From Pseudomonas fluorescens (GTDB taxonomy: Bacteria > Pseudomonadota > Gammaproteobacteria > Pseudomonadales > Pseudomonadaceae), in assembly GCF_002022275.1 (NCBI RefSeq), contig NZ_MSDF01000014.1:336099-400098 (forward strand): a DNA stretch of 64,000 bases. The letters are read 5' to 3'. Position numbers and translations under genes: made by a program. The notes under the pieces are model-generated. The model had not been told where the DNA came from. It made no database searches and saw only the letters and a program-made list of their open reading frames with translations. Below, piece by piece: positions 1-64,000 of the stretch (its first letter is position 1; the number at the start of each line of letters is the position of its first letter).

Positions 1-137
1 CATCCAGAAAACCCCTTGGCACGATGTGAAGGCACATTGGCCGGGATCGCTCCCTCGTGCCGATAGCCCCGTCGCGGGCACGCGACCAGACTGGACTCAT
101 CGGCGCCACCCCCGGCGCTTTGTTGAGGAGAACGACC

Positions 138-779
138 ATGAGCACCACCATCGCCGGCATCCAGATCCCGGACAGCGCCCTGGCCAAGGCCACCACCGAA
201 TACATCCGCGACGTCGAATCCGACCTGCTCTACCACCACTCCCGCCGCGTGTTTCTGTTCGGCGCGTTGAGCGGCGAGCGCAAGCAGCTGGCCTACAACC
301 CTGAGCTGCTGTACGTCGGCGCGATGTTCCATGATTTGGGCCTGGTGGAAGGCCATCGCAGTGACAACGAGCGTTTTGAAGTGGACGGCGCCAATGCAGC
401 GGCGGCTTTCCTCAAACCTTATGGGCTGAGCGACGACGATATCGAGCAAGTCTGGCTGTCCATCGCCCTGCACACCACGCCGGGCGTGCCGCAGCATCTG
501 CGCCCGACCGTCGCGCTGGTAACCGCGGGTGTGGAAATGGACGTGCTGGGCATGGACTACGCAGCGTTTCCGACCGCGCAGCGCGAAGCCGTGGTGCATG
601 CGCACCCGCGCGGTGAAGGGTTCAAGGAGTGCATCATCTGCGCGTTTGCCGACGGCTTGCGCCATCGTCCGCAAACCACGTTTGGCAACGTGAAGACGGA
701 TGTGCTGGTGGATCAGGAGCCGGGGTTCAGGCCGATGAATTTTGTGGAGGTTATTCGCAAGTCGCCGTGGACTGCTTAA
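138..779 (+). CDS. HD-domain phosphohydrolase-like protein
   Basis: A 213-residue soluble protein with an HD-superfamily metal site: His34 in the first helix, the His65-Asp66 pair in a FHDLG motif, and further His residues near 112. The family hydrolyses phosphate esters or, in the cyanamide-hydratase branch, hydrates small nitriles, and the overall look (DxxxxYHHS start, FHDLGL, LHTTPG) resembles that branch. The substrate cannot be read from sequence. The ATG at 138 is chosen because GAGGAG lies 7 bases upstream; an in-frame ATG at 57 has no such site. The gene stands alone and ends just before a REPIN that separates it from the convergent polyamine operon. No promoter could be assigned with confidence. 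Confidence 0.75.
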   Translation: MSTTIAGIQIPDSALAKATTEYIRDVESDLLYHHSRRVFLFGALSGERKQLAYNPELLYVGAMFHDLGLVEGHRSDNERFEVDGANAAAAFLKPYGLSDDDIEQVWLSIALHTTPGVPQHLRPTVALVTAGVEMDVLGMDYAAFPTAQREAVVHAHPRGEGFKECIICAFADGLRHRPQTTFGNVKTDVLVDQEPGFRPMNFVEVIRKSPWTA

Positions 780-800
780 TCAGCCTGAAACGCAATCAAC

Positions 801-890
801 TGTGGGAGCGGGCTTGCCCGCGATAGCGGTCTATCAGTTAACACATCAGTCGACTGATACACCGCTATCGCAGGCAAGCCAGCTCCCACA
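801..890. repeat. REPIN (inverted REP pair, hybrid type)
   Basis: Two inverted REP units start TGTGGGAGC at 801 and end GCTCCCACA at 890, with about 35 bases between the cores. The left unit has the GGGCTTGCCCGCGATAG core and the right one the GGCTTGCCTGCGATAG core, so the two arms belong to different subtypes. It fills the gap between two convergent genes, the usual place for such elements. Confidence 0.9.
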
Positions 891-911
891 TTTTGTTTCC
901 CGTTCCGTCAG

Positions 912-1796
912 TTAGACCGGCGCAGGCGCGCGGCGCTTGTCGGGCTGTTGCCAGCCATCCGCCGCCGCTTCTTCGATCGCTTGCTGAATAGCCTTCTTGC
1001 GCATCTCTTCCGCACGACGGCTGAAGAACCACACCAGGAAAGTCACCAGCGACACTGCCAACAGAATCAGGCTGGCCACGGCGTTTATCTCGGGTTTAAC
1101 CCCAAGGCGCACGGCCGAGAACACTTCCATCGGCAAGGTGGTCGAACCCGGGCCCGATACGAAGCTGGCCAGAACCAGGTCATCCAGCGACAGCGCGAAC
1201 GACATCATGCCGCCCGCCGCCAACGATGGCGCGATCATCGGGATGGTGATCAGGAAGAACACCTTCCACGGCCGCGCCCCCAAATCCATCGCTGCTTCTT
1301 CGATCGACAGGTCCAGCTCACGCAAGCGCGCCGACACCACCACCGCCACGTACGCCGCGCAGAAGGTCGTGTGGGCGATCCAGATGGTGACGATGCCACG
1401 TTCCTGCGGCCAGCCGATCATCTGCGCCATGGCCACGAACAGCAGCAACAGCGACAGACCGGTGATCACTTCGGGCATGACCAACGGCGCCGTCACCAGG
1501 CCGCCGAACAGCGTGCGGCCCTTGAAGTGGCTGATGCGCGTCAGCACGAAGGCGGCCAGGGTGCCCAGCGCCACCGCCGCCACGGCGGTGTAGCAGGCAA
1601 TTTCCAGGGAACGCGCCACCGAGCCCATCAACTGGGTGTTGTCCAGCAGGCCCACGTACCACTTGATCGACCAACCGCCCCACACTGTCACCAGCTTGGA
1701 TTCGTTGAACGAGTAGATCACCAGGATCAGCATCGGCAGGTAGATGAATAACAACCCCGCCACCAGCATGAAACTCGAGAAACTGAAGCGCTTCAT
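912..1796 (-). CDS. spuH: Polyamine ABC transporter permease SpuH (PotI-like)
   Basis: Inner-membrane permease of 294 residues for the spermidine/putrescine importer, PotI family. Six hydrophobic segments are visible, beginning at residues 8-28. The cytoplasmic EAA loop that docks on the ATPase is recognisable as EEAAMDLGARPWKVFFLITIP near residue 170. It is the last gene of the spuA-H series. Its ATG overlaps the stop of spuG by four bases (ATGA), so the two permeases are translationally coupled. The charged tail after the last helix is longer than in E. coli PotI. Gene order and family place it as PAO1 spuH; the assignment rests on context and similarity. Confidence 0.92.
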   Translation of the reverse strand: MKRFSFSSFMLVAGLLFIYLPMLILVIYSFNESKLVTVWGGWSIKWYVGLLDNTQLMGSVARSLEIACYTAVAAVALGTLAAFVLTRISHFKGRTLFGGLVTAPLVMPEVITGLSLLLLFVAMAQMIGWPQERGIVTIWIAHTTFCAAYVAVVVSARLRELDLSIEEAAMDLGARPWKVFFLITIPMIAPSLAAGGMMSFALSLDDLVLASFVSGPGSTTLPMEVFSAVRLGVKPEINAVASLILLAVSLVTFLVWFFSRRAEEMRKKAIQQAIEEAAADGWQQPDKRRAPAPV

Positions 1797-2713
1797 ATCT
1801 TGCCCTCCATCTCTTTGGCTTGGCTGCGGTTGAACAGGATGATCGGCACGATCAGGATCGCCAGCATCACCACCGCCAGGGCAGACGCCACCGGCCAGTC
1901 ACGGTTGTTGAAGAATTCTTGCCACAACACTTTACCGATCATCAAGGTTTCCGGACCGCCGAGCAGTTCCGGGATCACGAACTCGCCCACCACCGGGATA
2001 AACACCAGCATGCAGCCGGCGATGATGCCGTTCTTGGACAGCGGCACGGTGATTTTCCAGAAGCTGTTGAACGTGCTCGAACCCAGGTCCGACGCGGCTT
2101 CCAGCAGGCTCTGGTCATGTTTCACCAGGTTGGCGTAGAGCGGCAGGATCATGAACGGCAGGTACGAATAGACCACGCCGATATACACCGCGATGTTGGT
2201 GTTGAGGATCTGCAGCGGTTCGTTGATCAGCCCCATCGACATCAGGAAGCCGTTAAGCAAACCGTTGTTGCTGAGGATGCCCATCCACGCATACACGCGG
2301 ATCAGAATCGCGGTCCAGGTCGGCATCATGATCAGCAGCACCAGCACGGTCTGCATCTCTTTGCGCGCGCTGGCAATCGCGTAGGCCATCGGGTAGCCGA
2401 TCAGCAGGCACAACAGCGTGCTGAAAAATGCCATCTTCAGCGAGCCCAGGTACGCGGCGATGTAGAGCTCATCGTCACCGAGCATCGCGTAGTTGCCAAG
2501 GTTGAGCACCAGTTGCAGCTTCTGCTCAACGAAGGTGTAGATCTCGGTGTACGGCGGGATCGCCACGTCGGCTTCGGCAAAGCTGATTTTCAGAACGATA
2601 AAGAACGGCAGTGCGAAGAACAGGAACAGCCAGAGAAACGGGATGCCGATGACCACGTGCCGGCCACCGGGCGTTATTCGTTGCAGGCGACGTTTAAACT
2701 TCTTCATATTCAT
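1793..2713 (-). CDS. spuG: Polyamine ABC transporter permease SpuG (PotH-like)
   Basis: Second inner-membrane permease of the polyamine importer, 306 residues, PotH family, with six membrane segments, the first at about residues 20-45 after a basic N-terminus (MNMKKFKRRLQR). An EAA loop is present near residue 200 (LLEAASDLGSSTFNSFWKITVP). The start at 2713 is preferred because its ATG overlaps the spuF stop as ATGA; an internal ATG at 2707 is the alternative. It pairs with SpuH to form the channel that the SpuF ATPase drives. Confidence 0.92.
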   Translation of the reverse strand: MNMKKFKRRLQRITPGGRHVVIGIPFLWLFLFFALPFFIVLKISFAEADVAIPPYTEIYTFVEQKLQLVLNLGNYAMLGDDELYIAAYLGSLKMAFFSTLLCLLIGYPMAYAIASARKEMQTVLVLLIMMPTWTAILIRVYAWMGILSNNGLLNGFLMSMGLINEPLQILNTNIAVYIGVVYSYLPFMILPLYANLVKHDQSLLEAASDLGSSTFNSFWKITVPLSKNGIIAGCMLVFIPVVGEFVIPELLGGPETLMIGKVLWQEFFNNRDWPVASALAVVMLAILIVPIILFNRSQAKEMEGKI

Positions 2714-3852
2714 GAGCGAAGTACCACGCCGCTGTCGTCTTCCCACCACACGTAGACCTGGTCACCCCAGGTCGGTCGCTGGCCACGGCGCTCGGCGTTG
2801 GCGACAAAGGATTGCACCAGCTTGCCGCTCGGCAGTTCCACGTAGAACACGGAATGACCACCCAGGTAGGCAATGTCGTGCACCTTGCCGCTGGACCAGT
2901 TGTACTCGCAGGTCGGCATTTCGGCCGTCACCAGCAGCTTTTCCGGACGGATCGCGTACGTCACCGCTTTGTCCTGCACCGAGGTGCTGATGCCGTGGCC
3001 GACGTAAATGTTGCGGTCCAGGTCCTTGCAGGTGATGGTCGCGTGGCCTTCGGCGTCGTCGATCACTTCACCTTCGAAGATGTTGACGTTGCCGATGAAC
3101 TCGCACACCAGGCGGCTGGTAGGCGTTTCGTAGATGTCGATCGGGCTGCCGATCTGGGCGATCCAGCCCAGGTGCATGATCGCAATGCGCTCGGCCATGG
3201 TCATGGCCTCTTCCTGGTCGTGGGTCACCATCACGCAGGTCACGCCAACGCGTTCGATGATCTCCACCAACTCCAGCTGCATCTGCGAGCGCAGCTTCTT
3301 GTCCAGCGCGCCCATCGGCTCATCGAGCAGCAGCAATTTCGGACGTTTGGCCAGGGAACGCGCCAACGCCACACGCTGACGCTGGCCACCGGACAACTGG
3401 TGCGGTTTACGCTTGGCGTACTCGCTCATCCGCACCAGCTTGAGCATCTCGGCCACGCGGGCGTCGACTTCGGCCTTGGGAATCTTGTCCTGCTGCAGGC
3501 CAAAGGCGATGTTCTGCGCCACGGTCATGTGCGGGAACAAGGCGTAGGACTGGAACATCATGTTGATCGGCCGCTCGTACGGCGGCATGTCGGTGATGTC
3601 CACACCGTCGAGGTAAATGCGACCTTCCGTTGGGCGCTCGAAGCCTGCGAGCATGCGCAGCAGGGTGGATTTGCCCGAACCCGAACCGCCGAGCAAGGCG
3701 AAGATCTCGCCTTTTTTGATTTCCAGGGACACATCGTCCACAGCAATCGTCTCGTCGAACTTCTTCGTGACCCGGTCGATTTTGACCAGCACCTTTTTCG
3801 GTGTCTGGTCGCCCTCGAGGGCTTTCTTATAGGCGCCGGAGGCAACTGCCAT
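2710..3852 (-). CDS. spuF: Polyamine ABC transporter ATPase SpuF (PotG-like)
   Basis: ATP-binding subunit of 380 residues. Walker A GGSGSGKST is at residues 55-63, the Q-loop near 101, the ABC signature LSGGQ at 153-157, Walker B LLLLDEP at 173-179 and the switch His at 211. A C-terminal TOBE-like regulatory domain follows from about 270 (RPEKL motif). This is the PotA/PotG architecture. It couples ATP hydrolysis to import of polyamines delivered by SpuD and SpuE. It lies between the binding-protein genes and the permeases, 66 bases downstream of spuE, and overlaps spuG by four bases. Confidence 0.95.
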   Translation of the reverse strand: MAVASGAYKKALEGDQTPKKVLVKIDRVTKKFDETIAVDDVSLEIKKGEIFALLGGSGSGKSTLLRMLAGFERPTEGRIYLDGVDITDMPPYERPINMMFQSYALFPHMTVAQNIAFGLQQDKIPKAEVDARVAEMLKLVRMSEYAKRKPHQLSGGQRQRVALARSLAKRPKLLLLDEPMGALDKKLRSQMQLELVEIIERVGVTCVMVTHDQEEAMTMAERIAIMHLGWIAQIGSPIDIYETPTSRLVCEFIGNVNIFEGEVIDDAEGHATITCKDLDRNIYVGHGISTSVQDKAVTYAIRPEKLLVTAEMPTCEYNWSSGKVHDIAYLGGHSVFYVELPSGKLVQSFVANAERRGQRPTWGDQVYVWWEDDSGVVLRS

Positions 3853-3918
3853 TTACGAAACTCCCAAAAAAAAGAGTGCAGAACGTCCAATACGGACGAA
3901 CCCTGGATAGTTTTAGCC

Positions 3919-5076
<1,158 letters not shown>

Positions 5077-5122
5077 TTACCCTCGATAAACCGATCCGGC
5101 AAAAACTTTCTGTCATTTAATT

Positions 5123-5153
5123 TGTGGGAGGGCAGTCAAACTGCCCTCCCACA
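5123..5153. repeat. Perfect 14-bp hairpin between spuD and spuE
   Basis: TGTGGGAGGGCAGT and its exact complement are separated by a 3-base loop. It lies 12 bases past the spuD stop inside the operon. The outer TGTGGGAG/CTCCCACA ends are REP tails, so it looks like a collapsed REPIN. There is no T-run, so a role in protecting the upstream mRNA is more likely than termination (inference). Confidence 0.8.
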
Positions 5154-5164
5154 TGCTTCAAGGC

Positions 5165-6274
5165 TTATTTGCCCGACTTGATCTTGGTCCAGCTGCGTGT
5201 CATTTCACGCTGGGTTGCAGCCGGCAAGTCGGCAATGGCGTAGAGCTTGGCCTGCACATCCGCTGGCGGGTAGATGCCCGGGTCGCTGGTGATGTCTTTG
5301 TCGACCAGTGCGGTTGCCTTCTCGTTACCGTTCGGGAAACGCACGCTGTTGGTAATACTGGCCATGACTTCCGGCTTCAGCAGGTAGTTCATGAACTTGT
5401 AAGCCGCGTCGACGTTTTCGGCATCTTTAGGGATGGCGACCATGTCATAGAAGCTGCCGGCGCCTTCTTTCGGAATGTCGTAGGCCACTTTGACTTTGCC
5501 ACCGGCTTCAGCGGCGCGGGACTTGGCTTGTTGCACGTCACCCGAGTAACCCACGGCTACGCAGATGTTGCCGTTGGCGAGGTCCGAGATGTACTTGGAC
5601 GAATGGAAGTAGCCAATCGATGGACGCAGCTTGAGGAACAAGGCCTCGGCTTGCTTAAGGTCTTCTTTCTTTTGGGTGTCGGTCGGCAGGCCAAGGTAAT
5701 GCAGCGCAACCGGCAGCATTTCGGTTGGCGAGTCGAGGAAGCTCACGCCGCAGCTTTTCAGCTTGGCGAGGTTTTCAGGCTTGAGGATGGTGTCCCAGGA
5801 GTCGATCTTGTCGATGCCCAGTGCGGCCTTGACCTTCTCCGGGTTGTAACCGATACCGATCGAGCCCCACATGTACGGGAAGGCGTGCTTGTTGTCCGGG
5901 TCGCTGACCGACACGGCTTTGAGCAGGGACTTGTTCAGGTTGTCGTAGTTGGACAGTTTGGACTTGTCCAGCTCCTGGTAAACGCCGGCCTTGATCTGCT
6001 TGGCGAGGAAGTTGTTCGACGGTACGACGATGTCGTAACCGGACCTGCCTGCCAGCAACTTGGCTTCCAGGGTTTCGTTGCTGTCGAAAACGTCGTACAC
6101 CACTTTAATGCCCGACTCTTTTTCAAAGTTGGCGATGGTGTCCGGTGCAATGTAGTCGGACCAGTTGTACACGTGCAGCACTTTATCGTCTGCCTGGGCC
6201 GCGCCCGCCATTGCGCCCAACAGGGACAAGGCGAGGAGGGTCTTGCCAGCGTTCTTCAAACCTAATGCCTTCAT
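5165..6274 (-). CDS. spuD: Polyamine-binding periplasmic protein SpuD (putrescine type)
   Basis: Periplasmic binding protein of 369 residues with a signal peptide ([20 protein letters not shown], cleavage near AQA-DD). It carries the PotF fingerprints [48 protein letters not shown] and [10 protein letters not shown]. At the discriminating site it has Phe (GSFYD), as in PAO1 SpuD, which binds putrescine. The ATG at 6274 is preferred over one 15 bases upstream because GGAG sits 9 bases before it. It lies between spuC and spuE as in PAO1. Strong expression relative to downstream genes would be usual for a binding protein, and hairpins flank the gene on both sides. Confidence 0.92.
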
Positions 6275-6410
6275 TTGGTGATGCTCCAATTTTTCTTTTT
6301 TGGGCCACGTTCTTCATCGTTAAGCGGCCCGTCTAAGGGCAACAAAACAGGGCGACAGTCTGGCAAGTTCCGAGGCCGGCTTTCAACCAAAGCCTCATTT
6401 GTAATTGCTC

Positions 6411-6441
6411 AGTGCGCAGCACCCGAAAGCCGCTGCGCACT
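6411..6441. repeat. Hairpin between spuC and spuD
   Basis: A 10-bp inverted repeat (AGTGCGCAGC, complement at 6432-6441) with an 11-base loop lies just past the spuC stop and about 135 bases before spuD. There is no U-run on either strand, so it is not a classical terminator. It may be a processing or stability element in the operon mRNA. Confidence 0.6.
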
Positions 6442-6452
6442 GAGCCTAGCAC

Positions 6453-7817
6453 TTAGCCCTGCAATGCCGCCAAAGTCAGGTCCAGGCACTGGCGAGCCTT
6501 GCTTACCAGCTCGTCGATTTCAGCCTTGCTGATCACCAGCGGCGGCGAAATGATCATGGTGTCGCCTACGGCGCGCATGATCAGGCCATTTTCGAAGCAG
6601 AAGGTGCGACAGATCATGCCCACACCCCTCCCTTCGTAACGTTTGCGCGTGGCCTTGTCCTGCACCAGTTCAATCGCCCCGAGCATGCCCACACCGCGAA
6701 CTTCACCCACCAGCGGGTGATCAGCCAGTTCCCTCAGACGTTTCTGCAAATACGGTGCCGTTTCGTCGTGAACGCGGCTAACGATCTTTTCATCGCGCAT
6801 GATGCGGATGTTTTCCAGGGCGACTGCCGCCGCCACCGGGTGCCCGGAGTAGGTAAAGCCGTGGTTGAAATCGCCGCCTTCGTTGAGCACCGCCACCACG
6901 TCGTCGCGAACAATCAGGCCACCCATGGGGATGTAACCCGAGGTCAGGCCCTTGGCGATGGTCATCATGTGCGGCTTGAGGTCGTAGAAGTCGCTACCGA
7001 ACCACTCACCGGTACGGCCAAAACCGCAGATCACTTCGTCAGCGACGAACAGAATGTCGTACTTGGCGAGGATTTCCTTGATGCGCGGCCAGTAAGTGTC
7101 TGGCGGCACGATCACGCCGCCGGCACCCTGGATCGGCTCGGCAATAAAGGCACCGACGTTGTCCACGCCGACTTCCAGAATCTTCTCTTCCAGCTGGTTG
7201 GCAGCCCATACCCCGAACTCTTCCGGGCTCATGTCGCCGCCTTCGCCATACCAGTAAGGCTGGGCGATGTGGGTGATGCCCGGGATCGGCAAGTCGCCCT
7301 GTTCATGCATATAGGTCATGCCGCCCAGGCTGGCGCCGGCCACGGTGGAGCCGTGGTAGCCATTCTTGCGGCTGATGATGGTTTTCTTGTTTGGCTGGCC
7401 TTTGATCGCCCAGTAATGGCGGACCATGCGCAACATGGTGTCGTTGCCTTCGGAGCCGGAACCGGTGAAGAACACATGGTTCATGCCCTGCGGCGCAACG
7501 TCGGAAATAGCTTTTGCCAATTCCAGCACCGGCGGGTGGGCGGTCTGGAAAAACAGGTTGTAGTACGGCAGTTCTTTCATCTGCTTGGCGGCGGCGTCTG
7601 CCAGTTCATCGCGACCGTAACCGATCGCCACGCACCACAGGCCAGCCATGCCATCGAGGATCTTGTTGCCTTCGCTGTCCCACAGGTAAACGCCGTGGGC
7701 TTTGGTGATGATCCGTGGGCCCTTCTCTTTCAATTGCTTGAAATCGCTGAACGGCGCCAAGTGATGATCGCTGCTCAAGGCTTGCCATTCACGGGTTTGC
7801 GGGTTGTTGCTGGACAT
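6453..7817 (-). CDS. spuC: Putrescine-pyruvate aminotransferase SpuC
   Basis: Class III PLP-dependent aminotransferase of 454 residues. The PLP phosphate-binding GSGSE is at 119-123, the Asp that contacts the pyridine nitrogen at 260 (FVADEVICGFGRTG), and the Schiff-base Lys at 289 in TIAKGLTSGYIPMGG. In Pseudomonas SpuC transfers the amino group of putrescine (and cadaverine) to pyruvate, giving 4-aminobutanal and alanine. The position between spuB and spuD supports this over a generic omega-amino-acid transaminase. It is 58 bases from spuB and probably in the same transcript. Confidence 0.93.
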   Translation of the reverse strand: MSSNNPQTREWQALSSDHHLAPFSDFKQLKEKGPRIITKAHGVYLWDSEGNKILDGMAGLWCVAIGYGRDELADAAAKQMKELPYYNLFFQTAHPPVLELAKAISDVAPQGMNHVFFTGSGSEGNDTMLRMVRHYWAIKGQPNKKTIISRKNGYHGSTVAGASLGGMTYMHEQGDLPIPGITHIAQPYWYGEGGDMSPEEFGVWAANQLEEKILEVGVDNVGAFIAEPIQGAGGVIVPPDTYWPRIKEILAKYDILFVADEVICGFGRTGEWFGSDFYDLKPHMMTIAKGLTSGYIPMGGLIVRDDVVAVLNEGGDFNHGFTYSGHPVAAAVALENIRIMRDEKIVSRVHDETAPYLQKRLRELADHPLVGEVRGVGMLGAIELVQDKATRKRYEGRGVGMICRTFCFENGLIMRAVGDTMIISPPLVISKAEIDELVSKARQCLDLTLAALQG

Positions 7818-7875
7818 ACCAATCTCCTAGATGTTTCAGGTGAGGGCGCGCTGTTCCCACAGTGCGCCCGGCGCA

Positions 7876-9234
7876 TCAGACGGCGAAGAGCAGGAATTCC
7901 CGCTCCCACGAACTGATCACGCGCTTGAAGTTTTCATGCTCGGCCCGCTTGACCGCGACGTAGCCTGTGATGAATTTCTGGCCCAGGTACTTCTCGATGG
8001 TCTTGCTGTTTTCCATGCGTTCCAGGGCGTCTTCGATGGTCAACGGCAAGCGCAGGTTGCGGCGCTCGTAACCACGGCCCACCACCGGCGCGCTCGGGTT
8101 ATGGCCTTCGACCATGCCGATGTAGCCACACAGCAAGCTGGCGGCAATCGCCAGGTACGGGTTGGCATCGGCGCCCGGCAGGCGGTTTTCCACGCGACGG
8201 TTCTGCGGGCCGGCATCCGGTACGCGCAGGCCCACGGTGCGGTTTTCTTCGCCCCATTCCACGTTTACCGGCGCCGAGGTGTCGGGCAGGAAGCGGCGGA
8301 ACGAGTTCACGTTGGGGGCAAACAACGGCAGCAATTCAGGGATGAATTTCTGCAGGCCGCCAATGTGGTTGAGAAACAGCTGGCTCATGGTCCCGTCTTC
8401 ATTGGAGAAAACGTTCTTGCCGGTGGCGATGTCGATGATGCTCTGGTGCAAGTGCATTGCACTGCCAGGCTCGCCGGTCATTGGCTTGGCCATGAAGGTG
8501 GCGGCCACGTTGTGCTTGAGCGCGGCTTCGCGCATGGTGCGCTTGAACACCAGGATCTGGTCGGCCAGGGACAGGGCATCGCCGTGACGGAAGTTGATTT
8601 CCATCTGCGCCGTGCCGTCCTCGTGGATCAACGTGTCGAGGTCCAGTTCCTGCAGTTCGCACCAGTCGTAGACGTCTTCGAACAACGGGTCGAATTCGTT
8701 GGCAGCTTCTATAGAGAAGGACTGGCGACCGGTTTCCGGGCGTCCGGAACGGCCGATCGGCGGTTGCAACGGGAAGTCCGGGTCTTCGCAGCGCTTGGTC
8801 AGGTAGAACTCCATCTCCGGCGCCACGATGGGCTGCCAGCCTTTATCGGAGTACAGCTTGAGGACCTTCTTGAGCACGTTGCGCGGCGACAGCTCGATCG
8901 GGTTGCCTTGCTTGTCGTAGGTGTCGTGGATCACCTGGGCAGTCGGCTCGATGGCCCATGGCACCAGGTAAACAGCGTTCTGGTCGGGGCGGCAGATCAT
9001 GTCGATGTCGGCCGGGTCGAGCAGTTCGTAATAGATGTCGTCTTCGACATAGTCGCCGGTCACGGTCTGCAACAGAACGCTCTCGGGCAGGCGCATGCCT
9101 TTTTCGGCAATGAACTTGTTGGTCGGCGAGATCTTGCCGCGGGTGATGCCCGTGAGGTCGCCAATCATGCATTCGACTTCTGTGATCTTGTGGTCTTTCA
9201 ACCAATCGGTGAGCTGGTCGAGGTTGTTACTCAT
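7876..9234 (-). CDS. spuB: Gamma-glutamylpolyamine synthetase SpuB (glutamine synthetase family)
   Basis: Protein of 452 residues with the full type-I glutamine synthetase fold: N-terminal beta-grasp domain (to about 110), then the ATP-grasp-like catalytic core with EMEFYL, the metal and substrate motifs QMEINFRHGDAL and MAKPMTGEPGSAMHLHQS, and NRRVENRLPGADANPYLA. The adenylylation loop of GlnA is not evident, as in PuuA-like enzymes. It joins glutamate to a polyamine amino group with ATP, the first step of the gamma-glutamyl route. The start at 9234 has AGAGG upstream; an ATG at 9267 is less likely. The SpuB assignment comes from position between spuA and spuC. Confidence 0.9.
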   Translation of the reverse strand: MSNNLDQLTDWLKDHKITEVECMIGDLTGITRGKISPTNKFIAEKGMRLPESVLLQTVTGDYVEDDIYYELLDPADIDMICRPDQNAVYLVPWAIEPTAQVIHDTYDKQGNPIELSPRNVLKKVLKLYSDKGWQPIVAPEMEFYLTKRCEDPDFPLQPPIGRSGRPETGRQSFSIEAANEFDPLFEDVYDWCELQELDLDTLIHEDGTAQMEINFRHGDALSLADQILVFKRTMREAALKHNVAATFMAKPMTGEPGSAMHLHQSIIDIATGKNVFSNEDGTMSQLFLNHIGGLQKFIPELLPLFAPNVNSFRRFLPDTSAPVNVEWGEENRTVGLRVPDAGPQNRRVENRLPGADANPYLAIAASLLCGYIGMVEGHNPSAPVVGRGYERRNLRLPLTIEDALERMENSKTIEKYLGQKFITGYVAVKRAEHENFKRVISSWEREFLLFAV

Positions 9235-9273
9235 AAATGCCTCTGGGCTGTGTTTCCTGACATCCATTAAAGG

Positions 9274-10053
9274 TCAGGCGTAAGTTGACGCAGCATCCGC
9301 GTCGCGTTGCATCGCCCGCTTTCGACAAGCCGTGCCAAAGGCCTGGAAGATCGCGAGGTAGTGCGGGTTAGAGCTTACCTGCCATTCGGGGTGCCATTGC
9401 ACTCCTAAAGCAAAAGCCTTGCCCGACGTGTAAGAAAAAGCTTCGATCAAGCCATCCGGGGCGGTGGCTTCCACCTGCAACCCGGCGGCCAGGCGGTTCA
9501 CGCCCTGGCTGTGAATCGAGTTGACCTGAATCGTCTGCGGCAACCCCAGGCTTGCCAATACCCCATTCGGGGAGATCGCCACGGCGTGCGCCGGGCCGTA
9601 CTGGACGTCCAGCGGCTGGGTGTCGTCTTCGCGGTGATCCATCATGCCCGGCACTTCATGAACCTTCTGGTGCAGGCTGCCGCCAAACGCCACGTTCATT
9701 TCCTGGAAGCCCCGGCAGATACCCAGCACAGGAACGCCGGCCGCAATGGCGGCGCGCAGCAACGGCAGCGTGGTCTGGTCGCGTGCAGAATCATGAGCAG
9801 TCCCGGGCACGCTGGCCGGACCGTCGTAGTGAAAGGGTTCGATGTTGGAAGGAGAGCCGGTAAACAGGATGCCGTCCAGGCCGTCAAGAATATTGGCCGG
9901 GTCGAGCAAATCGCCAAGGGACGGAATGATCAACGGCAAGCCCTTGGCAGCGGTAGCGACTGCACGGACGTATTTGTCGCCACTGATGTGATAAGCATGC
10001 AGACCAACCTGTTTGGAGCAGGCGGTCACGCCGATTAACGGCAGGCGAGACAT
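9274..10053 (-). CDS. spuA: Gamma-glutamyl-gamma-aminobutyrate hydrolase SpuA (PuuD-like)
   Basis: Class I glutamine-amidotransferase-like hydrolase of 259 residues, C26 peptidase family. The nucleophile Cys113 sits in LGICRGFQEMN and the His221-Glu223 pair in GVQWHPEW, so the catalytic triad is complete. It removes glutamate from gamma-glutamyl intermediates and releases GABA or the equivalent product. It is the first gene of the leftward spu operon, with GGGGTG 7-12 bases before the ATG. A 278-base regulatory gap separates it from the divergent spuI. Confidence 0.9.
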   Translation of the reverse strand: MSRLPLIGVTACSKQVGLHAYHISGDKYVRAVATAAKGLPLIIPSLGDLLDPANILDGLDGILFTGSPSNIEPFHYDGPASVPGTAHDSARDQTTLPLLRAAIAAGVPVLGICRGFQEMNVAFGGSLHQKVHEVPGMMDHREDDTQPLDVQYGPAHAVAISPNGVLASLGLPQTIQVNSIHSQGVNRLAAGLQVEATAPDGLIEAFSYTSGKAFALGVQWHPEWQVSSNPHYLAIFQAFGTACRKRAMQRDADAASTYA

Positions 10054-10331
10054 GAAGCACCCCGGTATTATTGCTGTTATGGGTTTGAATCGAGCTTAGC
10101 CTTGTTCATTTTTTTACACAACACCCCCGTAAAAAATACAACACGGCCCGCTCAAGCCTGCTAGTCCCAAGCCCTTCAAACCCAAAAAAATGCCCCAAAA
10201 AGCCCCAAAAAAGGCCTCAAGGTGCTTTTTTAGGGCAAAAAAGGCCTCGCTTGACTTCGGCAAGCCGTTCGGGTTGACTGAAACCAGAAAAGATCAATGA
10301 TTGATATTTTTAACAACAAAGGTGTTGCATC
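10054..10331. promoter_or_regulatory. Divergent spuA / spuI control region with phased A-tracts
   Basis: A 278-base gap between divergent starts. It holds a series of A or T tracts at about 10184-10190, 10197-10201, 10207-10212, 10226-10231 and 10237-10242, spaced near one or two helical turns, which should bend the DNA. CAAAAAAGGCCTC is repeated directly at 10206 and 10236, exactly 30 bases apart. On the minus strand TTGTGT and GCTAAG could serve as weak -35/-10 boxes for spuA. The binding regulator is unknown. Confidence 0.6.
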
Positions 10332-11708
10332 ATGTCGGTACCCCCGCGTGCCGTTCAGCTTAACGAAGCGAACGCGTTCCTTAAGGATCATCCTGAGGTT
10401 CTGTACGTAGACCTTCTAATTGCGGATATGAATGGTGTGGTGCGCGGTAAGCGCATCGAACGCACCAGCCTCCACAAGGTTTACGAGAAGGGCATTAACC
10501 TGCCTGCCTCTTTATTTGCCCTGGATATCAACGGCTCGACGGTGGAAAGCACCGGCCTGGGTCTGGACATCGGTGATGCTGACCGAATCTGTTATCCAAT
10601 CCCCGACACCCTGTGCAATGAACCCTGGCAAAAGCGCCCAACCGCGCAGCTGCTGATGACCATGCACGAACTGGAAGGTGAACCTTTCTTCGCCGATCCT
10701 CGCGAAGTCCTCCGCCAAGTTGTAAGCAAATTTGACGACCTCGGTCTGACCATCTGCGCCGCCTTCGAGCTGGAGTTCTACCTGATCGACCAGGAGAACG
10801 TGAACGGCCGCCCACAACCGCCCCGCTCGCCGATCTCCGGCAAACGCCCGCACTCGACACAGGTCTACCTGATCGACGACCTCGACGAATACGTCGACTG
10901 CCTCCAGGACATTCTGGAAGGTGCAAAAGAGCAAGGCATCCCCGCCGACGCCATCGTCAAGGAAAGTGCCCCGGCGCAGTTCGAAGTGAACCTGCACCAC
11001 GTCGCCGACCCGATCAAGGCCTGCGACTACGCGGTACTGCTCAAGCGCCTGATCAAGAACATCGCCTACGACCATGAGATGGACACCACCTTCATGGCCA
11101 AGCCTTACCCGGGCCAGGCAGGCAACGGTTTGCACGTACACATTTCGATCCTGGACAAAGACGGCAAGAACATCTTTGCCAGCGAGGATCCCGAGCAGAA
11201 CGCCGCATTGCGTCACGCGATCGGCGGTGTGCTCGAGACCCTGCCCGCCCAAATGGCGTTCCTGTGCCCTAACGTCAACTCCTACCGTCGTTTCGGCGCA
11301 CAGTTCTACGTGCCGAACTCGCCGTGCTGGGGCCTGGACAACCGCACCGTGGCGATTCGCGTACCGACCGGCTCGTCCGACGCCGTACGTATCGAACACC
11401 GTGTGGCCGGCGCCGACGCCAACCCTTACCTGCTGATGGCTTCGGTATTGGCAGGCGTGCATCACGGCCTGACCAACAAGATCGAGCCTGGCGCACCGGT
11501 GGAAGGCAATAGCTACGAGCAGAACGAACAAAGCCTGCCGAACAACCTGCGCGATGCATTGCGCGAGTTGGACGACAGCGAGGTGATGGCCAAGTACATC
11601 GATCCTAAATACATCGATATCTTCGTTGCCTGTAAGGAAAGTGAGCTGGAAGAGTTTGAACACTCCATCTCCGACCTTGAGTACAACTGGTACCTGCATA
11701 CCGTGTAA
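10332..11708 (+). CDS. spuI: Glutamine synthetase family protein SpuI (gamma-glutamylpolyamine synthetase)
   Basis: Second glutamine-synthetase-family enzyme, 458 residues, divergent from spuA as in PAO1. Visible motifs are the N-terminal DMNGVVRGKRI, ELEFYLIDQEN at about 145, QFEVNLHHVADP, MAKPYPGQAGNGLHVHISI and RIEHRVAGADANPYLLMA. It is only moderately similar to SpuB, so it is a paralogue with its own substrate preference within the polyamine or monoamine glutamylation group. The AAAGGTG site lies just upstream of the ATG and an intrinsic terminator follows the stop. Assimilatory GlnA activity is unlikely given the locus. Confidence 0.88.
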   Translation: MSVPPRAVQLNEANAFLKDHPEVLYVDLLIADMNGVVRGKRIERTSLHKVYEKGINLPASLFALDINGSTVESTGLGLDIGDADRICYPIPDTLCNEPWQKRPTAQLLMTMHELEGEPFFADPREVLRQVVSKFDDLGLTICAAFELEFYLIDQENVNGRPQPPRSPISGKRPHSTQVYLIDDLDEYVDCLQDILEGAKEQGIPADAIVKESAPAQFEVNLHHVADPIKACDYAVLLKRLIKNIAYDHEMDTTFMAKPYPGQAGNGLHVHISILDKDGKNIFASEDPEQNAALRHAIGGVLETLPAQMAFLCPNVNSYRRFGAQFYVPNSPCWGLDNRTVAIRVPTGSSDAVRIEHRVAGADANPYLLMASVLAGVHHGLTNKIEPGAPVEGNSYEQNEQSLPNNLRDALRELDDSEVMAKYIDPKYIDIFVACKESELEEFEHSISDLEYNWYLHTV

Positions 11709-11727
11709 GCGGTTGCTGCTTTAAAAG

Positions 11728-11760
11728 ATGCCGCAGGCTTATGGCCTGCGGCATTTTTTT
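11728..11760 (+). terminator. Intrinsic terminator of spuI
   Basis: The 11-bp stem ATGCCGCAGGC / GCCTGCGGCAT (loop about 4 bases) is followed by seven T. It begins 20 bases after the spuI stop. Confidence 0.92.
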
Positions 11761-11772
11761 GCACTGCGATCT

Positions 11773-11873
11773 CGTTCCCACGCTCCGCGTGGGAATGCAG
11801 CCAGGGACGCTCTGCGTCCCAAGAGCGGACGCGGAGCGTCCAGTAAGGCGTTCCCACGCAGAGCGTGGGAACG
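11773..11873. repeat. Compound palindromic element (GTTCCCACGC type)
   Basis: Four palindromes stand in a row: GTTCCCACGCTCCGCGTGGG at 11774, GGGACGCTCTGCGTCCC at about 11804, GGACGCGGAGCGTCC at about 11827, and GTTCCCACGCAGAGCGTGGG at about 11850. The outer two are inverted relative to each other and so are the inner two, so the whole 101 bases can fold into one cruciform. It is a different family from the REP units elsewhere in the window. It is not part of a gene. Confidence 0.85.
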
Positions 11874-11918
11874 ATCATCAGGTCGCGTACAATGCCCGCT
11901 GCCTTGTAGGAGACTTCC

Positions 11919-12578
11919 ATGACCACCCGCCCCGCCGCCCCTCGCAAACCCCGCGCCCGCAGCCAGGCCCGGATCGACGCGATCCTCGATGCTGCCCGCA
12001 CCTTGCTGGCGGCCGAAGGCGTGGCGAGTTTGTCGATCTACAGCGTGGCGGAACGTGCGCAGATTCCACCGTCGTCGGTGTATCACTTTTTCGCCAGCGT
12101 GCCGGCGCTGCTGGAGGCATTGACCGCGGATGTGCACGCAGCATTCCGCGCGGCGATTCAGGCCCCTATCGAGCATGAATCACTCAAGCACTGGCGCGAC
12201 CTGTCCTGCATCGTCGAACAGCGCATGCTCGCTATCTACGAACACGACGCCGCCGCGCGGCAGTTGATCTTGGCGCAGCATGGATTGACCGAAGTGACCC
12301 AGGCGGATCGTCAGCATGATCTGGAATTGGGGGATTTGATGTTGGCGGTGTTCAGCCGTCACTTTGAAGTGCCGACGTTGCCCAGTGATGTGGATGTGTT
12401 TGCGTTGGCGCTGGAATTGAGTGACCGCGTGTACGCACGTTCGATACACCAGCACGGGCAGATCACAGCGCGCATGGCCGATGAGGGCATGCGGGTGTTT
12501 GATGCGTATGTGGGGCTTTATCTGCCGGCGTATTTGCCCAAACGGGCCTCATCGCAGGCAAGCCAGCTCCCACATTGA
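11919..12578 (+). CDS. TetR/AcrR family transcriptional regulator
   Basis: Regulator of 219 residues. The helix-turn-helix spans about residues 18-63 ([19 protein letters not shown], then [27 protein letters not shown]), typical TetR. The remaining helices form the ligand and dimer domain, which I cannot place in a named subfamily. A GTAGGAGA site precedes the ATG. The last 10 residues (from about [10 protein letters not shown]) and the stop are encoded by the left half of a REPIN, so the C-terminus has been altered by that insertion. Target genes are unknown; the convergent ssu operon is a neighbour but not an obvious target. Confidence 0.85.
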
Positions 12579-12622
12579 CTGTGTTCACATATCAAAAGGT
12601 GGGAGCTGGCTTGCCTGCGATG
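12550..12622. repeat. REPIN overlapping the end of the TetR gene
   Basis: Inverted pair of CATCGCAGGCAAGCCAGCTC units separated by a short spacer. The left unit lies inside the regulator coding region and provides its TGA at 12576. The right unit ends 13 bases before the ssuF stop. Confidence 0.9.
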
Positions 12623-12634
12623 GCGGTCCTGAGA

Positions 12635-12850
12635 TCACAACTTGGCGATCGACACCTCGGTGGACTTAACGAACGCAATCACTTCGCTGCCAATCACCAA
12701 CTCCAACTCTTTCACCGAGCGGGTAGTAATCACCGAAGTCACAATGCCGGACGCCGTCTGCACGTCGATTTCCGACAGCACGTCGCCTTCGACGATTTCC
12801 TTGATGGTGCCTTTGAACTGGTTACGCACGTTGATGGCTTTAATAGTCAT
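12635..12850 (-). CDS. ssuF: Molybdopterin-binding (Mop/TOBE) protein SsuF
   Basis: A single Mop/TOBE domain of 71 residues (IKAINVRNQFKGTIKEI, then SVITTRSVKELELVIGSEVIAFVKSTEV). Such domains bind molybdate or a related oxyanion. In P. putida the equivalent ssuF ends the ssu operon and was reported to be needed for use of some sulfonates or sulfate esters. Its biochemical role there is unresolved. It is 28 bases downstream of ssuB. Its length is normal for the family. Confidence 0.9.
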   Translation of the reverse strand: MTIKAINVRNQFKGTIKEIVEGDVLSEIDVQTASGIVTSVITTRSVKELELVIGSEVIAFVKSTEVSIAKL

Positions 12851-12878
12851 GGTCTTCTTCCTTCAGGGGACAAGTGAG

Positions 12879-13685
12879 TTATTGAGCCCAACGCAATTGC
12901 GTAGGCAGCGGTGAAACAGGTTCAGGTTCCGGCGGCGAGCCGGGCAACGACAGCACACGGTTGAGCACTTCAGCTTCCAGCGCAGCCAGGCGATGTGAGC
13001 CGCGGGCGCGTGGGCGCGGCAGGTCGACGATCAGGTCCAGGCCGATTTCGCCGTCTTCGATCAGAATCACCCGGTCGGCAATCGCTACGGCTTCGCTGAC
13101 GTCATGGGTCACCAGCAACACGGTGAAGCCGTGCTTCTGCCAGAGGTTTTCGATCAGTTGCTGCATCTCGATGCGGGTCAGCGCATCCAGCGCGCCCAGC
13201 GGCTCGTCGAGCAGCAGCAGGCGTGGCTGGTGAATCAACGCACGCGCCAGGGCCACGCGTTGCTTCTGGCCACCGGACAAGGCCGCTGGCCACTCATTGG
13301 CGCGCTCGGCCAGGCCGACCGCTTCCAGAGCTTCCAGCGCTTTTGGACGCCAGTTGCCTTTGAGGCCCAGGCCTACGTTGTCGATGATCTTTTTCCACGG
13401 CAGCAAACGCGCTTCCTGGAACATCAACCGCGTGTCTTCAATCGCCTCGCTCAGCGGCGCAGAGCCCGCCAGCAGCTCGCCGCCGCTGGCTTTGTCCAAA
13501 CCGGCGAGCAGGCGCAGCAAAGTACTTTTGCCGCAACCACTGCGACCGACCACGGCGACGAACTGGCCCGCCGGAATATGCAGGTCAATCTCTTTGAGCA
13601 CTTCCCTCGCACCAAAGGCCTTGCGCAACTTGCGCACCGCCAGCGGAATGCCTTTAAGCAGGCGCGGAGGTTGTTGAGCGGTCAT
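12879..13685 (-). CDS. ssuB: Aliphatic sulfonate ABC transporter ATPase SsuB
   Basis: ATPase of 268 residues with Walker [10 protein letters not shown] at 47-55, signature LSGGQ at 136-140, Walker B LLLLDEP at 156-162, and the switch His in [11 protein letters not shown]. The variable region matches the SsuB/TauB group ([17 protein letters not shown]). It powers the SsuC permease for import of alkanesulfonates. The start overlaps the ssuC stop by four bases. The C-terminal 40 residues are Pro-rich and not part of the ABC core. Confidence 0.94.
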
Positions 13686-14470
13686 GCCGCACCTCCTTTA
13701 TTCACTTGGTAAGCCGGGTGCCAGCGCAGCCACACACGCTCAAGGCCACGCGCAGCAAGGTCGGCGAGCTTGCCGAGGATCGCGTACATCACGATGGCGA
13801 GCACCACCACGTCGGTTTGCAGAAATTCACGGGCATTCATCGCCAGGTAACCGATACCGGAGCTGGCCGAGATGGTTTCCGCCACGATCAGCGTCAGCCA
13901 CATAAAGCCCAGCGCAAAGCGCACGCCCACCAGAATCGACGGCAGCGCGCCCGGCAGGATCACCTGACGGAACAGGCTGAAACCGGACAAGCCGTAGCTG
14001 CGCGACATTTCCACCAGCGCCGGGTCGACGTTGCGGATGCCGTGGTAGGTGTTCAGGTAAATCGGGAACAGCGTGCCGAGGGCGACCAGAAAAATCTTCG
14101 CGGTTTCGTCGATGCCGAACCACAGGATCACCAGCGGAATCAGCGCGAGGTGCGGCACGTTGCGGATCATCTGCACCGAGCTGTCCAGCAGGCGTTCGCC
14201 CCACTTCGACAGGCCAGTAATAAAGCCTAGAATCAGGCCGATGCTGCCACCGATCGCAAAGCCCAGCCCGGCACGCCAGCCGCTGATGGCCAGGTGCGTC
14301 CAGATCTCGCCGGTGCGCACCAGGTTAACCCCGGCTTCGATCACGGCGCTCGGCGCCGGCAAAATGCGCGTCGACAACCAGCCTGCCGACACCGACAACT
14401 GCCACACCGCCAGCAATAGAATCGGCAGCACCCAGGGCGCCACGCGATGGCTCAGTTTTTCAAAATTCAT
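13682..14470 (-). CDS. ssuC: Aliphatic sulfonate ABC transporter permease SsuC
   Basis: Inner-membrane permease of 262 residues, BPD_transp_1 fold, with about six membrane helices. The EAA loop is visible at [33 protein letters not shown], the usual dock for SsuB. The short conserved N-terminus ([16 protein letters not shown]) is typical of SsuC. It is nine bases downstream of ssuD. Confidence 0.93.
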
Positions 14471-14479
14471 GGCAGCGCC

Positions 14480-15628
14480 TCAGCTCTGTGACGCAGCTTT
14501 GGGAAGGATGTCGTTGGCGACCATTTCGCCGAACGGGCTGACGTAACCGGCGCCTTTGGGCAGCTCGGGACGTTCGATATCCAGGTGTGGGAACAGCAGT
14601 TCGGCGACCCGGTACGACTCTTCCAGGTGTGGATAACCGGAGAAGATAAAGGTGTCGATGCCCAGCGCCGCGTACTCATTGACCCGCGCCGCAACCGTTG
14701 GGCCATCGCCCACCAGCGCGGTACCGGCCCCGCCACGCACCAGGCCGACGCCGGCCCACAGGTTGGGGCTGACTTCCAGGTTGTCGCGACTACCGCCGTG
14801 CAAGGCGGCCATACGCTGCTGGCCCACCGAGTCAAAGCGCGACAGCGAGGCCTGGGCGCGGGCGATGGTTTCATCGTCCACATGGGAGATCAGTTTGTCG
14901 GCGGCTTGCCAGGCTTCGGCATTGGTTTCACGCACGATCACATGCAGGCGGATACCGAAGCGCACGGTGCGCCCAAGTTTTGCCGCCTTGGCGCGCACCT
15001 GTGCGATTTTCTCGGCAACGGCGGCCGGTGGCTCGCCCCAGGTCAGCACCATTTCCACCTGTTCGGCTGCCAAGTCCTGGGCCGCTTCGGAAGAACCGCC
15101 GAAGTACAGCGGCGGGCGCGGTTGTTGAATGGGCGGGTAGAGCAATTTGGCGCCTTTGACGCTGATGTGCTGGCCGTCGTAATCGACGGTTTCGCCCTCC
15201 AGCACACGGCGCCAGATGCGGGTGAATTCCACGGAGGCCTGATAACGCTCCTCGTGGGTGAGGAACAAGCCATCGCCGGCTAATTCTTCCGGGTCACCGC
15301 CGGTGACCAGGTTGAACAGCGCGCGGCCACCCGACAAACGGTCGAGGGTCGCGGCCTGACGCGCCGCCACCGTCGGGGAAATGATCCCGGGGCGCAATGC
15401 GACAAGGAATTTCAGCCGCTGGGTCACCGGGATCAGCGAGGCGGCCACCAACCACGAATCTTCGCAGGAGCGACCGGTGGGGATCAGCACGCCGCCAAAA
15501 CCCAGGCGGTCAGCCGCCTGCGCGACTTGCTGCAAATAACCGTGGTCGACGGCGCGAGCGCCTTCGGCGGTGCCAAGGTAATGGCCGTCGCCGTGGGTAG
15601 GCAGAAACCAGAAAATATTGAGGCTCAT
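14480..15628 (-). CDS. ssuD: FMNH2-dependent alkanesulfonate monooxygenase SsuD
   Basis: Flavin-dependent monooxygenase of 382 residues, luciferase-like TIM barrel, the usual SsuD length. Landmarks are the N-terminal [16 protein letters not shown], the [24 protein letters not shown] segment, and [15 protein letters not shown]. It uses FMNH2 from SsuE and O2 to cleave C1-C14 alkanesulfonates to aldehyde and sulfite. The ATG at 15628 has AGGAG 8 bases upstream; an in-frame ATG at 15670 does not. It is 25 bases downstream of ssuA. Confidence 0.95.
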
Positions 15629-15653
15629 GGAGTTGTCTCCTGAAGAAGTCGGA

Positions 15654-16622
15654 TTACGGCGCTTTGGCAACGGCGGCGGGTGGCGTCCAGATCACGTCCT
15701 TGATGTTCAAGGGCTTGGGGATCAATTTGAGTTGGTAAAAGCTGTCAGCGATTTTCTGTTGGGCGGCGACCACTTCCGGGGTCAGGAACAGCGCGCCGTA
15801 GCCTTGGCGTTTCACCGAGGTCAGGGTGATGTCAGCCGGCAGGCCGAGCAGCGGCGCGACTTGCTCAGTCACCTCCTGCGGGTTGGCCTTGGACCATTCG
15901 CCCACCGCGCGCACTTCTTCCACCAGCGCCTTGATCACTTCAGGGTGCTGTTCGGCGTAGGGTTTGGTGGCCAGGTAGAACTGGTGGTTGTCGGCAATGC
16001 CGGTACCGTCACGCAGGGTGCGCGCTTGCAGTTGTTTCTCGGCGGCGGCCTGATACGGGTCCCAGATCACCCAGGCGTCCACGCTGCCGCGCTCGAAGGC
16101 GGCACGCGCGTCGGCGGGCGGCAGGAACACGGTCTGCACGTCGGTGTATTTCAGGCCGGCATCTTCCAGCGCACGCACCAGCAGGTAGTGCACGTTGGAG
16201 CCTTTGTTCAGCACGACTTTTTTGCCCTTGAGCTCGGCCACGGATTTGATCGGCGAATCTTTCGGCACCAGGATCGCTTCACTGGTCGGCGCTGGCGGCT
16301 CGTAGGCCACATACAGCAAGTCGGCGCCGGCGGCCTGGGCGAAGACCGGCGGGGTTTCGCCCGTCACGCCAAAATCGATCGAGCCGACGTTCAGGCCTTC
16401 GAGCAATTGCGGGCCGCCGGGGAATTCAGTCCATTGCACTTGCACGCCCTGAGCGGCCAGGCGCTTTTCCAGCGAGCCCTTGGCCTTGAGCAGCACCAGC
16501 GTGCCGTATTTCTGATAACCGATCCGCAGGGTTTCAGCGGCCTGGGCTTGAACAATGGCGCCGAAGGACACAGCCGCAGCAAACAGTGCGACCAGACCAC
16601 GACGCAAGATGACAGTGCGCAT
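15654..16622 (-). CDS. ssuA: Aliphatic sulfonate-binding periplasmic protein SsuA
   Basis: Periplasmic binding protein of 322 residues, with a signal peptide ending near VQAQA-AE (about residue 28). The SsuA/TauA fingerprints are [61 protein letters not shown] and [21 protein letters not shown]. It delivers sulfonates to SsuBC. It lies 95 bases downstream of ssuE, enough for an mRNA processing site or an internal promoter, although none is clear. Confidence 0.94.
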
Positions 16623-16717
16623 GGCGCTCTCTCCAAATAGTGCGATGAGGGGGTTGGCTGCACCTGCTTGGCCGTTGGCGGCTGAGTAAGGTGAGTAGAT
16701 CTTTAAATCGGTGAGGC

Positions 16718-17311
16718 TCAGATGCTCCAGCGAGCACTCAACAAACGTTCATTCAACACATGGGGGTCAAGCGGTTTGGGGCGACGGGCCATGGCGCTGT
16801 AGAAGGTCTCCAGGGCCTCGTGCAAGCGGTGTTCGAGCACCGGCACCAGTTGCGCCTGGGCGCTGCCTTCGCCGTATGCGATCTGGCTGTCTTCGGCAAA
16901 AATGCCGTGGAGCAATTCCTGGGCTTTGAGCGCTGACAACACTGGCTTCAAGGCGTAGTCCACCGCCAGCATGTGGGCGATGCTGCCGCCGGTGGCCATC
17001 GGCAAGACGATCTTGTGGGCCAGGGCGCGTTCGGGCAGCAAGTCGAGCACGGTTTTCAGCGCGCCGGAAAACGAGGCTTTGTACACCGGCGTGGCGATGA
17101 CCAAGCCGTCGGCGTTGGCCACTTGTTGCAGCAGGTCGATGACCTTGGGGCTGTCGAAGCGCGCATGCAGCAAGTCTTCGGCCGGGAAGTCCCGTATCTG
17201 ATAACTCACCACTTCCACGCCTTTGTCCTGCAGCCACTGACGGGTTTTATCCAGCAAGACCCCGGAGCGCGAACGCTGGCTGGGGCTGCCTCCAAGTGTT
17301 ACGACCAGCAT
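16718..17311 (-). CDS. ssuE: NAD(P)H-dependent FMN reductase SsuE
   Basis: Flavodoxin-fold reductase of 197 residues ([19 protein letters not shown] near the start, the flavin phosphate loop; [21 protein letters not shown] in the middle; [22 protein letters not shown]). This is the SsuE subfamily of NADPH-dependent FMN reductases, which feed FMNH2 to SsuD. It heads the ssu operon and has an AT-rich control region with a strong palindrome about 75 bases upstream. Confidence 0.94.
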
Positions 17312-17462
17312 GCGGGTATTCCTTGAGCAAGTGTCGGCGGTTCGCTGTGTGGCGATGTCGCCAAGATGGAGAGACCTTAGCAGCAGATTTATATATCTAT
17401 AAATCTCATTTTTTCATTTGTTTATTCTTAAATTGAATATGAGCTTTATTAATCTGCGGGCG

Positions 17463-17488
17463 AAAAAAAAGGCCGTCGAAACGGCCTG
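17463..17488 (-). terminator. Intrinsic terminator for lsfA
   Basis: The stem GGCCGTTTCGACGGCC (minus strand) runs directly into eight T. It lies beyond the REPIN, about 140 bases past the lsfA stop, and is oriented to end leftward transcription before the ssuE promoter. Confidence 0.8.
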
Positions 17489-17544
17489 AAAACCCCTGCT
17501 ATGTGATTCGGTTTCAATCCAGAATGTGTGGTGCATGTACCGGC

Positions 17545-17616
17545 GCCATCGCGGGCAAGCCCGGCTCCCACAGGGGAATGCGGTCAACTGTGGGAGCCGG
17601 GCTTGCCCGCGATGGC
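17545..17616. repeat. REPIN after lsfA
   Basis: Inverted pair of GCCATCGCGGGCAAGCCCGG units with a short spacer around 17573-17587. Both arms are of the GGGCTTGCCCGC subtype. It ends 10 bases from the lsfA stop. Confidence 0.92.
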
Positions 17617-17626
17617 GGTCTGAGCC

Positions 17627-18265
17627 TTAACGGTTAGGTTGTGGGGTCAGTCGCAGGTACGGCTTCACCGCACGATACCCCTTCGGAAAGCGCTTCTTGA
17701 TCTCTTCCTCGTCCTTGAGCGACGGCACGATCACCACTTCATCGCCATCCTGCCAGTTGGCGGGGGTGGCGACCTTGTGGTTGTCGGTCAGCTGCAGCGA
17801 ATCAATGACCCGCAGGATTTCGTGGAAGTTGCGGCCGGTGCTGGCCGGGTAGGTAATGGTCAGGCGAATCTTCTTGTTCGGGTCGATCACGAACAAGGAA
17901 CGCACGGTGAGGGTGTCACTGGCGTTCGGGTGGATCAGGTCGTAAAGGTCCGACACTTTGCGATCGGCATCGGCCAGGATCGGAAAGTTGACGACGGTAT
18001 TCTGGGTTTCGTTGATGTCTTCGATCCACTTGTGGTGCGAGTCCACCGGGTCGACCGACAGGGCAATGGCTTTGACGCCGCGTTTGGCGAATTCATCCTT
18101 GAGCTTGGCGGTGAAGCCCAGCTCCGTGGTGCACACCGGGGTGAAGTCAGCCGGATGGGAAAACAGCACGCCCCAGCTATCGCCCAGCCATTCGTGGAAA
18201 CGAATTTTGCCGGCGCTGGAATCCTGCTCGAAGTCGGGGGCGATGTCGCCCAGTCTTAGGCTCAT
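17627..18265 (-). CDS. lsfA: 1-Cys peroxiredoxin LsfA (Prx6 type)
   Basis: Peroxiredoxin of 212 residues of the Prx6/1-Cys class. The peroxidatic Cys45 sits in FSHPADFTPVCTTELG, the long C-terminal domain shows RVIDSLQLTDNHKVATPANWQ, and no resolving Cys is seen. It reduces peroxides, and in Pseudomonas lsfA is induced by sulfate starvation and contributes to oxidative-stress resistance. Its position next to ssuE is the standard arrangement. The upstream DNA is AT-rich with its own palindrome at 18329-18346. Confidence 0.92.
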   Translation of the reverse strand: MSLRLGDIAPDFEQDSSAGKIRFHEWLGDSWGVLFSHPADFTPVCTTELGFTAKLKDEFAKRGVKAIALSVDPVDSHHKWIEDINETQNTVVNFPILADADRKVSDLYDLIHPNASDTLTVRSLFVIDPNKKIRLTITYPASTGRNFHEILRVIDSLQLTDNHKVATPANWQDGDEVVIVPSLKDEEEIKKRFPKGYRAVKPYLRLTPQPNR

Positions 18266-18537
18266 GGTGTGGCTCCTGATGGGTGCTTATGGAGCCCACT
18301 GTGCATGGGTTGGAGATTATTTAAAAAGAATAAATATCGATTTATTTAGACGATAAAAGAATATTAAAAATCTGTTCATTGGACGCCGCAACGGGCGAGG
18401 AGCACCATTGATTCCAAGGTTCGAGAAGGCCTTGAGACGCTGTACAAAGAGGGGATTCAGGAAGGGCTTGCGGGGGTTGAGCCCGACTTGAAGCAACATA
18501 CCTTGCCCGGCATTGCGCCGGGCAAGGCTTTACGCAG
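18266..18537. promoter_or_regulatory. lsfA promoter region and oprD 3' region
   Basis: The part next to lsfA is AT-rich and contains AATAAAT-N4-ATTTATT at 18329-18346, an operator-like palindrome about 65 bases from the lsfA start. The distal part holds a reading frame without a normal start (18407-18553, plus strand) that encodes protein-like sequence, and a GC-rich hairpin CTTGCCCGGC-ATTG-CGCCGGGCAAG-like at about 18502-18527 that may end oprD transcription. Confidence 0.5.
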
Positions 18538-19896
18538 TTACTTGAACGCGTAGCTGTAGCTGACGATTACGCGGTTTTCGTCCTGGGAACGGGTGTTCAC
18601 CAGGTCGGTACGCCACATAGCGTTTTTCCAGGCTACGCCGAGGTTTTTCAGCGGGCCTTCCGGAACAACGTAAGCCAGAGTCAGGTCGCGTTCCCACTCG
18701 GTTTTTTCACCGACGACGGTGTCGATGTTGCTGCCTTTGAGGTAAACAACACCAGCGGTCAGGCCAGGTACGCCGACTTTGGCGAAGTCATAGGCATAAC
18801 GTGCTTGCCAGGTACGCTCGCCAGCGCGGGCGAACTTCTGGATCTGCATGTCGGTGGTGGTGCTGTTGGACGAACCGTCACCCTGGTTCAACCAAGGGAA
18901 GTCGCTGTCGCCCTTGGTGTACTGGTAGCCAGCACCGAAGGTGTGACCGGCAACCGAGTACAACGCCAGGTAGCTGTACAGATCGTTGTCGACCTTGCCT
19001 TTAACCTTGGTGGCGTTGGTCGGGTGATCCGAGTAGTAACCGGTGGTGTAGTAGCCCGCTTCGTTACCGTTGGCACCGTTGTCACGGCTGCGGTAGTAGC
19101 GCAGGTCACTTTTCAGCACGCCAGGACCGATAGCCCAGTTGTGGACCAGGCCCAGGAAGTTCTGCGCGTAGAAGTCCTTCAGCTCGCCGAAGTAGTACGA
19201 AGCGGTCAGATCTTTGGTGATTTTGTAGTCAGCACCGGCGTAGTAGAACTTGTTGACGAAGTTGCCTGCGTCGTAGTTCGAGCTACCGTTGGCGCCAGCC
19301 AGCGACAGGCCTTCGTTGTTGCTGGAGTTACGGCCTTTGGCGTGCTCGATCTGACCAGCGGTCAGGGTCAAGTCTTTGATCTCGTTGGAAGAGATCTCGC
19401 CGCCCTGGAAGGTTTGTGGCAGCAGACGACCGTCGTTGGTCTTGATGACCGGGTTGTTTGGCTGCAGGGTGCCGATTTTCAGCACGGTCTGGGAGATTTT
19501 GACCTTACCGGTCACACCCAGGCTGGCAAAATCGTTGACGGCTTTGTTGCCATCGCTTGGGAACACGGTACCGCCCGAAGCAGTGCCAGTGTAGTTACCG
19601 TGTTCGGCACGGCTGGAATCCAGGCGCACGCCGTACAGGCCGATTGCATCAAGACCGAAGCCAACAGTCCCTTGGGTGAAGCCGGAGATGAAGCGCAGGT
19701 CGAAACCCTGGCCCCATTCAGCGTTCTTGTTGCGGGTGTTGGACGTGCCGGATGGCTGGCCATCGCGGTTGTCGGTGTTGATGTAGAAGTTACGCAACCC
19801 CAGCGTAACCTTGCTGTCATCGATGAAACCGGCGGAGTTCGCCTGTTGGGCAACCGCAGCCAAAGCTACAGCCAACGCCAATGTTGACTTCTTCAT
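18538..19896 (-). CDS. OprD-family outer-membrane porin
   Basis: Porin of 452 residues with a signal peptide (KKSTLALAVALAAVAQQANS-AG) and the OprD barrel pattern of alternating strands, including KVTLGLRNFYINTDNR, NAEWGQGFDLRFISGFT, GEISSNEIKDLTLTAGQIEHAKGRN and the C-terminal NRVIVSYSYAFK ending in an aromatic-Lys pair. OprD members admit amino acids, small aromatic acids or similar solutes. The substrate of this one is not visible and no specific Occ name is justified. GAGGAGCGG precedes the start. Transcription is probably single-gene. Confidence 0.92.
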   Translation of the reverse strand: MKKSTLALAVALAAVAQQANSAGFIDDSKVTLGLRNFYINTDNRDGQPSGTSNTRNKNAEWGQGFDLRFISGFTQGTVGFGLDAIGLYGVRLDSSRAEHGNYTGTASGGTVFPSDGNKAVNDFASLGVTGKVKISQTVLKIGTLQPNNPVIKTNDGRLLPQTFQGGEISSNEIKDLTLTAGQIEHAKGRNSSNNEGLSLAGANGSSNYDAGNFVNKFYYAGADYKITKDLTASYYFGELKDFYAQNFLGLVHNWAIGPGVLKSDLRYYRSRDNGANGNEAGYYTTGYYSDHPTNATKVKGKVDNDLYSYLALYSVAGHTFGAGYQYTKGDSDFPWLNQGDGSSNSTTTDMQIQKFARAGERTWQARYAYDFAKVGVPGLTAGVVYLKGSNIDTVVGEKTEWERDLTLAYVVPEGPLKNLGVAWKNAMWRTDLVNTRSQDENRVIVSYSYAFK

Positions 19897-20265
19897 GTAC
19901 CGCTCCTCTCATTTCTAATTTTTGTATTTCTTAGGTCCCGGGTCTGACGCCCTGGATCCACAGATGCGCGATTAGCGCCGGATAGTGACTACCAAGTCAA
20001 TCGTAACTTTGTATGTCTACTACCTTCGTCTAACCGCAGTTGATTTGGTCCCTGCAGGGTAATGAGTTTTTCATACACCCAAAAAGAATGTTTTCATTCT
20101 TTTTCATACGATTCAGGCATAAGACTTTTCATAAAGCGAGCCGGCAGCGTAGACCAACTGCTCCATTAGCTAATGCCTGAACGGTATTTATCTGCCTTTT
20201 TTTAGATCGATTAGCGTGGCCGTACTGTTGCATACGTCACCGACGATCAAAAAGGCGACGCCATC
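19897..20265. promoter_or_regulatory. oprD upstream region with A/T-rich hairpin
   Basis: This 369-base gap has no gene I can support. It contains the oprD leader and the hairpin AAAAAGAATG-TTTT-CATTCTTTTT at 20081-20104. The hairpin is flanked by two copies of TTTTCATAC (about 20068 and 20101). The hairpin could terminate transcription in either direction, which would fit an old gene boundary between oprD and the tau-like remnant. Confidence 0.45.
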
Positions 20266-20745
20266 ATGGCCAAACGCACATCCTCCCGTCAATTTGTTAC
20301 AGTTTTTGTGTCACTAATAATTTCTTTTGGTGTCCAAGCGGCCAATTTCACCGGCGGCTACCAAACCGGTATTAGCCCCTTTCGTATCGGCACAGATCAG
20401 CGCTTCTGAAGACTTACCGCTGAGTCTGGCGGGCAATGCCCTTCGTCCCAATCTCTCATTACAGCCTGCTCGATGCCCTGAAGCATTGGAGGCCGGACAC
20501 CCAACAGGTCAACGTGGTGAAGCGGCAGCCGGGCGAAATTCGCAAGACCGATAAAACCCTGAAAGACACGACCCAATTGAGCGGGTGGGCGCTCCGACGT
20601 TTGAAACGTGGGTGGCACGCAAGGATTTGGCGGGAAAATATCTTGACGTAGTGGACAGGTTTACAAGGATTCAGAGCAGGCTCAAAAAATCGCCAAATTG
20701 ACAGGTTACTCGGCGCTCGTCACAGACACGTTCATCTGCCAATAA
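20266..20745 (+). pseudogene. Decayed taurine-binding protein gene (tauA-like)
   Basis: Pieces of one TauA/SsuA-type periplasmic binding protein appear in order but in different frames. At 20266-20409 is a signal peptide-like start (MAKRTSSRQFVTVF..SFGVQA-AN) leading to GGYQTG and an early stop. At 20439-20590 is PFVPISHYSLLDALKHW, then TQQVNVVKRQPGEI, then KTLKDTTQLSGW. At about 20586-20660, in another frame, is GAPTFETWVARKDLAGKY followed by LDVVDRF, a close TauA family match. A last piece, EQAQKIAKLTGYSALV, ends at 20745. Compared with a roughly 320-residue TauA, two large parts are missing, including the region just after GEI. No tauBCD genes are present. It is a dead gene. Confidence 0.75.
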
Positions 20746-20755
20746 ATGCAACCAA

Positions 20756-20843
20756 CTGTGGGAGCTGGCTTGCCTGCGATGCTGACAACTCGGTCTTCCA
20801 GTGAAACCGAGGTGATGCAATCGCAGGCAAGCCAGCTCCCACA
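20756..20843. repeat. REPIN before argA end
   Basis: Inverted TGTGGGAGCTGGCTTGCCTG units with a 30-base spacer. It lies between the tauA-like remnant and the argA stop. Confidence 0.92.
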
Positions 20844-20864
20844 CAAGCCAGCGTTGCGCTTGGG

Positions 20865-22163
20865 TCAGAGAGCCTTCTCGAAAATCTTCGAATTACGCTG
20901 ATAGTTGTACAGCGACGCCCGCGCCGACGGCAGGCGATCCACCGTACTCGGCACAAACCCCCGCTCACGGAACCAGTGAGCGGTTCGGGTGGTGAGTACA
21001 AACAACGTCTTCAACCCCTGCGCGCGCGCGCGGGTCTCGATGCGCTCCAGCAACTCATCACCGCGACCGCCGTGGCGGTACTCCGGGTTCACCGCCAGGC
21101 ACGCCAGCTCACCGGCATCGGAATCGGCGATCTGATACAGCGCCGCACAGGCGATGATCATGCCTTCGCGCTCGACCACGCTGAACTGCTCAATCTCACG
21201 CTCCAGCACTTCCCGCGAACGCCGCACCAGAATGCCCTGCTCTTCCAGCGGGCTGATCAGGTCGAGCAAACCGCCGACGTCTTCAATTGCTGCTTCGCGC
21301 ACCAGCTCGAATTGCTCCTGAGCCACCAGCGTACCGCCGCCGTCCCGGGTAAACAGCTCGGTGAGCAAGGCGCCGTCCTCGGCGTAACTCACAATATGGC
21401 TACGCCCTACCCCGCCACGGCAAGCCTCGGCAGCGGCATCGAGCAGTTCCGCCTGGTAATTGCTGCCCAGGCGCAGGAGGTGCGCCGGTACTTGCTGTGG
21501 ACCCAATTCACGCACCAGACGGCCATGCTCGTCGATCAGGCCCAGGTCGGCGCCAAACAACAGCAACTTGTCGGCGCCCAGGTCAATGGCGGCGCGGGTG
21601 GCCACGTCTTCGCAGGCCAGGTTGAAGATTTCACCGGTGGGCGAGTAGCCCAGGGGCGACAACAGCACGATAGAGCGCTCGTCCAGCAGGCGGTTGATGC
21701 CCTTGCGGTCGACGCGGCGCACTTCGCCGGTGTGGTGATAGTCCACGCCTTCGAGCACGCCGATCGGCCGCGCCGTCACCAGGTTGCCGCTGGCCACGCG
21801 CAGGCGCGAGCCCTGCATGGGCGAGGACGCCATGTCCATCGACAGGCGCGCCTCAATGGCGATACGCAAGTGGCCGACCGCGTCGATCACACACTCCAGC
21901 GTCGCGGCATCGGTGATGCGCAGGCCTTCGTGGTAAGCCGGGGTCAGGCCGCGTGCTTCAAGACGGGTTTCGATCTGTGGGCGTGAGCCGTGAACCAGCA
22001 CCAGCCGCACACCCAGGCTGTGCAGCAGCACCAGGTCGTGGACGATATTGCCGAAGTTCGGATGTTCCACACCGTCGCCGGGCAGCATGACTACAAAGGT
22101 GCAGTCCCGGTGAGCATTGATGTAGGGCGAAGCGTGACGAAGCCAATTAACGTATTCGGGCAT
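20865..22163 (-). CDS. argA: Amino-acid N-acetyltransferase (N-acetylglutamate synthase) ArgA
   Basis: Two-domain enzyme of 432 residues. The N-terminal amino-acid-kinase-like domain (about 20-280; VVMLPGDGVEHPNFGNIVHDLVLLHSLGVRLVLVHGSRPQI) carries arginine regulation. The C-terminal GNAT domain (about 290-432; LACLAVNPEYRHGGRGDELL, then TTRTAHWFRERGFVP) does the acetyl transfer. It makes N-acetylglutamate from acetyl-CoA and glutamate, the first step of arginine synthesis. Length matches the bacterial ArgA family. It follows argE with a 135-base gap, so it may be expressed with it or from its own promoter. Confidence 0.95.
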   Translation of the reverse strand: MPEYVNWLRHASPYINAHRDCTFVVMLPGDGVEHPNFGNIVHDLVLLHSLGVRLVLVHGSRPQIETRLEARGLTPAYHEGLRITDAATLECVIDAVGHLRIAIEARLSMDMASSPMQGSRLRVASGNLVTARPIGVLEGVDYHHTGEVRRVDRKGINRLLDERSIVLLSPLGYSPTGEIFNLACEDVATRAAIDLGADKLLLFGADLGLIDEHGRLVRELGPQQVPAHLLRLGSNYQAELLDAAAEACRGGVGRSHIVSYAEDGALLTELFTRDGGGTLVAQEQFELVREAAIEDVGGLLDLISPLEEQGILVRRSREVLEREIEQFSVVEREGMIIACAALYQIADSDAGELACLAVNPEYRHGGRGDELLERIETRARAQGLKTLFVLTTRTAHWFRERGFVPSTVDRLPSARASLYNYQRNSKIFEKAL

Positions 22164-22298
22164 AACACCTGGGCCTGTAATAAAAAGCAGCCGAAAAAGG
22201 ATGAATCGTGAAAGCGCACAACGGGCTGATGGTTATCGTCGGAACAGGCTTGGCGACACGCTCGCTCTCCTTCTATGTACGAATGGGCAGGGGTTAAT

Positions 22299-23447
22299 TT
22301 ACGCGGGCTTCAGGCAGTAATGCCCGATCAGTTCACGCAATAGACGCACTGTAGGCGTCAAGCGTGACATTTCAAGGTACTCACCCGGCTGGTGAGCGCA
22401 GGCGATATCGCCGGGGCCCAATACCAGGGTTTCGCAACCGAGGCGCTGAAGATAAGGCGCTTCGGTGCCGAACGCTACTGCTTCGGCGCGATGACCGGTC
22501 AATCGTTCCGCAACCCGCACCAGCTCGGCGTCTTCGGCTTGCTCGAACGGCGGCACTTCGGGGAACAACGGCGCGTAATCAATCTTCACTTTATGGCGCT
22601 CGGCCAAGGGCTCGAGCTTCTGCCGGATGGCGTCGCGCAGTACCTGAGGGTCCATGCCCGGCAGCGGCCGCAGGTCGAATTCCAGGGAACACTGGCCGCA
22701 GATACGGTTGGGGTTATCACCGCCATGGATGCAGCCGAAATTCATGGTCGGTTGCGGCACACTGAATTGCGGGTTGCGGTACTCGCGCTGCCAGGCCAGC
22801 CGCAGGCCACGCAGCTCACCAATGGCGTCATGCATGGCTTCAAGGGCGCTGTGGCCCAGGCTTGGATCCGACGAATGGCCACTTTGGCCGAGGATGTCGA
22901 TGCGCTCCATCATCACGCCTTTGTGCAGGCGGATCGGCTTGAGGCCGGTCGGCTCGCCGATGACTGCCGCGCGGCCCAACGGGCGCCCGGCCTCAGCCAG
23001 CGCGCGGGCGCCGGACATCGAGCTTTCTTCATCGCACGTGGCAAGGATCAACAGCGGCTGCTTGAACGGTTGGTCCAGCAACGGCAACACGGCTTCAATC
23101 GCCAAGGCGAAAAAGCCCTTCATATCGCAGCTGCCCAGGCCTACCCAGCGGCCGTCGACTTCCGTCAACTTGAGCGGATCGGTCTTCCACAACGCGGCGT
23201 CATACGGAACGGTATCGCTATGCCCCGCCAGCACCAGGCCACCGGGGCCGCTGCCGAAAGTCGCCAGCAGGTTGAATTTGCCGGGGCTGACTTGCTGGAT
23301 GTCGATGGCGAAACCCAAATCGCCCAGCCAACTGGCAAGCAAATCGATCACCGGGCGGTTGGTCTGGTCGAGAGACGCTTGGGTGCAACTGACCGAAGGC
23401 GCGGCAATCAATGCGGCGAACTGCTCTTTCATGGACGGTAACGGCAT
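22299..23447 (-). CDS. argE: N-acetylornithine deacetylase ArgE
   Basis: M20 metallopeptidase-family enzyme of 382 residues, the same size as E. coli ArgE. Metal ligands are recognisable: the His of LAGHSDTVPYD (about 80), the Asp of GLGSCDMKGFFA (about 112), and the Glu pair of ATCDEESSMSGA (about 145). It deacetylates N2-acetylornithine to ornithine. The ATG at 23447 fits family length; one at 23432 (MKEQF) is the alternative, and the frame extends upstream to 23549 without support. It is divergent from the CYTH-CHAD gene, with only about 160 bases for both promoters. Confidence 0.93.
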   Translation of the reverse strand: MPLPSMKEQFAALIAAPSVSCTQASLDQTNRPVIDLLASWLGDLGFAIDIQQVSPGKFNLLATFGSGPGGLVLAGHSDTVPYDAALWKTDPLKLTEVDGRWVGLGSCDMKGFFALAIEAVLPLLDQPFKQPLLILATCDEESSMSGARALAEAGRPLGRAAVIGEPTGLKPIRLHKGVMMERIDILGQSGHSSDPSLGHSALEAMHDAIGELRGLRLAWQREYRNPQFSVPQPTMNFGCIHGGDNPNRICGQCSLEFDLRPLPGMDPQVLRDAIRQKLEPLAERHKVKIDYAPLFPEVPPFEQAEDAELVRVAERLTGHRAEAVAFGTEAPYLQRLGCETLVLGPGDIACAHQPGEYLEMSRLTPTVRLLRELIGHYCLKPA

Positions 23448-23605
23448 GCGCGGTCTCTCAACTTCCCGGATGAGCCCCACTATAGAGCCATCTGCACACC
23501 ACAATAAACCGTTGCGGCACGTTGCCGGGCTCAGTCCTGTACACTGCACGGCCTTGGCAGCCTCTCTTTTCCCCGGCTGCGCTCCCGATCCTGGATTTTC
23601 CGGCC

Positions 23606-24973
23606 ATGCAGAAAGAAACCGAAATCAAGCTCCGTGTCAGCCGCGAAACACTCGCCGCGCTGCGTGAGCACCCGTTACTGAAAAAACGCAACAAAAGTGG
23701 CTGGGAACGCCGTGAGTTGATGAACCAGTATTTCGACACCCCCGAGCGCGACCTGGCCCAGGCCAAAGTCGCCCTGCGCCTGCGCAAGGACGGTGACGAG
23801 ATCATCCAGACCCTCAAGACCCGCGGCCAAAGCATCGCCGGCTTGTCGGAACGCAACGAGTACAACTGGGACTTGCCCAAAGCCAAGCTTGACGTGAAGA
23901 AACTCGACGGCGAATGCTGGCCCGAGCAACTGGCCGAGCTGGACAAAAAGACCCTCAAGCCAATCTTCACCACCGATTTTGTGCGTGAACGCGCCGAAAT
24001 CGCCTGGGGCCGTGGCAAGGCCAAAGTGGTCATCGAAGCCGCGCTGGACCTCGGTCATGTAGTGGTCGGCAAGCAGAAAGAAGAAATCTGCGAGCTGGAA
24101 CTGGAACTGCGCGAAGGTGAACCGGCTGCTCTGCTCGAATTGGCTGCCGAACTGGCCGCGACCCTCGCACTGATGCCGTGCGATATCAGCAAGGCCGAGC
24201 GCGGCTACCGTCTGTATGACGCCAGCAGCTACTCCCTGAGCCTGCCAGCACCCGACATTCAGGCCGAAATGCCGTTGGACGATGCCTTCGCCGCGATCAT
24301 GTGGCACCTGCTCGGCAGCAGCCAGCGTCTGGCCGAGCAATACCGTTTCAACGGCCACTGGCGTCTGTTGCAGGACTGGGTCGACAACCTCGGCGAATTG
24401 CGCGCGCTGATCGGCAGCCTCGGCCAGGCCGCGCCGCGTCAATCCACCAGCGAACTGCGCAGCGCACTCGATGCCTTGCTGGAAGACTGGCGCCCGCTGG
24501 TACAAGCCGGCGACGATGATGAAGACATCCGCAAAGCCGCGCCGGAACAGTTCGTCGAAGAATTGGACGACGTGCGCTGGGGCCTGTTCTCACTGAGCTT
24601 GTCGCGTTGGTTACTCGCCCGTACCTGGACTGCCGACCGCAACGTGCGTGGCAACCGCCAGGGCGCCGCACAAATCACCAACTGGCTGCCGCGCCTGTTG
24701 GCCGACGACGCCGTCGCCCTGCAACTGCCGCGCTACCAGCAGCAGCCGGAAGATTTGGCCGAGCAACTGCCGCGTATCGAGCGTATTCAGGCGTGGCTGC
24801 ACCATGCACGTCAGGTGGTGGACATTGCAGAGCTGGACCGTTTGTATGGCGAGCTGAACAAGTTGGCGCAACTGGCCAATCAGCCGATCACCGATGAGTC
24901 GCTGGATGCGCGTATGCATCAGGCGATTGCGGTGTATCAGAATCGCGCCTGGAAAACCTTGCTGCGCCTGTAA
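23606..24973 (+). CDS. ygiF: Inorganic triphosphatase, CYTH-CHAD protein (YgiF-like)
   Basis: Protein of 455 residues with two domains. The N-terminal CYTH tunnel fold (1-200) begins with the diagnostic ExExK at residues 4-8 and has Arg/Lys-rich strands (VALRLRKDGDEIIQTLKTRG) that bind triphosphate. The C-terminal CHAD domain (about 215-455) is helical, with conserved His and basic residues, and binds polyphosphate. E. coli YgiF hydrolyses inorganic triphosphate. The ATG at 23606 is the natural CYTH start; the frame extends 84 bases further upstream without a plausible site. Physiological role in Pseudomonas is not established. Confidence 0.9.
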   Translation: MQKETEIKLRVSRETLAALREHPLLKKRNKSGWERRELMNQYFDTPERDLAQAKVALRLRKDGDEIIQTLKTRGQSIAGLSERNEYNWDLPKAKLDVKKLDGECWPEQLAELDKKTLKPIFTTDFVRERAEIAWGRGKAKVVIEAALDLGHVVVGKQKEEICELELELREGEPAALLELAAELAATLALMPCDISKAERGYRLYDASSYSLSLPAPDIQAEMPLDDAFAAIMWHLLGSSQRLAEQYRFNGHWRLLQDWVDNLGELRALIGSLGQAAPRQSTSELRSALDALLEDWRPLVQAGDDDEDIRKAAPEQFVEELDDVRWGLFSLSLSRWLLARTWTADRNVRGNRQGAAQITNWLPRLLADDAVALQLPRYQQQPEDLAEQLPRIERIQAWLHHARQVVDIAELDRLYGELNKLAQLANQPITDESLDARMHQAIAVYQNRAWKTLLRL

Positions 24974-24974
24974 G

Positions 24975-25110
24975 ATCGCTATCGCGGGCAAGCCCGGCTC
25001 CCACAGTGGAATGCGTTCCAATGTGGGAGCGGGCTTGCTCGCGAAAGCGGAGTGTCAGTCACTGAATGTGTGTCTGATCCACCGCTTTCGCGAGCAAGCC
25101 CGCTCCCACA
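24975..25110. repeat. Compound REP cluster (three units)
   Basis: One single REP of the GGGCAAGCCCGG subtype (24981-25005) is followed by a complete inverted pair of the GGGCTTGCTCGCGAAAGCGG subtype (25021-25110). Two REP subtypes thus lie side by side between convergent genes. Confidence 0.9.
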
Positions 25111-25113
25111 CGG

Positions 25114-25584
25114 TCAGCGCAAGACCGGCAGGCTGGTGGTGGACTTGATCTCCGACAACGCCACAATCGAATTCACCTCCTGAATCCCCGGCACCATCGA
25201 CAGCTTCTCGAAGAAAAACCGCTCGTACGCCTCAATGTCCGACGTAACAATTCGCAGCAGAAAATCCACCGCCCCCATCAGCACATAACACTCCAACACC
25301 TCCGGAAACCCGCGAATCGCGTCGGTGAACTCTGTGAAGTTCGATCGCCCGTGGGCGTTGAGTTTGACCTCGGCGAAAATCTGCGTGTTGAGGCCGATCT
25401 TCTTTCGATCCAGCAGGGTGACCTGACCGCGGATCACGCCCTCTTCCTTGAGCCGCTGGATACGCCGCCAACACGGCGACTGTGACAGGCCGACCTGCTC
25501 GGCGATCTGCGCGCTGGAGAGCGAGGCGTCCTCCTGCAACAGGGCGAGGATACGGCGGTCGTACACGTCCAACTCACTGTGCAT
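25114..25584 (-). CDS. Lrp/AsnC family transcriptional regulator
   Basis: Regulator of 156 residues with an N-terminal winged helix (about 1-60; LDVYDRRILALLQEDASLSSAQIAEQVGLSQSPCWRRIQRLKEEGVI) and a C-terminal RAM/ACT-like domain (about 65-150) for effector binding and octamer assembly. The sequence is closer to general Lrp-like members than to BkdR. It is divergent from the ACT-like protein at 25712, with 127 bases between, so it may regulate itself and that gene (inference). A REP cluster follows the stop by three bases. Confidence 0.9.
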   Translation of the reverse strand: MHSELDVYDRRILALLQEDASLSSAQIAEQVGLSQSPCWRRIQRLKEEGVIRGQVTLLDRKKIGLNTQIFAEVKLNAHGRSNFTEFTDAIRGFPEVLECYVLMGAVDFLLRIVTSDIEAYERFFFEKLSMVPGIQEVNSIVALSEIKSTTSLPVLR

Positions 25585-25684
25585 AAAAATACCTTTGATA
25601 GTGCTTACTTCGAATCAATCTATTCTATCAGGCTTGAATAAGCTCAATTTTAGATAAGAAATCTCAGCGGACGCGTGTAAAAAT

Positions 25685-25706
25685 TTCTCCAGTCGAATCT
25701 GGAGAA
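25685..25706 (+). promoter_or_regulatory. Hairpin covering the ribosome-binding site of the 25712 gene
   Basis: TTCTCCAG and CTGGAGAA form a perfect 8-bp stem around a 6-base loop. The GGAG ribosome-binding site of the next gene lies inside the 3' arm, seven bases before its ATG. If it folds in mRNA it would lower translation initiation. Confidence 0.6.
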
Positions 25707-25711
25707 TCAGC

Positions 25712-26050
25712 ATGCACGCCGTCGAAACCACCTTCCCCGTCTCCCGCGTTGATGCCTGGGCCGTCACCAGCGTCCATTGCCTGGCGCATTACCGGATCGT
25801 CGCTGAGGCGGAGCCGGACGTCCTGTGTCGGGTCCTCAACTATTTCGCGCTGCAGTTTTTGACGCCGCAAGAGGTGCTTGTGAACCGGGAATCCGACTTG
25901 CTGAGCATTGATATCGTGATGGACGGTTTGAGCTGGCATCGCGCCCAAGTCATCGGTGAAAAGATTCGAAACCTGATCAGCGTGTGTTCGCTGGACCTGT
26001 GGCCCGCTGATTCTGCGCGGCCTGAAGCGGTGACGGCGGCCGCTCAGTAA
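25712..26050 (+). CDS. Small ACT-like protein, function unknown
   Basis: Protein of 112 residues without a signal peptide or membrane segment. The pattern of hydrophobic strands and helices (VTSVHCLAHYRIVAEAEP, VLCRVLNYFALQFLTPQEV, DLLSIDIVMDG, then WHRAQVIGEKIRNLI) is that of a single ACT domain, as in acetolactate synthase small subunits. I do not recognise the protein itself. ACT domains usually bind amino acids. It faces an Lrp/AsnC regulator, which contains a related fold, so an amino-acid-linked role is plausible but inferred. Ribosome-binding site GGAG lies within a hairpin. Confidence 0.65.
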   Translation: MHAVETTFPVSRVDAWAVTSVHCLAHYRIVAEAEPDVLCRVLNYFALQFLTPQEVLVNRESDLLSIDIVMDGLSWHRAQVIGEKIRNLISVCSLDLWPADSARPEAVTAAAQ

Positions 26051-26131
26051 AAGCCTGCAATACACGCCAGGGGGAGGACTGTCAGGGGCTGACTAGTCTG
26101 GGATCACACCCCTACCCTTCAGGAACCCCTC

Positions 26132-27823
26132 ATGGCCGCCCCACTGCCAGATCGCCCATTGCACCTGCATCAATTGTTGCCAGCGTTGCTCGAGCAAAGC
26201 TTGATCACGACGCAAGCGGCGCATAGGTTGTCGACCGTTTCTTCCACCCGGCACCCGCTGGAATGCATTGCGGCTGAGGGGGGTTGCCTGGAAACGTTGA
26301 CGCAATGGCTCGCTCAACGTGCCGGGCAGCCTTATTTGCGTATCGACCCGTTGAAAATCGACGTGGCGACGGTTGTACCCTTGATGTCCCACGCGTTCGC
26401 GCAGCGCCACGCCATTCTGGCGGTGGCCGTGGATGCGCACACCGTCACCGTCGCCAGCGCGCAACCTTTTGTCAGCGGTTGGGAGGCCGGCCTGGCGCAG
26501 GTGCTAAAACGCTCAATCATCCGGGTGGTCGCCAACCCACAGGACATTCAGCGTTGCATCGGCGAGTTCTACCGGTTGGCCAAGTCGGTCAGCGGCGCTG
26601 ATCAACGGGTGATGTCGCCAGCGAACCCCGAGTTGCTCAACCTGGGGGCCGGCGACAAGGAGCCGGATGCCGACGACGCCCACATCATCAATATCGTCGA
26701 TTGGCTGCTGCAGTACGCTTTCGACCAACGGGCCAGCGATATCCATATCGAAGCGTGCGGCGATCAGGGTCGTGTTCGCTTTCGCATCGACGAGTTGCTG
26801 CATGATGTCTACCAGTTTCCGCCCCAGGTCACCCTGGCGGTGATCAGTCGCTTGAAAAGCCTGGGCCGCATGAACGTGGCTGAAAAACGCAAACCCCAGG
26901 ACGGGCGGGTCAAGACGAAAAGCCCTGCAGGCGTCGAAGTCGAGTTGCGCCTCTCAACCCTGCCGACGGTGTTTGGCGAGAAGCTGGTGATGCGGATTTT
27001 CGACCCGCAGGTACTGCTCAAGGATTTTGACCAACTGGGCCTGTCGCCCGAAGACCAGCAGCGTTGGCACACCATGACCCACCAAGCCAACGGCATCATC
27101 CTGGTGACCGGCCCCACCGGCTCGGGCAAAACCAGCACCCTCTACGCCACGCTCAAACAGCTGGCGACCCGGGAGGTCAACCTGTGCACCGTGGAAGACC
27201 CGATTGAAATGGTTGAGCCGGCCTTCAACCAGATGCAGGTCCAGCACAATATTGACCTCACCTTCGCCAGCGGCATTCGCGCACTGCTGCGACAAGACCC
27301 GGACATCATCATGATCGGCGAGATTCGCGACCAGGAGACGGCCGAAATGGCAGTTCAGGCTGCACTGACCGGCCACCTCGTGTTTGCGACCCTGCATACA
27401 AACGATGCGCCAGGCGCAATCAGCCGTTTGCAGGAACTGGGAATCGCTCATTACTTGATCAAAGCTACGTTGATTGGCGTGATGGCGCAGCGCCTGGTGC
27501 GCCTGCTATGCCCTCATTGCAAACGCGCGACGGGTGCGCAGGAAATCGAGCACGAGGCGGGTGGCTGCGTGGAATGCCGCGACAGTGGCTATCGGAGCCG
27601 CGCCGGACTCTACGAAATCATGGTGATGAACGAGGCACTCAAAGCACTGATCACTCCCGGGGCCGACGTGCAGACGCTGCGCCGGGCGGCGCTGGAGCAA
27701 GGCATGTCAAGCCTGCGAATGGCCGGATTACGCAAAGTGAAAGCCGGGCTGACAACCATGGCGGAGGTATTACGGATTACTCCGGGGGATTCAGAAACAA
27801 ATCCTTTGATAGTTGGGCGATGA
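26132..27823 (+). CDS. GspE/PilB-family secretion or pilus assembly ATPase, orphan
   Basis: ATPase of 563 residues with the type II secretion/type IV pilus layout. An N-terminal MshEN-like region (1-150) is followed by the catalytic core, with Walker A GPTGSGKTS at 327-335, the Asp box near 355 (CTVEDPIEM), Walker B DIIMIGE at 391-397, the His box LVFATLHTNDAP at about 417-428, and a zinc tetracysteine (CPHC at 460-463, C479 and C482). All catalytic elements are intact. No pseudopilin, GspF or secretin gene lies next to it, so its machine must be encoded elsewhere or be lost. Similar orphans occur in Pseudomonas; I cannot name it further. Confidence 0.88.
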   Translation: MAAPLPDRPLHLHQLLPALLEQSLITTQAAHRLSTVSSTRHPLECIAAEGGCLETLTQWLAQRAGQPYLRIDPLKIDVATVVPLMSHAFAQRHAILAVAVDAHTVTVASAQPFVSGWEAGLAQVLKRSIIRVVANPQDIQRCIGEFYRLAKSVSGADQRVMSPANPELLNLGAGDKEPDADDAHIINIVDWLLQYAFDQRASDIHIEACGDQGRVRFRIDELLHDVYQFPPQVTLAVISRLKSLGRMNVAEKRKPQDGRVKTKSPAGVEVELRLSTLPTVFGEKLVMRIFDPQVLLKDFDQLGLSPEDQQRWHTMTHQANGIILVTGPTGSGKTSTLYATLKQLATREVNLCTVEDPIEMVEPAFNQMQVQHNIDLTFASGIRALLRQDPDIIMIGEIRDQETAEMAVQAALTGHLVFATLHTNDAPGAISRLQELGIAHYLIKATLIGVMAQRLVRLLCPHCKRATGAQEIEHEAGGCVECRDSGYRSRAGLYEIMVMNEALKALITPGADVQTLRRAALEQGMSSLRMAGLRKVKAGLTTMAEVLRITPGDSETNPLIVGR

Positions 27824-27900
27824 AACCGTTCTTATCGGTGACCAGACCGTTACAATCGGCCCAATGTCGTTTCACTGACACCTTCAGATAGGGAATCGCT

Positions 27901-28821
27901 ATGCAGATCGGAACCGTACTGCTTCTTTTCGTGGGATTGGCCGTGGCCATCCTGTTCATGGGCTTTAAAGTGGTACCTCAGGGCTACCAGTGGACCGTCG
28001 AACGTTTTGGCCGCTACACCAACACCCTCAAGCCCGGCCTCAACATCATCATTCCGGTCATGGACCGCATCGGTCGCAAGATCAACGTGATGGAAAGCGT
28101 GCTGGATATTCCGCCCCAGGAAGTGATCACCGCCGACAACGCCACCGTGCAGATCGACGCCGTGTGCTTCTTCCAGGTGGTCAACACCGCCCAGGCCGCC
28201 TATGAGGTGAACAACCTCGAACACGCCATCCGTAACCTGCTGCAAACCAATATTCGTACCGTGCTCGGCTCCATGGAGCTGGACGCGATGTTGAGCCAAC
28301 GCGATGGCATCAATGAAAAACTGCTGCGCACTGTCGATGAAGCTACAGCGCCGTGGGGCATCAAGATCACCCGTATCGAGATCAAGGACATCAGCCCGCC
28401 TGCCGACCTGATGGCCGCCATGTCCGGCCAGATGAAAGCCGAGCGGATCAAGCGTGCGCAGATCCTCGAAGCTGAAGGCCTGCGGGCGTCGGCGATCCTG
28501 ACCGCCGAAGGCAAAAAACAAGCGCAGATCCTCGAGGCCGAAGGTAGCCGCCAGGCCGCATTCCTCGAATCGGAAGCCCGTGAGCGTCAAGCTGAAGCCG
28601 AGGCGCGTGCCACTAAAGTGGTCTCCGAAGCCATCGCGTCGGGCAACGTGCAAGCGGTCAACTACTTCGTCGCGCAAAAATACATCGACGCCCTGGGCAA
28701 ACTGGCTTCCGCCAACAACAGCAAAGTGATCCTGATGCCGCTGGAAGCGAGTCAGATGATTGGCTCCATTGGTGGCATCGGCGAGATCGTCAAGGCAACC
28801 TTCGACAACAAGAAAGGCTGA
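27901..28821 (+). CDS. qmcA: SPFH/band-7 membrane protease-associated protein (QmcA-like)
   Basis: Stomatin/prohibitin-family protein of 306 residues. One N-terminal membrane helix (residues 4-22, [18 protein letters not shown]) is followed by the SPFH domain ([34 protein letters not shown] at about 27) and a long charged helical region (about 170-245) rich in Glu, Ala and Arg that forms a coiled coil. Such proteins organise membrane microdomains and scaffold proteases such as FtsH. The NfeD gene starts 10 bases after its stop, the classic SPFH-NfeD pair (QmcA-YbbJ in E. coli). Confidence 0.92.
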
Positions 28822-28831
28822 GGCAGTCGCC

Positions 28832-29278
28832 ATGTGGGAATTCCTGCAGCATCTGTCGTTCTGGGACTGGCTGGCACTGGGTACGGTGCTGTTGATCCTT
28901 GAGGTATTTGGCGCCGGTGGGTACCTGCTATGGATGGGTATCGCCGCGGCGGCCGTCGGTGTGATCAAGTTTCTGGTCCCGCCACTCGGGCTGGAATGGC
29001 AACTGCTGCTGTTCGCGGTGTTGTCGATCCTGACGGCGGTGTACTGGTGGAAGCGCCAGCGCAGCAGCGCCAAGGTCAGCGACCAGCCCGGGCTGAACAT
29101 GCGTGGCTCAGAATTGATCGGGCGCACCTTTGTGGTGCATCAGGCGATAGTCGATGGCCGTGGCAAGATAAAAGTCGGCGATGGCGTGTGGATGGCGACG
29201 GGCCCGGACAGCCCTGTAGGCGCTCAAGTCCGCGTGATTGGGCAAAACGGGGTGATTTTGCAGGTTGAAACTGTTTAG
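28832..29278 (+). CDS. NfeD-family membrane protein (YbbJ-like)
   Basis: Protein of 148 residues. Two or three hydrophobic helices (about 12-65) precede a C-terminal OB-fold domain (about 80-148; LNMRGSELIGRTFVVHQAIVDGRGKIKVGDGVW). NfeD proteins partner with SPFH proteins; here it is in the same transcript as the upstream qmcA-like gene. The ATG at 28832 is preferred; the frame extends upstream within qmcA. The short NfeD1b form lacks the protease domain, so this one has no peptidase activity. Confidence 0.9.
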   Translation: MWEFLQHLSFWDWLALGTVLLILEVFGAGGYLLWMGIAAAAVGVIKFLVPPLGLEWQLLLFAVLSILTAVYWWKRQRSSAKVSDQPGLNMRGSELIGRTFVVHQAIVDGRGKIKVGDGVWMATGPDSPVGAQVRVIGQNGVILQVETV

Positions 29279-29346
29279 TCAGGATTGAACTCGATTGGGG
29301 TAATTACAATCATAAAGTACAGATAACCCACCCGGAGTCACCCATC

Positions 29347-29661
29347 ATGCGTCTCAAATATGCTGTCGCAACCCTCGCTGTGCTTTCCCTACCTGTCGGT
29401 TCAGCCATGGCCGACAGCTTCTGGCGCAATGTCATCTCGTCGGGCGCCACTACCGGCTCGACGTACCTGACCTTCAAGGACCATAAGCTGGTGGTTGCGG
29501 CCCAGGACGACGCAGGCAGCTTTGTTGCCAGCGACGGCGGCATTCGCGGCCCATACCTGGAAGCTGCCATGCAGAAAGTCCGCGCCGACAACCCTGGCCT
29601 GCAAGCCACGGACATGGAGCTGGCTAACGCCATCCTCGCGAAAAACGCTGTGACCGAGTAA
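29347..29661 (+). CDS. Secreted DUF2388-type small protein
   Basis: Protein of 104 residues with a clear signal peptide (RLKYAVATLAVLSLPVGSAMA-DS). The mature 80 residues match the look of the DUF2388 family common in Pseudomonas (SSGATTGSTYLTFKDHKLVVAAQDDAGSFVAS, RGPYLEAAM). Function is unknown; it is likely periplasmic. It follows the NfeD gene by 68 bases, has GGAG upstream, and ends in a strong terminator. Confidence 0.85.
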   Translation: MRLKYAVATLAVLSLPVGSAMADSFWRNVISSGATTGSTYLTFKDHKLVVAAQDDAGSFVASDGGIRGPYLEAAMQKVRADNPGLQATDMELANAILAKNAVTE

Positions 29662-29673
29662 CACTCGACCGAT

Positions 29674-29706
29674 AAAAAATGCCGCTTTTTCAGCGGCATT
29701 TTTTTA
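29674..29706 (+). terminator. Intrinsic terminator after the DUF2388 gene
   Basis: Stem AATGCCGCT / AGCGGCATT with flanking A and T runs (AAAAAA before, seven T after) can also act in the opposite direction. Confidence 0.93.
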
Positions 29707-29840
29707 TCTTTTCAGTGATCGTCGATTGCTTATTGCACCATATTTCCGATTTTTCCGTCTGCTGTCAGATAAGTCCTATCGAACCCTCAAGGGCCAGGCA
29801 ACAAGCTGAAGATTCCTTTTATATAAAGCGAATCAACCCC

Positions 29841-30506
29841 ATGCAAAAGCTTGTCTACGCGCTACTTCTCTCAGCGTTTGCCACCTCTTACGCCCAGGCA
29901 GAAACCTGGTACGGGTCAGCGAAACTCAATAGCGCTCGCCAGAACCTGTCAAGTGCCCTGCTGACGAGTCCTCGTGTCACCCAGCAAGTGGAGGCCCCCG
30001 ATAGCAGCAAGTCCTTTACCGGCTCGTTCGCCCTGGGCTACGCCTTTTCCGATGGCTGGCGTCTGGAAAGTGAATACACCACGCGCAGCAGCTCAACGTT
30101 CGATTCTTACTGGGCGCCATTCAATGCCAACGTCAACCGCCTCGAAGTCGACAGCCAGCGTTTGATGTTCAATGGTTATAAAAACATCCCGATCAACGAC
30201 TGGTTGTCGTTTTACGGTATGGCCGGAGTGGGCGTGGCGAAAATTGATGCAGGGGGCTTCCAGAGCAACCCTACCCGTCAGTTTGCCAGCAATACCCAAT
30301 ACAACTTCGCCTACAGCGTAGGCCTGGGCCTGGATGCCAAAGTCAGCGATAAACTCACCCTGGGCACAGGCTGGCGTTATGTTGACATGGGCAAAGTCGA
30401 GACGGGGTACAACACCTTCGCCAACCGAATAAACGCCCGCGATGAGCAGCTCAAAGGCAAACTCAAGGAACAAAATGTGTTCCTCGAAGCCCGGTTAGCC
30501 TTCTGA
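29841..30506 (+). CDS. Outer-membrane beta-barrel protein (opacity/OmpA N-terminal type)
   Basis: Protein of 221 residues with a signal peptide (MQKLVYALLLSAFATSYAQA-ET). The mature part has eight or so amphipathic strands (GSFALGYAFSDGWRLESEYT, LSFYGMAGVGVAKI, FAYSVGLGLDAKV, LTLGTGWRYVDMGKV) and ends NVFLEARLAF, with a terminal Phe that marks insertion by the Bam machine. No peptidoglycan-binding domain follows. The ATG at 29841 is taken because of the signal peptide; the frame reaches back to 29679. Function unknown; similar proteins are surface or ligand-sensing barrels. Confidence 0.8.
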   Translation: MQKLVYALLLSAFATSYAQAETWYGSAKLNSARQNLSSALLTSPRVTQQVEAPDSSKSFTGSFALGYAFSDGWRLESEYTTRSSSTFDSYWAPFNANVNRLEVDSQRLMFNGYKNIPINDWLSFYGMAGVGVAKIDAGGFQSNPTRQFASNTQYNFAYSVGLGLDAKVSDKLTLGTGWRYVDMGKVETGYNTFANRINARDEQLKGKLKEQNVFLEARLAF

Positions 30507-30518
30507 CACACCGCAAGA

Positions 30519-30546
30519 AATGCCGCTGAGAAAGCGGTATTTTTTT
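30519..30546 (+). terminator. Intrinsic terminator after the beta-barrel gene
   Basis: Stem ATGCCGCT / AGCGGTAT (one G-T pair) followed by seven T, 12 bases past the stop. Confidence 0.88.
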
Positions 30547-30664
30547 GCCCGCAACATGACGATTCGTTCACGCACGACAGGCTATATTCAGTCAAACCGT
30601 GCAACCATGCGGTACTGATACCTTTAACACTCATCGCCTATCTGAAACGGATGCATTCGTCGTC

Positions 30665-31807
30665 ATGAGCCAACAGCCTTTTCTGCCGTTTTCCAAACCT
30701 ACCATTGATGAAGCCACCATTTCGGCGGTCGGCGATGTACTGCGCTCGGGCTGGATCACCAGCGGGCCGAAAGTGCAGGCGTTTGAAGCACAGTTGTCGG
30801 AATACTTTGGCGGCCGCCCGGTGCGCACCTTCAACTCCGGCACGTGCACCATGGAAATTGCGTTGCGCATCGCCGGCATTGGGCCTGGGGATGAAGTGAT
30901 CACCACGCCTATTTCCTGGGTCGCCACCGCCAACGTGATTCTGGAAGTGGGCGCCACGCCCGTGTTTGCCGATATTGACCCGGTCACCCGCAATATCGAC
31001 CTGGCGCAGGTCGAAGCCGCCATCACCCCGCGTACCAAGGCAATCATCCCGGTGTACCTGGCCGGCCTGCCCCTGGACATGCCGATGCTGTATGCACTGG
31101 CCAACAAGTACAACCTGCGCATCGTCGAAGACGCCGCCCAGGCCCTGGGCTCCAGCTGGGACGGGGAGCGCATTGGTGCGACTGGTGATTTCGTGTCGTT
31201 CAGCTTCCAGGCCAACAAGAACATCACGTCGTCTGAAGGCGGTTGCCTGGTGTTGAACAACGCTGAGGAAGCACGCCTGGCGGAAAAATATCGTCTGCAG
31301 GGCGTTACCCGCACCGGCTTCGACGGGCTGGATGTGGATGTGTTGGGCGGCAAGTTCAACATGACCGATATCGCCGCAGCCATCGGCTTGGGCCAGTTTG
31401 CTCATATCGAGAAGATCACTGCGCACCGCCAGAACCTGGCACGGCACTACTTCAAGTGCTTCGGCAGTGATTTTGAAGCGCAATACGGCGCGCAACTGCC
31501 ACCAGCCGATTTCGAAAACAGCAATTGGCACCTGTTCCAGCTGGTACTGCCGGAGCGTCAGGATGGCCTGCCGGCTCGCGCGACGTTCATGGAGCAGATG
31601 CAGGCCCACGGCGTGGGCATTGGCTATCACTACCCGCCGATCCACCTGCTGAGCCTTTATCGGGCGCAGGGGTTCAAGGAAGGCATGTTCCCGGTGTCGG
31701 AAAAGGTTGGGCGTCTGATTGTGTCGTTGCCAATGTTTACGGCGATGACTGAGGCTGATGTGGAGCGGTCTGTAGCAGCAGTAAAAGCAGTACTGAAGCC
31801 GGAATAA
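30665..31807 (+). CDS. DegT/DnrJ/EryC1/StrS-family aminotransferase
   Basis: PLP-dependent sugar aminotransferase of 380 residues. The Schiff-base Lys is at 185 in SFSFQANKNITSSEGG, with the Asp/Gln pair of RIVEDAAQALGSSW (153-165) and PISWVATANVILEVGATPVFADID (82-105). The fold group includes ArnB, which makes 4-amino-4-deoxy-L-arabinose for lipid A, and enzymes that make amino sugars for surface polysaccharides. The substrate cannot be assigned. No other sugar-nucleotide gene is adjacent, so it is an orphan here. Of the two ATGs, 30665 fits the family start. Confidence 0.87.
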   Translation: MSQQPFLPFSKPTIDEATISAVGDVLRSGWITSGPKVQAFEAQLSEYFGGRPVRTFNSGTCTMEIALRIAGIGPGDEVITTPISWVATANVILEVGATPVFADIDPVTRNIDLAQVEAAITPRTKAIIPVYLAGLPLDMPMLYALANKYNLRIVEDAAQALGSSWDGERIGATGDFVSFSFQANKNITSSEGGCLVLNNAEEARLAEKYRLQGVTRTGFDGLDVDVLGGKFNMTDIAAAIGLGQFAHIEKITAHRQNLARHYFKCFGSDFEAQYGAQLPPADFENSNWHLFQLVLPERQDGLPARATFMEQMQAHGVGIGYHYPPIHLLSLYRAQGFKEGMFPVSEKVGRLIVSLPMFTAMTEADVERSVAAVKAVLKPE

Positions 31808-31819
31808 ACCCCAATCAAC

Positions 31820-31847
31820 TGTGGGAGCTGGAAAGCCAGCTCCCACA
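31820..31847. repeat. Collapsed REP hairpin
   Basis: Twelve-base arms TGTGGGAGCTGG / CCAGCTCCCACA around a 4-base loop (AAAG). The arms equal the outer ends of the local REPINs, with the middle of both units missing. It sits between convergent genes. Confidence 0.75.
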
Positions 31848-31876
31848 TTGGTTTGTGCTGTTTCAGCTATCTGCCT

Positions 31877-32260
31877 TTATTCGCCGATGGCAGCTTTGTA
31901 GCCTGCAGCATCCAGCAGCTTTTCCAGATCAGCCGGGTTGCTTGGCTTGAGCTTGAAGATCCAGGCGCCGTACGGGTCGGAATTCAGCAGCTCAGGGCTA
32001 CCGCCCAGCTCCTCGTTGACAGCAATCACTTCGCCGGCAACCGGTGAGTAGATATCCGAAGCAGCCTTCACCGACTCAACCACACCCGCCAGGCCTTCAG
32101 CTTCAAACTGAGCGCCGACTTCGGCCAATTCAACAAATACCACATCACCCAAGGCTTCCTGGGCATGGTCGGAGATACCGACAGTCACGGTGCCGTCAGC
32201 TTCCAGACGGGCCCATTCATGGCTTTCGGCAAAACGCAGGTCGGCAGGGATATCGCTCAT
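31877..32260 (-). CDS. gcvH: Glycine cleavage system H protein
   Basis: Lipoyl carrier protein of 127 residues. The lipoylation Lys is at 65 in [18 protein letters not shown], and the flanking fold ([17 protein letters not shown] at 14-30, [19 protein letters not shown] near the end) is typical. It shuttles the aminomethyl group between the P, T and L proteins. The ATG at 32260 fits family length. gcvT lies 53 bases upstream. No gcvP is in the window, although gcvP-gcvH-gcvT is the arrangement I know from PAO1. Confidence 0.95.
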
Positions 32261-32313
32261 AATCTGTGTCCTCAATTAGAAATGTCAGCGGCCTTTGGCC
32301 TGCCGGAAATAGG

Positions 32314-33396
32314 TTAGATCAAGGTTTTGCCATGGCGCACGAAGGTCGGTTTGACCACTCGAACCGGGTACCACTTGCCGCGGATTTCCACTTCGGCCCG
32401 ATCGGCGGTGGCCGTCGGTACACGTGCCAGGGCAATGGATTTGCTCAGCGTAGGAGAGAAACTACCACTGGTGATCTCTCCTTCGCCAACATTGGCGATA
32501 CGAACCACCTGGTGAGCGCGTAAAACTCCACGTTCCTCCAGTACCAGCCCGACCAATTTGAACTGCACACCTGCCGCTTTTTCCGCTTCCAGCGCAGCGC
32601 GGCCGATGAAGTTACGCTCGACAGGCTCCCAGGCAATGCTCCAGGCCATGTTGGCCGCAAGCGGCGAAACCTCCTGGTGGATGTCCTGGCCATAGAGGTT
32701 CATGCCAGCCTCCAAGCGCAGGGTATCGCGGGCGCCGAGCCCAATGGGTGAAATACCGGCGCCCACCAGGTCGTTGAAAAAACCCGGAGCCTGATCGGCA
32801 GGCAGCACGATTTCGAGGCCGTCTTCGCCGGTGTAACCCGTACGGGCGATAAACCAGTCGCCGTCTGCCTGGCCTTCAAACGGCTTGAGCTGATGGATCA
32901 GGGTGCCGCGCGACTGGGTGACCAGTTCGGCGATTTTCTGCCGAGCGTGGGGCCCCTGAATGGCGAGCATGGCCAATTCGGGCCGCTCATGAAGTTGCAC
33001 TGAATAGCTGCCCAATTGCGCCTGCATCCAGGCCATATCCTGATCACGCGTGGCGGCGTTGACCACCAACCGGTAACCGCTTTCTGTGCGGTAGACGATC
33101 ATGTCGTCCACCACGCCGCCCTGCTCATTGAGCATGGCGCTGTAAAGCGCACGGCCGCAGCCATGCAAACGGTCGACGTCATTGGCCAGCAAGTGCTGGA
33201 GCCATTCCCTGGCCTGAAGGCCTGTGACATCGATCACGGTCATATGGGATACATCGAACACCCCGCAGTCGCGTCGCACCTGATGGTGTTCTTCAACTTG
33301 CGAGCCGTAATGCAGAGGCATATCCCAACCGCCAAAATCGACCATTTTCGCGCCTAGGGCGAGATGCAGGTCATACAGAGGCGTACGCTGTCCCAT
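32314..33396 (-). CDS. gcvT: Glycine cleavage system T protein (aminomethyltransferase)
   Basis: Aminomethyltransferase of 360 residues. It begins GQRTPLYDLHLALGAKMVDFGGWDMP, the standard GcvT start, and contains DVSHMTVIDVTG, RTGYTGEDGLEIVLP (folate-binding loop) and RLEAGMNLYGQDI. It transfers the methylene unit from the H-protein to tetrahydrofolate. The ATG at 33396 has AGGAGA upstream; an earlier frame start at 33537 lacks support. The 157-base leader shows no tandem glycine-riboswitch motif that I can recognise. Confidence 0.95.
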   Translation of the reverse strand: MGQRTPLYDLHLALGAKMVDFGGWDMPLHYGSQVEEHHQVRRDCGVFDVSHMTVIDVTGLQAREWLQHLLANDVDRLHGCGRALYSAMLNEQGGVVDDMIVYRTESGYRLVVNAATRDQDMAWMQAQLGSYSVQLHERPELAMLAIQGPHARQKIAELVTQSRGTLIHQLKPFEGQADGDWFIARTGYTGEDGLEIVLPADQAPGFFNDLVGAGISPIGLGARDTLRLEAGMNLYGQDIHQEVSPLAANMAWSIAWEPVERNFIGRAALEAEKAAGVQFKLVGLVLEERGVLRAHQVVRIANVGEGEITSGSFSPTLSKSIALARVPTATADRAEVEIRGKWYPVRVVKPTFVRHGKTLI

Positions 33397-33553
33397 GGGT
33401 TTCTCCTTCCGGGCTTGGCGAAGGTGCGCGGAGCAGCTGTTTGCGCCTGAATGCCTTGAATTACAAGGCCTGCAGCCACGCCCAGCGACCCGCTCCGAAA
33501 GACGAAGCGCACCGAATGCCGCGCATTGTAGCCGCAAGCCGTAGGACTGGCAC

Positions 33554-35170
33554 CTAACCGATTGGCCGTGCAGAGCGTCGAATCAGCCCGATCACCGGCA
33601 ACAGGCCGACCAGCACCAGGGTCAGCGCCGGCAACGAAGCCCGCGCCCACTCGCCTTCACTGGTCATTTCAAAGATGCGTACTGCCAGGGTGTCCCAGCC
33701 GAACGGGCGCATCAGCAGGGTGGCGGGCATTTCCTTGAGCACATCGACAAACACCAGAAGCGCCGCGCTCAAGGTCCCCGGCAACAACAACGGCAGATAC
33801 ACTTTGCAAAACAGTCGCGGCCCGCTCACGCCAAGGCTACGTGCTGCTTCCGGTAACGACGGGCGGATTCGCGCCAGGCTGTTTTCCAGTGGCCCATAGG
33901 CGACCGCCAGAAACCGCACCAGATACGCCAGCACCAGCGCCGCCAGGCTCCCGAGCAGCAGCGGTTTGCCTGCGCCGCCCAGCAGGCCCGACAGCGGCAC
34001 CACCAGTTCACGGTCCAGATAGCTGAACGCCAACATGATCGACACCGCCAGCACCGAGCCCGGCAAGGCATAGCCGACATTAGCCAGGCTGATGCCGGAG
34101 CGAATTGCCCGGGTCGGCGCCAGGCGGTTGGCGAAGGCCAGTATCAGCGCCACGCTGACCGTAATCAGCGCCGCAATGCCGCCCAGGTAGAGCGTGTGGA
34201 CGATCAGGCCCGTGTAGCGTTCATCCAGGTCGAACCGACCGCGCTGCCAGAACCAGACGACCAGTTGCAGCACCGGAATGACAAACGCACACGCGAACAC
34301 CAAGCCACACCAACCAGTGGCCGCCGCCGCCTTGAACCCACGCAGGTGATACAGGGCTTTGCCTCGCGGTCGTTCATTGCTCGGGCGGCTGGCACCGCGG
34401 GCACGCCGCTCGCCGTAAAGCACCAGCATCACCACCAGCAGCAACAGGCTGGCCAACTGTGCAGCGCTGGACAGACTGAAGAAGCCGTACCAGGTCTTGT
34501 AGATGGCGGTGGTGAAGGTGTCGAAGTTGAACACTGATACGGCGCCGAAATCGGCCAGGGTTTCCATTAAGGCCAATGCCACACCCGCGCCGATCGCGGG
34601 CCGCGCCATAGGCAGCGCCACGCGCCAAAATGCTTGCCAGGGCGATTGGCCCAGCACCCGCGCCGCTTCCATCAGGCCTTTGCCTTGAGCCAAAAACGCA
34701 GTGCGCGCCAGCAGGTAGACGTAGGGATAGAACACCAGCACCAACACGATAATCACGCCGCTGGTAGAGCGCACGCGTGGCAAACGCAAACCTGTGCCAA
34801 ACCATTCACGCAGCAGGGTTTGCACGGGGCCGGAGAAGTCCAGCAGGCCGACGAATACGAACGCCAACACATAGGCGGGAATGGCGAAAGGCAGCATCAG
34901 CGCCCAGTCGAGCCAGCGCCGGCCGGGAAATTCACAGAGACTGGTCAGCCAGGCCAGGCTGACGCCCAACACCGTCACGCCAACGCCGACGCCCAGCACC
35001 AGCGTCAGGGTATTGCCCAGCAGGCGCGGCATCTGGGTTTCCCAGAGGTGGGACCAAATCTGCTGGTCGATACTTTGCCAGGACAGTAACAGTACGCTCA
35101 GCGGCAGCAACACCAGGGCGGCGACAGTGAAGACCGGCAGGTACCAGCGGCGCTGGGCGGGGTGGGCCAA
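33554..35170 (-). CDS. Iron(III) ABC transporter permease (FbpB-like, fused double permease)
   Basis: Membrane protein of 538 residues with about 12 helices in two homologous halves, the FbpB/SfuB layout. EAA loops appear in the first half (LMEAARVLGQSPWQAFWRVALPMARPAI) and the second (LPEAARSLGVSGPRLFCKVYLPLLLPG). The best start is TTG at 35170 (LAHPAQRRWYLP, with AGAGAG about 8 bases upstream). The frame continues to 35305 only through a REPIN, and the translated REP is not a credible N-terminus. It imports iron delivered by the binding protein encoded upstream. No ATPase gene is adjacent. Confidence 0.88.
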   Translation of the reverse strand: MAHPAQRRWYLPVFTVAALVLLPLSVLLLSWQSIDQQIWSHLWETQMPRLLGNTLTLVLGVGVGVTVLGVSLAWLTSLCEFPGRRWLDWALMLPFAIPAYVLAFVFVGLLDFSGPVQTLLREWFGTGLRLPRVRSTSGVIIVLVLVFYPYVYLLARTAFLAQGKGLMEAARVLGQSPWQAFWRVALPMARPAIGAGVALALMETLADFGAVSVFNFDTFTTAIYKTWYGFFSLSSAAQLASLLLLVVMLVLYGERRARGASRPSNERPRGKALYHLRGFKAAAATGWCGLVFACAFVIPVLQLVVWFWQRGRFDLDERYTGLIVHTLYLGGIAALITVSVALILAFANRLAPTRAIRSGISLANVGYALPGSVLAVSIMLAFSYLDRELVVPLSGLLGGAGKPLLLGSLAALVLAYLVRFLAVAYGPLENSLARIRPSLPEAARSLGVSGPRLFCKVYLPLLLPGTLSAALLVFVDVLKEMPATLLMRPFGWDTLAVRIFEMTSEGEWARASLPALTLVLVGLLPVIGLIRRSARPIG

Positions 35171-35216
35171 GGAAAAGCTCTCTGGGGAATGATGATTTTG
35201 AATTCGCCTCGAACCA

Positions 35217-35308
35217 ATGTGGGAGCGGGCTTGCTCGCGAATGCGTCGTGTCAGTCGGTACACGTGTGACTGATACACCGCCTTCGCGAGCAAGCCCGCT
35301 CCCACATT
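35217..35308. repeat. REPIN inside the iron transporter operon
   Basis: Inverted pair of TGTGGGAGCGGGCTTGCTCG units with a roughly 40-base middle, lying between the binding-protein gene (stop 35337) and the permease start. This REPIN is between co-directed genes, less usual than between convergent ones. Confidence 0.92.
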
Positions 35309-35336
35309 TAGATCTGCGCAGTCCTGCTGATTGTAC

Positions 35337-36341
35337 TTAGTTCCAGCCGGCGCGATCCATCAACCGAATGGCCTCGGCCTGGCGCTTGCCCGCCACTTCC
35401 ACCGGCAAGGTGTCCGCCACAAACTTGCCCCAGGTCGCCACTTCGGCCGACGGCGGTACCGCCGGGTTGGCCGGGAATTCCTGGTTCACATCAGCAAAGA
35501 TCTTCTGCGCCTCAGGCGTGGTCATCCACTCCACCAGGGCTTTGGCGGCTTCCGGGTGCGGCGCGTGTTTGGTCAGGCCGATGCCGGACAGGTTCACGTG
35601 CACGCCACGGTCACCCTGGTTCGGCCAGAAGAGTTTTACCGCCAGGTCCGGCTTCTGTTTGTGCAGGCGGCCGTAGTAGTAAGTGTTGACGATGCCCACG
35701 TCGCACTGCCCGGCGTTGATGGCTTCGAGCACGGCGACGTCATCGGAGAACACGTCGGTGGACAGGTTGTTGACCCAGCCTTTGACGATTTCTTCAGTCT
35801 TGGCTGCACCATGTGTTTCGATGAGGGTGGCGGTCAGCGACTGGTTGTAGACCTTTTTCGCCGTGCGCAGGCACAGACGGCCTTCCCACTGCTTGTCGGC
35901 CAGGGCTTCATAGGTGGTCAGGTCGCCCGGTTTTACCCGCGCAGTGGAATAAGCAATGGTTCGTGCGCGCAGGCTCAGGCCGGTCCAGGCGTGTTTGGAA
36001 GAGCGGTATTGCAGGGGGATATTCTTGTCGATCACTTCGGAGGTGAACGGCTGCAGGATGCCCATTTGCTCGGCCTGCCAGAGGTTGCCGGCGTCGACGG
36101 TCAGCAGCAGGTCGGCGGTGGCATTTTCGCCCTCGGCCTTGATGCGCTGCATCAGCGGGGCTTCCTTGTCGGTGATGAACTTCACCTGTACGCCGGTCTT
36201 TTGGGTGTAGGCGTCGAACACCGGCTTGATCAGTTCGTCGATACGCGAGGAGTAGACCACCACTTCGTCGGCCGCCTGCACGGTGGTGGTGCCGATAAGG
36301 GTGAGTGCCAGGGCAGTCAGGAGGCGCTTGGGTGCCGACAT
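35337..36341 (-). CDS. Iron(III) ABC transporter periplasmic binding protein (FbpA-like)
   Basis: Periplasmic protein of 334 residues with a signal peptide ([19 protein letters not shown]). The family pattern is [32 protein letters not shown] at 25-57, [22 protein letters not shown], and [16 protein letters not shown] with the double or triple Tyr that coordinates ferric iron in FbpA proteins. Close to PAO1 PA5217 by context (next to a permease and gcvT). The ATG at 36341 matches the signal peptide; the open frame reaches 36470. Confidence 0.9.
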
Positions 36342-36458
36342 GGTTGCGGTCTCTCGTGATCGAAGGAGCGCAAATGATAAGGACTCACATTTGGTGGCGC
36401 TTGGTGGAGGCGTTACGAGATGTTGCGTGGCCGGGGTTTGCGCTGGGGCTGATGGCCT

Positions 36459-36484
36459 CATCGCGGGCAAGCCCGGCTCCCACA
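36459..36484. repeat. Solitary REP unit
   Basis: One CATCGCGGGCAAGCCCGGCT unit ending CCCACA, without an inverted partner. It lies between the ubiI stop (36503) and the iron-binding protein start. Confidence 0.8.
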
Positions 36485-36502
36485 GGGGGCTGCATTTCAG
36501 GT

Positions 36503-37726
36503 TCAGGGTTTGGCCAGGTCCGGGAGGTCACCGGTGAGGCCGAGGGCTTGGCGCACGAACACGGCCTTGGCTTCGGGCATTTGGTCGACCATTTTCAACC
36601 CGGCGTTGCGCAGCCAGCGCAGCGGCAGTTGATCGGCCTGGAACAGCCGCTCGAAACCTTCCATCGCCGCCATCAAGGCGAGGTTGTGCGGCATGCGCCG
36701 ACGCTCGTAGCGGCTCAGCACTTTCACATCCGCCAGGCGCTCGCCGCGCTCGGTCGCAGACAACAGCACTTCGGCCAATGTCGCTGCATCGAGGAAGCCC
36801 AGATTTACGCCCTGCCCCGCCAACGGATGAATCACATGGGCCGCGTCGCCGATCAACGCCAGGCCTTCGGCGACGTAGCGTTTGGCGTGGCGCTGACGCA
36901 GCGGCACACAAACGCGCGGATCAGCGCTGATTACGCTGCCAAGGCGCCCTTCAAAGGCGCGCTCCAGCTCACGGCAGAAGCTCTCATCATCCAGTGCCAT
37001 CAGGCGTTCGGATTCAGCCGGCGTGGTCGACCAGACGATCGAACACCAGTCCTCCTGCCCGTCCCGCACCAGCGGCAGAAACGCCAGCGGGCCGGTGTCG
37101 GTAAAGCGTTGCCAGGCCGTGCGCTGGTGCGCCTGGCTGCTGCGCACACTGGTGACAATGGCGTTGTGCAAGTAATCCCATTCGCGGGTCGCGGTGCCGG
37201 TCAGGCGCCGTACGGCAGAATTTGCACCGTCGGCGGCGACCACCAGCGGCGCGCGCAGTTTGCGACCATCGGCCAGGGTCAGCAGCCAATCGTCGCCAGA
37301 GCGGCGCATCTGCTCCAGGCGCGCGTTGGCCAGAAGGCCCAAATCGCAGTCGTGCAGGCGGTCGAGCAAGGCATCCTGAACCACACGGTTCTCGACGATA
37401 TGCCCAAGCACCTCAGCGTGCACACTGGCCGCCGAAAAGTGGATCTGCCCGGTGCCGCTGCCGTCCCACACCTGCATTTCGCCGTAAGGGCTGGCGCGCC
37501 GGTCGACGATGCCCTGCCACACACCAAGGCGCTCGAGGATGCGCTGGCTGGCCGCCGACAAGGCGCTCACGCGAGGTTCGAAAGCTGCAGCACGGTCAAA
37601 CGGTTTGACGCTCAGCGGGCTACCGTCGAGCAGCAGCACCTGCAGGCCACTGCCCTGCAACGCCAGCGCCAGGGCGCTTCCGACCATTCCGGCCCCGACA
37701 ATCAGCACATCTGCGCGCATGTCCAT
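36503..37726 (-). CDS. ubiI: Ubiquinone-synthesis FAD hydroxylase (UbiI/VisC type)
   Basis: Flavin monooxygenase of 407 residues in the UbiH/COQ6 family. The N-terminal dinucleotide fold [19 protein letters not shown], the DG-type motif [15 protein letters not shown] (about 155) and the FAD-binding [24 protein letters not shown] (about 285) are all present. E. coli UbiI adds the C5 hydroxyl in ubiquinone synthesis. Identity as UbiI rather than UbiF or UbiH rests on order ygfB-pepP-ubiH-x-ubiI, which is the E. coli order with one gene inserted. Confidence 0.85.
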
Positions 37727-37729
37727 GCT

Positions 37730-38215
37730 TTAAGCCTGCCTTGCTGGCGGCTTGCGCCGCACGTAAAGGGTTTTGTCGACGCACGCCACCAGAGTGCCGG
37801 CGCCGTCATGAATCTCGACCTTGAGCTGGGGCAAATACTTCTCGCCCCCTTCGGTCTGGCGACGCACCTCATCAAGCAAGGTTTCGTCGATGGAAAATTC
37901 GGCGTACACCGGGCCTTTGCCCGGCGAGATGAAGTCGATGCTCGCGGCCTTGTCCCACACAATGTAGTCGCGGCCCAGGTTCTCCATCAGCATCAGCATA
38001 TAAAACGGGTCGACCATCGAATACAGGCTGCCGCCGAATTGCGTGCCGACGTAATTGCGGTTGTACCAGCCCAGGCCCATGCGCACTTTGACGTGACGAA
38101 AGTCGGCGCTCATGTGTTGCACACTGATGCCCGCGCCCAGGTATGGCGGGTACAAGGTCATGATCCAGCGCAGCAGCCGCGCCTTGCCCAGCCGTTGGAT
38201 CAGCCACTTACCCAT
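37730..38215 (-). CDS. DUF4442 hotdog-fold (thioesterase-like) protein
   Basis: Protein of 161 residues of the DUF4442 group, which has a hotdog thioesterase-like fold. Recognisable parts are VRMGLGWYNRNYVGTQFGGSLYSMVDPFYMLMLMENLG (about 50-85) and SIDFISPGKGPVYAEF. It starts inside the end of ubiH (8-base overlap) and ends 3 bases before ubiI, so it is embedded in the ubiquinone operon. E. coli has no gene here. An active-site residue for thioesters cannot be identified. The ATG at 38215 is preferred; the open frame runs further into ubiH. Confidence 0.82.
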   Translation of the reverse strand: MGKWLIQRLGKARLLRWIMTLYPPYLGAGISVQHMSADFRHVKVRMGLGWYNRNYVGTQFGGSLYSMVDPFYMLMLMENLGRDYIVWDKAASIDFISPGKGPVYAEFSIDETLLDEVRRQTEGGEKYLPQLKVEIHDGAGTLVACVDKTLYVRRKPPARQA

Positions 38216-39395
38216 CGGAGCGCGTGCCCAGGCCCATGGCCTGACGAGCAAACCAGCGTTTGGCCGGCGGCAGCAAGTCCAGGCCCAGCAGGCCCATGTT
38301 GCGGCCCAGCGCGACCAACGGTTGAGCGCTGCCAAACAGGCGCGTGACTTGGTCGGAGAAGCCCACGGTCAGTTTCTGATCCAGGCGCTGACGCTCGCGA
38401 TAGCTTTGCAACGTCGCCAAATCACCCGGGGTCTGCGGCCCGGCCAGCAGGGCTTCGGCCAAGGCATTCGCATCGCGCAGGGACAAGTTGAACCCCTGCC
38501 CGGCAATCGGATGCAGGCTGTGAGCGGCATTGCCGAGGACGACCAGGTGCGAGCGCACTTGCTCTTCGGCCTCTACCAACGTCAGCGGATACAAATGCCG
38601 GGCACCGACTTGCTTCAAGGTGCCCAGGCGATAGCCGAATACGCCCTGCAATTCACTGAGAAAACTGCGTTCATCAAGGTTGGCCAAGCGCTGAGCGTCC
38701 ATGCCAATGCGCGTCCACACCAGCGCGCAACGGTTGTCGGGCAGCGGCAGCAAGGCCATCGGGCCTTCGTCGGTGAAGCGTTCGAATGCCTCGCCGTTGT
38801 GAGATTCGCTTGGGGTGATATTGGCGATCAGCGCGCTCTGGTTATACGGGCGGGTTTTCACGCCGATGCCCAGTTGCTCGCGCAAACCGGAGCGGCCACC
38901 GTCCGCCAGTACTGCCAGATCACATTCAAGGACCGTTTCATCGTTAAGCGTCAGGCGATAACCGTCGGGCAACGGCTCCATGCGCGTGACTTCCGCCGGG
39001 CAGCGCCAACTGATCACTTCTTTATCCAGACCTTTCCACAGGCATTGGCCGAGCCAGGCATTTTCCACGACGTAACCCAGCGCGGGCACGCCCTCTTCCA
39101 TCGCCGACAAACGCGCGGTGGAGAAACGCCCACGGTCGGACACGTGGATCTGCTTGATCGGCTCGGCGCGGCGGGCGATGTCCTGCCACAGGCCCAAGCG
39201 TTGGTAAATCTGACGGGCACCAAACGACAGCGCCGAAGACCGCGCGTCGTAGCTCGGCTGGTAGCTGTCGCCCGGGGCGAACGGTTCGATCAGCACGATC
39301 TTCCAACCACGCGCCTTGGCCCCGGCCTGCAACGCCAGCGCCAGGCTGGCGCCCACCAGGCCGCCGCCGATAATCGCCAGGTTGACCCGGCTCAT
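38208..39395 (-). CDS. ubiH: 2-octaprenyl-6-methoxyphenol hydroxylase UbiH
   Basis: FAD-dependent hydroxylase of 395 residues, paralogous to the UbiI-type protein. The dinucleotide fold is VNLAIIGGGLVGASLALALQ, the second motif LAVLADGGRSGLREQ (about 155) and the FAD loop VVLGNAAHSLHPIAGQGFNLSLRDA (about 285). It adds the C6 hydroxyl in ubiquinone synthesis. Its ATG overlaps the pepP stop by four bases, as expected for the pepP-ubiH pair. Confidence 0.93.
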   Translation of the reverse strand: MSRVNLAIIGGGLVGASLALALQAGAKARGWKIVLIEPFAPGDSYQPSYDARSSALSFGARQIYQRLGLWQDIARRAEPIKQIHVSDRGRFSTARLSAMEEGVPALGYVVENAWLGQCLWKGLDKEVISWRCPAEVTRMEPLPDGYRLTLNDETVLECDLAVLADGGRSGLREQLGIGVKTRPYNQSALIANITPSESHNGEAFERFTDEGPMALLPLPDNRCALVWTRIGMDAQRLANLDERSFLSELQGVFGYRLGTLKQVGARHLYPLTLVEAEEQVRSHLVVLGNAAHSLHPIAGQGFNLSLRDANALAEALLAGPQTPGDLATLQSYRERQRLDQKLTVGFSDQVTRLFGSAQPLVALGRNMGLLGLDLLPPAKRWFARQAMGLGTRSDG

Positions 39396-40714
39396 CGGGC
39401 GGCCGCCATCAGCGCTTCGATATCGGCGACAGTCTTGGGCACGCCGTCGGTCAGGATTTCACAGCCTTTCTTGGTCACTACCACGTCGTCCTCGATGCGT
39501 ACGCCGATGCCACGCCATTTCTTTGCAACGTTCTGGTTGTCCGGCGAGATGTAGATGCCCGGCTCCACAGTCAACGCCATGCCGACTTCCAGCACGCGCC
39601 ATTCACCGCCCACTTTGTATTCGCCCACATCGTGCACATCCATGCCCAGCCAGTGGCCGGCGCGGTGCATATAAAAGGCGCGGTAGGCTTCGCTGGCGAT
39701 CAACTCGTCGACGTCACCTTGCAGTAAACCGAGCCTCACCAAACCCGCGGTGATGACGCGCACTGTGGCCTCGTGGGCCTGATTCCAGTGTTTGTCCGGC
39801 GCAATCTCGGCAAAGGCCGCTTCCTGGGAAGCCAGCACAATTTCGTAGATCGCCTTCTGTTCCGGCGAAAACGTTCCGCTGACCGGCCAGGTACGGGTGA
39901 TGTCGCTGGCGTAGCAGTCGATCTCGCAACCGGCGTCGATCAGCACCAGATCGCCATCCTTGAGCACCGCGTCATTCTGCTGGTAATGCAGGATGCAGCT
40001 GTTGCGCCCGGCGGCGACGATCGAGCCATAGGCAGGCATCTTCGCGCCGCCCTTGCGAAATTCGTAGTCCAGCTCGGCTTCCAGGCTGAACTCATACAGC
40101 CCGGCGCGGCTGGCCTGCATGGCCTTCACGTGGGCGGCGCAGGAAATTCGTGCGGCCTCGCGCATTACCTTCACTTCTGCCGCCGATTTATACAGACGCA
40201 TGTCGTGAAGCAGATGATCCAGGGCAACAAATTCATTCGGCGGCTGGGCGCCGAGGTGCGCTTTGGAGCGGATCACGTTGATCCACTCCATCACATGCCG
40301 GTCGAATTCGGCATTGCTGCCCATGGCCGAATACACCCGGTCACGGCCTTCGATCAGACCGGGCAGGATGTCGTCGATATCAGTAATGGGAAAGGCATCG
40401 TCGGCACCAAAGTCGCGGATCGCGCCTTCGGTGCCGGCGCGCAGGCCGTCCCAGAGTTCGCGCTCGGCATTGCGTTCGCGGCAGAACAGCACGTACTCGC
40501 CATGCTGGCGACCGGGCATCAGCACAATCACCGCTTCCGGTTCGGGGAAGCCGCTGAGGTACTGGAAATCGCTGTCCTGGCGGTACACATGCTCCACATC
40601 ACGGTTGCGGATCGCCACAGCGGCAGCGGGCAGGATCGCGATGCTGTTGGGTTCCATCTGCGCCATCAGCGCCTTGCGGCGCCGGGTGTATTCCGCTTTG
40701 GGGATATGGATCAT
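39392..40714 (-). CDS. pepP: Xaa-Pro aminopeptidase P
   Basis: Metallopeptidase of 440 residues with an N-terminal creatinase-like domain (1-170) and a C-terminal pita-bread domain. Dinuclear metal ligands can be read: the Asp of LVLIDAGCEIDCYASDITRTWPVSG (two Asp), the His of HRAGHWLGMDVHDVG, and Glu of LTVEPGIYISPDN and GVRIEDDVVVT. It removes N-terminal residues before proline. The length agrees with E. coli PepP (441). It lies between ygfB and ubiH as in enterics. Confidence 0.95.
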   Translation of the reverse strand: MIHIPKAEYTRRRKALMAQMEPNSIAILPAAAVAIRNRDVEHVYRQDSDFQYLSGFPEPEAVIVLMPGRQHGEYVLFCRERNAERELWDGLRAGTEGAIRDFGADDAFPITDIDDILPGLIEGRDRVYSAMGSNAEFDRHVMEWINVIRSKAHLGAQPPNEFVALDHLLHDMRLYKSAAEVKVMREAARISCAAHVKAMQASRAGLYEFSLEAELDYEFRKGGAKMPAYGSIVAAGRNSCILHYQQNDAVLKDGDLVLIDAGCEIDCYASDITRTWPVSGTFSPEQKAIYEIVLASQEAAFAEIAPDKHWNQAHEATVRVITAGLVRLGLLQGDVDELIASEAYRAFYMHRAGHWLGMDVHDVGEYKVGGEWRVLEVGMALTVEPGIYISPDNQNVAKKWRGIGVRIEDDVVVTKKGCEILTDGVPKTVADIEALMAAAR

Positions 40715-40734
40715 GGGCAGATGGGTGTCCTTTC

Positions 40735-41292
40735 TTAATGCAGCGACGGCTTGGGCGAAGCAGGTTCAGCAGACTTTTTGGTCTCGGTGAACAGCAGCAG
40801 CGGCGCAACGCGCAGGTATTCCATGACTTCCATGTAGTCGCCTTCGCCGTCTTCGGATTCTTCCAGGGCATCTTGCACCTGGGAGATGGCTGCCAAATCC
40901 TGCAACACTTCCTTGGCGTCGGTGCTCAGCTCGAGGCCGCCGGCGTTCACCCCAAAACCGTGGAGGAAACCCTGGCACCATTGGCCCAGCGCTGCGGCGC
41001 GTTCGGTCAGCGGCGCGTCGTCGGTCGGCAGCAGCAGGACCACGGTGACGTCATCACCGGTGAGCTCGCCCTTGACCATTTCCTGCAGGCCGATCAGCGC
41101 GTTACGCACGTTGTCGGTAGGTTCGGTTTCCAGCAGCTCGGCCACATCGGCCAGCCAGTTGTCGGCATCGAAGCCAACACCGGTGCAACTGCGGCCCAGC
41201 AACACGCCGTGCAGTTCAGCAGGCGAGCAAGGGTGACCGCTGGTGCTCAGCAGTTTGGAAAAAGCGTCGTACGGGGAGTTCTGAATAGGCAT
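40735..41292 (-). CDS. ygfB: YgfB/YecA-family protein (UPF0149)
   Basis: Protein of 185 residues of the UPF0149 group ([31 protein letters not shown] near the start, [19 protein letters not shown] around 125). No signal peptide. In P. aeruginosa this protein (TprA/YgfB) has been linked to beta-lactam resistance through AmpC-pathway regulation, but that is established knowledge of the orthologue and not shown here. 20 bases separate it from pepP, and it starts 138 bases from the divergent zapA transcript. Confidence 0.88.
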
Positions 41293-41430
41293 GGTGAGCT
41301 AGGCGCCAGACGGCGCAATGTCTAGAATGGAGCGCTGTATCCTAGCACCGGCAGACGTACCAAGACTATCAAGGGCGTCAGATCGTTTATCCTGCAGTTG
41401 CCATTCATCAGACAAATCCAGTGGAACCCA

Positions 41431-41640
41431 ATGGAAGACACCGACCTGCAAGCGCTGATGGCCAGACTCGAACTGCTAATTGATCGGGTCGAGCAACTTA
41501 AGAGTCAAAACGGACTCCTATTAGCTCAGGAAAAGACCTGGCGCGAGGAACGCGCTCACCTCATTGAAAAAAACGAAATCGCCCGGCGTAAGGTCGAATC
41601 GATGATTTCGCGCCTGAAGGCCCTGGAGCAAGACTCATGA
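41431..41640 (+). CDS. Small coiled-coil protein, TIGR02449-type
   Basis: Protein of 69 residues that is almost one heptad-patterned helix (DLQALMARLELLIDRVEQLKSQNGLLLAQEKTW, EIARRKVESMISRLKALEQDS). It matches the TIGR02449 small family found upstream of zapA, and resembles ZapB-like division proteins, though a division role is inferred from position only. The ATG at 41431 is chosen; its stop overlaps the zapA start (ATGA). Confidence 0.85.
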   Translation: MEDTDLQALMARLELLIDRVEQLKSQNGLLLAQEKTWREERAHLIEKNEIARRKVESMISRLKALEQDS

Positions 41641-41954
41641 GTTCAAGCAATAGCGTAACCGTGCAGATCCTCGACAAAGAATATTCGATCATCTGCCCCC
41701 AGGAAGAGCGCAACAACCTGGTGAGTGCCGCCCGCTACCTGGATGGCAAGATGCGTGAAATCCGCAGCAGCGGCAAAGTCATCGGTGCCGATCGCATCGC
41801 CGTGATGGCCGCACTGAACATTACCCACGATTTGCTGCATAAGCAGGAACAGCCTGACGTGCAGGCCAGCGGCTCGACGCGCGAGCAGGTGCGTGACCTG
41901 CTGGAGCGCGTGGATCTGGTACTTTCTACCGATCCAGAGCCACCCAAGGGCTGA
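41637..41954 (+). CDS. zapA: Cell division protein ZapA
   Basis: Protein of 105 residues. The N-terminal half (VTVQILDKEYSIICPQEERNNLVSAARYLDGKMREIRSSG) is the ZapA globular domain that binds FtsZ, and the rest is the coiled-coil dimer helix (GADRIAVMAALNITHDLL). It bundles FtsZ filaments in the Z ring. Four-base overlap with the upstream coiled-coil gene. The 6S RNA gene follows by about 30 bases. Confidence 0.95.
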   Translation: MSSSNSVTVQILDKEYSIICPQEERNNLVSAARYLDGKMREIRSSGKVIGADRIAVMAALNITHDLLHKQEQPDVQASGSTREQVRDLLERVDLVLSTDPEPPKG

Positions 41955-41973
41955 TTGCCGCGACTGTTTAAGG

Positions 41974-41979
41974 TATACT
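41974..41979 (+). promoter_or_regulatory. -10 element (TATACT) of the 6S RNA promoter
   Basis: TATACT lies 5-6 bases before the probable 5' end of 6S RNA. A -35 box at proper spacing is weak (nearest TTGCCG at 41955 has only 13 bases of spacer). Confidence 0.55.
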
Positions 41980-41983
41980 CGCC

Positions 41984-42163
41984 CCACTCCCTGGCGTGTT
42001 TGCCAGTCGGCGATGTCCCTGAGCCGATTCGCACTACCCTGGAAGTTGCACGTTGGGCTGGTGTGCATGTCCGCTAGACGGAAAGCCTTAAAGCCTACTG
42101 CATCTTCCACCTTGAACTTTCGGGTTCAAGGGCTAAGTCGACAGCGGCTCTGTCGGGGAGCCT
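41984..42163 (+). ncRNA. ssrS: 6S RNA (SsrS)
   Basis: About 180 nucleotides between zapA and ygfA, the standard 6S locus. The two ends pair (ACTCCCTGGC.. with ..CTGTCGGGGAG), the closing stem is interrupted by a central bubble, and the conserved segments TGCATGTCCGC, GACGGAAAGCCTTAA and ACCTTGAACTTTCGGGTTCA match gamma-proteobacterial 6S RNA. It mimics an open promoter and binds sigma-70 holoenzyme in stationary phase. Precise ends are estimates. Confidence 0.92.
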
Positions 42164-42176
42164 GAATTCCCAAACT

Positions 42177-42207
42177 CAATGCCAGTCCTCGGACTGGCAT
42201 TGTTTTA
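42177..42207 (+). terminator. Intrinsic terminator after 6S RNA
   Basis: A 12-bp stem (CAATGCCAGTCC with its complement) is followed by TTTTA, 14 bases past 6S and 14 bases before the ygfA start. Read-through into ygfA is usual at this locus. Confidence 0.85.
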
Positions 42208-42220
42208 TGAGCCGAAAACC

Positions 42221-42850
42221 ATGACCGAACCTGCGCCGCTTTCCCGTCCGCACCTTCGACGCATGTTGCGTAAAGCCCGCCGCGAACTGTCGCCGAGCGA
42301 GCAGCGCAAGGCCGCCCTTGGCCTGTATCGGCAACTGGCACAGCACCCGCTGTTTCGCCGGGCCAAACATATCTCTTTATACCTACCGACGGACGGTGAA
42401 ATCGATCCGCGCCTGCTGCTGCGCGCCGCTCAGCGCCGGGGCAAAGCCACCTACCTGCCGGTGCTCAGTGCCTGGCCACGAACAAAGATGGTGTTTCAAC
42501 GCGTGCGGCCTGGGGATAAGTTGCAGCCCAACCGCTTTCGCATTCTTGAACCGCGGGTGAATGCCCACCAGCAACGCCAGGTCTGGGCCCTGGATTTGGT
42601 GCTGTTGCCGTTGGTGGGGTTCGATGATGTCGGCGGACGCCTGGGCATGGGCGGCGGGTTCTACGACCGCAGTCTCGCTTACCTGGCTCGACGCAAAAGC
42701 TGGCGCAAACCGACGCTGCTGGGCCTGGCCCATGAATGTCAGAAAGTCGATCGATTGGCGCAGGCAAGCTGGGACGTGCCGTTGGCAGGCACTGTCACCG
42801 ATAAGCAATGGTATATCGCAGAAACGTCGCCGGAATCAGCGACGCCTTGA
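42221..42850 (+). CDS. ygfA: 5-formyltetrahydrofolate cyclo-ligase
   Basis: Enzyme of 209 residues. The family pattern is HLRRMLRKARRELSPSEQRKAALGLYRQL near the start, ISLYLPTDGEIDPRLLL, and VLLPLVGFDDVGGRLGMGGGFYDRSLAYL, with the Gly-rich and Asp-Arg motif that binds ATP and folate. It converts 5-formyl-THF to 5,10-methenyl-THF. The ATG at 42221 is downstream of the 6S terminator; an in-frame start at 42179 would lie inside the stem. Position after 6S is conserved. Confidence 0.93.
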   Translation: MTEPAPLSRPHLRRMLRKARRELSPSEQRKAALGLYRQLAQHPLFRRAKHISLYLPTDGEIDPRLLLRAAQRRGKATYLPVLSAWPRTKMVFQRVRPGDKLQPNRFRILEPRVNAHQQRQVWALDLVLLPLVGFDDVGGRLGMGGGFYDRSLAYLARRKSWRKPTLLGLAHECQKVDRLAQASWDVPLAGTVTDKQWYIAETSPESATP

Positions 42851-42857
42851 AGCCGTG

Positions 42858-43007
42858 TTAACGCTTGAACGGTTGCGGCTGCTGCTGAGCCAGTTCAACG
42901 GGTGCATCGGTCTTGTTCGACCATTTGCTCTGCGCATACCCGGTGGTCACGACGCCCAGACCAAACAAAATAACCAAAATCCATAGTAAATCCGGTTTAC
43001 GTTGCAT
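42858..43007 (-). CDS. Small single-helix membrane protein
   Basis: A 49-residue protein, too short for usual ORF cut-offs. It starts MQRKPDLLWILVILFGLG, with one hydrophobic helix at about 7-24 followed by a hydrophilic tail with a Gln/Pro-rich end (ELAQQQPQPFKR). A strong GGGGGG ribosome-binding site lies 5-10 bases before the ATG at 43007. The helix-plus-tail pattern and good site support a real gene. Function unknown. Confidence 0.65.
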   Translation of the reverse strand: MQRKPDLLWILVILFGLGVVTTGYAQSKWSNKTDAPVELAQQQPQPFKR

Positions 43008-43201
43008 CGATTGCCCCCCTGCAGGCACCTCGTACACGATGACAACAACGTTCCAAAGTAGTCCGTTGCAGCTGCGTCAAGCTTGAAGGCGGGCATTCTG
43101 CGGTAACGTGAACCAACACGCAAACCTTGACGCCAACCGACTGTCGGTTTGTCATGGAATTGCCCGACAACTTGCCCAATGCCTTTTTCAGGAGCCCAAA
43201 A

Positions 43202-43651
43202 ATGGCCTACTGGCTGATGAAATCCGAGCCCGACGAACTCTCCATCGACGGTCTGGAAAAGCTCGGCGAAGCCCGCTGGGACGGGGTGCGCAACTATCAG
43301 GCGCGCAACTTTCTGCGGGCCATGGCAGTGGGCGATGAGTTTTTCTTCTATCACTCCAGTTGCCCGGAGCCAGGCATTGCCGGCATCGGCAAAATCGTCG
43401 AAGCGGCATACCCGGACCCGACGGCGCTGGAGCCGGAAAGCCACTACTTCGACGCCAAAGCCACAGCCGAGAAAAACCCGTGGAGCGCCATCAATGTGGC
43501 CCACGTTAAAACCTTTCCCAAAGCGCTGGGCCTTGGCTACCTGAAACAGCAAACCGCCCTCGCCGAACTGCCGCTGGTGCAAAAAGGCAGCCGGCTTTCC
43601 GTAATGCCGGTGACCGCCGAGCAATGGGCGGCCATCATTCAATTGCGTTGA
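43202..43651 (+). CDS. EVE-domain protein
   Basis: Protein of 149 residues that is one EVE domain (AYWLMKSEPDELSIDGLEKLG, then WDGVRNYQARNFLRAMAVGDEFFFYHSSC), the PUA-like fold that binds modified nucleic acids. Start chosen at the family motif MAYWLMKSEP. It is common in proteobacteria and is often beside ygfA. It ends 5 bases before the convergent FliL-like gene. Confidence 0.9.
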   Translation: MAYWLMKSEPDELSIDGLEKLGEARWDGVRNYQARNFLRAMAVGDEFFFYHSSCPEPGIAGIGKIVEAAYPDPTALEPESHYFDAKATAEKNPWSAINVAHVKTFPKALGLGYLKQQTALAELPLVQKGSRLSVMPVTAEQWAAIIQLR

Positions 43652-43656
43652 GAGCG

Positions 43657-44064
43657 TTACTGGATGATCAGGTTGTTGAACAACAGGTCTTCAACCACCG
43701 GCTTGCCGGTCTCGTCGTTCATCACTTGCTGGGTTTGCTTCAAGGCTTCCTGGCGCAGTTTTTCTTTGCCTTCGACCGTGCTCATGGCCTCGCTGGTCTG
43801 CTGGGTGAACAGCGCGACCAACTGGTTGCGGATCAGCGGGTCATTGGCTTTGACGGCCGCAGCCGCTTCAGGCCCGGTCACGCGCAAGGCGATGTCGGCC
43901 TTGAACACCTTGAGCTTTGCCGTGCCGTCCAGGCCATAGTTGCCCACGAACGGCGGGGTCAAGCTGATATAGCTGACCTTCGGTGCCTCACCTTCTTTGG
44001 CTTCTTCGGCCTGGGCTGCCATCGGCAAGGTCAGGGCCAGCATCAACAGGATCCACGCTTTCAC
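43657..44064 (-). CDS. FliL-like basal-body-associated protein
   Basis: Protein of 135 residues with an N-terminal hydrophobic signal/anchor (WILLMLALTLPMAAQA-EE) and the FliL fold downstream (VSYISLTPPFVGNYGLDGTAKLKVFKADIALRV, then NQLVALFTQQTSEAMSTVEGKEKLRQEAL). True FliL is an inner-membrane flagellar protein; this one is outside the flagellar clusters and has a cleavable-looking signal, so it is a relative and its role is unclear. Confidence 0.82.
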   Translation of the reverse strand: MKAWILLMLALTLPMAAQAEEAKEGEAPKVSYISLTPPFVGNYGLDGTAKLKVFKADIALRVTGPEAAAAVKANDPLIRNQLVALFTQQTSEAMSTVEGKEKLRQEALKQTQQVMNDETGKPVVEDLLFNNLIIQ

Positions 44065-44214
44065 AGTTCATTCCTCGAATTCGGTTGCGGGCTAGCATAA
44101 CGCTAGCAAGGCTGAGCACAAGCTTATGGCGGCTTATCAGGCCCGGGCATGCTCGTTGACCCACGGGCGTACCCTCCTACACTTATCGGCCACGATGCCA
44201 AAAGGAATAGTCCG

Positions 44215-45192
44215 ATGAAAGCTGTGCTGTGCAAAGCCTTCGGCCCCGCCGAAACCCTGGTGCTGGAAGAGATCGAAAGCCCTGCGATCAAGAAGAACGA
44301 AATCCTGCTGGACGTGCACGCCGCCGGGGTCAACTTCCCGGACACCCTGATCATCGAGGGCAAATACCAGTTCAAGCCACCCTTCCCGTTTTCGCCAGGC
44401 GGCGAGGCGGCGGGCGTGGTCAGTGAAGTCGGTGAAAAGGTCAGCCATTTGAGGGTGGGCGACCGCGTCATGGCGCTGACCGGCTGGGGTAGTTTCGCCG
44501 AACAGGTCGCAGTGCCGGGCTACAACGTGCTGCCGATCCCGCCAAGCATGGACTTCAACACCGCCGCCGCCTTCAGCATGACCTACGGCACCTCGATGCA
44601 CGCGCTGAAACAACGCGCCAACCTGCAACCCGGCGAAACCCTGCTGGTACTCGGCGCCTCTGGTGGCGTGGGCCTGGCTGCGGTGGAAATCGGCAAGGCC
44701 ATGGGCGCCCGCGTGATTGCCGCCGCCAGCAGTGCCGACAAACTCGCGGTGGCCAAGGCGGCCGGCGCTGATGAGTTGATCAATTACAGCGAAGCCAATC
44801 TTAAAGACGAAATCAAACGCCTGACCGACGGCAACGGCGTAGATGTGATCTACGACCCGGTGGGCGGTGACCTGTTTGACCAGGCCGTCCGTGGCATTGC
44901 CTGGAACGGCCGTCTGTTGGTGGTGGGTTTTGCCAGCGGGCGCATTCCCGAGTTGCCGGTGAACCTGGCGCTGCTCAAGGGCGCCTCCGTGGTCGGGGTG
45001 TTCTGGGGTTCGTTTGCCCAGCGCCAGCCGCAGGATAATGCGGCGAACTTCCAGCAACTGTTTACCTGGTATGCCGAGGGCAAGCTCAAGCCATTGGTAT
45101 CGCAGGTGTACCCACTGGAGCAGGCCGCCCAGGCTATCAATGACCTGGGGCAGCGCAAGGCGGTGGGCAAAGTCGTGGTCCAAACCCGGTAA
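44215..45192 (+). CDS. NADPH:quinone oxidoreductase (zinc-free MDR family)
   Basis: Oxidoreductase of 325 residues. The MDR catalytic domain opens MKAVLCKAFGPAETLVLEEI and the Rossmann motif LLVLGASGGVGLAAVEIGKAMGARVIAAA is at about 142-170. Catalytic zinc cysteines are absent, so it belongs to the QOR/enoyl-reductase branch. It probably reduces quinones or alpha,beta-unsaturated carbonyls with NADPH. The ATG at 44215 follows the family start. A REPIN follows. Confidence 0.87.
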   Translation: MKAVLCKAFGPAETLVLEEIESPAIKKNEILLDVHAAGVNFPDTLIIEGKYQFKPPFPFSPGGEAAGVVSEVGEKVSHLRVGDRVMALTGWGSFAEQVAVPGYNVLPIPPSMDFNTAAAFSMTYGTSMHALKQRANLQPGETLLVLGASGGVGLAAVEIGKAMGARVIAAASSADKLAVAKAAGADELINYSEANLKDEIKRLTDGNGVDVIYDPVGGDLFDQAVRGIAWNGRLLVVGFASGRIPELPVNLALLKGASVVGVFWGSFAQRQPQDNAANFQQLFTWYAEGKLKPLVSQVYPLEQAAQAINDLGQRKAVGKVVVQTR

Positions 45193-45211
45193 TGACTTGA
45201 AATGTGGTTAA

Positions 45212-45282
45212 TGTGGGAGCTGGCTTGCCTGCGATAGCGATATCACTGACAGACCGCCATCGCAGGCAAGCCAGCTCCCACA
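45212..45282. repeat. REPIN after the oxidoreductase
   Basis: Inverted TGTGGGAGCTGGCTTGCCTG pair, spacer about 15 bases. Confidence 0.92.
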
Positions 45283-45337
45283 TTTGATCTTCAGTGTTCT
45301 TGAGCACCTATCACGACCCACACTTATCTATTCACGA

Positions 45338-45357
45338 CATGTTCATAAGAGAACATG
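45338..45357. promoter_or_regulatory. Probable GlpR operator 1 before glpT
   Basis: CATGTTCATAAGAGAACATG has 7-bp perfect arms and fits the GlpR half-site ATGTTCG..CGAACAT of E. coli in its outer part. It is 108 bases before the glpT ATG. Confidence 0.6.
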
Positions 45358-45402
45358 CAATTGCTCCCATTTCCTGTGTTTGCAGATAAGAGGCGATGCT
45401 AT

Positions 45403-45416
45403 TTTCGGTAACGAAA
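45403..45416. promoter_or_regulatory. Probable GlpR operator 2 before glpT
   Basis: TTTCGGTAACGAAA resembles the Pseudomonas GlpR-type palindrome TTTCG..CGAAA. It is 49 bases before the glpT ATG, in a position to block the promoter. Confidence 0.55.
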
Positions 45417-45464
45417 CTGTAACATTCGCATCCGCAGTCAAAACAAGAAATTTGGAGCTCTTGA

Positions 45465-46802
45465 ATGTTTGCTTTCTTTCGACCTGCCGCACACCAGGCA
45501 CGCCTGCCTGAAGAAAAAATAGACAGTACCTACCGACGACTGCGCTGGCAGATCTTCGCCGGTATTTTCTTCGGTTACGCCGGGTACTACCTGCTGCGTA
45601 AAAACTTCTCCCTGGCCATGCCCTACTTGATCGACGAGGGTTACACCCGTGGTCAACTGGGCCTGGCGATGTCGGCGATTGCGATTGCCTACGGCTTGTC
45701 CAAGTTCCTCATGGGCCTGGTGTCCGACCGCTCCAACCCACGCTACTTCCTGCCCTTCGGCCTGCTGATATCAGCGGGCGTGATGTTCATTTTCGGTTTC
45801 GCACCTTGGGCGACGTCCAGCGTGACCATGATGTTCATTTTGCTGTTCATCAATGGCTGGGCTCAAGGCATGGGCTGGCCGCCAAGTGGACGAACGATGG
45901 TGCACTGGTGGTCGCAGAAAGAACGCGGCGGCGTGGTGTCGGTGTGGAACGTGGCGCACAACGTCGGCGGCGGCCTGATTGGCCCGCTGTTCCTGCTCGG
46001 CATGGCCTGGTTCAACGACTGGCACGCAGCCTTCTACGTGCCGGCGACCGTGGCGTTGGCAGTGGCGGCGTTTGCCTTCATCACCATGCGCGACACCCCG
46101 CAATCGGTGGGCCTGCCGCCGATCGAGGAATACAAGAACGATTACCCGGAAGGCTACAACGCCAGCCACGAAGAAGAATTCAGCGCCAAGGAAATCTTCG
46201 TCAAGTACGTGCTGCGCAACAAAATGCTGTGGTACATCGCCTTCGCCAACGTCTTCGTCTACCTGCTGCGCTACGGCGTGCTGGACTGGGCGCCGACTTA
46301 TCTCAAGGAAGCCAAGCACTTCGACGTGGATAAAACCTCGTGGGCGTACTTCTTCTATGAGTGGGCGGGCATTCCGGGCACGCTACTGTGCGGCTGGATG
46401 TCGGACAAGATCTTCCGTGGCAACCGTGGCCTGACCGGCATCGTATTCATGGCGCTGGTCACCGTGGCGACGCTGGTTTACTGGCTCAACCCGCCGGGCA
46501 ACCCGATGGTCGACATGATTGCGCTGTTCTCGATCGGCTTCCTGATTTACGGCCCGGTGATGCTGATCGGCCTGCAAGCGCTGGAACTGGCACCGAAGAA
46601 AGCCGCCGGTACCGCTGCGGGGTTCACCGGTTTGTTCGGTTACCTGGGAGGCTCGGTGGCCGCCAGTGCAGCCATGGGCTACACGGTCGACCATTTTGGC
46701 TGGGACGGGGGTTTCGTACTGCTGGTAGGCGCGTGCCTGTTGGCAATCGCGTTCCTGATCCCAACGCTGTGGCACACCAACAGCATCAGCACGGCGCGTT
46801 AA
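45465..46802 (+). CDS. glpT: Glycerol-3-phosphate:phosphate antiporter GlpT
   Basis: Major facilitator of 445 residues with 12 helices. It has the OPA-family hallmarks [21 protein letters not shown] (residues 33-53), where the Arg in helix 1 binds phosphate, [35 protein letters not shown] (about 138-172) and [32 protein letters not shown]. It exchanges external sn-glycerol-3-phosphate for internal phosphate and also admits fosfomycin. GGAG lies 10 bases upstream. It overlaps the next gene, convergent, by 4 bases at the stops. Confidence 0.96.
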
Positions 46803-47455
46803 TCGCCGCCTGAACATCCCTTCGCACAACGCTTGAGCCGCGCCTCCAGATTTTTGTCTGGCATGGCGTGGCTACGCAGGGCGTTGACGGTCTGCTCGAC
46901 ATAATCGCGCGTAGTGCCGTAACGCCCGCAAGCGCTTTCCAGCACGTGGTTGAGCACGATGTCGGGCAGGTTGCCGGCATAGCTTGGCAAGTGCCGCTCC
47001 AACACAAACCCCAACGCCTGTACCTGGCTGCCATCTTCGAGACGGCAGTTGAGCCAGTGCGGCCGGTAGGAGGGGTAAGGCATCTCACGCTGCCACAAAG
47101 CGTAAAGCGAGGCTTCGAGCTGGTCTTCCGGCAAGCGGTAGGCAAACCCGCTGCAGGAGCCGCCGCGATCCAGACCAAAGACCAAACCCGGCAGCTCCGG
47201 CGTACCCCGATGCTCATGCGACCACAGATACAGGCCCCGGTGATAACCGTGGACCCGTGCCCGCACGCGCTCGGTCGAGGAGCATTCGGGACGCCAGATC
47301 AGCGAACCATAAGCGAATAGCCAGACCGGCCCACCCTTATGCCGGGCCATGGTGGCCTGCATTGAGCTCATCAACTGTTCGTGAGTGAGTTGCGGCCCCA
47401 GATCGAGCCGCGGAGGGTAAGCCAATTGCATAAGATCGGATTCAATAACAGTCAT
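46799..47455 (-). CDS. Gamma-glutamylcyclotransferase (ChaC-like)
   Basis: Protein of 218 residues with the cyclotransferase pattern [14 protein letters not shown] (residues 44-57), [26 protein letters not shown] with the loop that holds the catalytic Glu, and a helical C-terminus. ChaC enzymes split glutathione into 5-oxoproline and Cys-Gly. Its last four bases overlap the glpT stop in the opposite strand. Confidence 0.88.
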
Positions 47456-47481
47456 GGCGAATCGCTTAGGTCTCCTGCGTA

Positions 47482-49869
47482 CTACCAGTTATAGGCAACT
47501 TTACCGTAATAAAACGCGCCGCTGTAACCGTACGGCGAAAAAGTACTGTAGGCGAGGTTGCCGCCACTGCTGGCGAACGCGTTGACCTTCTCCGGGTATT
47601 TGTCGGTGATGTTGTCGCCACCCAGGGTGAAGGTCCAATTCTTGAGCTTATAGTCCGCCGACAAATCCAGTATCCAGGTCGCGTTGAAAGTCTGATCGTT
47701 GACCTTGTCCGTCTGGTAACTGGTGAACTCACCATAGCGCACCAGGTTGCTGTGCAGCGCCCAATTGCCGTAGGTGAAATCGTTACCCAGCGTCAGTTTG
47801 TGCTGAGGCGTGGTGTCGCCGAGCAAACCGATCTGCTCGCGACGGTCTACCCGCAGAAGGTTGGCGCCCAAGCTGTCGAGGATGGCCGGGTTGGCCTTCA
47901 CGTCGGTCACTTTGGTGTGGTTGTAGTTGTAGCCCACGGTGCTGTTCCAGCGGATGCCGTTATCGAACTGGTAGCGGTAGTTGGCCACCAGATCGACGCC
48001 GTCGGTGCTGGTGTCTGTGGCGTTGGTGAAGTAACGCGCCGTGGTGTAGTTGATGTTGCCGACCCCGTTGGCTTGCAGGTAGGCAATGGTCGCCGGGTTG
48101 AGGTTGAGGTTGGACGACAGGCTGATGCGGTCGCGGATGTCGATGCGGTACACATCGAGGGTCACGGTCAGATCATCTGCCGGTTCCAGCACCAGGCCCA
48201 GGCTGTAGTTGCGTGATTTCTCGGCTTTCAGGTCTTCGGCGCCCAACAGACGGGCGACCTGGCTATTGGCCGGGAAGGTGCCCGCCTCCTGGATAGTGCT
48301 GCCAATCAACTGCGACGAGGTGTAGGCAAAGTTCTGCTGGGCCAGGGACGGCGCGCGGAAACCGTTGGAAATACTGCCGCGCAAGGCCACTTGCGGGGTG
48401 AAGTCGTAACGCGCCGACAACGAGCCGCTGACGTTGGAGCCGAAGTCGCTGTAATCCTCGTGGCGCACGGCCGCCGAGGCACTGAGTTTTTCGGTGAAGT
48501 TGGTTTCCAGGTCCAGGTACTGGGCCCAGTTGTGCCGCGAGCTGCTGCCGGCGTCGGCATCGCGGAAACCACCGAGGCCCGAACTGCCGGTCTGGTAGTA
48601 GGACGCTGGCTCGCCCGCTTCGATTTCATAACCCTGATGCAGGTATTCACCGCCGAAGGCCACCGACACCGGGTAAGGCAGAAAGCCCAGATCAAATTCG
48701 CGGGACAGGTCCAGGCTGACCTGTTTCTGGTCATTGCTCAGTGTGCCGTTGTTGAATTTGCGCGGCGTCGCCAGGCCGAGTGAGGTGTTGATGGTTTCGG
48801 TGCTCAACTCATATTGGTTCTTGCCATAGTTGGCCGACAGGTCGTAATGCCAGTCGTAAGCCAGCAAGCCACGCAACCCGACCACCAACGAGGTATCTTC
48901 CAGATCACCCTTGATCAGCGGCAAGTAACCATTGGGGTTGAGCGCGGGGATGTTGTTGGACGCATTGCTCGCCCGGTAAAACGCCGCCGTTTCGCCGCGC
49001 CGCTTGCTGTAGCCGCCGAAACTGTAGAACTCGGCCGCGTCGTTGAAAGAATATTCGGAGTTGAACTGGAATTTGCCTTCATTGGTTGCCGGCTCGCCCT
49101 GACGGAACACGCGCTGGCCGTAAGTAGTGGAACCTACACTGCCCGGTCGGAAATCGTCGCCTGCGCGGTTGGTGTAATCGTTGTCGGCGCCTTCGCCCGA
49201 CACGTTGATAAAGCCATTGTCACCCAGCGCAAAGCCGGTATTGCCGCTGACATTGCGCTGGATACCGTCACCTTTTTTGTATTCACCGAACTTGGTCGAA
49301 ATCGAACCACCGTGGTCGTCGTGCTTGAGGATCACGTTGATCACCCCGGCAATCGCGTCGGAGCCATAACGGGCGGATGCACCATCGCGCAGCACTTCGA
49401 TGTGGTCCACCGCCGACAGCGGGATCGCATTCAGGTCCGCGGGTGCCGAGCCACGGCCCACCGCACCGCCCAAATTGACGAACGCACTGGTGTGGCGGCG
49501 CTTGCCGTTAACCAGCACCAGCACCTGATCCGGCGACAGGCCGCGCAACTGCGCAGGCCGCACCAGCTCCGCGCCATCCACCAGGCTTGGGCGCGGGAAG
49601 TTGATCGATGGAATCAGGCGCGCCAACACGGCGCCCAGCTCATCGGAGCCGGTGCTGCGCAGGGTATCGCCGGAAATCACATCGATGGGTGACAGCGAAG
49701 CACTGGCGGTGCGCTCTTGGGCGCGGGTACCGGTGACGATGACGGTGTCGAGCTTTGGTGCGTCGGCGGTGGTTGTTTCGGCCGCCGATACCGGGTTGAA
49801 GCCTGCAGCGGTCAGCAAATTGGCTGACAAAATCGCTGAGTACAGCGCGTGTTTCCTGTAACTCCCCAT
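47482..49869 (-). CDS. TonB-dependent outer-membrane receptor
   Basis: Receptor of 795 residues with a signal peptide (residues 1-29, ending VSAAET), the TonB box region near DTVIVTG (about 42), a plug domain (about 55-170; PAQLRGLSPDQVLVLVNGKRRHTSAFVNLGG and IEVLRDGASARYGSDAIAGVINVIL) and a 22-strand barrel ending GAFYYGKVAYNW with the C-terminal aromatic residue. There is no N-terminal signalling domain, so it does not act with an ECF sigma factor. The ligand is unknown. The upstream DNA is AT-rich and no Fur box is clear to me, which argues slightly against a siderophore role. Confidence 0.93.
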   Translation of the reverse strand: MGSYRKHALYSAILSANLLTAAGFNPVSAAETTTADAPKLDTVIVTGTRAQERTASASLSPIDVISGDTLRSTGSDELGAVLARLIPSINFPRPSLVDGAELVRPAQLRGLSPDQVLVLVNGKRRHTSAFVNLGGAVGRGSAPADLNAIPLSAVDHIEVLRDGASARYGSDAIAGVINVILKHDDHGGSISTKFGEYKKGDGIQRNVSGNTGFALGDNGFINVSGEGADNDYTNRAGDDFRPGSVGSTTYGQRVFRQGEPATNEGKFQFNSEYSFNDAAEFYSFGGYSKRRGETAAFYRASNASNNIPALNPNGYLPLIKGDLEDTSLVVGLRGLLAYDWHYDLSANYGKNQYELSTETINTSLGLATPRKFNNGTLSNDQKQVSLDLSREFDLGFLPYPVSVAFGGEYLHQGYEIEAGEPASYYQTGSSGLGGFRDADAGSSSRHNWAQYLDLETNFTEKLSASAAVRHEDYSDFGSNVSGSLSARYDFTPQVALRGSISNGFRAPSLAQQNFAYTSSQLIGSTIQEAGTFPANSQVARLLGAEDLKAEKSRNYSLGLVLEPADDLTVTLDVYRIDIRDRISLSSNLNLNPATIAYLQANGVGNINYTTARYFTNATDTSTDGVDLVANYRYQFDNGIRWNSTVGYNYNHTKVTDVKANPAILDSLGANLLRVDRREQIGLLGDTTPQHKLTLGNDFTYGNWALHSNLVRYGEFTSYQTDKVNDQTFNATWILDLSADYKLKNWTFTLGGDNITDKYPEKVNAFASSGGNLAYSTFSPYGYSGAFYYGKVAYNW

Positions 49870-50197
49870 ACCGCTCCCCTTTGAATCAACAATCAGAACG
49901 TCAACGCTCTGAGTTCGTACGATCGATCCGGCTGGCGGGCGGTGGCGGTCAGTTATTGGTTATTGGAATAAATCGGTAGTCCGTTGAGATATAGCTTAAA
50001 GATATTTATGTAACAAATTAAATACCTTTAAGGAATAAGCGAATGCATAAGCCCGGTGCCCCACTCGTCAGGATTGCGCGCAGCAATCCCGGTACTTTCA
50101 GCCCCGGTTCAGCCTGGGCATGTGCCAAGCCGTCAAAATAACGCGCACATCACGACCCACCTAGCCGCCCATCACACCGACTACCGAGGTCGCACCC
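49870..50197. promoter_or_regulatory. Control region of the TonB receptor; no gene
   Basis: 328 bases. The part next to the receptor has AT-rich DNA from 49960 to 50040 with a CCAATAACCAATAAC direct repeat (minus strand, about 49952-49966). A hairpin GGATTGC-N5-GCAATCC is at 50071-50089. No coding gene is supported. Confidence 0.5.
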
Positions 50198-50680
50198 ATG
50201 AAGAAATTCCGACTGCCCGGCTTGTTGTTCCTTGCCCAGGCCACTACCGCACTCGCCGCCGAAGTACCGCCGGCCAATGACGACAAAGGTTTTTGGTATG
50301 CGCAGACCAGCGTATACACCCGGCACTTTTCGCCCGACCCCAAGCACAACAACAATCAGGATCTGATCAACCTGGAGCGCAATGAAGCCTCAGGTTTTGT
50401 GTATGGCGGGGCGACGTTTCGCAACTCGTTCAGCCAGCGCTCGTATTACGCCTACGCGGGCAAACGCTATGACATGGCCGACTATCCGGTGTATCTAAAA
50501 CTCACGGGCGGGGCGATCCAGGGCTATCGCGGCAAATACCGCGACAAGATTCCATTGAACCGTTTCGGCATTGCGCCGGTGATTATTCCGTCCGTGGGCA
50601 CCCATTACGGGCCGGTTGCGGCGGAAGTGGTGTTGCTGGGGTTCAATGCGGCGATGATCACGACCGGCGTGCGCTTCTAA
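50198..50680 (+). CDS. Small outer-membrane barrel-like protein
   Basis: Protein of 160 residues with a signal peptide (KKFRLPGLLFLAQATTALA-AE) and mature strands rich in Tyr and Phe (GFWYAQTSVYTRHFSPD, GFVYGGATFRNSFSQRSYYAYAGKRYDMADYPVYLKLTGG), ending NAAMITTGVRF with a terminal Phe. The HxxHFSPDPKHNN-like early motif and overall size recall outer-membrane PagP-like or related 8-strand enzymes, but I cannot prove it. Function unknown. Confidence 0.6.
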   Translation: MKKFRLPGLLFLAQATTALAAEVPPANDDKGFWYAQTSVYTRHFSPDPKHNNNQDLINLERNEASGFVYGGATFRNSFSQRSYYAYAGKRYDMADYPVYLKLTGGAIQGYRGKYRDKIPLNRFGIAPVIIPSVGTHYGPVAAEVVLLGFNAAMITTGVRF

Positions 50681-50716
50681 AAGCAGACACAAATCCTTGA
50701 TGCAAACACAAATCCC

Positions 50717-50805
50717 TATGGGAGCTGGCTTGCCTGCGATGGCGGTGGGTCAGTGCACTGTGTGCAAGCTGACACGCCGCCATCGCAGGCAAGCCAGCTC
50801 CCACA
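50717..50805. repeat. REPIN before the flavin reductase
   Basis: Inverted GGGAGCTGGCTTGCCTGCGA pair with a 35-base middle. Confidence 0.92.
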
Positions 50806-50823
50806 GTTTGATCGGTGATCGGA

Positions 50824-51792
50824 TCAGGGCCGAGGCGCGTAGGCGAACACATCGGCGCGCATCTGGTGCGCATCCATGCCGGCTTCGACCAGCGCATCCA
50901 GCGTGCCGTAAATCATCGCCGGCGAACCACTGGCGTAAACGTGCACGGCCTTGAGGTCGCTGATGTCTTCACACACCGCCTCATGCAACAGCCCGCAGCG
51001 CCCTTCCCAGCCGCACAGGTCGCTGACGACTTTGTGCAGGAACAGGTTAGGCAGCTGCAGCCACTGGTCCCAGTGTTCAATTTCGTAGAAATCTTCCGGG
51101 CGGCGCACGCCCCAATACAGATGCACCGGGTGCTTGAAGCCGGAGGCGCGACAATGCTCGATGAGGCTGTGCATCTGCGCCATGCCGGTGCCGGCGGCGA
51201 TGAGCACTAGCGGCCCGTCCGGCAATTCGGCCAGGTGAGTGTCACCAAAGGGCAGTTCAATGCGCGCCATCTGGTTGCGTTGCAACTGTTCAAGCAGGTT
51301 GCGTGCGCTGTCCTCGCGGGCCAGCACATGCAACTCCAGCTCGCGCCCGGCATGGGGTGCGGAAGCCAGAGAGAACGCCGATTTTTCGCCATTCTCCCGC
51401 TCAATCATCAGGTATTGCCCGGCGTGGTAACGCAGCGCTTTGCCGGCCGGGGCACGCAGGCGCACGCGCCACACATCGCCACCGACCTCCACACACTCAC
51501 TCAATTGGCACGACAACTTGCGCAATGGCAACTCTCCCGGCGCCAACACGCCATCCCACAACACAATGCAATCTTCCAGCGGTTCGGCGATGCAGGTGAA
51601 GAACTCACCATGGTCGCGAACCTCACCGGCTTGTTGCACCCGGCCCTCCACCAGCAGCGCCGCACACACGTGGCATACGCCATTGCGACAAGCCTGCGGG
51701 CATTCATAGCCCAGGCGGCGCGCCCCTTCCAGGATTCGCTCGCCAGGTACCAGCTCCAATATGGCGCCGGAAGGTTGCAGTGTTACACGCAT
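50824..51792 (-). CDS. 2Fe-2S ferredoxin/flavin reductase fusion
   Basis: Protein of 322 residues. The N-terminal plant-type ferredoxin (1-95) has the cluster ligands C35-x4-C40-x2-C43 and C67, and the C-terminal ferredoxin-reductase part (about 105-322) has the flavin motif RYHAGQYLMIE and NAD motif VLIAAGTGMAQMHSLIE. It is the same layout as the CDP-6-deoxy-hexulose-3-dehydrase reductase and Fre-type enzymes. It transfers electrons from NAD(P)H, partner unknown. Its ATG shares one base with the ubiD stop (TGATG), suggesting coupling to ubiD, whose prenylated flavin partner UbiX also needs reduced flavin. Confidence 0.83.
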   Translation of the reverse strand: MRVTLQPSGAILELVPGERILEGARRLGYECPQACRNGVCHVCAALLVEGRVQQAGEVRDHGEFFTCIAEPLEDCIVLWDGVLAPGELPLRKLSCQLSECVEVGGDVWRVRLRAPAGKALRYHAGQYLMIERENGEKSAFSLASAPHAGRELELHVLAREDSARNLLEQLQRNQMARIELPFGDTHLAELPDGPLVLIAAGTGMAQMHSLIEHCRASGFKHPVHLYWGVRRPEDFYEIEHWDQWLQLPNLFLHKVVSDLCGWEGRCGLLHEAVCEDISDLKAVHVYASGSPAMIYGTLDALVEAGMDAHQMRADVFAYAPRP

Positions 51793-53258
51793 CAATCTAT
51801 TCCCAATTCTTTCCACATCGCGTCAACACGCGCGGTGACGGCTTCATCCTTGACGATCACCCGACCCCACTCCCGGGTAGTTTCACCCGGCCATTTGTGG
51901 GTGGCATCCAAGCCCATTTTCGAGCCAAGGCCCGACACCGGCGAAGCGAAGTCGAGGTAATCGATCGGCGTGTTATCTATCATCACCGTGTCGCGCTTGG
52001 GGTCCATGCGCGTGGTGATGGCCCAGATCACGTCGTTCCAGTCGCGGGCATTGATATCGTCGTCGGTGACGATAACGAATTTGGTGTACATGAACTGTCG
52101 CAAAAACGACCACACACCCAGCATCACACGCTTGGCGTGGCCCGGGTACGACTTCTTCATGGTCACAATGGCCATGCGGTACGAGCAGCCTTCAGGCGGC
52201 AGGTAGAAGTCGGTGATCTCGGGGAACTGCTTCTGCAGGATCGGTACGAACACCTCGTTCAGTGCCACGCCCAGAATGGCCGGCTCATCCGGCGGACGGC
52301 CGGTGTAGGTGCTGTGGTAGATCGGCTTGATACGGTGGGTGATGCGCTCGACGGTGAACACCGGAAAGCTGTCGACTTCGTTGTAGTAGCCGGTGTGGTC
52401 ACCGTAAGGGCCTTCATCGGCCATTTCGCCCGGATGAATCACGCCTTCAAGAATGATTTCGGCAGTCGCTGGCACTTGCAGGTCGTTACCACGGCATTTC
52501 ACCAGCTCCGTGCGGTTACCGCGCAGCAGGCCCGCAAAGGCATATTCGGACAGGCTGTCAGGCACCGGGGTTACGGCGCCGAGGATGGTCGCCGGGTCTG
52601 CGCCCAGGGCCACCGAGACCGGGAACGGCTGCCCCGGATGCTTTTCGCACCACTCACGGAAGTCCAGCGCACCGCCACGGTGGCTCAGCCAGCGCATGAT
52701 CACCTTGTTGCGGCCGATCACTTGTTGGCGGTAGATACCGAGGTTCTGGCGGTCCTTGTTCGGGCCTTTGGTGACGGTCAGGCCCCAGGTGATCAGCGGG
52801 CCAACATCGCCGGGCCAGCAGGTCTGCACCGGGAGCATCGCCAGGTCGACATCATCACCTTCGATGACCACTTCCTGGCACACCGCGTCCTTGACCACTT
52901 TGGGGGCCATGGCAATGATCTTGCGGAAGATCGGCAGCTTCGACCAGGCGTCCTTCAAGCCCTTGGGCGGCTCGGGTTCCTTCAGGAACGCCAGCAGCTT
53001 GCCGATTTCGCGCAGCTCGCTGACTGACTCGGCGCCCATGCCAAAGGCCACACGGTCGGGCGTGCCGAACAGGTTGCCAAGCACCGGGATATCAAAGCCG
53101 GTCGGGTTCTCGAACAGCAGCGCCGGGCCCTTGTTACGCAGGGTACGGTCGCAAATCTCAGTCATCTCCAGGACCGGGGAGACCGGCACCTGGATGCGTT
53201 TCAACTCTCCGCGCTGCTCAAGTTGCTGCACGAAATCCCGAAGATCCTTGAATTTCAT
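51792..53258 (-). CDS. ubiD: 4-hydroxy-3-polyprenylbenzoate decarboxylase UbiD
   Basis: Decarboxylase of 488 residues, near the 497 of E. coli UbiD. Family features are [19 protein letters not shown] at the start, [19 protein letters not shown], the Glu-rich catalytic segment [29 protein letters not shown] (with E and R that work on the prenylated flavin) and [15 protein letters not shown]. It makes 2-polyprenylphenol in ubiquinone synthesis. The ATG at 53258 matches the family start, 12 bases after a first ATG. Confidence 0.95.
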
Positions 53259-53317
53259 TAACCATGCCACCCGTAAAATAGGCGTACATCCTACCTGCTC
53301 TTACGGACGCTGGCAGC

Positions 53318-55321
53318 TTATTGCACGTCATTACGACTCACACCCGACTCGACGGAGACGTTGCGCAAGGTGTTGAAGAACGGATCAAGGAAGCCTTCCA
53401 CATAATGCGTGCCCACGATAGAAAGGTGGTTATCGTCGGTATACAGCGCCTGACCGCCCAACTCGACCCGACACCAGCCATTGGCATCACACAGCTTGGG
53501 CGCCGGATCCAGGAGTTGCACACCCGAGTCTGCTGCCGCGATCTGCTCAAAAACAGCGCTGATCGTGGCTTGTCGCTGCAGGTGTTCGGTGACTGGCAAA
53601 CCTTCCTTATCGGTCGGGCGCCCCAGCATTGCCAGGCGGCTGAGCCGGTAAGGCACGTTGAATTCCTGCAACGGTACTTCCTTGACCAGCCACACACGGT
53701 GGCCACTGGCTCGCAGTTGGTGCACCAGCGCAGTGACGCCCTCGGAGAATTTGCGCTCAGCGACGGCACGGTCATATTTCCCTGTCGCCGGATCATGAAT
53801 CGTAGGGCCTGTATCACCGTTGCGCTGGCCATAAACGTAAAGGCTCCAACGTGCAACGAGCACCACATCACTGAACGACTCGTGGCTCAGCAACTGGGTG
53901 ACGCGATCATTAAAAGCGTTGCAGCCCTGCGTGTTTTCTTTGCGGTAAAAAGGCAGGCAGCCGGCGTATCCGGCCTGCGTGATGCCGAAGTCGTACTTGC
54001 CAGCACCGTCTTTCAACGCAGGAATCAACGCCGAGGCATGGCTGTCACCCCAGACCAGGGCACGCGCCGCGCCGCCTTGCGGGCCAAAATGGCACAGCTC
54101 ACGGTGTTTGTTTTTCTTGTCATCCGACAGGCAATTCACCAGCTTGGGGCTCCAGGTGTAAGCCTTGGCAAATTGCAGCGCCTGAGGCGACAACCGCCAG
54201 GTAAAACCATCCGACCACACCAGGCCTTTGCCGATCAAACCCAGGCTGACCAGCCCAACGACCGCCGCTGCCAGCACTGCCCGATTTCCAGCCAACAGGC
54301 GTCGCTCACGAAATGGCCCCTCGACAAAGCGCCAGGACGCATACCCCAGCAGCAGGCTCAGGCTGAACAGGGCCGCAAGCTGAAAAGGCGTCAGATCAGC
54401 AATATTCGCGTATTTGCCAAACACCAGCACCGGCCAATGCCACAGGTACCAGGAATACGAAATCAGCCCAATGCCGACCAACACGCGGCTGCCCAGCAAC
54501 CGCCCGACCCACGTGGTGTGTTGGCCGTTGGCCCAAATCAGCCCGACCACGCCCAACACCGGCAACAGGGCCGCCAAACCCGGGAAGGCGGTGCTGTCGT
54601 CATAGCCAACGACTGCCACCAGGATCAGCCCCAGGCTGATAGCGCTGACGGCTTGCGCCAACATCGGGCTTGTACGTTTGGCGCGCGCGGGCATAACGGC
54701 CAGCATGGAGCCCGCCAGCAGCTCCCAGGCACGCATAGGTAGCAGGAAAAACGCTTTGTCCGGCGCGTGCGCCACAGCCCACACGCTCGCCGCAAATGAC
54801 ACCAGCAGCAACACGAACAACGCGCTGCGCCAGTGCTTGAGCCGGCTCGACAACAGCGCCAGCAACAGCGGAAACGCAATGTAGAACTGTTCTTCGACCG
54901 ACAGCGACCAAGTGTGCAGCATCGGCTTCATATCAGAGGCGGTTTCGAAATAGCCGTCCTGCCGCATGAAGAATAAATTGGAGATGAAGATCGCCTGGTT
55001 ATGGATCGATCGGCCCAGCTCGGAATAGTCCTTGGGCGCCATCAGGAACCATCCGACGATCAAGGACACAGACATCATCACCAGCAACGCTGGCAGGATA
55101 CGCCGGGCCCGGCGCGCCCAAAAATTCAGAAAGCTGAAATGCCCACCCTCGCGCTCACGCAGGATGATCGACGTGATCAGGAAACCTGAAATCACAAAAA
55201 AAACATCTACGCCGACGAAGCCGCCGGTGACGCCAGGAACCCCAAAGTGGAACAACACTACAGCCAGGACAGCGATAGCGCGCAGGCCATCAATGTCTCT
55301 TCGGTAAGCAAGAGCGGTCAT
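53318..55321 (-). CDS. Membrane O-acyltransferase with SGNH domain (OafA/YrhL type)
   Basis: Protein of 667 residues. The N-terminal acyltransferase-3 domain (1-365) has about ten membrane helices and the motif YRRDIDGLRAIAVLAVVLFHFG, which carries the catalytic His, and RRARRILPALLV. The C-terminal periplasmic SGNH domain (about 410-650) has WGDSHASALIPALKDG with the catalytic Ser, and LYTDDNHLSIVG with the His. It O-acetylates a surface polysaccharide or peptidoglycan-related glycan; the target is not known. Same place as PAO1 PA5238. Confidence 0.9.
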   Translation of the reverse strand: MTALAYRRDIDGLRAIAVLAVVLFHFGVPGVTGGFVGVDVFFVISGFLITSIILREREGGHFSFLNFWARRARRILPALLVMMSVSLIVGWFLMAPKDYSELGRSIHNQAIFISNLFFMRQDGYFETASDMKPMLHTWSLSVEEQFYIAFPLLLALLSSRLKHWRSALFVLLLVSFAASVWAVAHAPDKAFFLLPMRAWELLAGSMLAVMPARAKRTSPMLAQAVSAISLGLILVAVVGYDDSTAFPGLAALLPVLGVVGLIWANGQHTTWVGRLLGSRVLVGIGLISYSWYLWHWPVLVFGKYANIADLTPFQLAALFSLSLLLGYASWRFVEGPFRERRLLAGNRAVLAAAVVGLVSLGLIGKGLVWSDGFTWRLSPQALQFAKAYTWSPKLVNCLSDDKKNKHRELCHFGPQGGAARALVWGDSHASALIPALKDGAGKYDFGITQAGYAGCLPFYRKENTQGCNAFNDRVTQLLSHESFSDVVLVARWSLYVYGQRNGDTGPTIHDPATGKYDRAVAERKFSEGVTALVHQLRASGHRVWLVKEVPLQEFNVPYRLSRLAMLGRPTDKEGLPVTEHLQRQATISAVFEQIAAADSGVQLLDPAPKLCDANGWCRVELGGQALYTDDNHLSIVGTHYVEGFLDPFFNTLRNVSVESGVSRNDVQ

Positions 55322-55422
55322 AAATCGTAATCAGCCTGATACATATGGAAGAGAGCGTAGGCGTACTCGCCCTTTTTGTTTCTCTACTGACACTCTCGGC
55401 ACACAAACCTCCCTGTTTGGCG

Positions 55423-55458
55423 CAAAAAAAATGGCACCCTCAAGGGCACCATTTTTTC
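55423..55458 (-). terminator. Intrinsic terminator of rho
   Basis: On the minus strand the stem AATGGTGCCCT / AGGGTGCCATT pairs fully if two G-U wobbles are allowed and is followed by eight T. On the plus strand the same DNA gives two C-A mismatches, so it works for rho but not well for the opposite direction. Confidence 0.88.
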
Positions 55459-55477
55459 TTCGACCTGAATCGTCGTG

Positions 55478-56737
<1,260 letters not shown>

Positions 56738-56973
56738 ATAGGAATGACGTAATCATTTATGGAGGGGGGGAAATTAAGCTTTTGGCTTAATGAGGCCGCG
56801 CCGCAGAGAAGGCGACAGGATCGCGTACTAATCGAAAAGGAATGCGTCGGCGACGGCTTGCAGGGGGCAGTGGAGAAACCAGTGCGGGGCCGAATGTACC
56901 ACCTGAATTTCGGAGCGTCTAGCCCTGTTTCACGAAAAAGCCCCGCGGGTTGGCGGGGCTTTTTTGACGACGC
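56738..56973. promoter_or_regulatory. rho leader / trxA terminator region
   Basis: The rho mRNA leader runs about 150 bases on the minus strand from near 56900 and contains a C-rich run (CCCCCC at about 56763-56768 in the mRNA sense) shortly before the ATG, a type of C-rich unstructured sequence where Rho can load to regulate its own gene. This autoregulation is known in other bacteria and is only inferred here. Confidence 0.45.
56936..56966 (-). terminator. Intrinsic terminator of trxA
   Basis: Stem AGCCCCGCC / GCGGGGCT with A and T runs on both sides, 8 bases past the trxA stop. Confidence 0.93.
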
Positions 56974-57303
56974 TTAGATGTTCGCGTCGAGGAAAGCTTG
57001 CAGCTGGGACTTCGACAGCGCGCCCACTTTGGTGGCTTCAACGTTGCCGTTCTTGAACAGCATCAGCGTCGGGATACCACGCACGCCATGCTTGGCCGGG
57101 GTTTCCTGGTTGTCGTCGATGTTCAGCTTGGCAATGGTCAGCTTGCCTTCGTAGGTGGTCGCAATGTCGTCCAGAACAGGAGCGATCATTTTGCAAGGGC
57201 CACACCATTCAGCCCAGTAGTCAACCAGCACCGGGCCTTGAGCCTTGAGTACTTCGGCCTCAAAGGTCGCGTCGGTGACGTGCTTGATAAGATCGTTGCT
57301 CAT
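56974..57303 (-). CDS. trxA: Thioredoxin 1
   Basis: Thioredoxin of 109 residues with the redox motif WCGPC at 33-37, [16 protein letters not shown], and [11 protein letters not shown] with the cis-Pro. It is the general protein disulfide reductant and lies upstream of rho on the same strand, the usual arrangement in Pseudomonas and enterics. The ATG at 57303 is the family start. Confidence 0.97.
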
Positions 57304-57423
57304 GGATGTCTCCGGATTGTAAGCAAAAAAAACGTGGCCCATCATAGCCGCCCTTCCCCCGTTCAGGAAGCCGCCTCTGATTGAGTCTTGCTATGGTGGC
57401 GCATGAGTGTGGGTATCGCCCAC

Positions 57424-58119
57424 TCAGGGTGCCACGGGGGTCACGAAGGCGATGCCGGTGCGCAAGGCCGCATTGCGCACGTGCTCCTGCATGGTTTTCT
57501 GCGCCGCGGCACTGGCGCGCCGGGCCAGGGCACGCAGGATCTTGCGGTGCTCCTGCCAGGTTTCCATGGCACGTTCCGGTCGGATGAACGGTAGCTTCTG
57601 GCTCTCCAGAAAGACCTCGGCGCTGGCACTCAGAATGCTCACCATCGCCTGATTACCGCTGGCCAGCAGGATGCGCTGGTGAAATTCGAAGTCCAACCGG
57701 GCCGCCGCTTCGAAGTCGCCGGCCTTGAGCACCTTGCGCATCGCCTCGACGTTGTCCTCCAGGGCGTCCAGCTCATCCAGAGTCAACGTCATGGCTGCCA
57801 GCCCTGCCGCAAACCCCTCAAGGGCATAGCGCAGCTGGAAGATGTCCAGCGGCGTGGCCTGCGCCGCAAAGGGCCAGGCAAACCCCGGCGCTTCGTCAAC
57901 CGCCTGCACGAACACGCCTTTGCCCGGCTGCACACTGACCACACCCAAGGCGCTGAGGGACGACAACGCCTCGCGCAACGACGCACGGCTCACGCCCAAC
58001 TGCACCGCCAGGTCGCGCTGGGACGGCAATGCATCACCCGCACCGAAGCCCTGCTCCTTGATCAGTTTGCGGATGGCCTGCAGGGCCGCTTCCGGTACGG
58101 CTTGGGCGATGGAATTCAT
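57424..58119 (-). CDS. FadR/GntR-family regulator (FCD domain)
   Basis: Regulator of 231 residues. The winged helix (about 10-75) has PSQRDLAVQLGVSRASLREALSSLSALGVV, and the C-terminal all-helical FCD domain (about 90-220) binds a carboxylate ligand via His and Asp/Glu residues (DFEFHQRILLASGN, LEDNVEAMRKVLKAGDFEAAARLD). It is divergent from the amino-acid ABC operon and probably controls it (inference). The start at 58119 gives the normal FadR length. Confidence 0.9.
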   Translation of the reverse strand: MNSIAQAVPEAALQAIRKLIKEQGFGAGDALPSQRDLAVQLGVSRASLREALSSLSALGVVSVQPGKGVFVQAVDEAPGFAWPFAAQATPLDIFQLRYALEGFAAGLAAMTLTLDELDALEDNVEAMRKVLKAGDFEAAARLDFEFHQRILLASGNQAMVSILSASAEVFLESQKLPFIRPERAMETWQEHRKILRALARRASAAAQKTMQEHVRNAALRTGIAFVTPVAP

Positions 58120-58138
58120 AAAAAACTCAAGGTTCCAG

Positions 58139-58158
58139 ACAACTGAGCGGCTAGTTGT
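58139..58158. promoter_or_regulatory. Candidate FadR-type operator
   Basis: ACAACT-N8-AGTTGT palindrome 20 bases upstream of the regulator start. It would allow autoregulation. Arms are only 6 bp, so this is tentative. Confidence 0.4.
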
Positions 58159-58313
58159 AAAGCTATTCGCGGCCGTCGGCAAGCCACGCCCCAAAGGGGC
58201 TCGCGGGGTTTTGGCGACGCTCGAAAACGGTGCGAAAAATACACGCACTGTTCAGACCAGTAAGACCACCCCGCCCCAACAAATTCCAGCGTTACAGACG
58301 ATCCAGGCAGTGA

Positions 58314-58329
58314 TGGCATGGGCTGTGCA
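58314..58329 (+). promoter_or_regulatory. Sigma-54-type promoter of the amino-acid ABC operon
   Basis: TGGCATGGGCTGTGCA has GG and GC exactly 10 bases apart, with one mismatch in each half of the TGGCACG-N4-TTGCA consensus. It lies 45 bases before the first gene, leaving a leader of about 35 bases. Confidence 0.65.
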
Positions 58330-58374
58330 CTGCCCAACAGCAGAAAATTCCTTCGCCATTCCCGGAGAGTTGCC

Positions 58375-59160
58375 ATGACCAAGCGCTACAGCGCCCTGCT
58401 CACTGCCCTGTTTGCCAGTTTGATGCTGAGCCAGGCACCCGCCCATGCCAATGGTCTGGACGATATCATCGCCCGTGGCACCCTGAAGGTCGCCGTGCCC
58501 CAGGATTTCCCGCCCTTCGGCTCGGTCGGCCCTGACATGAAGCCCCGCGGCCTGGACATCGACACCGCCAAGCTGCTGGCCGACCAGCTCAAGGTCAAGC
58601 TGGAGCTGACCCCGGTCAACAGCACCAACCGCATCCCGTTTCTCACCACCGGCAAAGTCGACCTGGTGATTTCCAGCCTGGGCAAAAACGCCGAGCGCGA
58701 AAAGGTCATCGACTTCTCCAAGGCCTACGCGCCGTTCTACCTGGCCGTATTCGGGCCGCCTGACGCCGCCATCAGCACCACCGACGACCTCAAGGGCAAG
58801 ACCATCAGCGTGACGCGCGGCGCCATCGAAGACATCGAACTGACCGCCGTGGCACCGAAAGAGGCGACCATCAAGCGCTTCGAAGACAACAATTCGACCA
58901 TCGCCGCCTACCTGGCCGGCCAGGTCGATCTCATCGCCAGCGGCAACGTGGTGATGGTGGCGATCAGCGAGCGCAACCCGAAACGCGTCCCGGCACTGAA
59001 GGTAAAACTCAAGGACTCGCCGGTGTACGTGGGCGTGAACAAGAACGAGCCGGCGCTGCTGGAGAAGGTCAACCAGATCCTCGTCGCAGCCAAGGCTGAC
59101 GGCAGCCTGGAAAAGAACGCGATGCAATGGCTCAAAGAGCCGCTGCCAGCCGACCTCTGA
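58375..59160 (+). CDS. Polar amino-acid ABC transporter periplasmic binding protein
   Basis: Binding protein of 261 residues with a signal peptide (KRYSALLTALFASLMLSQAPAHA-NG). The type-II fold shows LKVAVPQDFPPFGSVGPDMKPRGLDIDTAKLLADQLKVKLELTPV with the Arg/Asp that bind amino-acid ligands, and VDLVISSLGKNAEREKVIDFSKAYAPFYLAVFG. The ligand could be an acidic or a neutral polar amino acid and cannot be fixed by eye. It heads a four-gene importer. GGAG lies 11 bases before the ATG. Confidence 0.9.
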   Translation: MTKRYSALLTALFASLMLSQAPAHANGLDDIIARGTLKVAVPQDFPPFGSVGPDMKPRGLDIDTAKLLADQLKVKLELTPVNSTNRIPFLTTGKVDLVISSLGKNAEREKVIDFSKAYAPFYLAVFGPPDAAISTTDDLKGKTISVTRGAIEDIELTAVAPKEATIKRFEDNNSTIAAYLAGQVDLIASGNVVMVAISERNPKRVPALKVKLKDSPVYVGVNKNEPALLEKVNQILVAAKADGSLEKNAMQWLKEPLPADL

Positions 59161-59174
59161 AGCGGAGCTGATTC

Positions 59175-59843
59175 ATGGCGTATCAATTTGACTTTGTGCC
59201 GGTGCTGGCCAATACCGACCTGCTGTTGCGCGGCGCCCTGTTTACGCTGGAGCTGACCGCCATCGGTGCCATCCTCGGCGTAGCCCTGGGCACCCTCGGC
59301 GCGGTGGTGCGGGCGTGGAAGATCCAGCCCTTCGCCTGGTTCTTTGGCGTGTATGTCGAGTTGATCCGCAACACACCGTTTCTGGTGCAGTTGTTCTTCA
59401 TCTTCTTCGGCTTGCCGTCCCTGGGGCTGAAAATCACCGAGTGGCAAGCCGCCGTATTGGCAATGGTGATTAACCTCGGGGCGTATTCGACGGAAATCAT
59501 CCGCGCGGGTATCCAGGCGATCCCTCGCGGCCAACTGGAAGCCGCAGCGGCACTGGCGATGACACGTTTCGAAGCGTTCCGCCACGTGGTGCTGCTGCCG
59601 GCGCTGGGCAAGGTGTGGCCGGCCCTGAGCAGCCAGATCATCATCGTGATGCTCGGCTCGGCGGTGTGCTCGCAAATCGCCACTGAAGAGCTGAGTTTTG
59701 CCGCCAACTTTATTCAGTCACGCAACTTCCGCGCGTTTGAAACCTATACCCTGACCACCCTGGTGTACCTGTGCATGGCGTTGATGATTCGCCAGTTGCT
59801 CAACTGGATCGGCCGTCGCTACGTGATGAGGAACAGCCGATGA
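59175..59843 (+). CDS. Polar amino-acid ABC transporter permease 1
   Basis: Permease of 222 residues, HisM/GltJ family, with about five helices and the EAA loop LEAAAALAMTRFEAFRHVVLLPALGKVWPAL (about 115-145). The segment ELIRNTPFLVQLFFIFFGLPSLGL is the family signature. Four-base overlap with the next permease. It forms a heterodimer with it. Confidence 0.92.
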   Translation: MAYQFDFVPVLANTDLLLRGALFTLELTAIGAILGVALGTLGAVVRAWKIQPFAWFFGVYVELIRNTPFLVQLFFIFFGLPSLGLKITEWQAAVLAMVINLGAYSTEIIRAGIQAIPRGQLEAAAALAMTRFEAFRHVVLLPALGKVWPALSSQIIIVMLGSAVCSQIATEELSFAANFIQSRNFRAFETYTLTTLVYLCMALMIRQLLNWIGRRYVMRNSR

Positions 59844-60490
59844 GTGATTTTTCCTTTTGGGACATTGTGCGCAACCTGTTCACCGGCCTGCAGTGGACCC
59901 TGTTGCTGTCGCTGGTGGCGTTTATCGGCGGCGGTGTGATCGGCTTGCTGGTGATGACGATGCGCATCAGCCGCAAGGCGTTCCCGCGCAATGTCGCGCG
60001 CACGTACATCGAACTGTTTCAGGGCACGCCGCTGTTGATGCAGCTGTTCCTGGTGTTTTTCGGCATTGCCTTGCTGGGCATCGACATCTCGCCGTGGTTG
60101 GCCGCGGCAATCGCCCTGACGCTGTTTACCAGCGCCTACCTCGCTGAAATCTGGCGCGGTTGCGTGGAGTCCATCGCCCATGGGCAATGGGAAGCCTCGG
60201 CCAGCCTGGCACTCAACCCGCTTGAACAACTGCGCTACGTGATCTTGCCCCAGGCGCTGCGCATTGCCGTAGCGCCCACCGTGGGTTTCTCGGTGCAAGT
60301 GGTCAAAGGCACCGCGGTGACCTCGATTATCGGCTTCACCGAACTGACCAAAACCGGCGGGATGCTCGCCAACGCCACCTTCGAACCCTTCATGGTCTAT
60401 GGGCTGGTTGCGCTGGGTTACTTCCTGCTCTGTTACCCCTTGTCCCTCAGTGCGCGCTACCTGGAAAGGAGACTGCATGCCTCTGCTTAG
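59840..60490 (+). CDS. Polar amino-acid ABC transporter permease 2
   Basis: Second permease of 216 residues. Family signature ELFQGTPLLMQLFLVFFGIALLGI and EAA loop WEASASLALNPLEQLRYVILPQALRIA. It overlaps the preceding gene by 4 bases (ATGA) and the ATPase gene by 14. Confidence 0.92.
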   Translation: MSDFSFWDIVRNLFTGLQWTLLLSLVAFIGGGVIGLLVMTMRISRKAFPRNVARTYIELFQGTPLLMQLFLVFFGIALLGIDISPWLAAAIALTLFTSAYLAEIWRGCVESIAHGQWEASASLALNPLEQLRYVILPQALRIAVAPTVGFSVQVVKGTAVTSIIGFTELTKTGGMLANATFEPFMVYGLVALGYFLLCYPLSLSARYLERRLHASA

Positions 60491-61214
60491 AATTTCCGCC
60501 CTGCATAAGTATTACGGCGATCACCACGTGCTCAAGGGCATCGACCTGACGGTTGAAGAAGGCCAGGTGGTGGCGATCATCGGCCGCAGTGGCTCTGGCA
60601 AATCCACCTTGCTGCGTACCCTCAACGGCCTGGAGTCGATCAACGACGGCGTCATCGAAGTGGACGGTGAATACCTCGACGCAGCCCGCGCTGACCTGCG
60701 CAGCCTGCGGCAGAAAGTCGGCATGGTGTTCCAGCAGTTCAACCTGTTCCCGCACCTGACCGTAGGCGAAAACGTGATGCTCGCGCCGCAAGTGGTGCAA
60801 AAAGTGCCCAAAGCCAAGGCCGCGCAGCTTGCCAGGCAGATGCTCGAGCGCGTTGGACTGGGGGAAAAGTTTGATGCCTTTCCCGATCGCCTGTCCGGCG
60901 GCCAGCAACAGCGCGTAGCCATTGCCCGCGCACTGGCGATGTCACCCAAAGTGCTGCTGTGCGACGAAATCACCTCGGCCCTGGACCCGGAACTGGTCAA
61001 CGAAGTGCTCAGCGTGGTGCGCCAACTGGCCAAGGACGGCATGACCTTGATCATGGTGACCCACGAAATGCGCTTCGCCCGGGAAGTCGGCGACAAACTG
61101 GTGTTCATGCACCAAGGCAAGGTGCATGAAGTGGGCGACCCCAAAACCTTGTTCGCCAACCCCAGAACGCCGGAGCTCGCCAACTTCATTGGTTCGGTGG
61201 AACAGCCGGGCTGA
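60477..61214 (+). CDS. Polar amino-acid ABC transporter ATPase
   Basis: ATPase of 245 residues with Walker A GRSGSGKST at 36-44, the Q-loop VFQQFNLFPHLTVGENV (about 84-100), signature LSGGQ at 139-143, Walker B VLLCDEITSALDPELV, and the switch His in MVTHEMRFAREV. This is the GlnQ/HisP type. Its last 29 bases overlap the convergent fimbrial gene. Confidence 0.94.
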   Translation: MPLLRISALHKYYGDHHVLKGIDLTVEEGQVVAIIGRSGSGKSTLLRTLNGLESINDGVIEVDGEYLDAARADLRSLRQKVGMVFQQFNLFPHLTVGENVMLAPQVVQKVPKAKAAQLARQMLERVGLGEKFDAFPDRLSGGQQQRVAIARALAMSPKVLLCDEITSALDPELVNEVLSVVRQLAKDGMTLIMVTHEMRFAREVGDKLVFMHQGKVHEVGDPKTLFANPRTPELANFIGSVEQPG

Positions 61215-61737
61215 TCAGCTCGAAACTGCCCTGCCCTTCCAACAGTGCCTCACTTCGTACTTCCAGAGCGCTGGCGGGCAGTTCGGTGTCGATCTCGACC
61301 TGGGCTGTGAGTCGCCGGCCTACCATCGGCATCCCTGCTACCCGCGCCATCAAGGTCTGGCCGGGCAGCAATTGCCCGCTGGCCGGCTCACCGGGCAAGT
61401 GCGCCGCTACCCAGCCGACTGCATGCCCATCCACCTGAGCGTGTTTGAGGCTCAGGCGAAAGCGCCCCTGCCGACCAAACTGAAACCCCTGCCCGTCGGC
61501 TGCAACCCCGATAAAGCGCAGCGCCATGGCCGCAGGCTCTGCGCACTGGATGTTCAGGTGCCGCACGCGAGTGCCGAGGACCAGGGCAAGTTTATCGACC
61601 GGACCCTCCCGGCGAATCACGCCATAGTCGATACGCGGCTGGCTCAGTGATAACCGGCAGTTTTCCGCCCACCCGTCTGGGGCCACCAGTAATGTGCAGA
61701 GCACCATCCCGAACAGGCTTGCGCGCTTAACGGGCAT
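61186..61737 (-). CDS. Fimbrial tip-type secreted protein (spore-coat-U/DUF1120-like)
   Basis: Protein of 183 residues with a signal peptide (residues 3-25, ending GWA-EN). The mature part begins CRLSLSQPRIDYG and ends QVEIDTELPASALEVRSEALLEGQGSFEL, an Ig-like strand pattern with two Cys (CRLSLS.. and NIQCAEP) that should form a disulfide. This is like DUF1120 proteins or other minor fimbrial subunits beside usher genes. It begins 11 bases inside the usher 3' end. It overlaps the ABC ATPase 3' end by 29 bases. Major pilin and chaperone genes are not in the window. Confidence 0.75.
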   Translation of the reverse strand: MPVKRASLFGMVLCTLLVAPDGWAENCRLSLSQPRIDYGVIRREGPVDKLALVLGTRVRHLNIQCAEPAAMALRFIGVAADGQGFQFGRQGRFRLSLKHAQVDGHAVGWVAAHLPGEPASGQLLPGQTLMARVAGMPMVGRRLTAQVEIDTELPASALEVRSEALLEGQGSFELISPAVPPNQ

Positions 61738-64000
61738 GGCACACCGCCGATGCAGTTTCATAGAACTTGTCATTATCAGGCGTGCTCCCAGGGGCAATGC
61801 GCAACAGGCAGGAGGAAGAATCCGGCAGCGCAACCCGCAGGCTTTGCGACTCATTGACGTCGTTCAGAAAGATCATGCCGTCGCCCACCACACTGGTCAG
61901 GAAGCGATCACCTTTGCCGAATACCGCGGCGCCCTGGGGCAAAGGCCGGCCTTGCTGATCACGGGCGGTGAGCAGCACACGGCGCACTTTCACCACCTCG
62001 AAATCCACAGCATTAAAAGACCCACGGCCCGCGGCGAGCACCTGGGTGCCGTTCTTCAGGTCGACGCGCTTGGGCAATGATTGGGTCTGCACTTCGACCC
62101 GGCTGTTGGAGTACGCCGGCAAGCCTGCGATCACCGCTTGCCCACTGAAGTCGGTCCACACCGGCCCCTGCGGGGTCTCGATTTTTGCAGAACCGATGTC
62201 GCCCACCTTGATCACGCCAAAGGTGTCCTGCACGGCATAGGGCGAGAAGGTCAGCCCGCCCTTGTGGGCCACCACGCCGCCCTGCAATTGCCCGGTGTAG
62301 CTGGCGCCCGACGGGTCGCGGCTGACGCCCAGGCCAACGCGGGTGTAACGCGGCAGGATATCCACTTGCCCTCGAACCGATTGTTCTCGGGCCCTGAGGT
62401 CGCGTTCCACGCCCACCTCGTAGTTCACATACTCATTGACCCTGTCGCTGAGCGCCGTACCGGCGGTGAACTGGTTTCCACGGCGGCTGGTGTAGCTGTT
62501 CACACGACGGTCACCGCCCAGCGGAACGCTGACTTGCAACCGTACCGACACGTTATCGCCTGGTGACGTGTCGCGTCGATTGCTGTTTAAACCTGCGTCA
62601 CGACGAGTACCGCCCACCTGCGAATCGGCGATCAATGCGACGTCGGCATAGCGCATGGAGGTGTTCCAGGAGGCAAACACGTGTTCGGACGTTTGCCGGT
62701 CAAATTGTGCACTGCGGGTATAACCCACGGAAAACACGCCCAGCGTGGGATCGGCCCAGCTCATGCCCGCCGTGTATTGATTTTTGAAGCGGGAACCCAA
62801 CTCATCGGCCGTGGACGACCCGCCCGCTTCAAGCACTTCGCGATAACCCCGGGTCTGGGTGGTTGCACTCAGGTTGACGTCGATATTGCTGAACAACGGG
62901 CTACTGACCGACACGCTGCTGCGCGAGCCGGACACTGCATTTTTGCTGTCCCGGGACAGGTTTTGACGGACGCCCAGAGAAACCCGCTGAAAAAACACGC
63001 TGCTCAACGTACCGCCTGCCGACCAATAATCATCGGTGCTTAACAAGCCAAAGCCCGCGGACGAATCACGCCCCAACCCCCAGGTGCCGCTCCCCATGGC
63101 GACCACCGGTGAAGGCCCCTCTTCAGCGGTACTTCTACGCAGCTTGCCCAGCGAAAAGTAATACCCGGGCGCAGTCGGTACAGCCCCACCGAAAGACGCT
63201 GCGGGCACCACAAAACTGCGCCTGCCACCGCGCACGTCGATCACGCTGACTTCAAGGTCGCTGGTGCCATTGAGCAAGGGCAGCCCTGTCAGGCGGAAGG
63301 GGCCTTCAGGCACCAGGGTGGTATGGATCAATACACCAGACTGACGCACTTCAATTCGCGACTGGCTCTGGGCCAGGCCCTCGACCACCGCATTGTTGGC
63401 GCCTGCCGGGCCGCGTGATTGACCATCCGGGGAAAATTGCAGGCCGGACAGCTGAATGCCGCCAAACAACGGGTTATTACTGGAGAGCTGGCCCACCTGG
63501 AAAGTCGACTGCAGTACGGCGATATCCCGCTGGGCAAAGGCGTACAGGTGTTCGGTACGCGCCTTGCCGTTGTCGGACACGTAGAACTGGCGACTGCGAA
63601 CAATCCAGTCCTCAAGGTTAAAGCCCGCCTCGGTGTACGCCGACACAAACCGGCTGGGCCCACTGCGCGAGCGGCTGTCGAACCCCAGCACGTCGTAGTT
63701 GAACAACGCCGCCGCCCCGCCCCGGGAAAAATGCCCGGCGCCCCACTCCGGCCCGCGCAAGGACTGGGTCGGCACGACCAGCGCCACTTCATCCGTGCCG
63801 GGGCGCAGCCTGACCATGGTCGTCGGGAACGCCCCGAGAAAATCATGGCAGGCCTGATCTGGCGCAGTGCCTTCGAGCAAGATCGCGTTCGGTTTCACCA
63901 GCCCGGCTTTCTGGAGCAACCCAGGGGTGAAACACAGCCGGCCCTGTTGATCGAACCGGGCATCCACCAGCCCGAGCGGGTTGCCATTGACCCGCAACCC
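61727..64000 (-). CDS. Fimbrial outer-membrane usher, partial
   Basis: The C-terminal 757 or so residues of a chaperone-usher family usher; the N-terminus, including the signal peptide and chaperone-binding domain, lies beyond the right edge. The visible part starts in the N-terminal domain (GLRVNGNPLGLVDARF), then the 24-strand barrel with YTEAGFNLEDWIVRSRQFYVSD, VRQSGVLIHTTLVPEGPFRLTGLPLLNGTSDLEVSVIDVRGG (usher plug-like segment) and the C-terminal domains with GSFNAVDFEVVKVRRVLLTARDQQGRPLPQGAAVF. It assembles pili in the outer membrane. The subtype (CupA/B/C/E or other) cannot be fixed. Confidence 0.85.
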   Translation of the reverse strand, partial: GLRVNGNPLGLVDARFDQQGRLCFTPGLLQKAGLVKPNAILLEGTAPDQACHDFLGAFPTTMVRLRPGTDEVALVVPTQSLRGPEWGAGHFSRGGAAALFNYDVLGFDSRSRSGPSRFVSAYTEAGFNLEDWIVRSRQFYVSDNGKARTEHLYAFAQRDIAVLQSTFQVGQLSSNNPLFGGIQLSGLQFSPDGQSRGPAGANNAVVEGLAQSQSRIEVRQSGVLIHTTLVPEGPFRLTGLPLLNGTSDLEVSVIDVRGGRRSFVVPAASFGGAVPTAPGYYFSLGKLRRSTAEEGPSPVVAMGSGTWGLGRDSSAGFGLLSTDDYWSAGGTLSSVFFQRVSLGVRQNLSRDSKNAVSGSRSSVSVSSPLFSNIDVNLSATTQTRGYREVLEAGGSSTADELGSRFKNQYTAGMSWADPTLGVFSVGYTRSAQFDRQTSEHVFASWNTSMRYADVALIADSQVGGTRRDAGLNSNRRDTSPGDNVSVRLQVSVPLGGDRRVNSYTSRRGNQFTAGTALSDRVNEYVNYEVGVERDLRAREQSVRGQVDILPRYTRVGLGVSRDPSGASYTGQLQGGVVAHKGGLTFSPYAVQDTFGVIKVGDIGSAKIETPQGPVWTDFSGQAVIAGLPAYSNSRVEVQTQSLPKRVDLKNGTQVLAAGRGSFNAVDFEVVKVRRVLLTARDQQGRPLPQGAAVFGKGDRFLTSVVGDGMIFLNDVNESQSLRVALPDSSSCLLRIAPGSTPDNDKFYETASAVCHAR

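Follow-up and report, generated by a model that had tools for sequence, protein, structure and literature searches.

The closest described relatives of the gene considered here are taurine-binding proteins of the TauA family (TIGR01729), and intact orthologues at its place, between the porin gene oprD and argA, pass the cut-off of that family (444 versus 304.25 bits). Two things set the locus apart from described TauA systems: the copy in the window, by which we mean the whole 64,000-nucleotide stretch of DNA that was analysed, is dead, and the intact gene of relatives is solo, without tauBCD. The source genome of the window is a Pseudomonas genome of 6.82 Mb, spread over 65 contigs, and the named loci closest to its neighbourhood belong to the P. 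fluorescens group. The features discussed below are collected in Table 1; the 1-Cys peroxiredoxin gene beyond oprD is presumably lsfA.

Table 1. Features of the oprD-argA region, in window coordinates
Feature	Position	Strand	Remarks
ssuA, living aliphatic sulfonate binding protein	15654..16622	-	TIGR01728, above cut-off
lsfA-like 1-Cys peroxiredoxin	17627..18265	-	profile matches
oprD-family porin gene	18538..19896	-	Pfam PF03573, 446 bits
Conserved oprD-proximal block	19897..20120	-	by position, oprD leader and promoter region
Element E	20241..20328	not assigned	around the old tauA start codon (5' UTR to about codon 20)
Decayed solo tauA	20266..20745	+	start codon kept, seven deletions relative to the intact orthologue
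Core of E	20294..20312		TTGTTACAGTTTNTGTRTC; only genome copy at up to 3 mismatches
T-run 3' of the core	20321..20328		TTTCTTTT in the window
REP-like inverted repeat	20757..20843	not assigned	many genomic copies
argA, amino-acid N-acetyltransferase	20865..22163	-	TIGR01890, 720 bits

The decayed tauA and its intact relatives

Flanked by oprD and argA, a series of TauA-like blocks follows in order along the plus strand, with the reading frame changing between them. A first-pass annotation of the region had taken these blocks for the remains of a dead TauA-family gene and had regarded a block containing LDVVDRF as the best evidence. Both points are borne out. The GAPTFETWVARKDLAGKY-LDVVDRF block pairs with GAPTFEVWVARKDFAEKH-PDVVAKF of a relative, and the alignment to an intact orthologue (L010:1542-2528), which spans 20266 to about 20752, contains seven deletions (182, 30, 11, 66, 1, 55 and 162 nt) but is free of internal insertions. 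Four of these deletions (182, 11, 1 and 55 nt) are not multiples of three and shift the frame. With the deletions and in-frame stops, no intact reading frame exists in the window tauA, and the longest ORFs inside it are 75 and 71 aa. The match to TauA is far beyond chance, because the best match in the genus is 95% identical over 148 nt (E 5e-61) and a fragment scores 3.8e-6 against TIGR01729 when the whole genome is searched in six frames. One fragment of 20266-20745 scores 2.9e-7 against the same profile, and fragments of the window gene reach 30 bits at most, with the cut-off at 304.25.

Across the decayed segments, identity to L010 is 80% (268/334), compared with 86-91% at the same positions for the genes of seven relatives, one of which (L016) has a nonsense codon. 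Selection on the protein has therefore been absent from the window tauA for some time. Its first 107 nt are identical to L010 at 100 positions. Directly 3' of the dead gene lies the REP-like inverted repeat, for which a search of the genome returned 86 rows, counting both strands and the query itself.

Comparison of the same locus in relatives also upheld the assignment to TauA. In genome G197 (locus L010), this place holds an intact gene of 328 aa that scores 444.1 bits against TIGR01729, above the cut-off for this taurine-binding equivalog. Of the 379 relatives that a scan of GTDB species genomes turned up, the best 80 were kept as named loci; as they were picked for closeness to the intact gene, they are uninformative on how often it decays. 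The order oprD (minus), tauA (plus), argA (minus) is found in 78 of the 80, and the remaining two are cut off by the end of a contig. Between tauA and argA, none of the 78 loci that reach argA has a tauB, tauC or tauD, and none lies beside the window copy. The tauB- and tauC-like matches found beyond ssuA in three named loci are read as ssu transporter genes. Two consecutive oprD matches stand ahead of the solo tauA in 13 of the 80 (L121, L127, L128, L129, L131, L133, L138, L139, L141, L142, L146, L149 and L150).

Searched with TIGR01729 at E 0.01, the source genome gives 16 matches, of which two exceed the cut-off. Contig C41 carries a full tauABCD, in which tauA, tauB, tauC and tauD score 451, 453, 385 and 493 bits against NCBIfam cut-offs of 304, 357, 342 and 313 bits; contig C39 (L067:5063-6948) carries the second tauA above the cut-off, followed by tauD without tauBC. 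Because these genes are present, losing the window copy is not the same as losing the taurine genes. The first-pass annotation had described a lost taurine uptake locus of which no tauBCD is left. This part did not survive: the capacity is kept, and tauB, tauC and tauD are all recognisable on C41.

What became of any tauBCD at this place is a separate matter. A tree of 36 TauA proteins falls into two deep groups, one of main operon TauA and a second that holds the C39 tauA, the operon-borne tauA of G043 and G146, G009, and all 22 of 22 solo genes. The solo proteins form one clade (support 96/97), and the C39 protein is a long branch within the group. Nine main-type TauA rows in the tree have tauB alongside. 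In nine loci (L155, L161, L162, L222, L224, L230, L231, L236 and L238) a main-type tauA with tauB, instead of argA, adjoins oprD. Among the operon-borne genes of the second group, the one in G043 adjoins oprD and the one in G146 lies near lsfA. Since the solo clade sits inside a group that holds operon-borne tauA, an older loss is possible: tauBCD may have gone from the second operon before the solo group radiated, which, if true, would explain the solo state. To this extent the proposed loss of a tauABCD locus may hold, as an older event. That a complete uptake locus decayed here to a single dead tauA is nevertheless improbable. Membership of the solo gene in TauA by the family cut-off and the positions of its operon-borne relatives near oprD and lsfA speak for it; the solo state in 78/78 relatives' loci reaching argA and the two intact sets of genes elsewhere speak against it, and for the taurine capacity of the source genome it is already refuted.

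Decay is not confined to the window. Broken solo tauA copies with other lesions occur in other genomes of the genus and, because their lesions differ, several separate losses are likely. In a survey of 298 genomes, 56 of the 135 with the conserved element described below had no full-length solo tauA. A gene counts as full-length here if it matches almost the entire query with at least 84% identity; among the 79 full-length genomes, G119 has one in-frame stop. An argA tree of 88 genomes (scored by a scripted rule as 44 broken and 44 intact) requires 26 state changes, nearly the mean of 29.5 for shuffled labels. Its well-supported branches force only 2 changes, and this tree is poorly resolved.

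Conservation of the old 5' end

The first-pass annotation overlooked that conservation persists at the 5' end of the dead gene: about 75 nt around the old start codon are nearly unchanged across related species after the death of the gene. We refer to this stretch as element E. Column conservation over 20257-20316 is 0.88 in 28 loci without an intact solo tauA and 0.88 in 78 intact loci, whereas in the 60 columns that follow, the former score 0.53 and the latter 0.82. The mean pairwise difference among 24 loci without intact tauA (276 pairs) comes to 0.151 for E (20241-20310) and 0.074 for its 3' part (20286-20312). Two spacers give 0.51-0.52, the four-fold sites of argA 0.377, and the stretch 20166-20216 gives 0.34; the oprD-proximal block, at 0.118 in 24 tauA-less loci, is also strongly conserved.

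Two further features lie between oprD and the old tauA. The block at 20166-20216, upstream of the old tauA, has GCTAA...TTAGC arms, is better kept where tauA is intact, where its conservation is good, than where it is broken, and is perhaps the tauA promoter. Inside the oprD block, an inverted repeat, AAAAAGAAT...ATTCTTTTT (window 20077-20110), is by its look a candidate regulator site.

Similarity to the E stretch itself had been used to draw up the first lists of loci, a choice that favours retention. We therefore repeated the test with loci selected by the oprD block alone, which gave 168 matches in 298 genomes. All 125 genomes with a block match at an expect value of 4.9e-34 or below also match R1, a model of the element, and no tauA-less close relative without E occurs among these 125. 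A full-length solo tauA is missing from 51 of them, and 51/51 match R1; base-by-base inspection covers part of this set. In five of the 51 (G006, G044, G070, G141 and G169), a main-type tauA adjoins oprD; four of these have an altered core, and in the remaining one no core was found. R1 matches once per genome in 135 genomes, all of which also match the oprD block. The block is present without an R1 match in 33 of the 168 genomes. Twenty of these were inspected: 2 have the core and 18 do not, the latter comprising 13 with argA beside oprD and 5 with a main-type tauA there.

Does E persist on account of the protein it once helped to encode? The core is unchanged despite frame-breaking deletions inside E (L033, L035 and L036), and also where the start codon is gone (L223 and L226). 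Among 64 non-redundant intact genes (from 76 usable of the 80), synonymous change is 0.18-0.19 in codons 1-20 versus 0.24-0.54 in later ten-codon blocks, scored as different codons at identical amino acids with codon families unmatched between blocks. Because the core survives frameshifts and loss of the start codon, and because synonymous change is lowered, these comparisons show E to be under selection at the nucleotide level, independently of the protein.

With up to 3 mismatches allowed, the core has its one site in the source genome and a reversed control has two. Nothing similar was found in plasmids or in phages. Searched at E in the window, L151, L156, L219 and L223, Rfam 15 gives no match; the Rfam matches near the gene sit on the REP-like hairpin, below gathering scores. 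No title or abstract opening returned by a literature search dealt with the locus, which is a statement about those openings and not a claim that E is absent from print.

Possible roles of element E

The conservation of this 5' end suggests a second, regulatory job. In its most general form, and tentatively, E may be an undescribed single-copy non-coding element of the genus, either regulatory DNA or a small RNA, over which the tauA signal peptide is written and which outlives the gene at each of its deaths. Our preferred reading, to which we give a probability of about 0.5, is more specific: E would be a distal upstream regulatory site of oprD, and the solo tauA would have decayed owing to the other tauA genes. 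According to this model, the gene for a solo taurine-type binding protein long resided between oprD and argA, with its reading frame laid over E, a non-coding element in its first ~80 bases. The gene has decayed by deletions and frameshifts, here and in many related lineages, presumably because the genome's other tauA genes make the solo copy redundant. E would act from a distance of ~390 nt from the oprD start codon, where a regulator or DNA-bending protein bound to it could affect the promoter region of oprD (19897-20120).

We favor the oprD site because the position of E is fixed with respect to oprD, and not to argA or tauA, and because conservation at the nucleotide level is accompanied by neither a stable RNA fold nor a terminator. 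Computed for 129 of the 135 genomes, the distance from E to oprD is 283-341 nt, with 119 within 325-345; the distance to argA varies from less than 100 nt to more than 1 kb. The constant distance could be mere synteny. A single-copy core is unusual for a regulator's operator and counts against an oprD site, as does the altered or missing core in the five genomes with a main-type tauA beside oprD. As 18 of the 20 inspected R1-less genomes keep the oprD block and not the core, oprD can do without it.

Searches for a familiar signal at E were negative. No known regulator site was recognised there, and the window, L151, L219 and L223 share no consistent sigma-70 promoter. A minus-strand promoter candidate, TTGACG-18-CATGAT, was rejected, being found in the window and L151 and absent from L219 and L223. 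Also rejected was a second operator, a site in the oprD block (19988-20018) that resembles E. By shuffling, its likeness to E was equalled in 3/500 cases for L223 and 24/500 for the window, and across 60 loci the median p was 0.20, with 4 at 0.02 or below. A genome search with the joint motif returned the oprD site only.

The T-run and the single-copy core make a small RNA the main rival to the oprD site. E would then be a small RNA gene, or the 3' end of one, on the plus strand and ending at the T-run, with the signal-peptide codons of tauA overlaid on it. The near-invariant 19-nt core, present once per genome, would fit such a gene. So would the placement of the T-run, which lies within 30 nt of the core in 35/41 tauA-less and 15/15 intact loci (36/42 and 14/14 with L178 counted as broken); further downstream, at 40-70 nt, it lies in none of these loci (0/41 of the tauA-less ones). 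We nevertheless consider a small RNA rather unlikely, since the T-run is preceded by no stable hairpin, the consensus fold is weak (-1.9 kcal/mol with z -2.8 for the plus strand; z -0.2 for the minus strand), terminator scans at E are negative in the window, L151, L219 and L223, and no Rfam family matches. The candidate plus-strand promoter block, at 0.34 versus 0.377 for argA four-fold sites, is barely more conserved than those sites.

If, instead, the conservation were a sampling accident at the slowly decaying end of a pseudogene, the bias of the first lists, drawn by similarity to E, would account for it. This is very unlikely: the set chosen by its flank has E in 125/125 genomes, the adjoining spacers differ three times as much, and intact genes, too, show constraint at their synonymous sites. 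Slightly less credible still is a short leader peptide, MAKRxxSRQFVTVFV, that E would encode and that would still be translated. The frame stops soon after the core in L160-L162 and L155, and codons 2 and 3 show wobble-like changes, as a translated peptide would have it; yet the frame is broken in L033, L035, L036, L153 and L164, and the start codon is gone in L223 and L226, with the core unchanged in all of them.

Significance and comparison with known systems

Pseudogenes are usually written off, and here the repeated death of one gene exposes a hidden element. The loss of tauA in multiple species amounts to a natural experiment that separates selection on the protein from selection on the nucleotides. 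If E does control oprD, a porin gene beside sulfonate genes, it would offer a short and testable target. For annotators, the tauA remnant should not be taken to mean that taurine use has been lost.

The decay itself resembles that of other pseudogenes of redundant transporter genes, which likewise carry deletions and frameshifts and have working copies elsewhere; unlike in those, the nucleotides of the 5' end here have been preserved long after the protein was lost. E is akin to regulatory or RNA elements that overlap the 5' ends of coding sequences, with which it shares the lowered synonymous change across codons 1-20. It differs from such overlapping elements in that no described Rfam family matches and in that, in many species, the reading frame is lost while the element stays.
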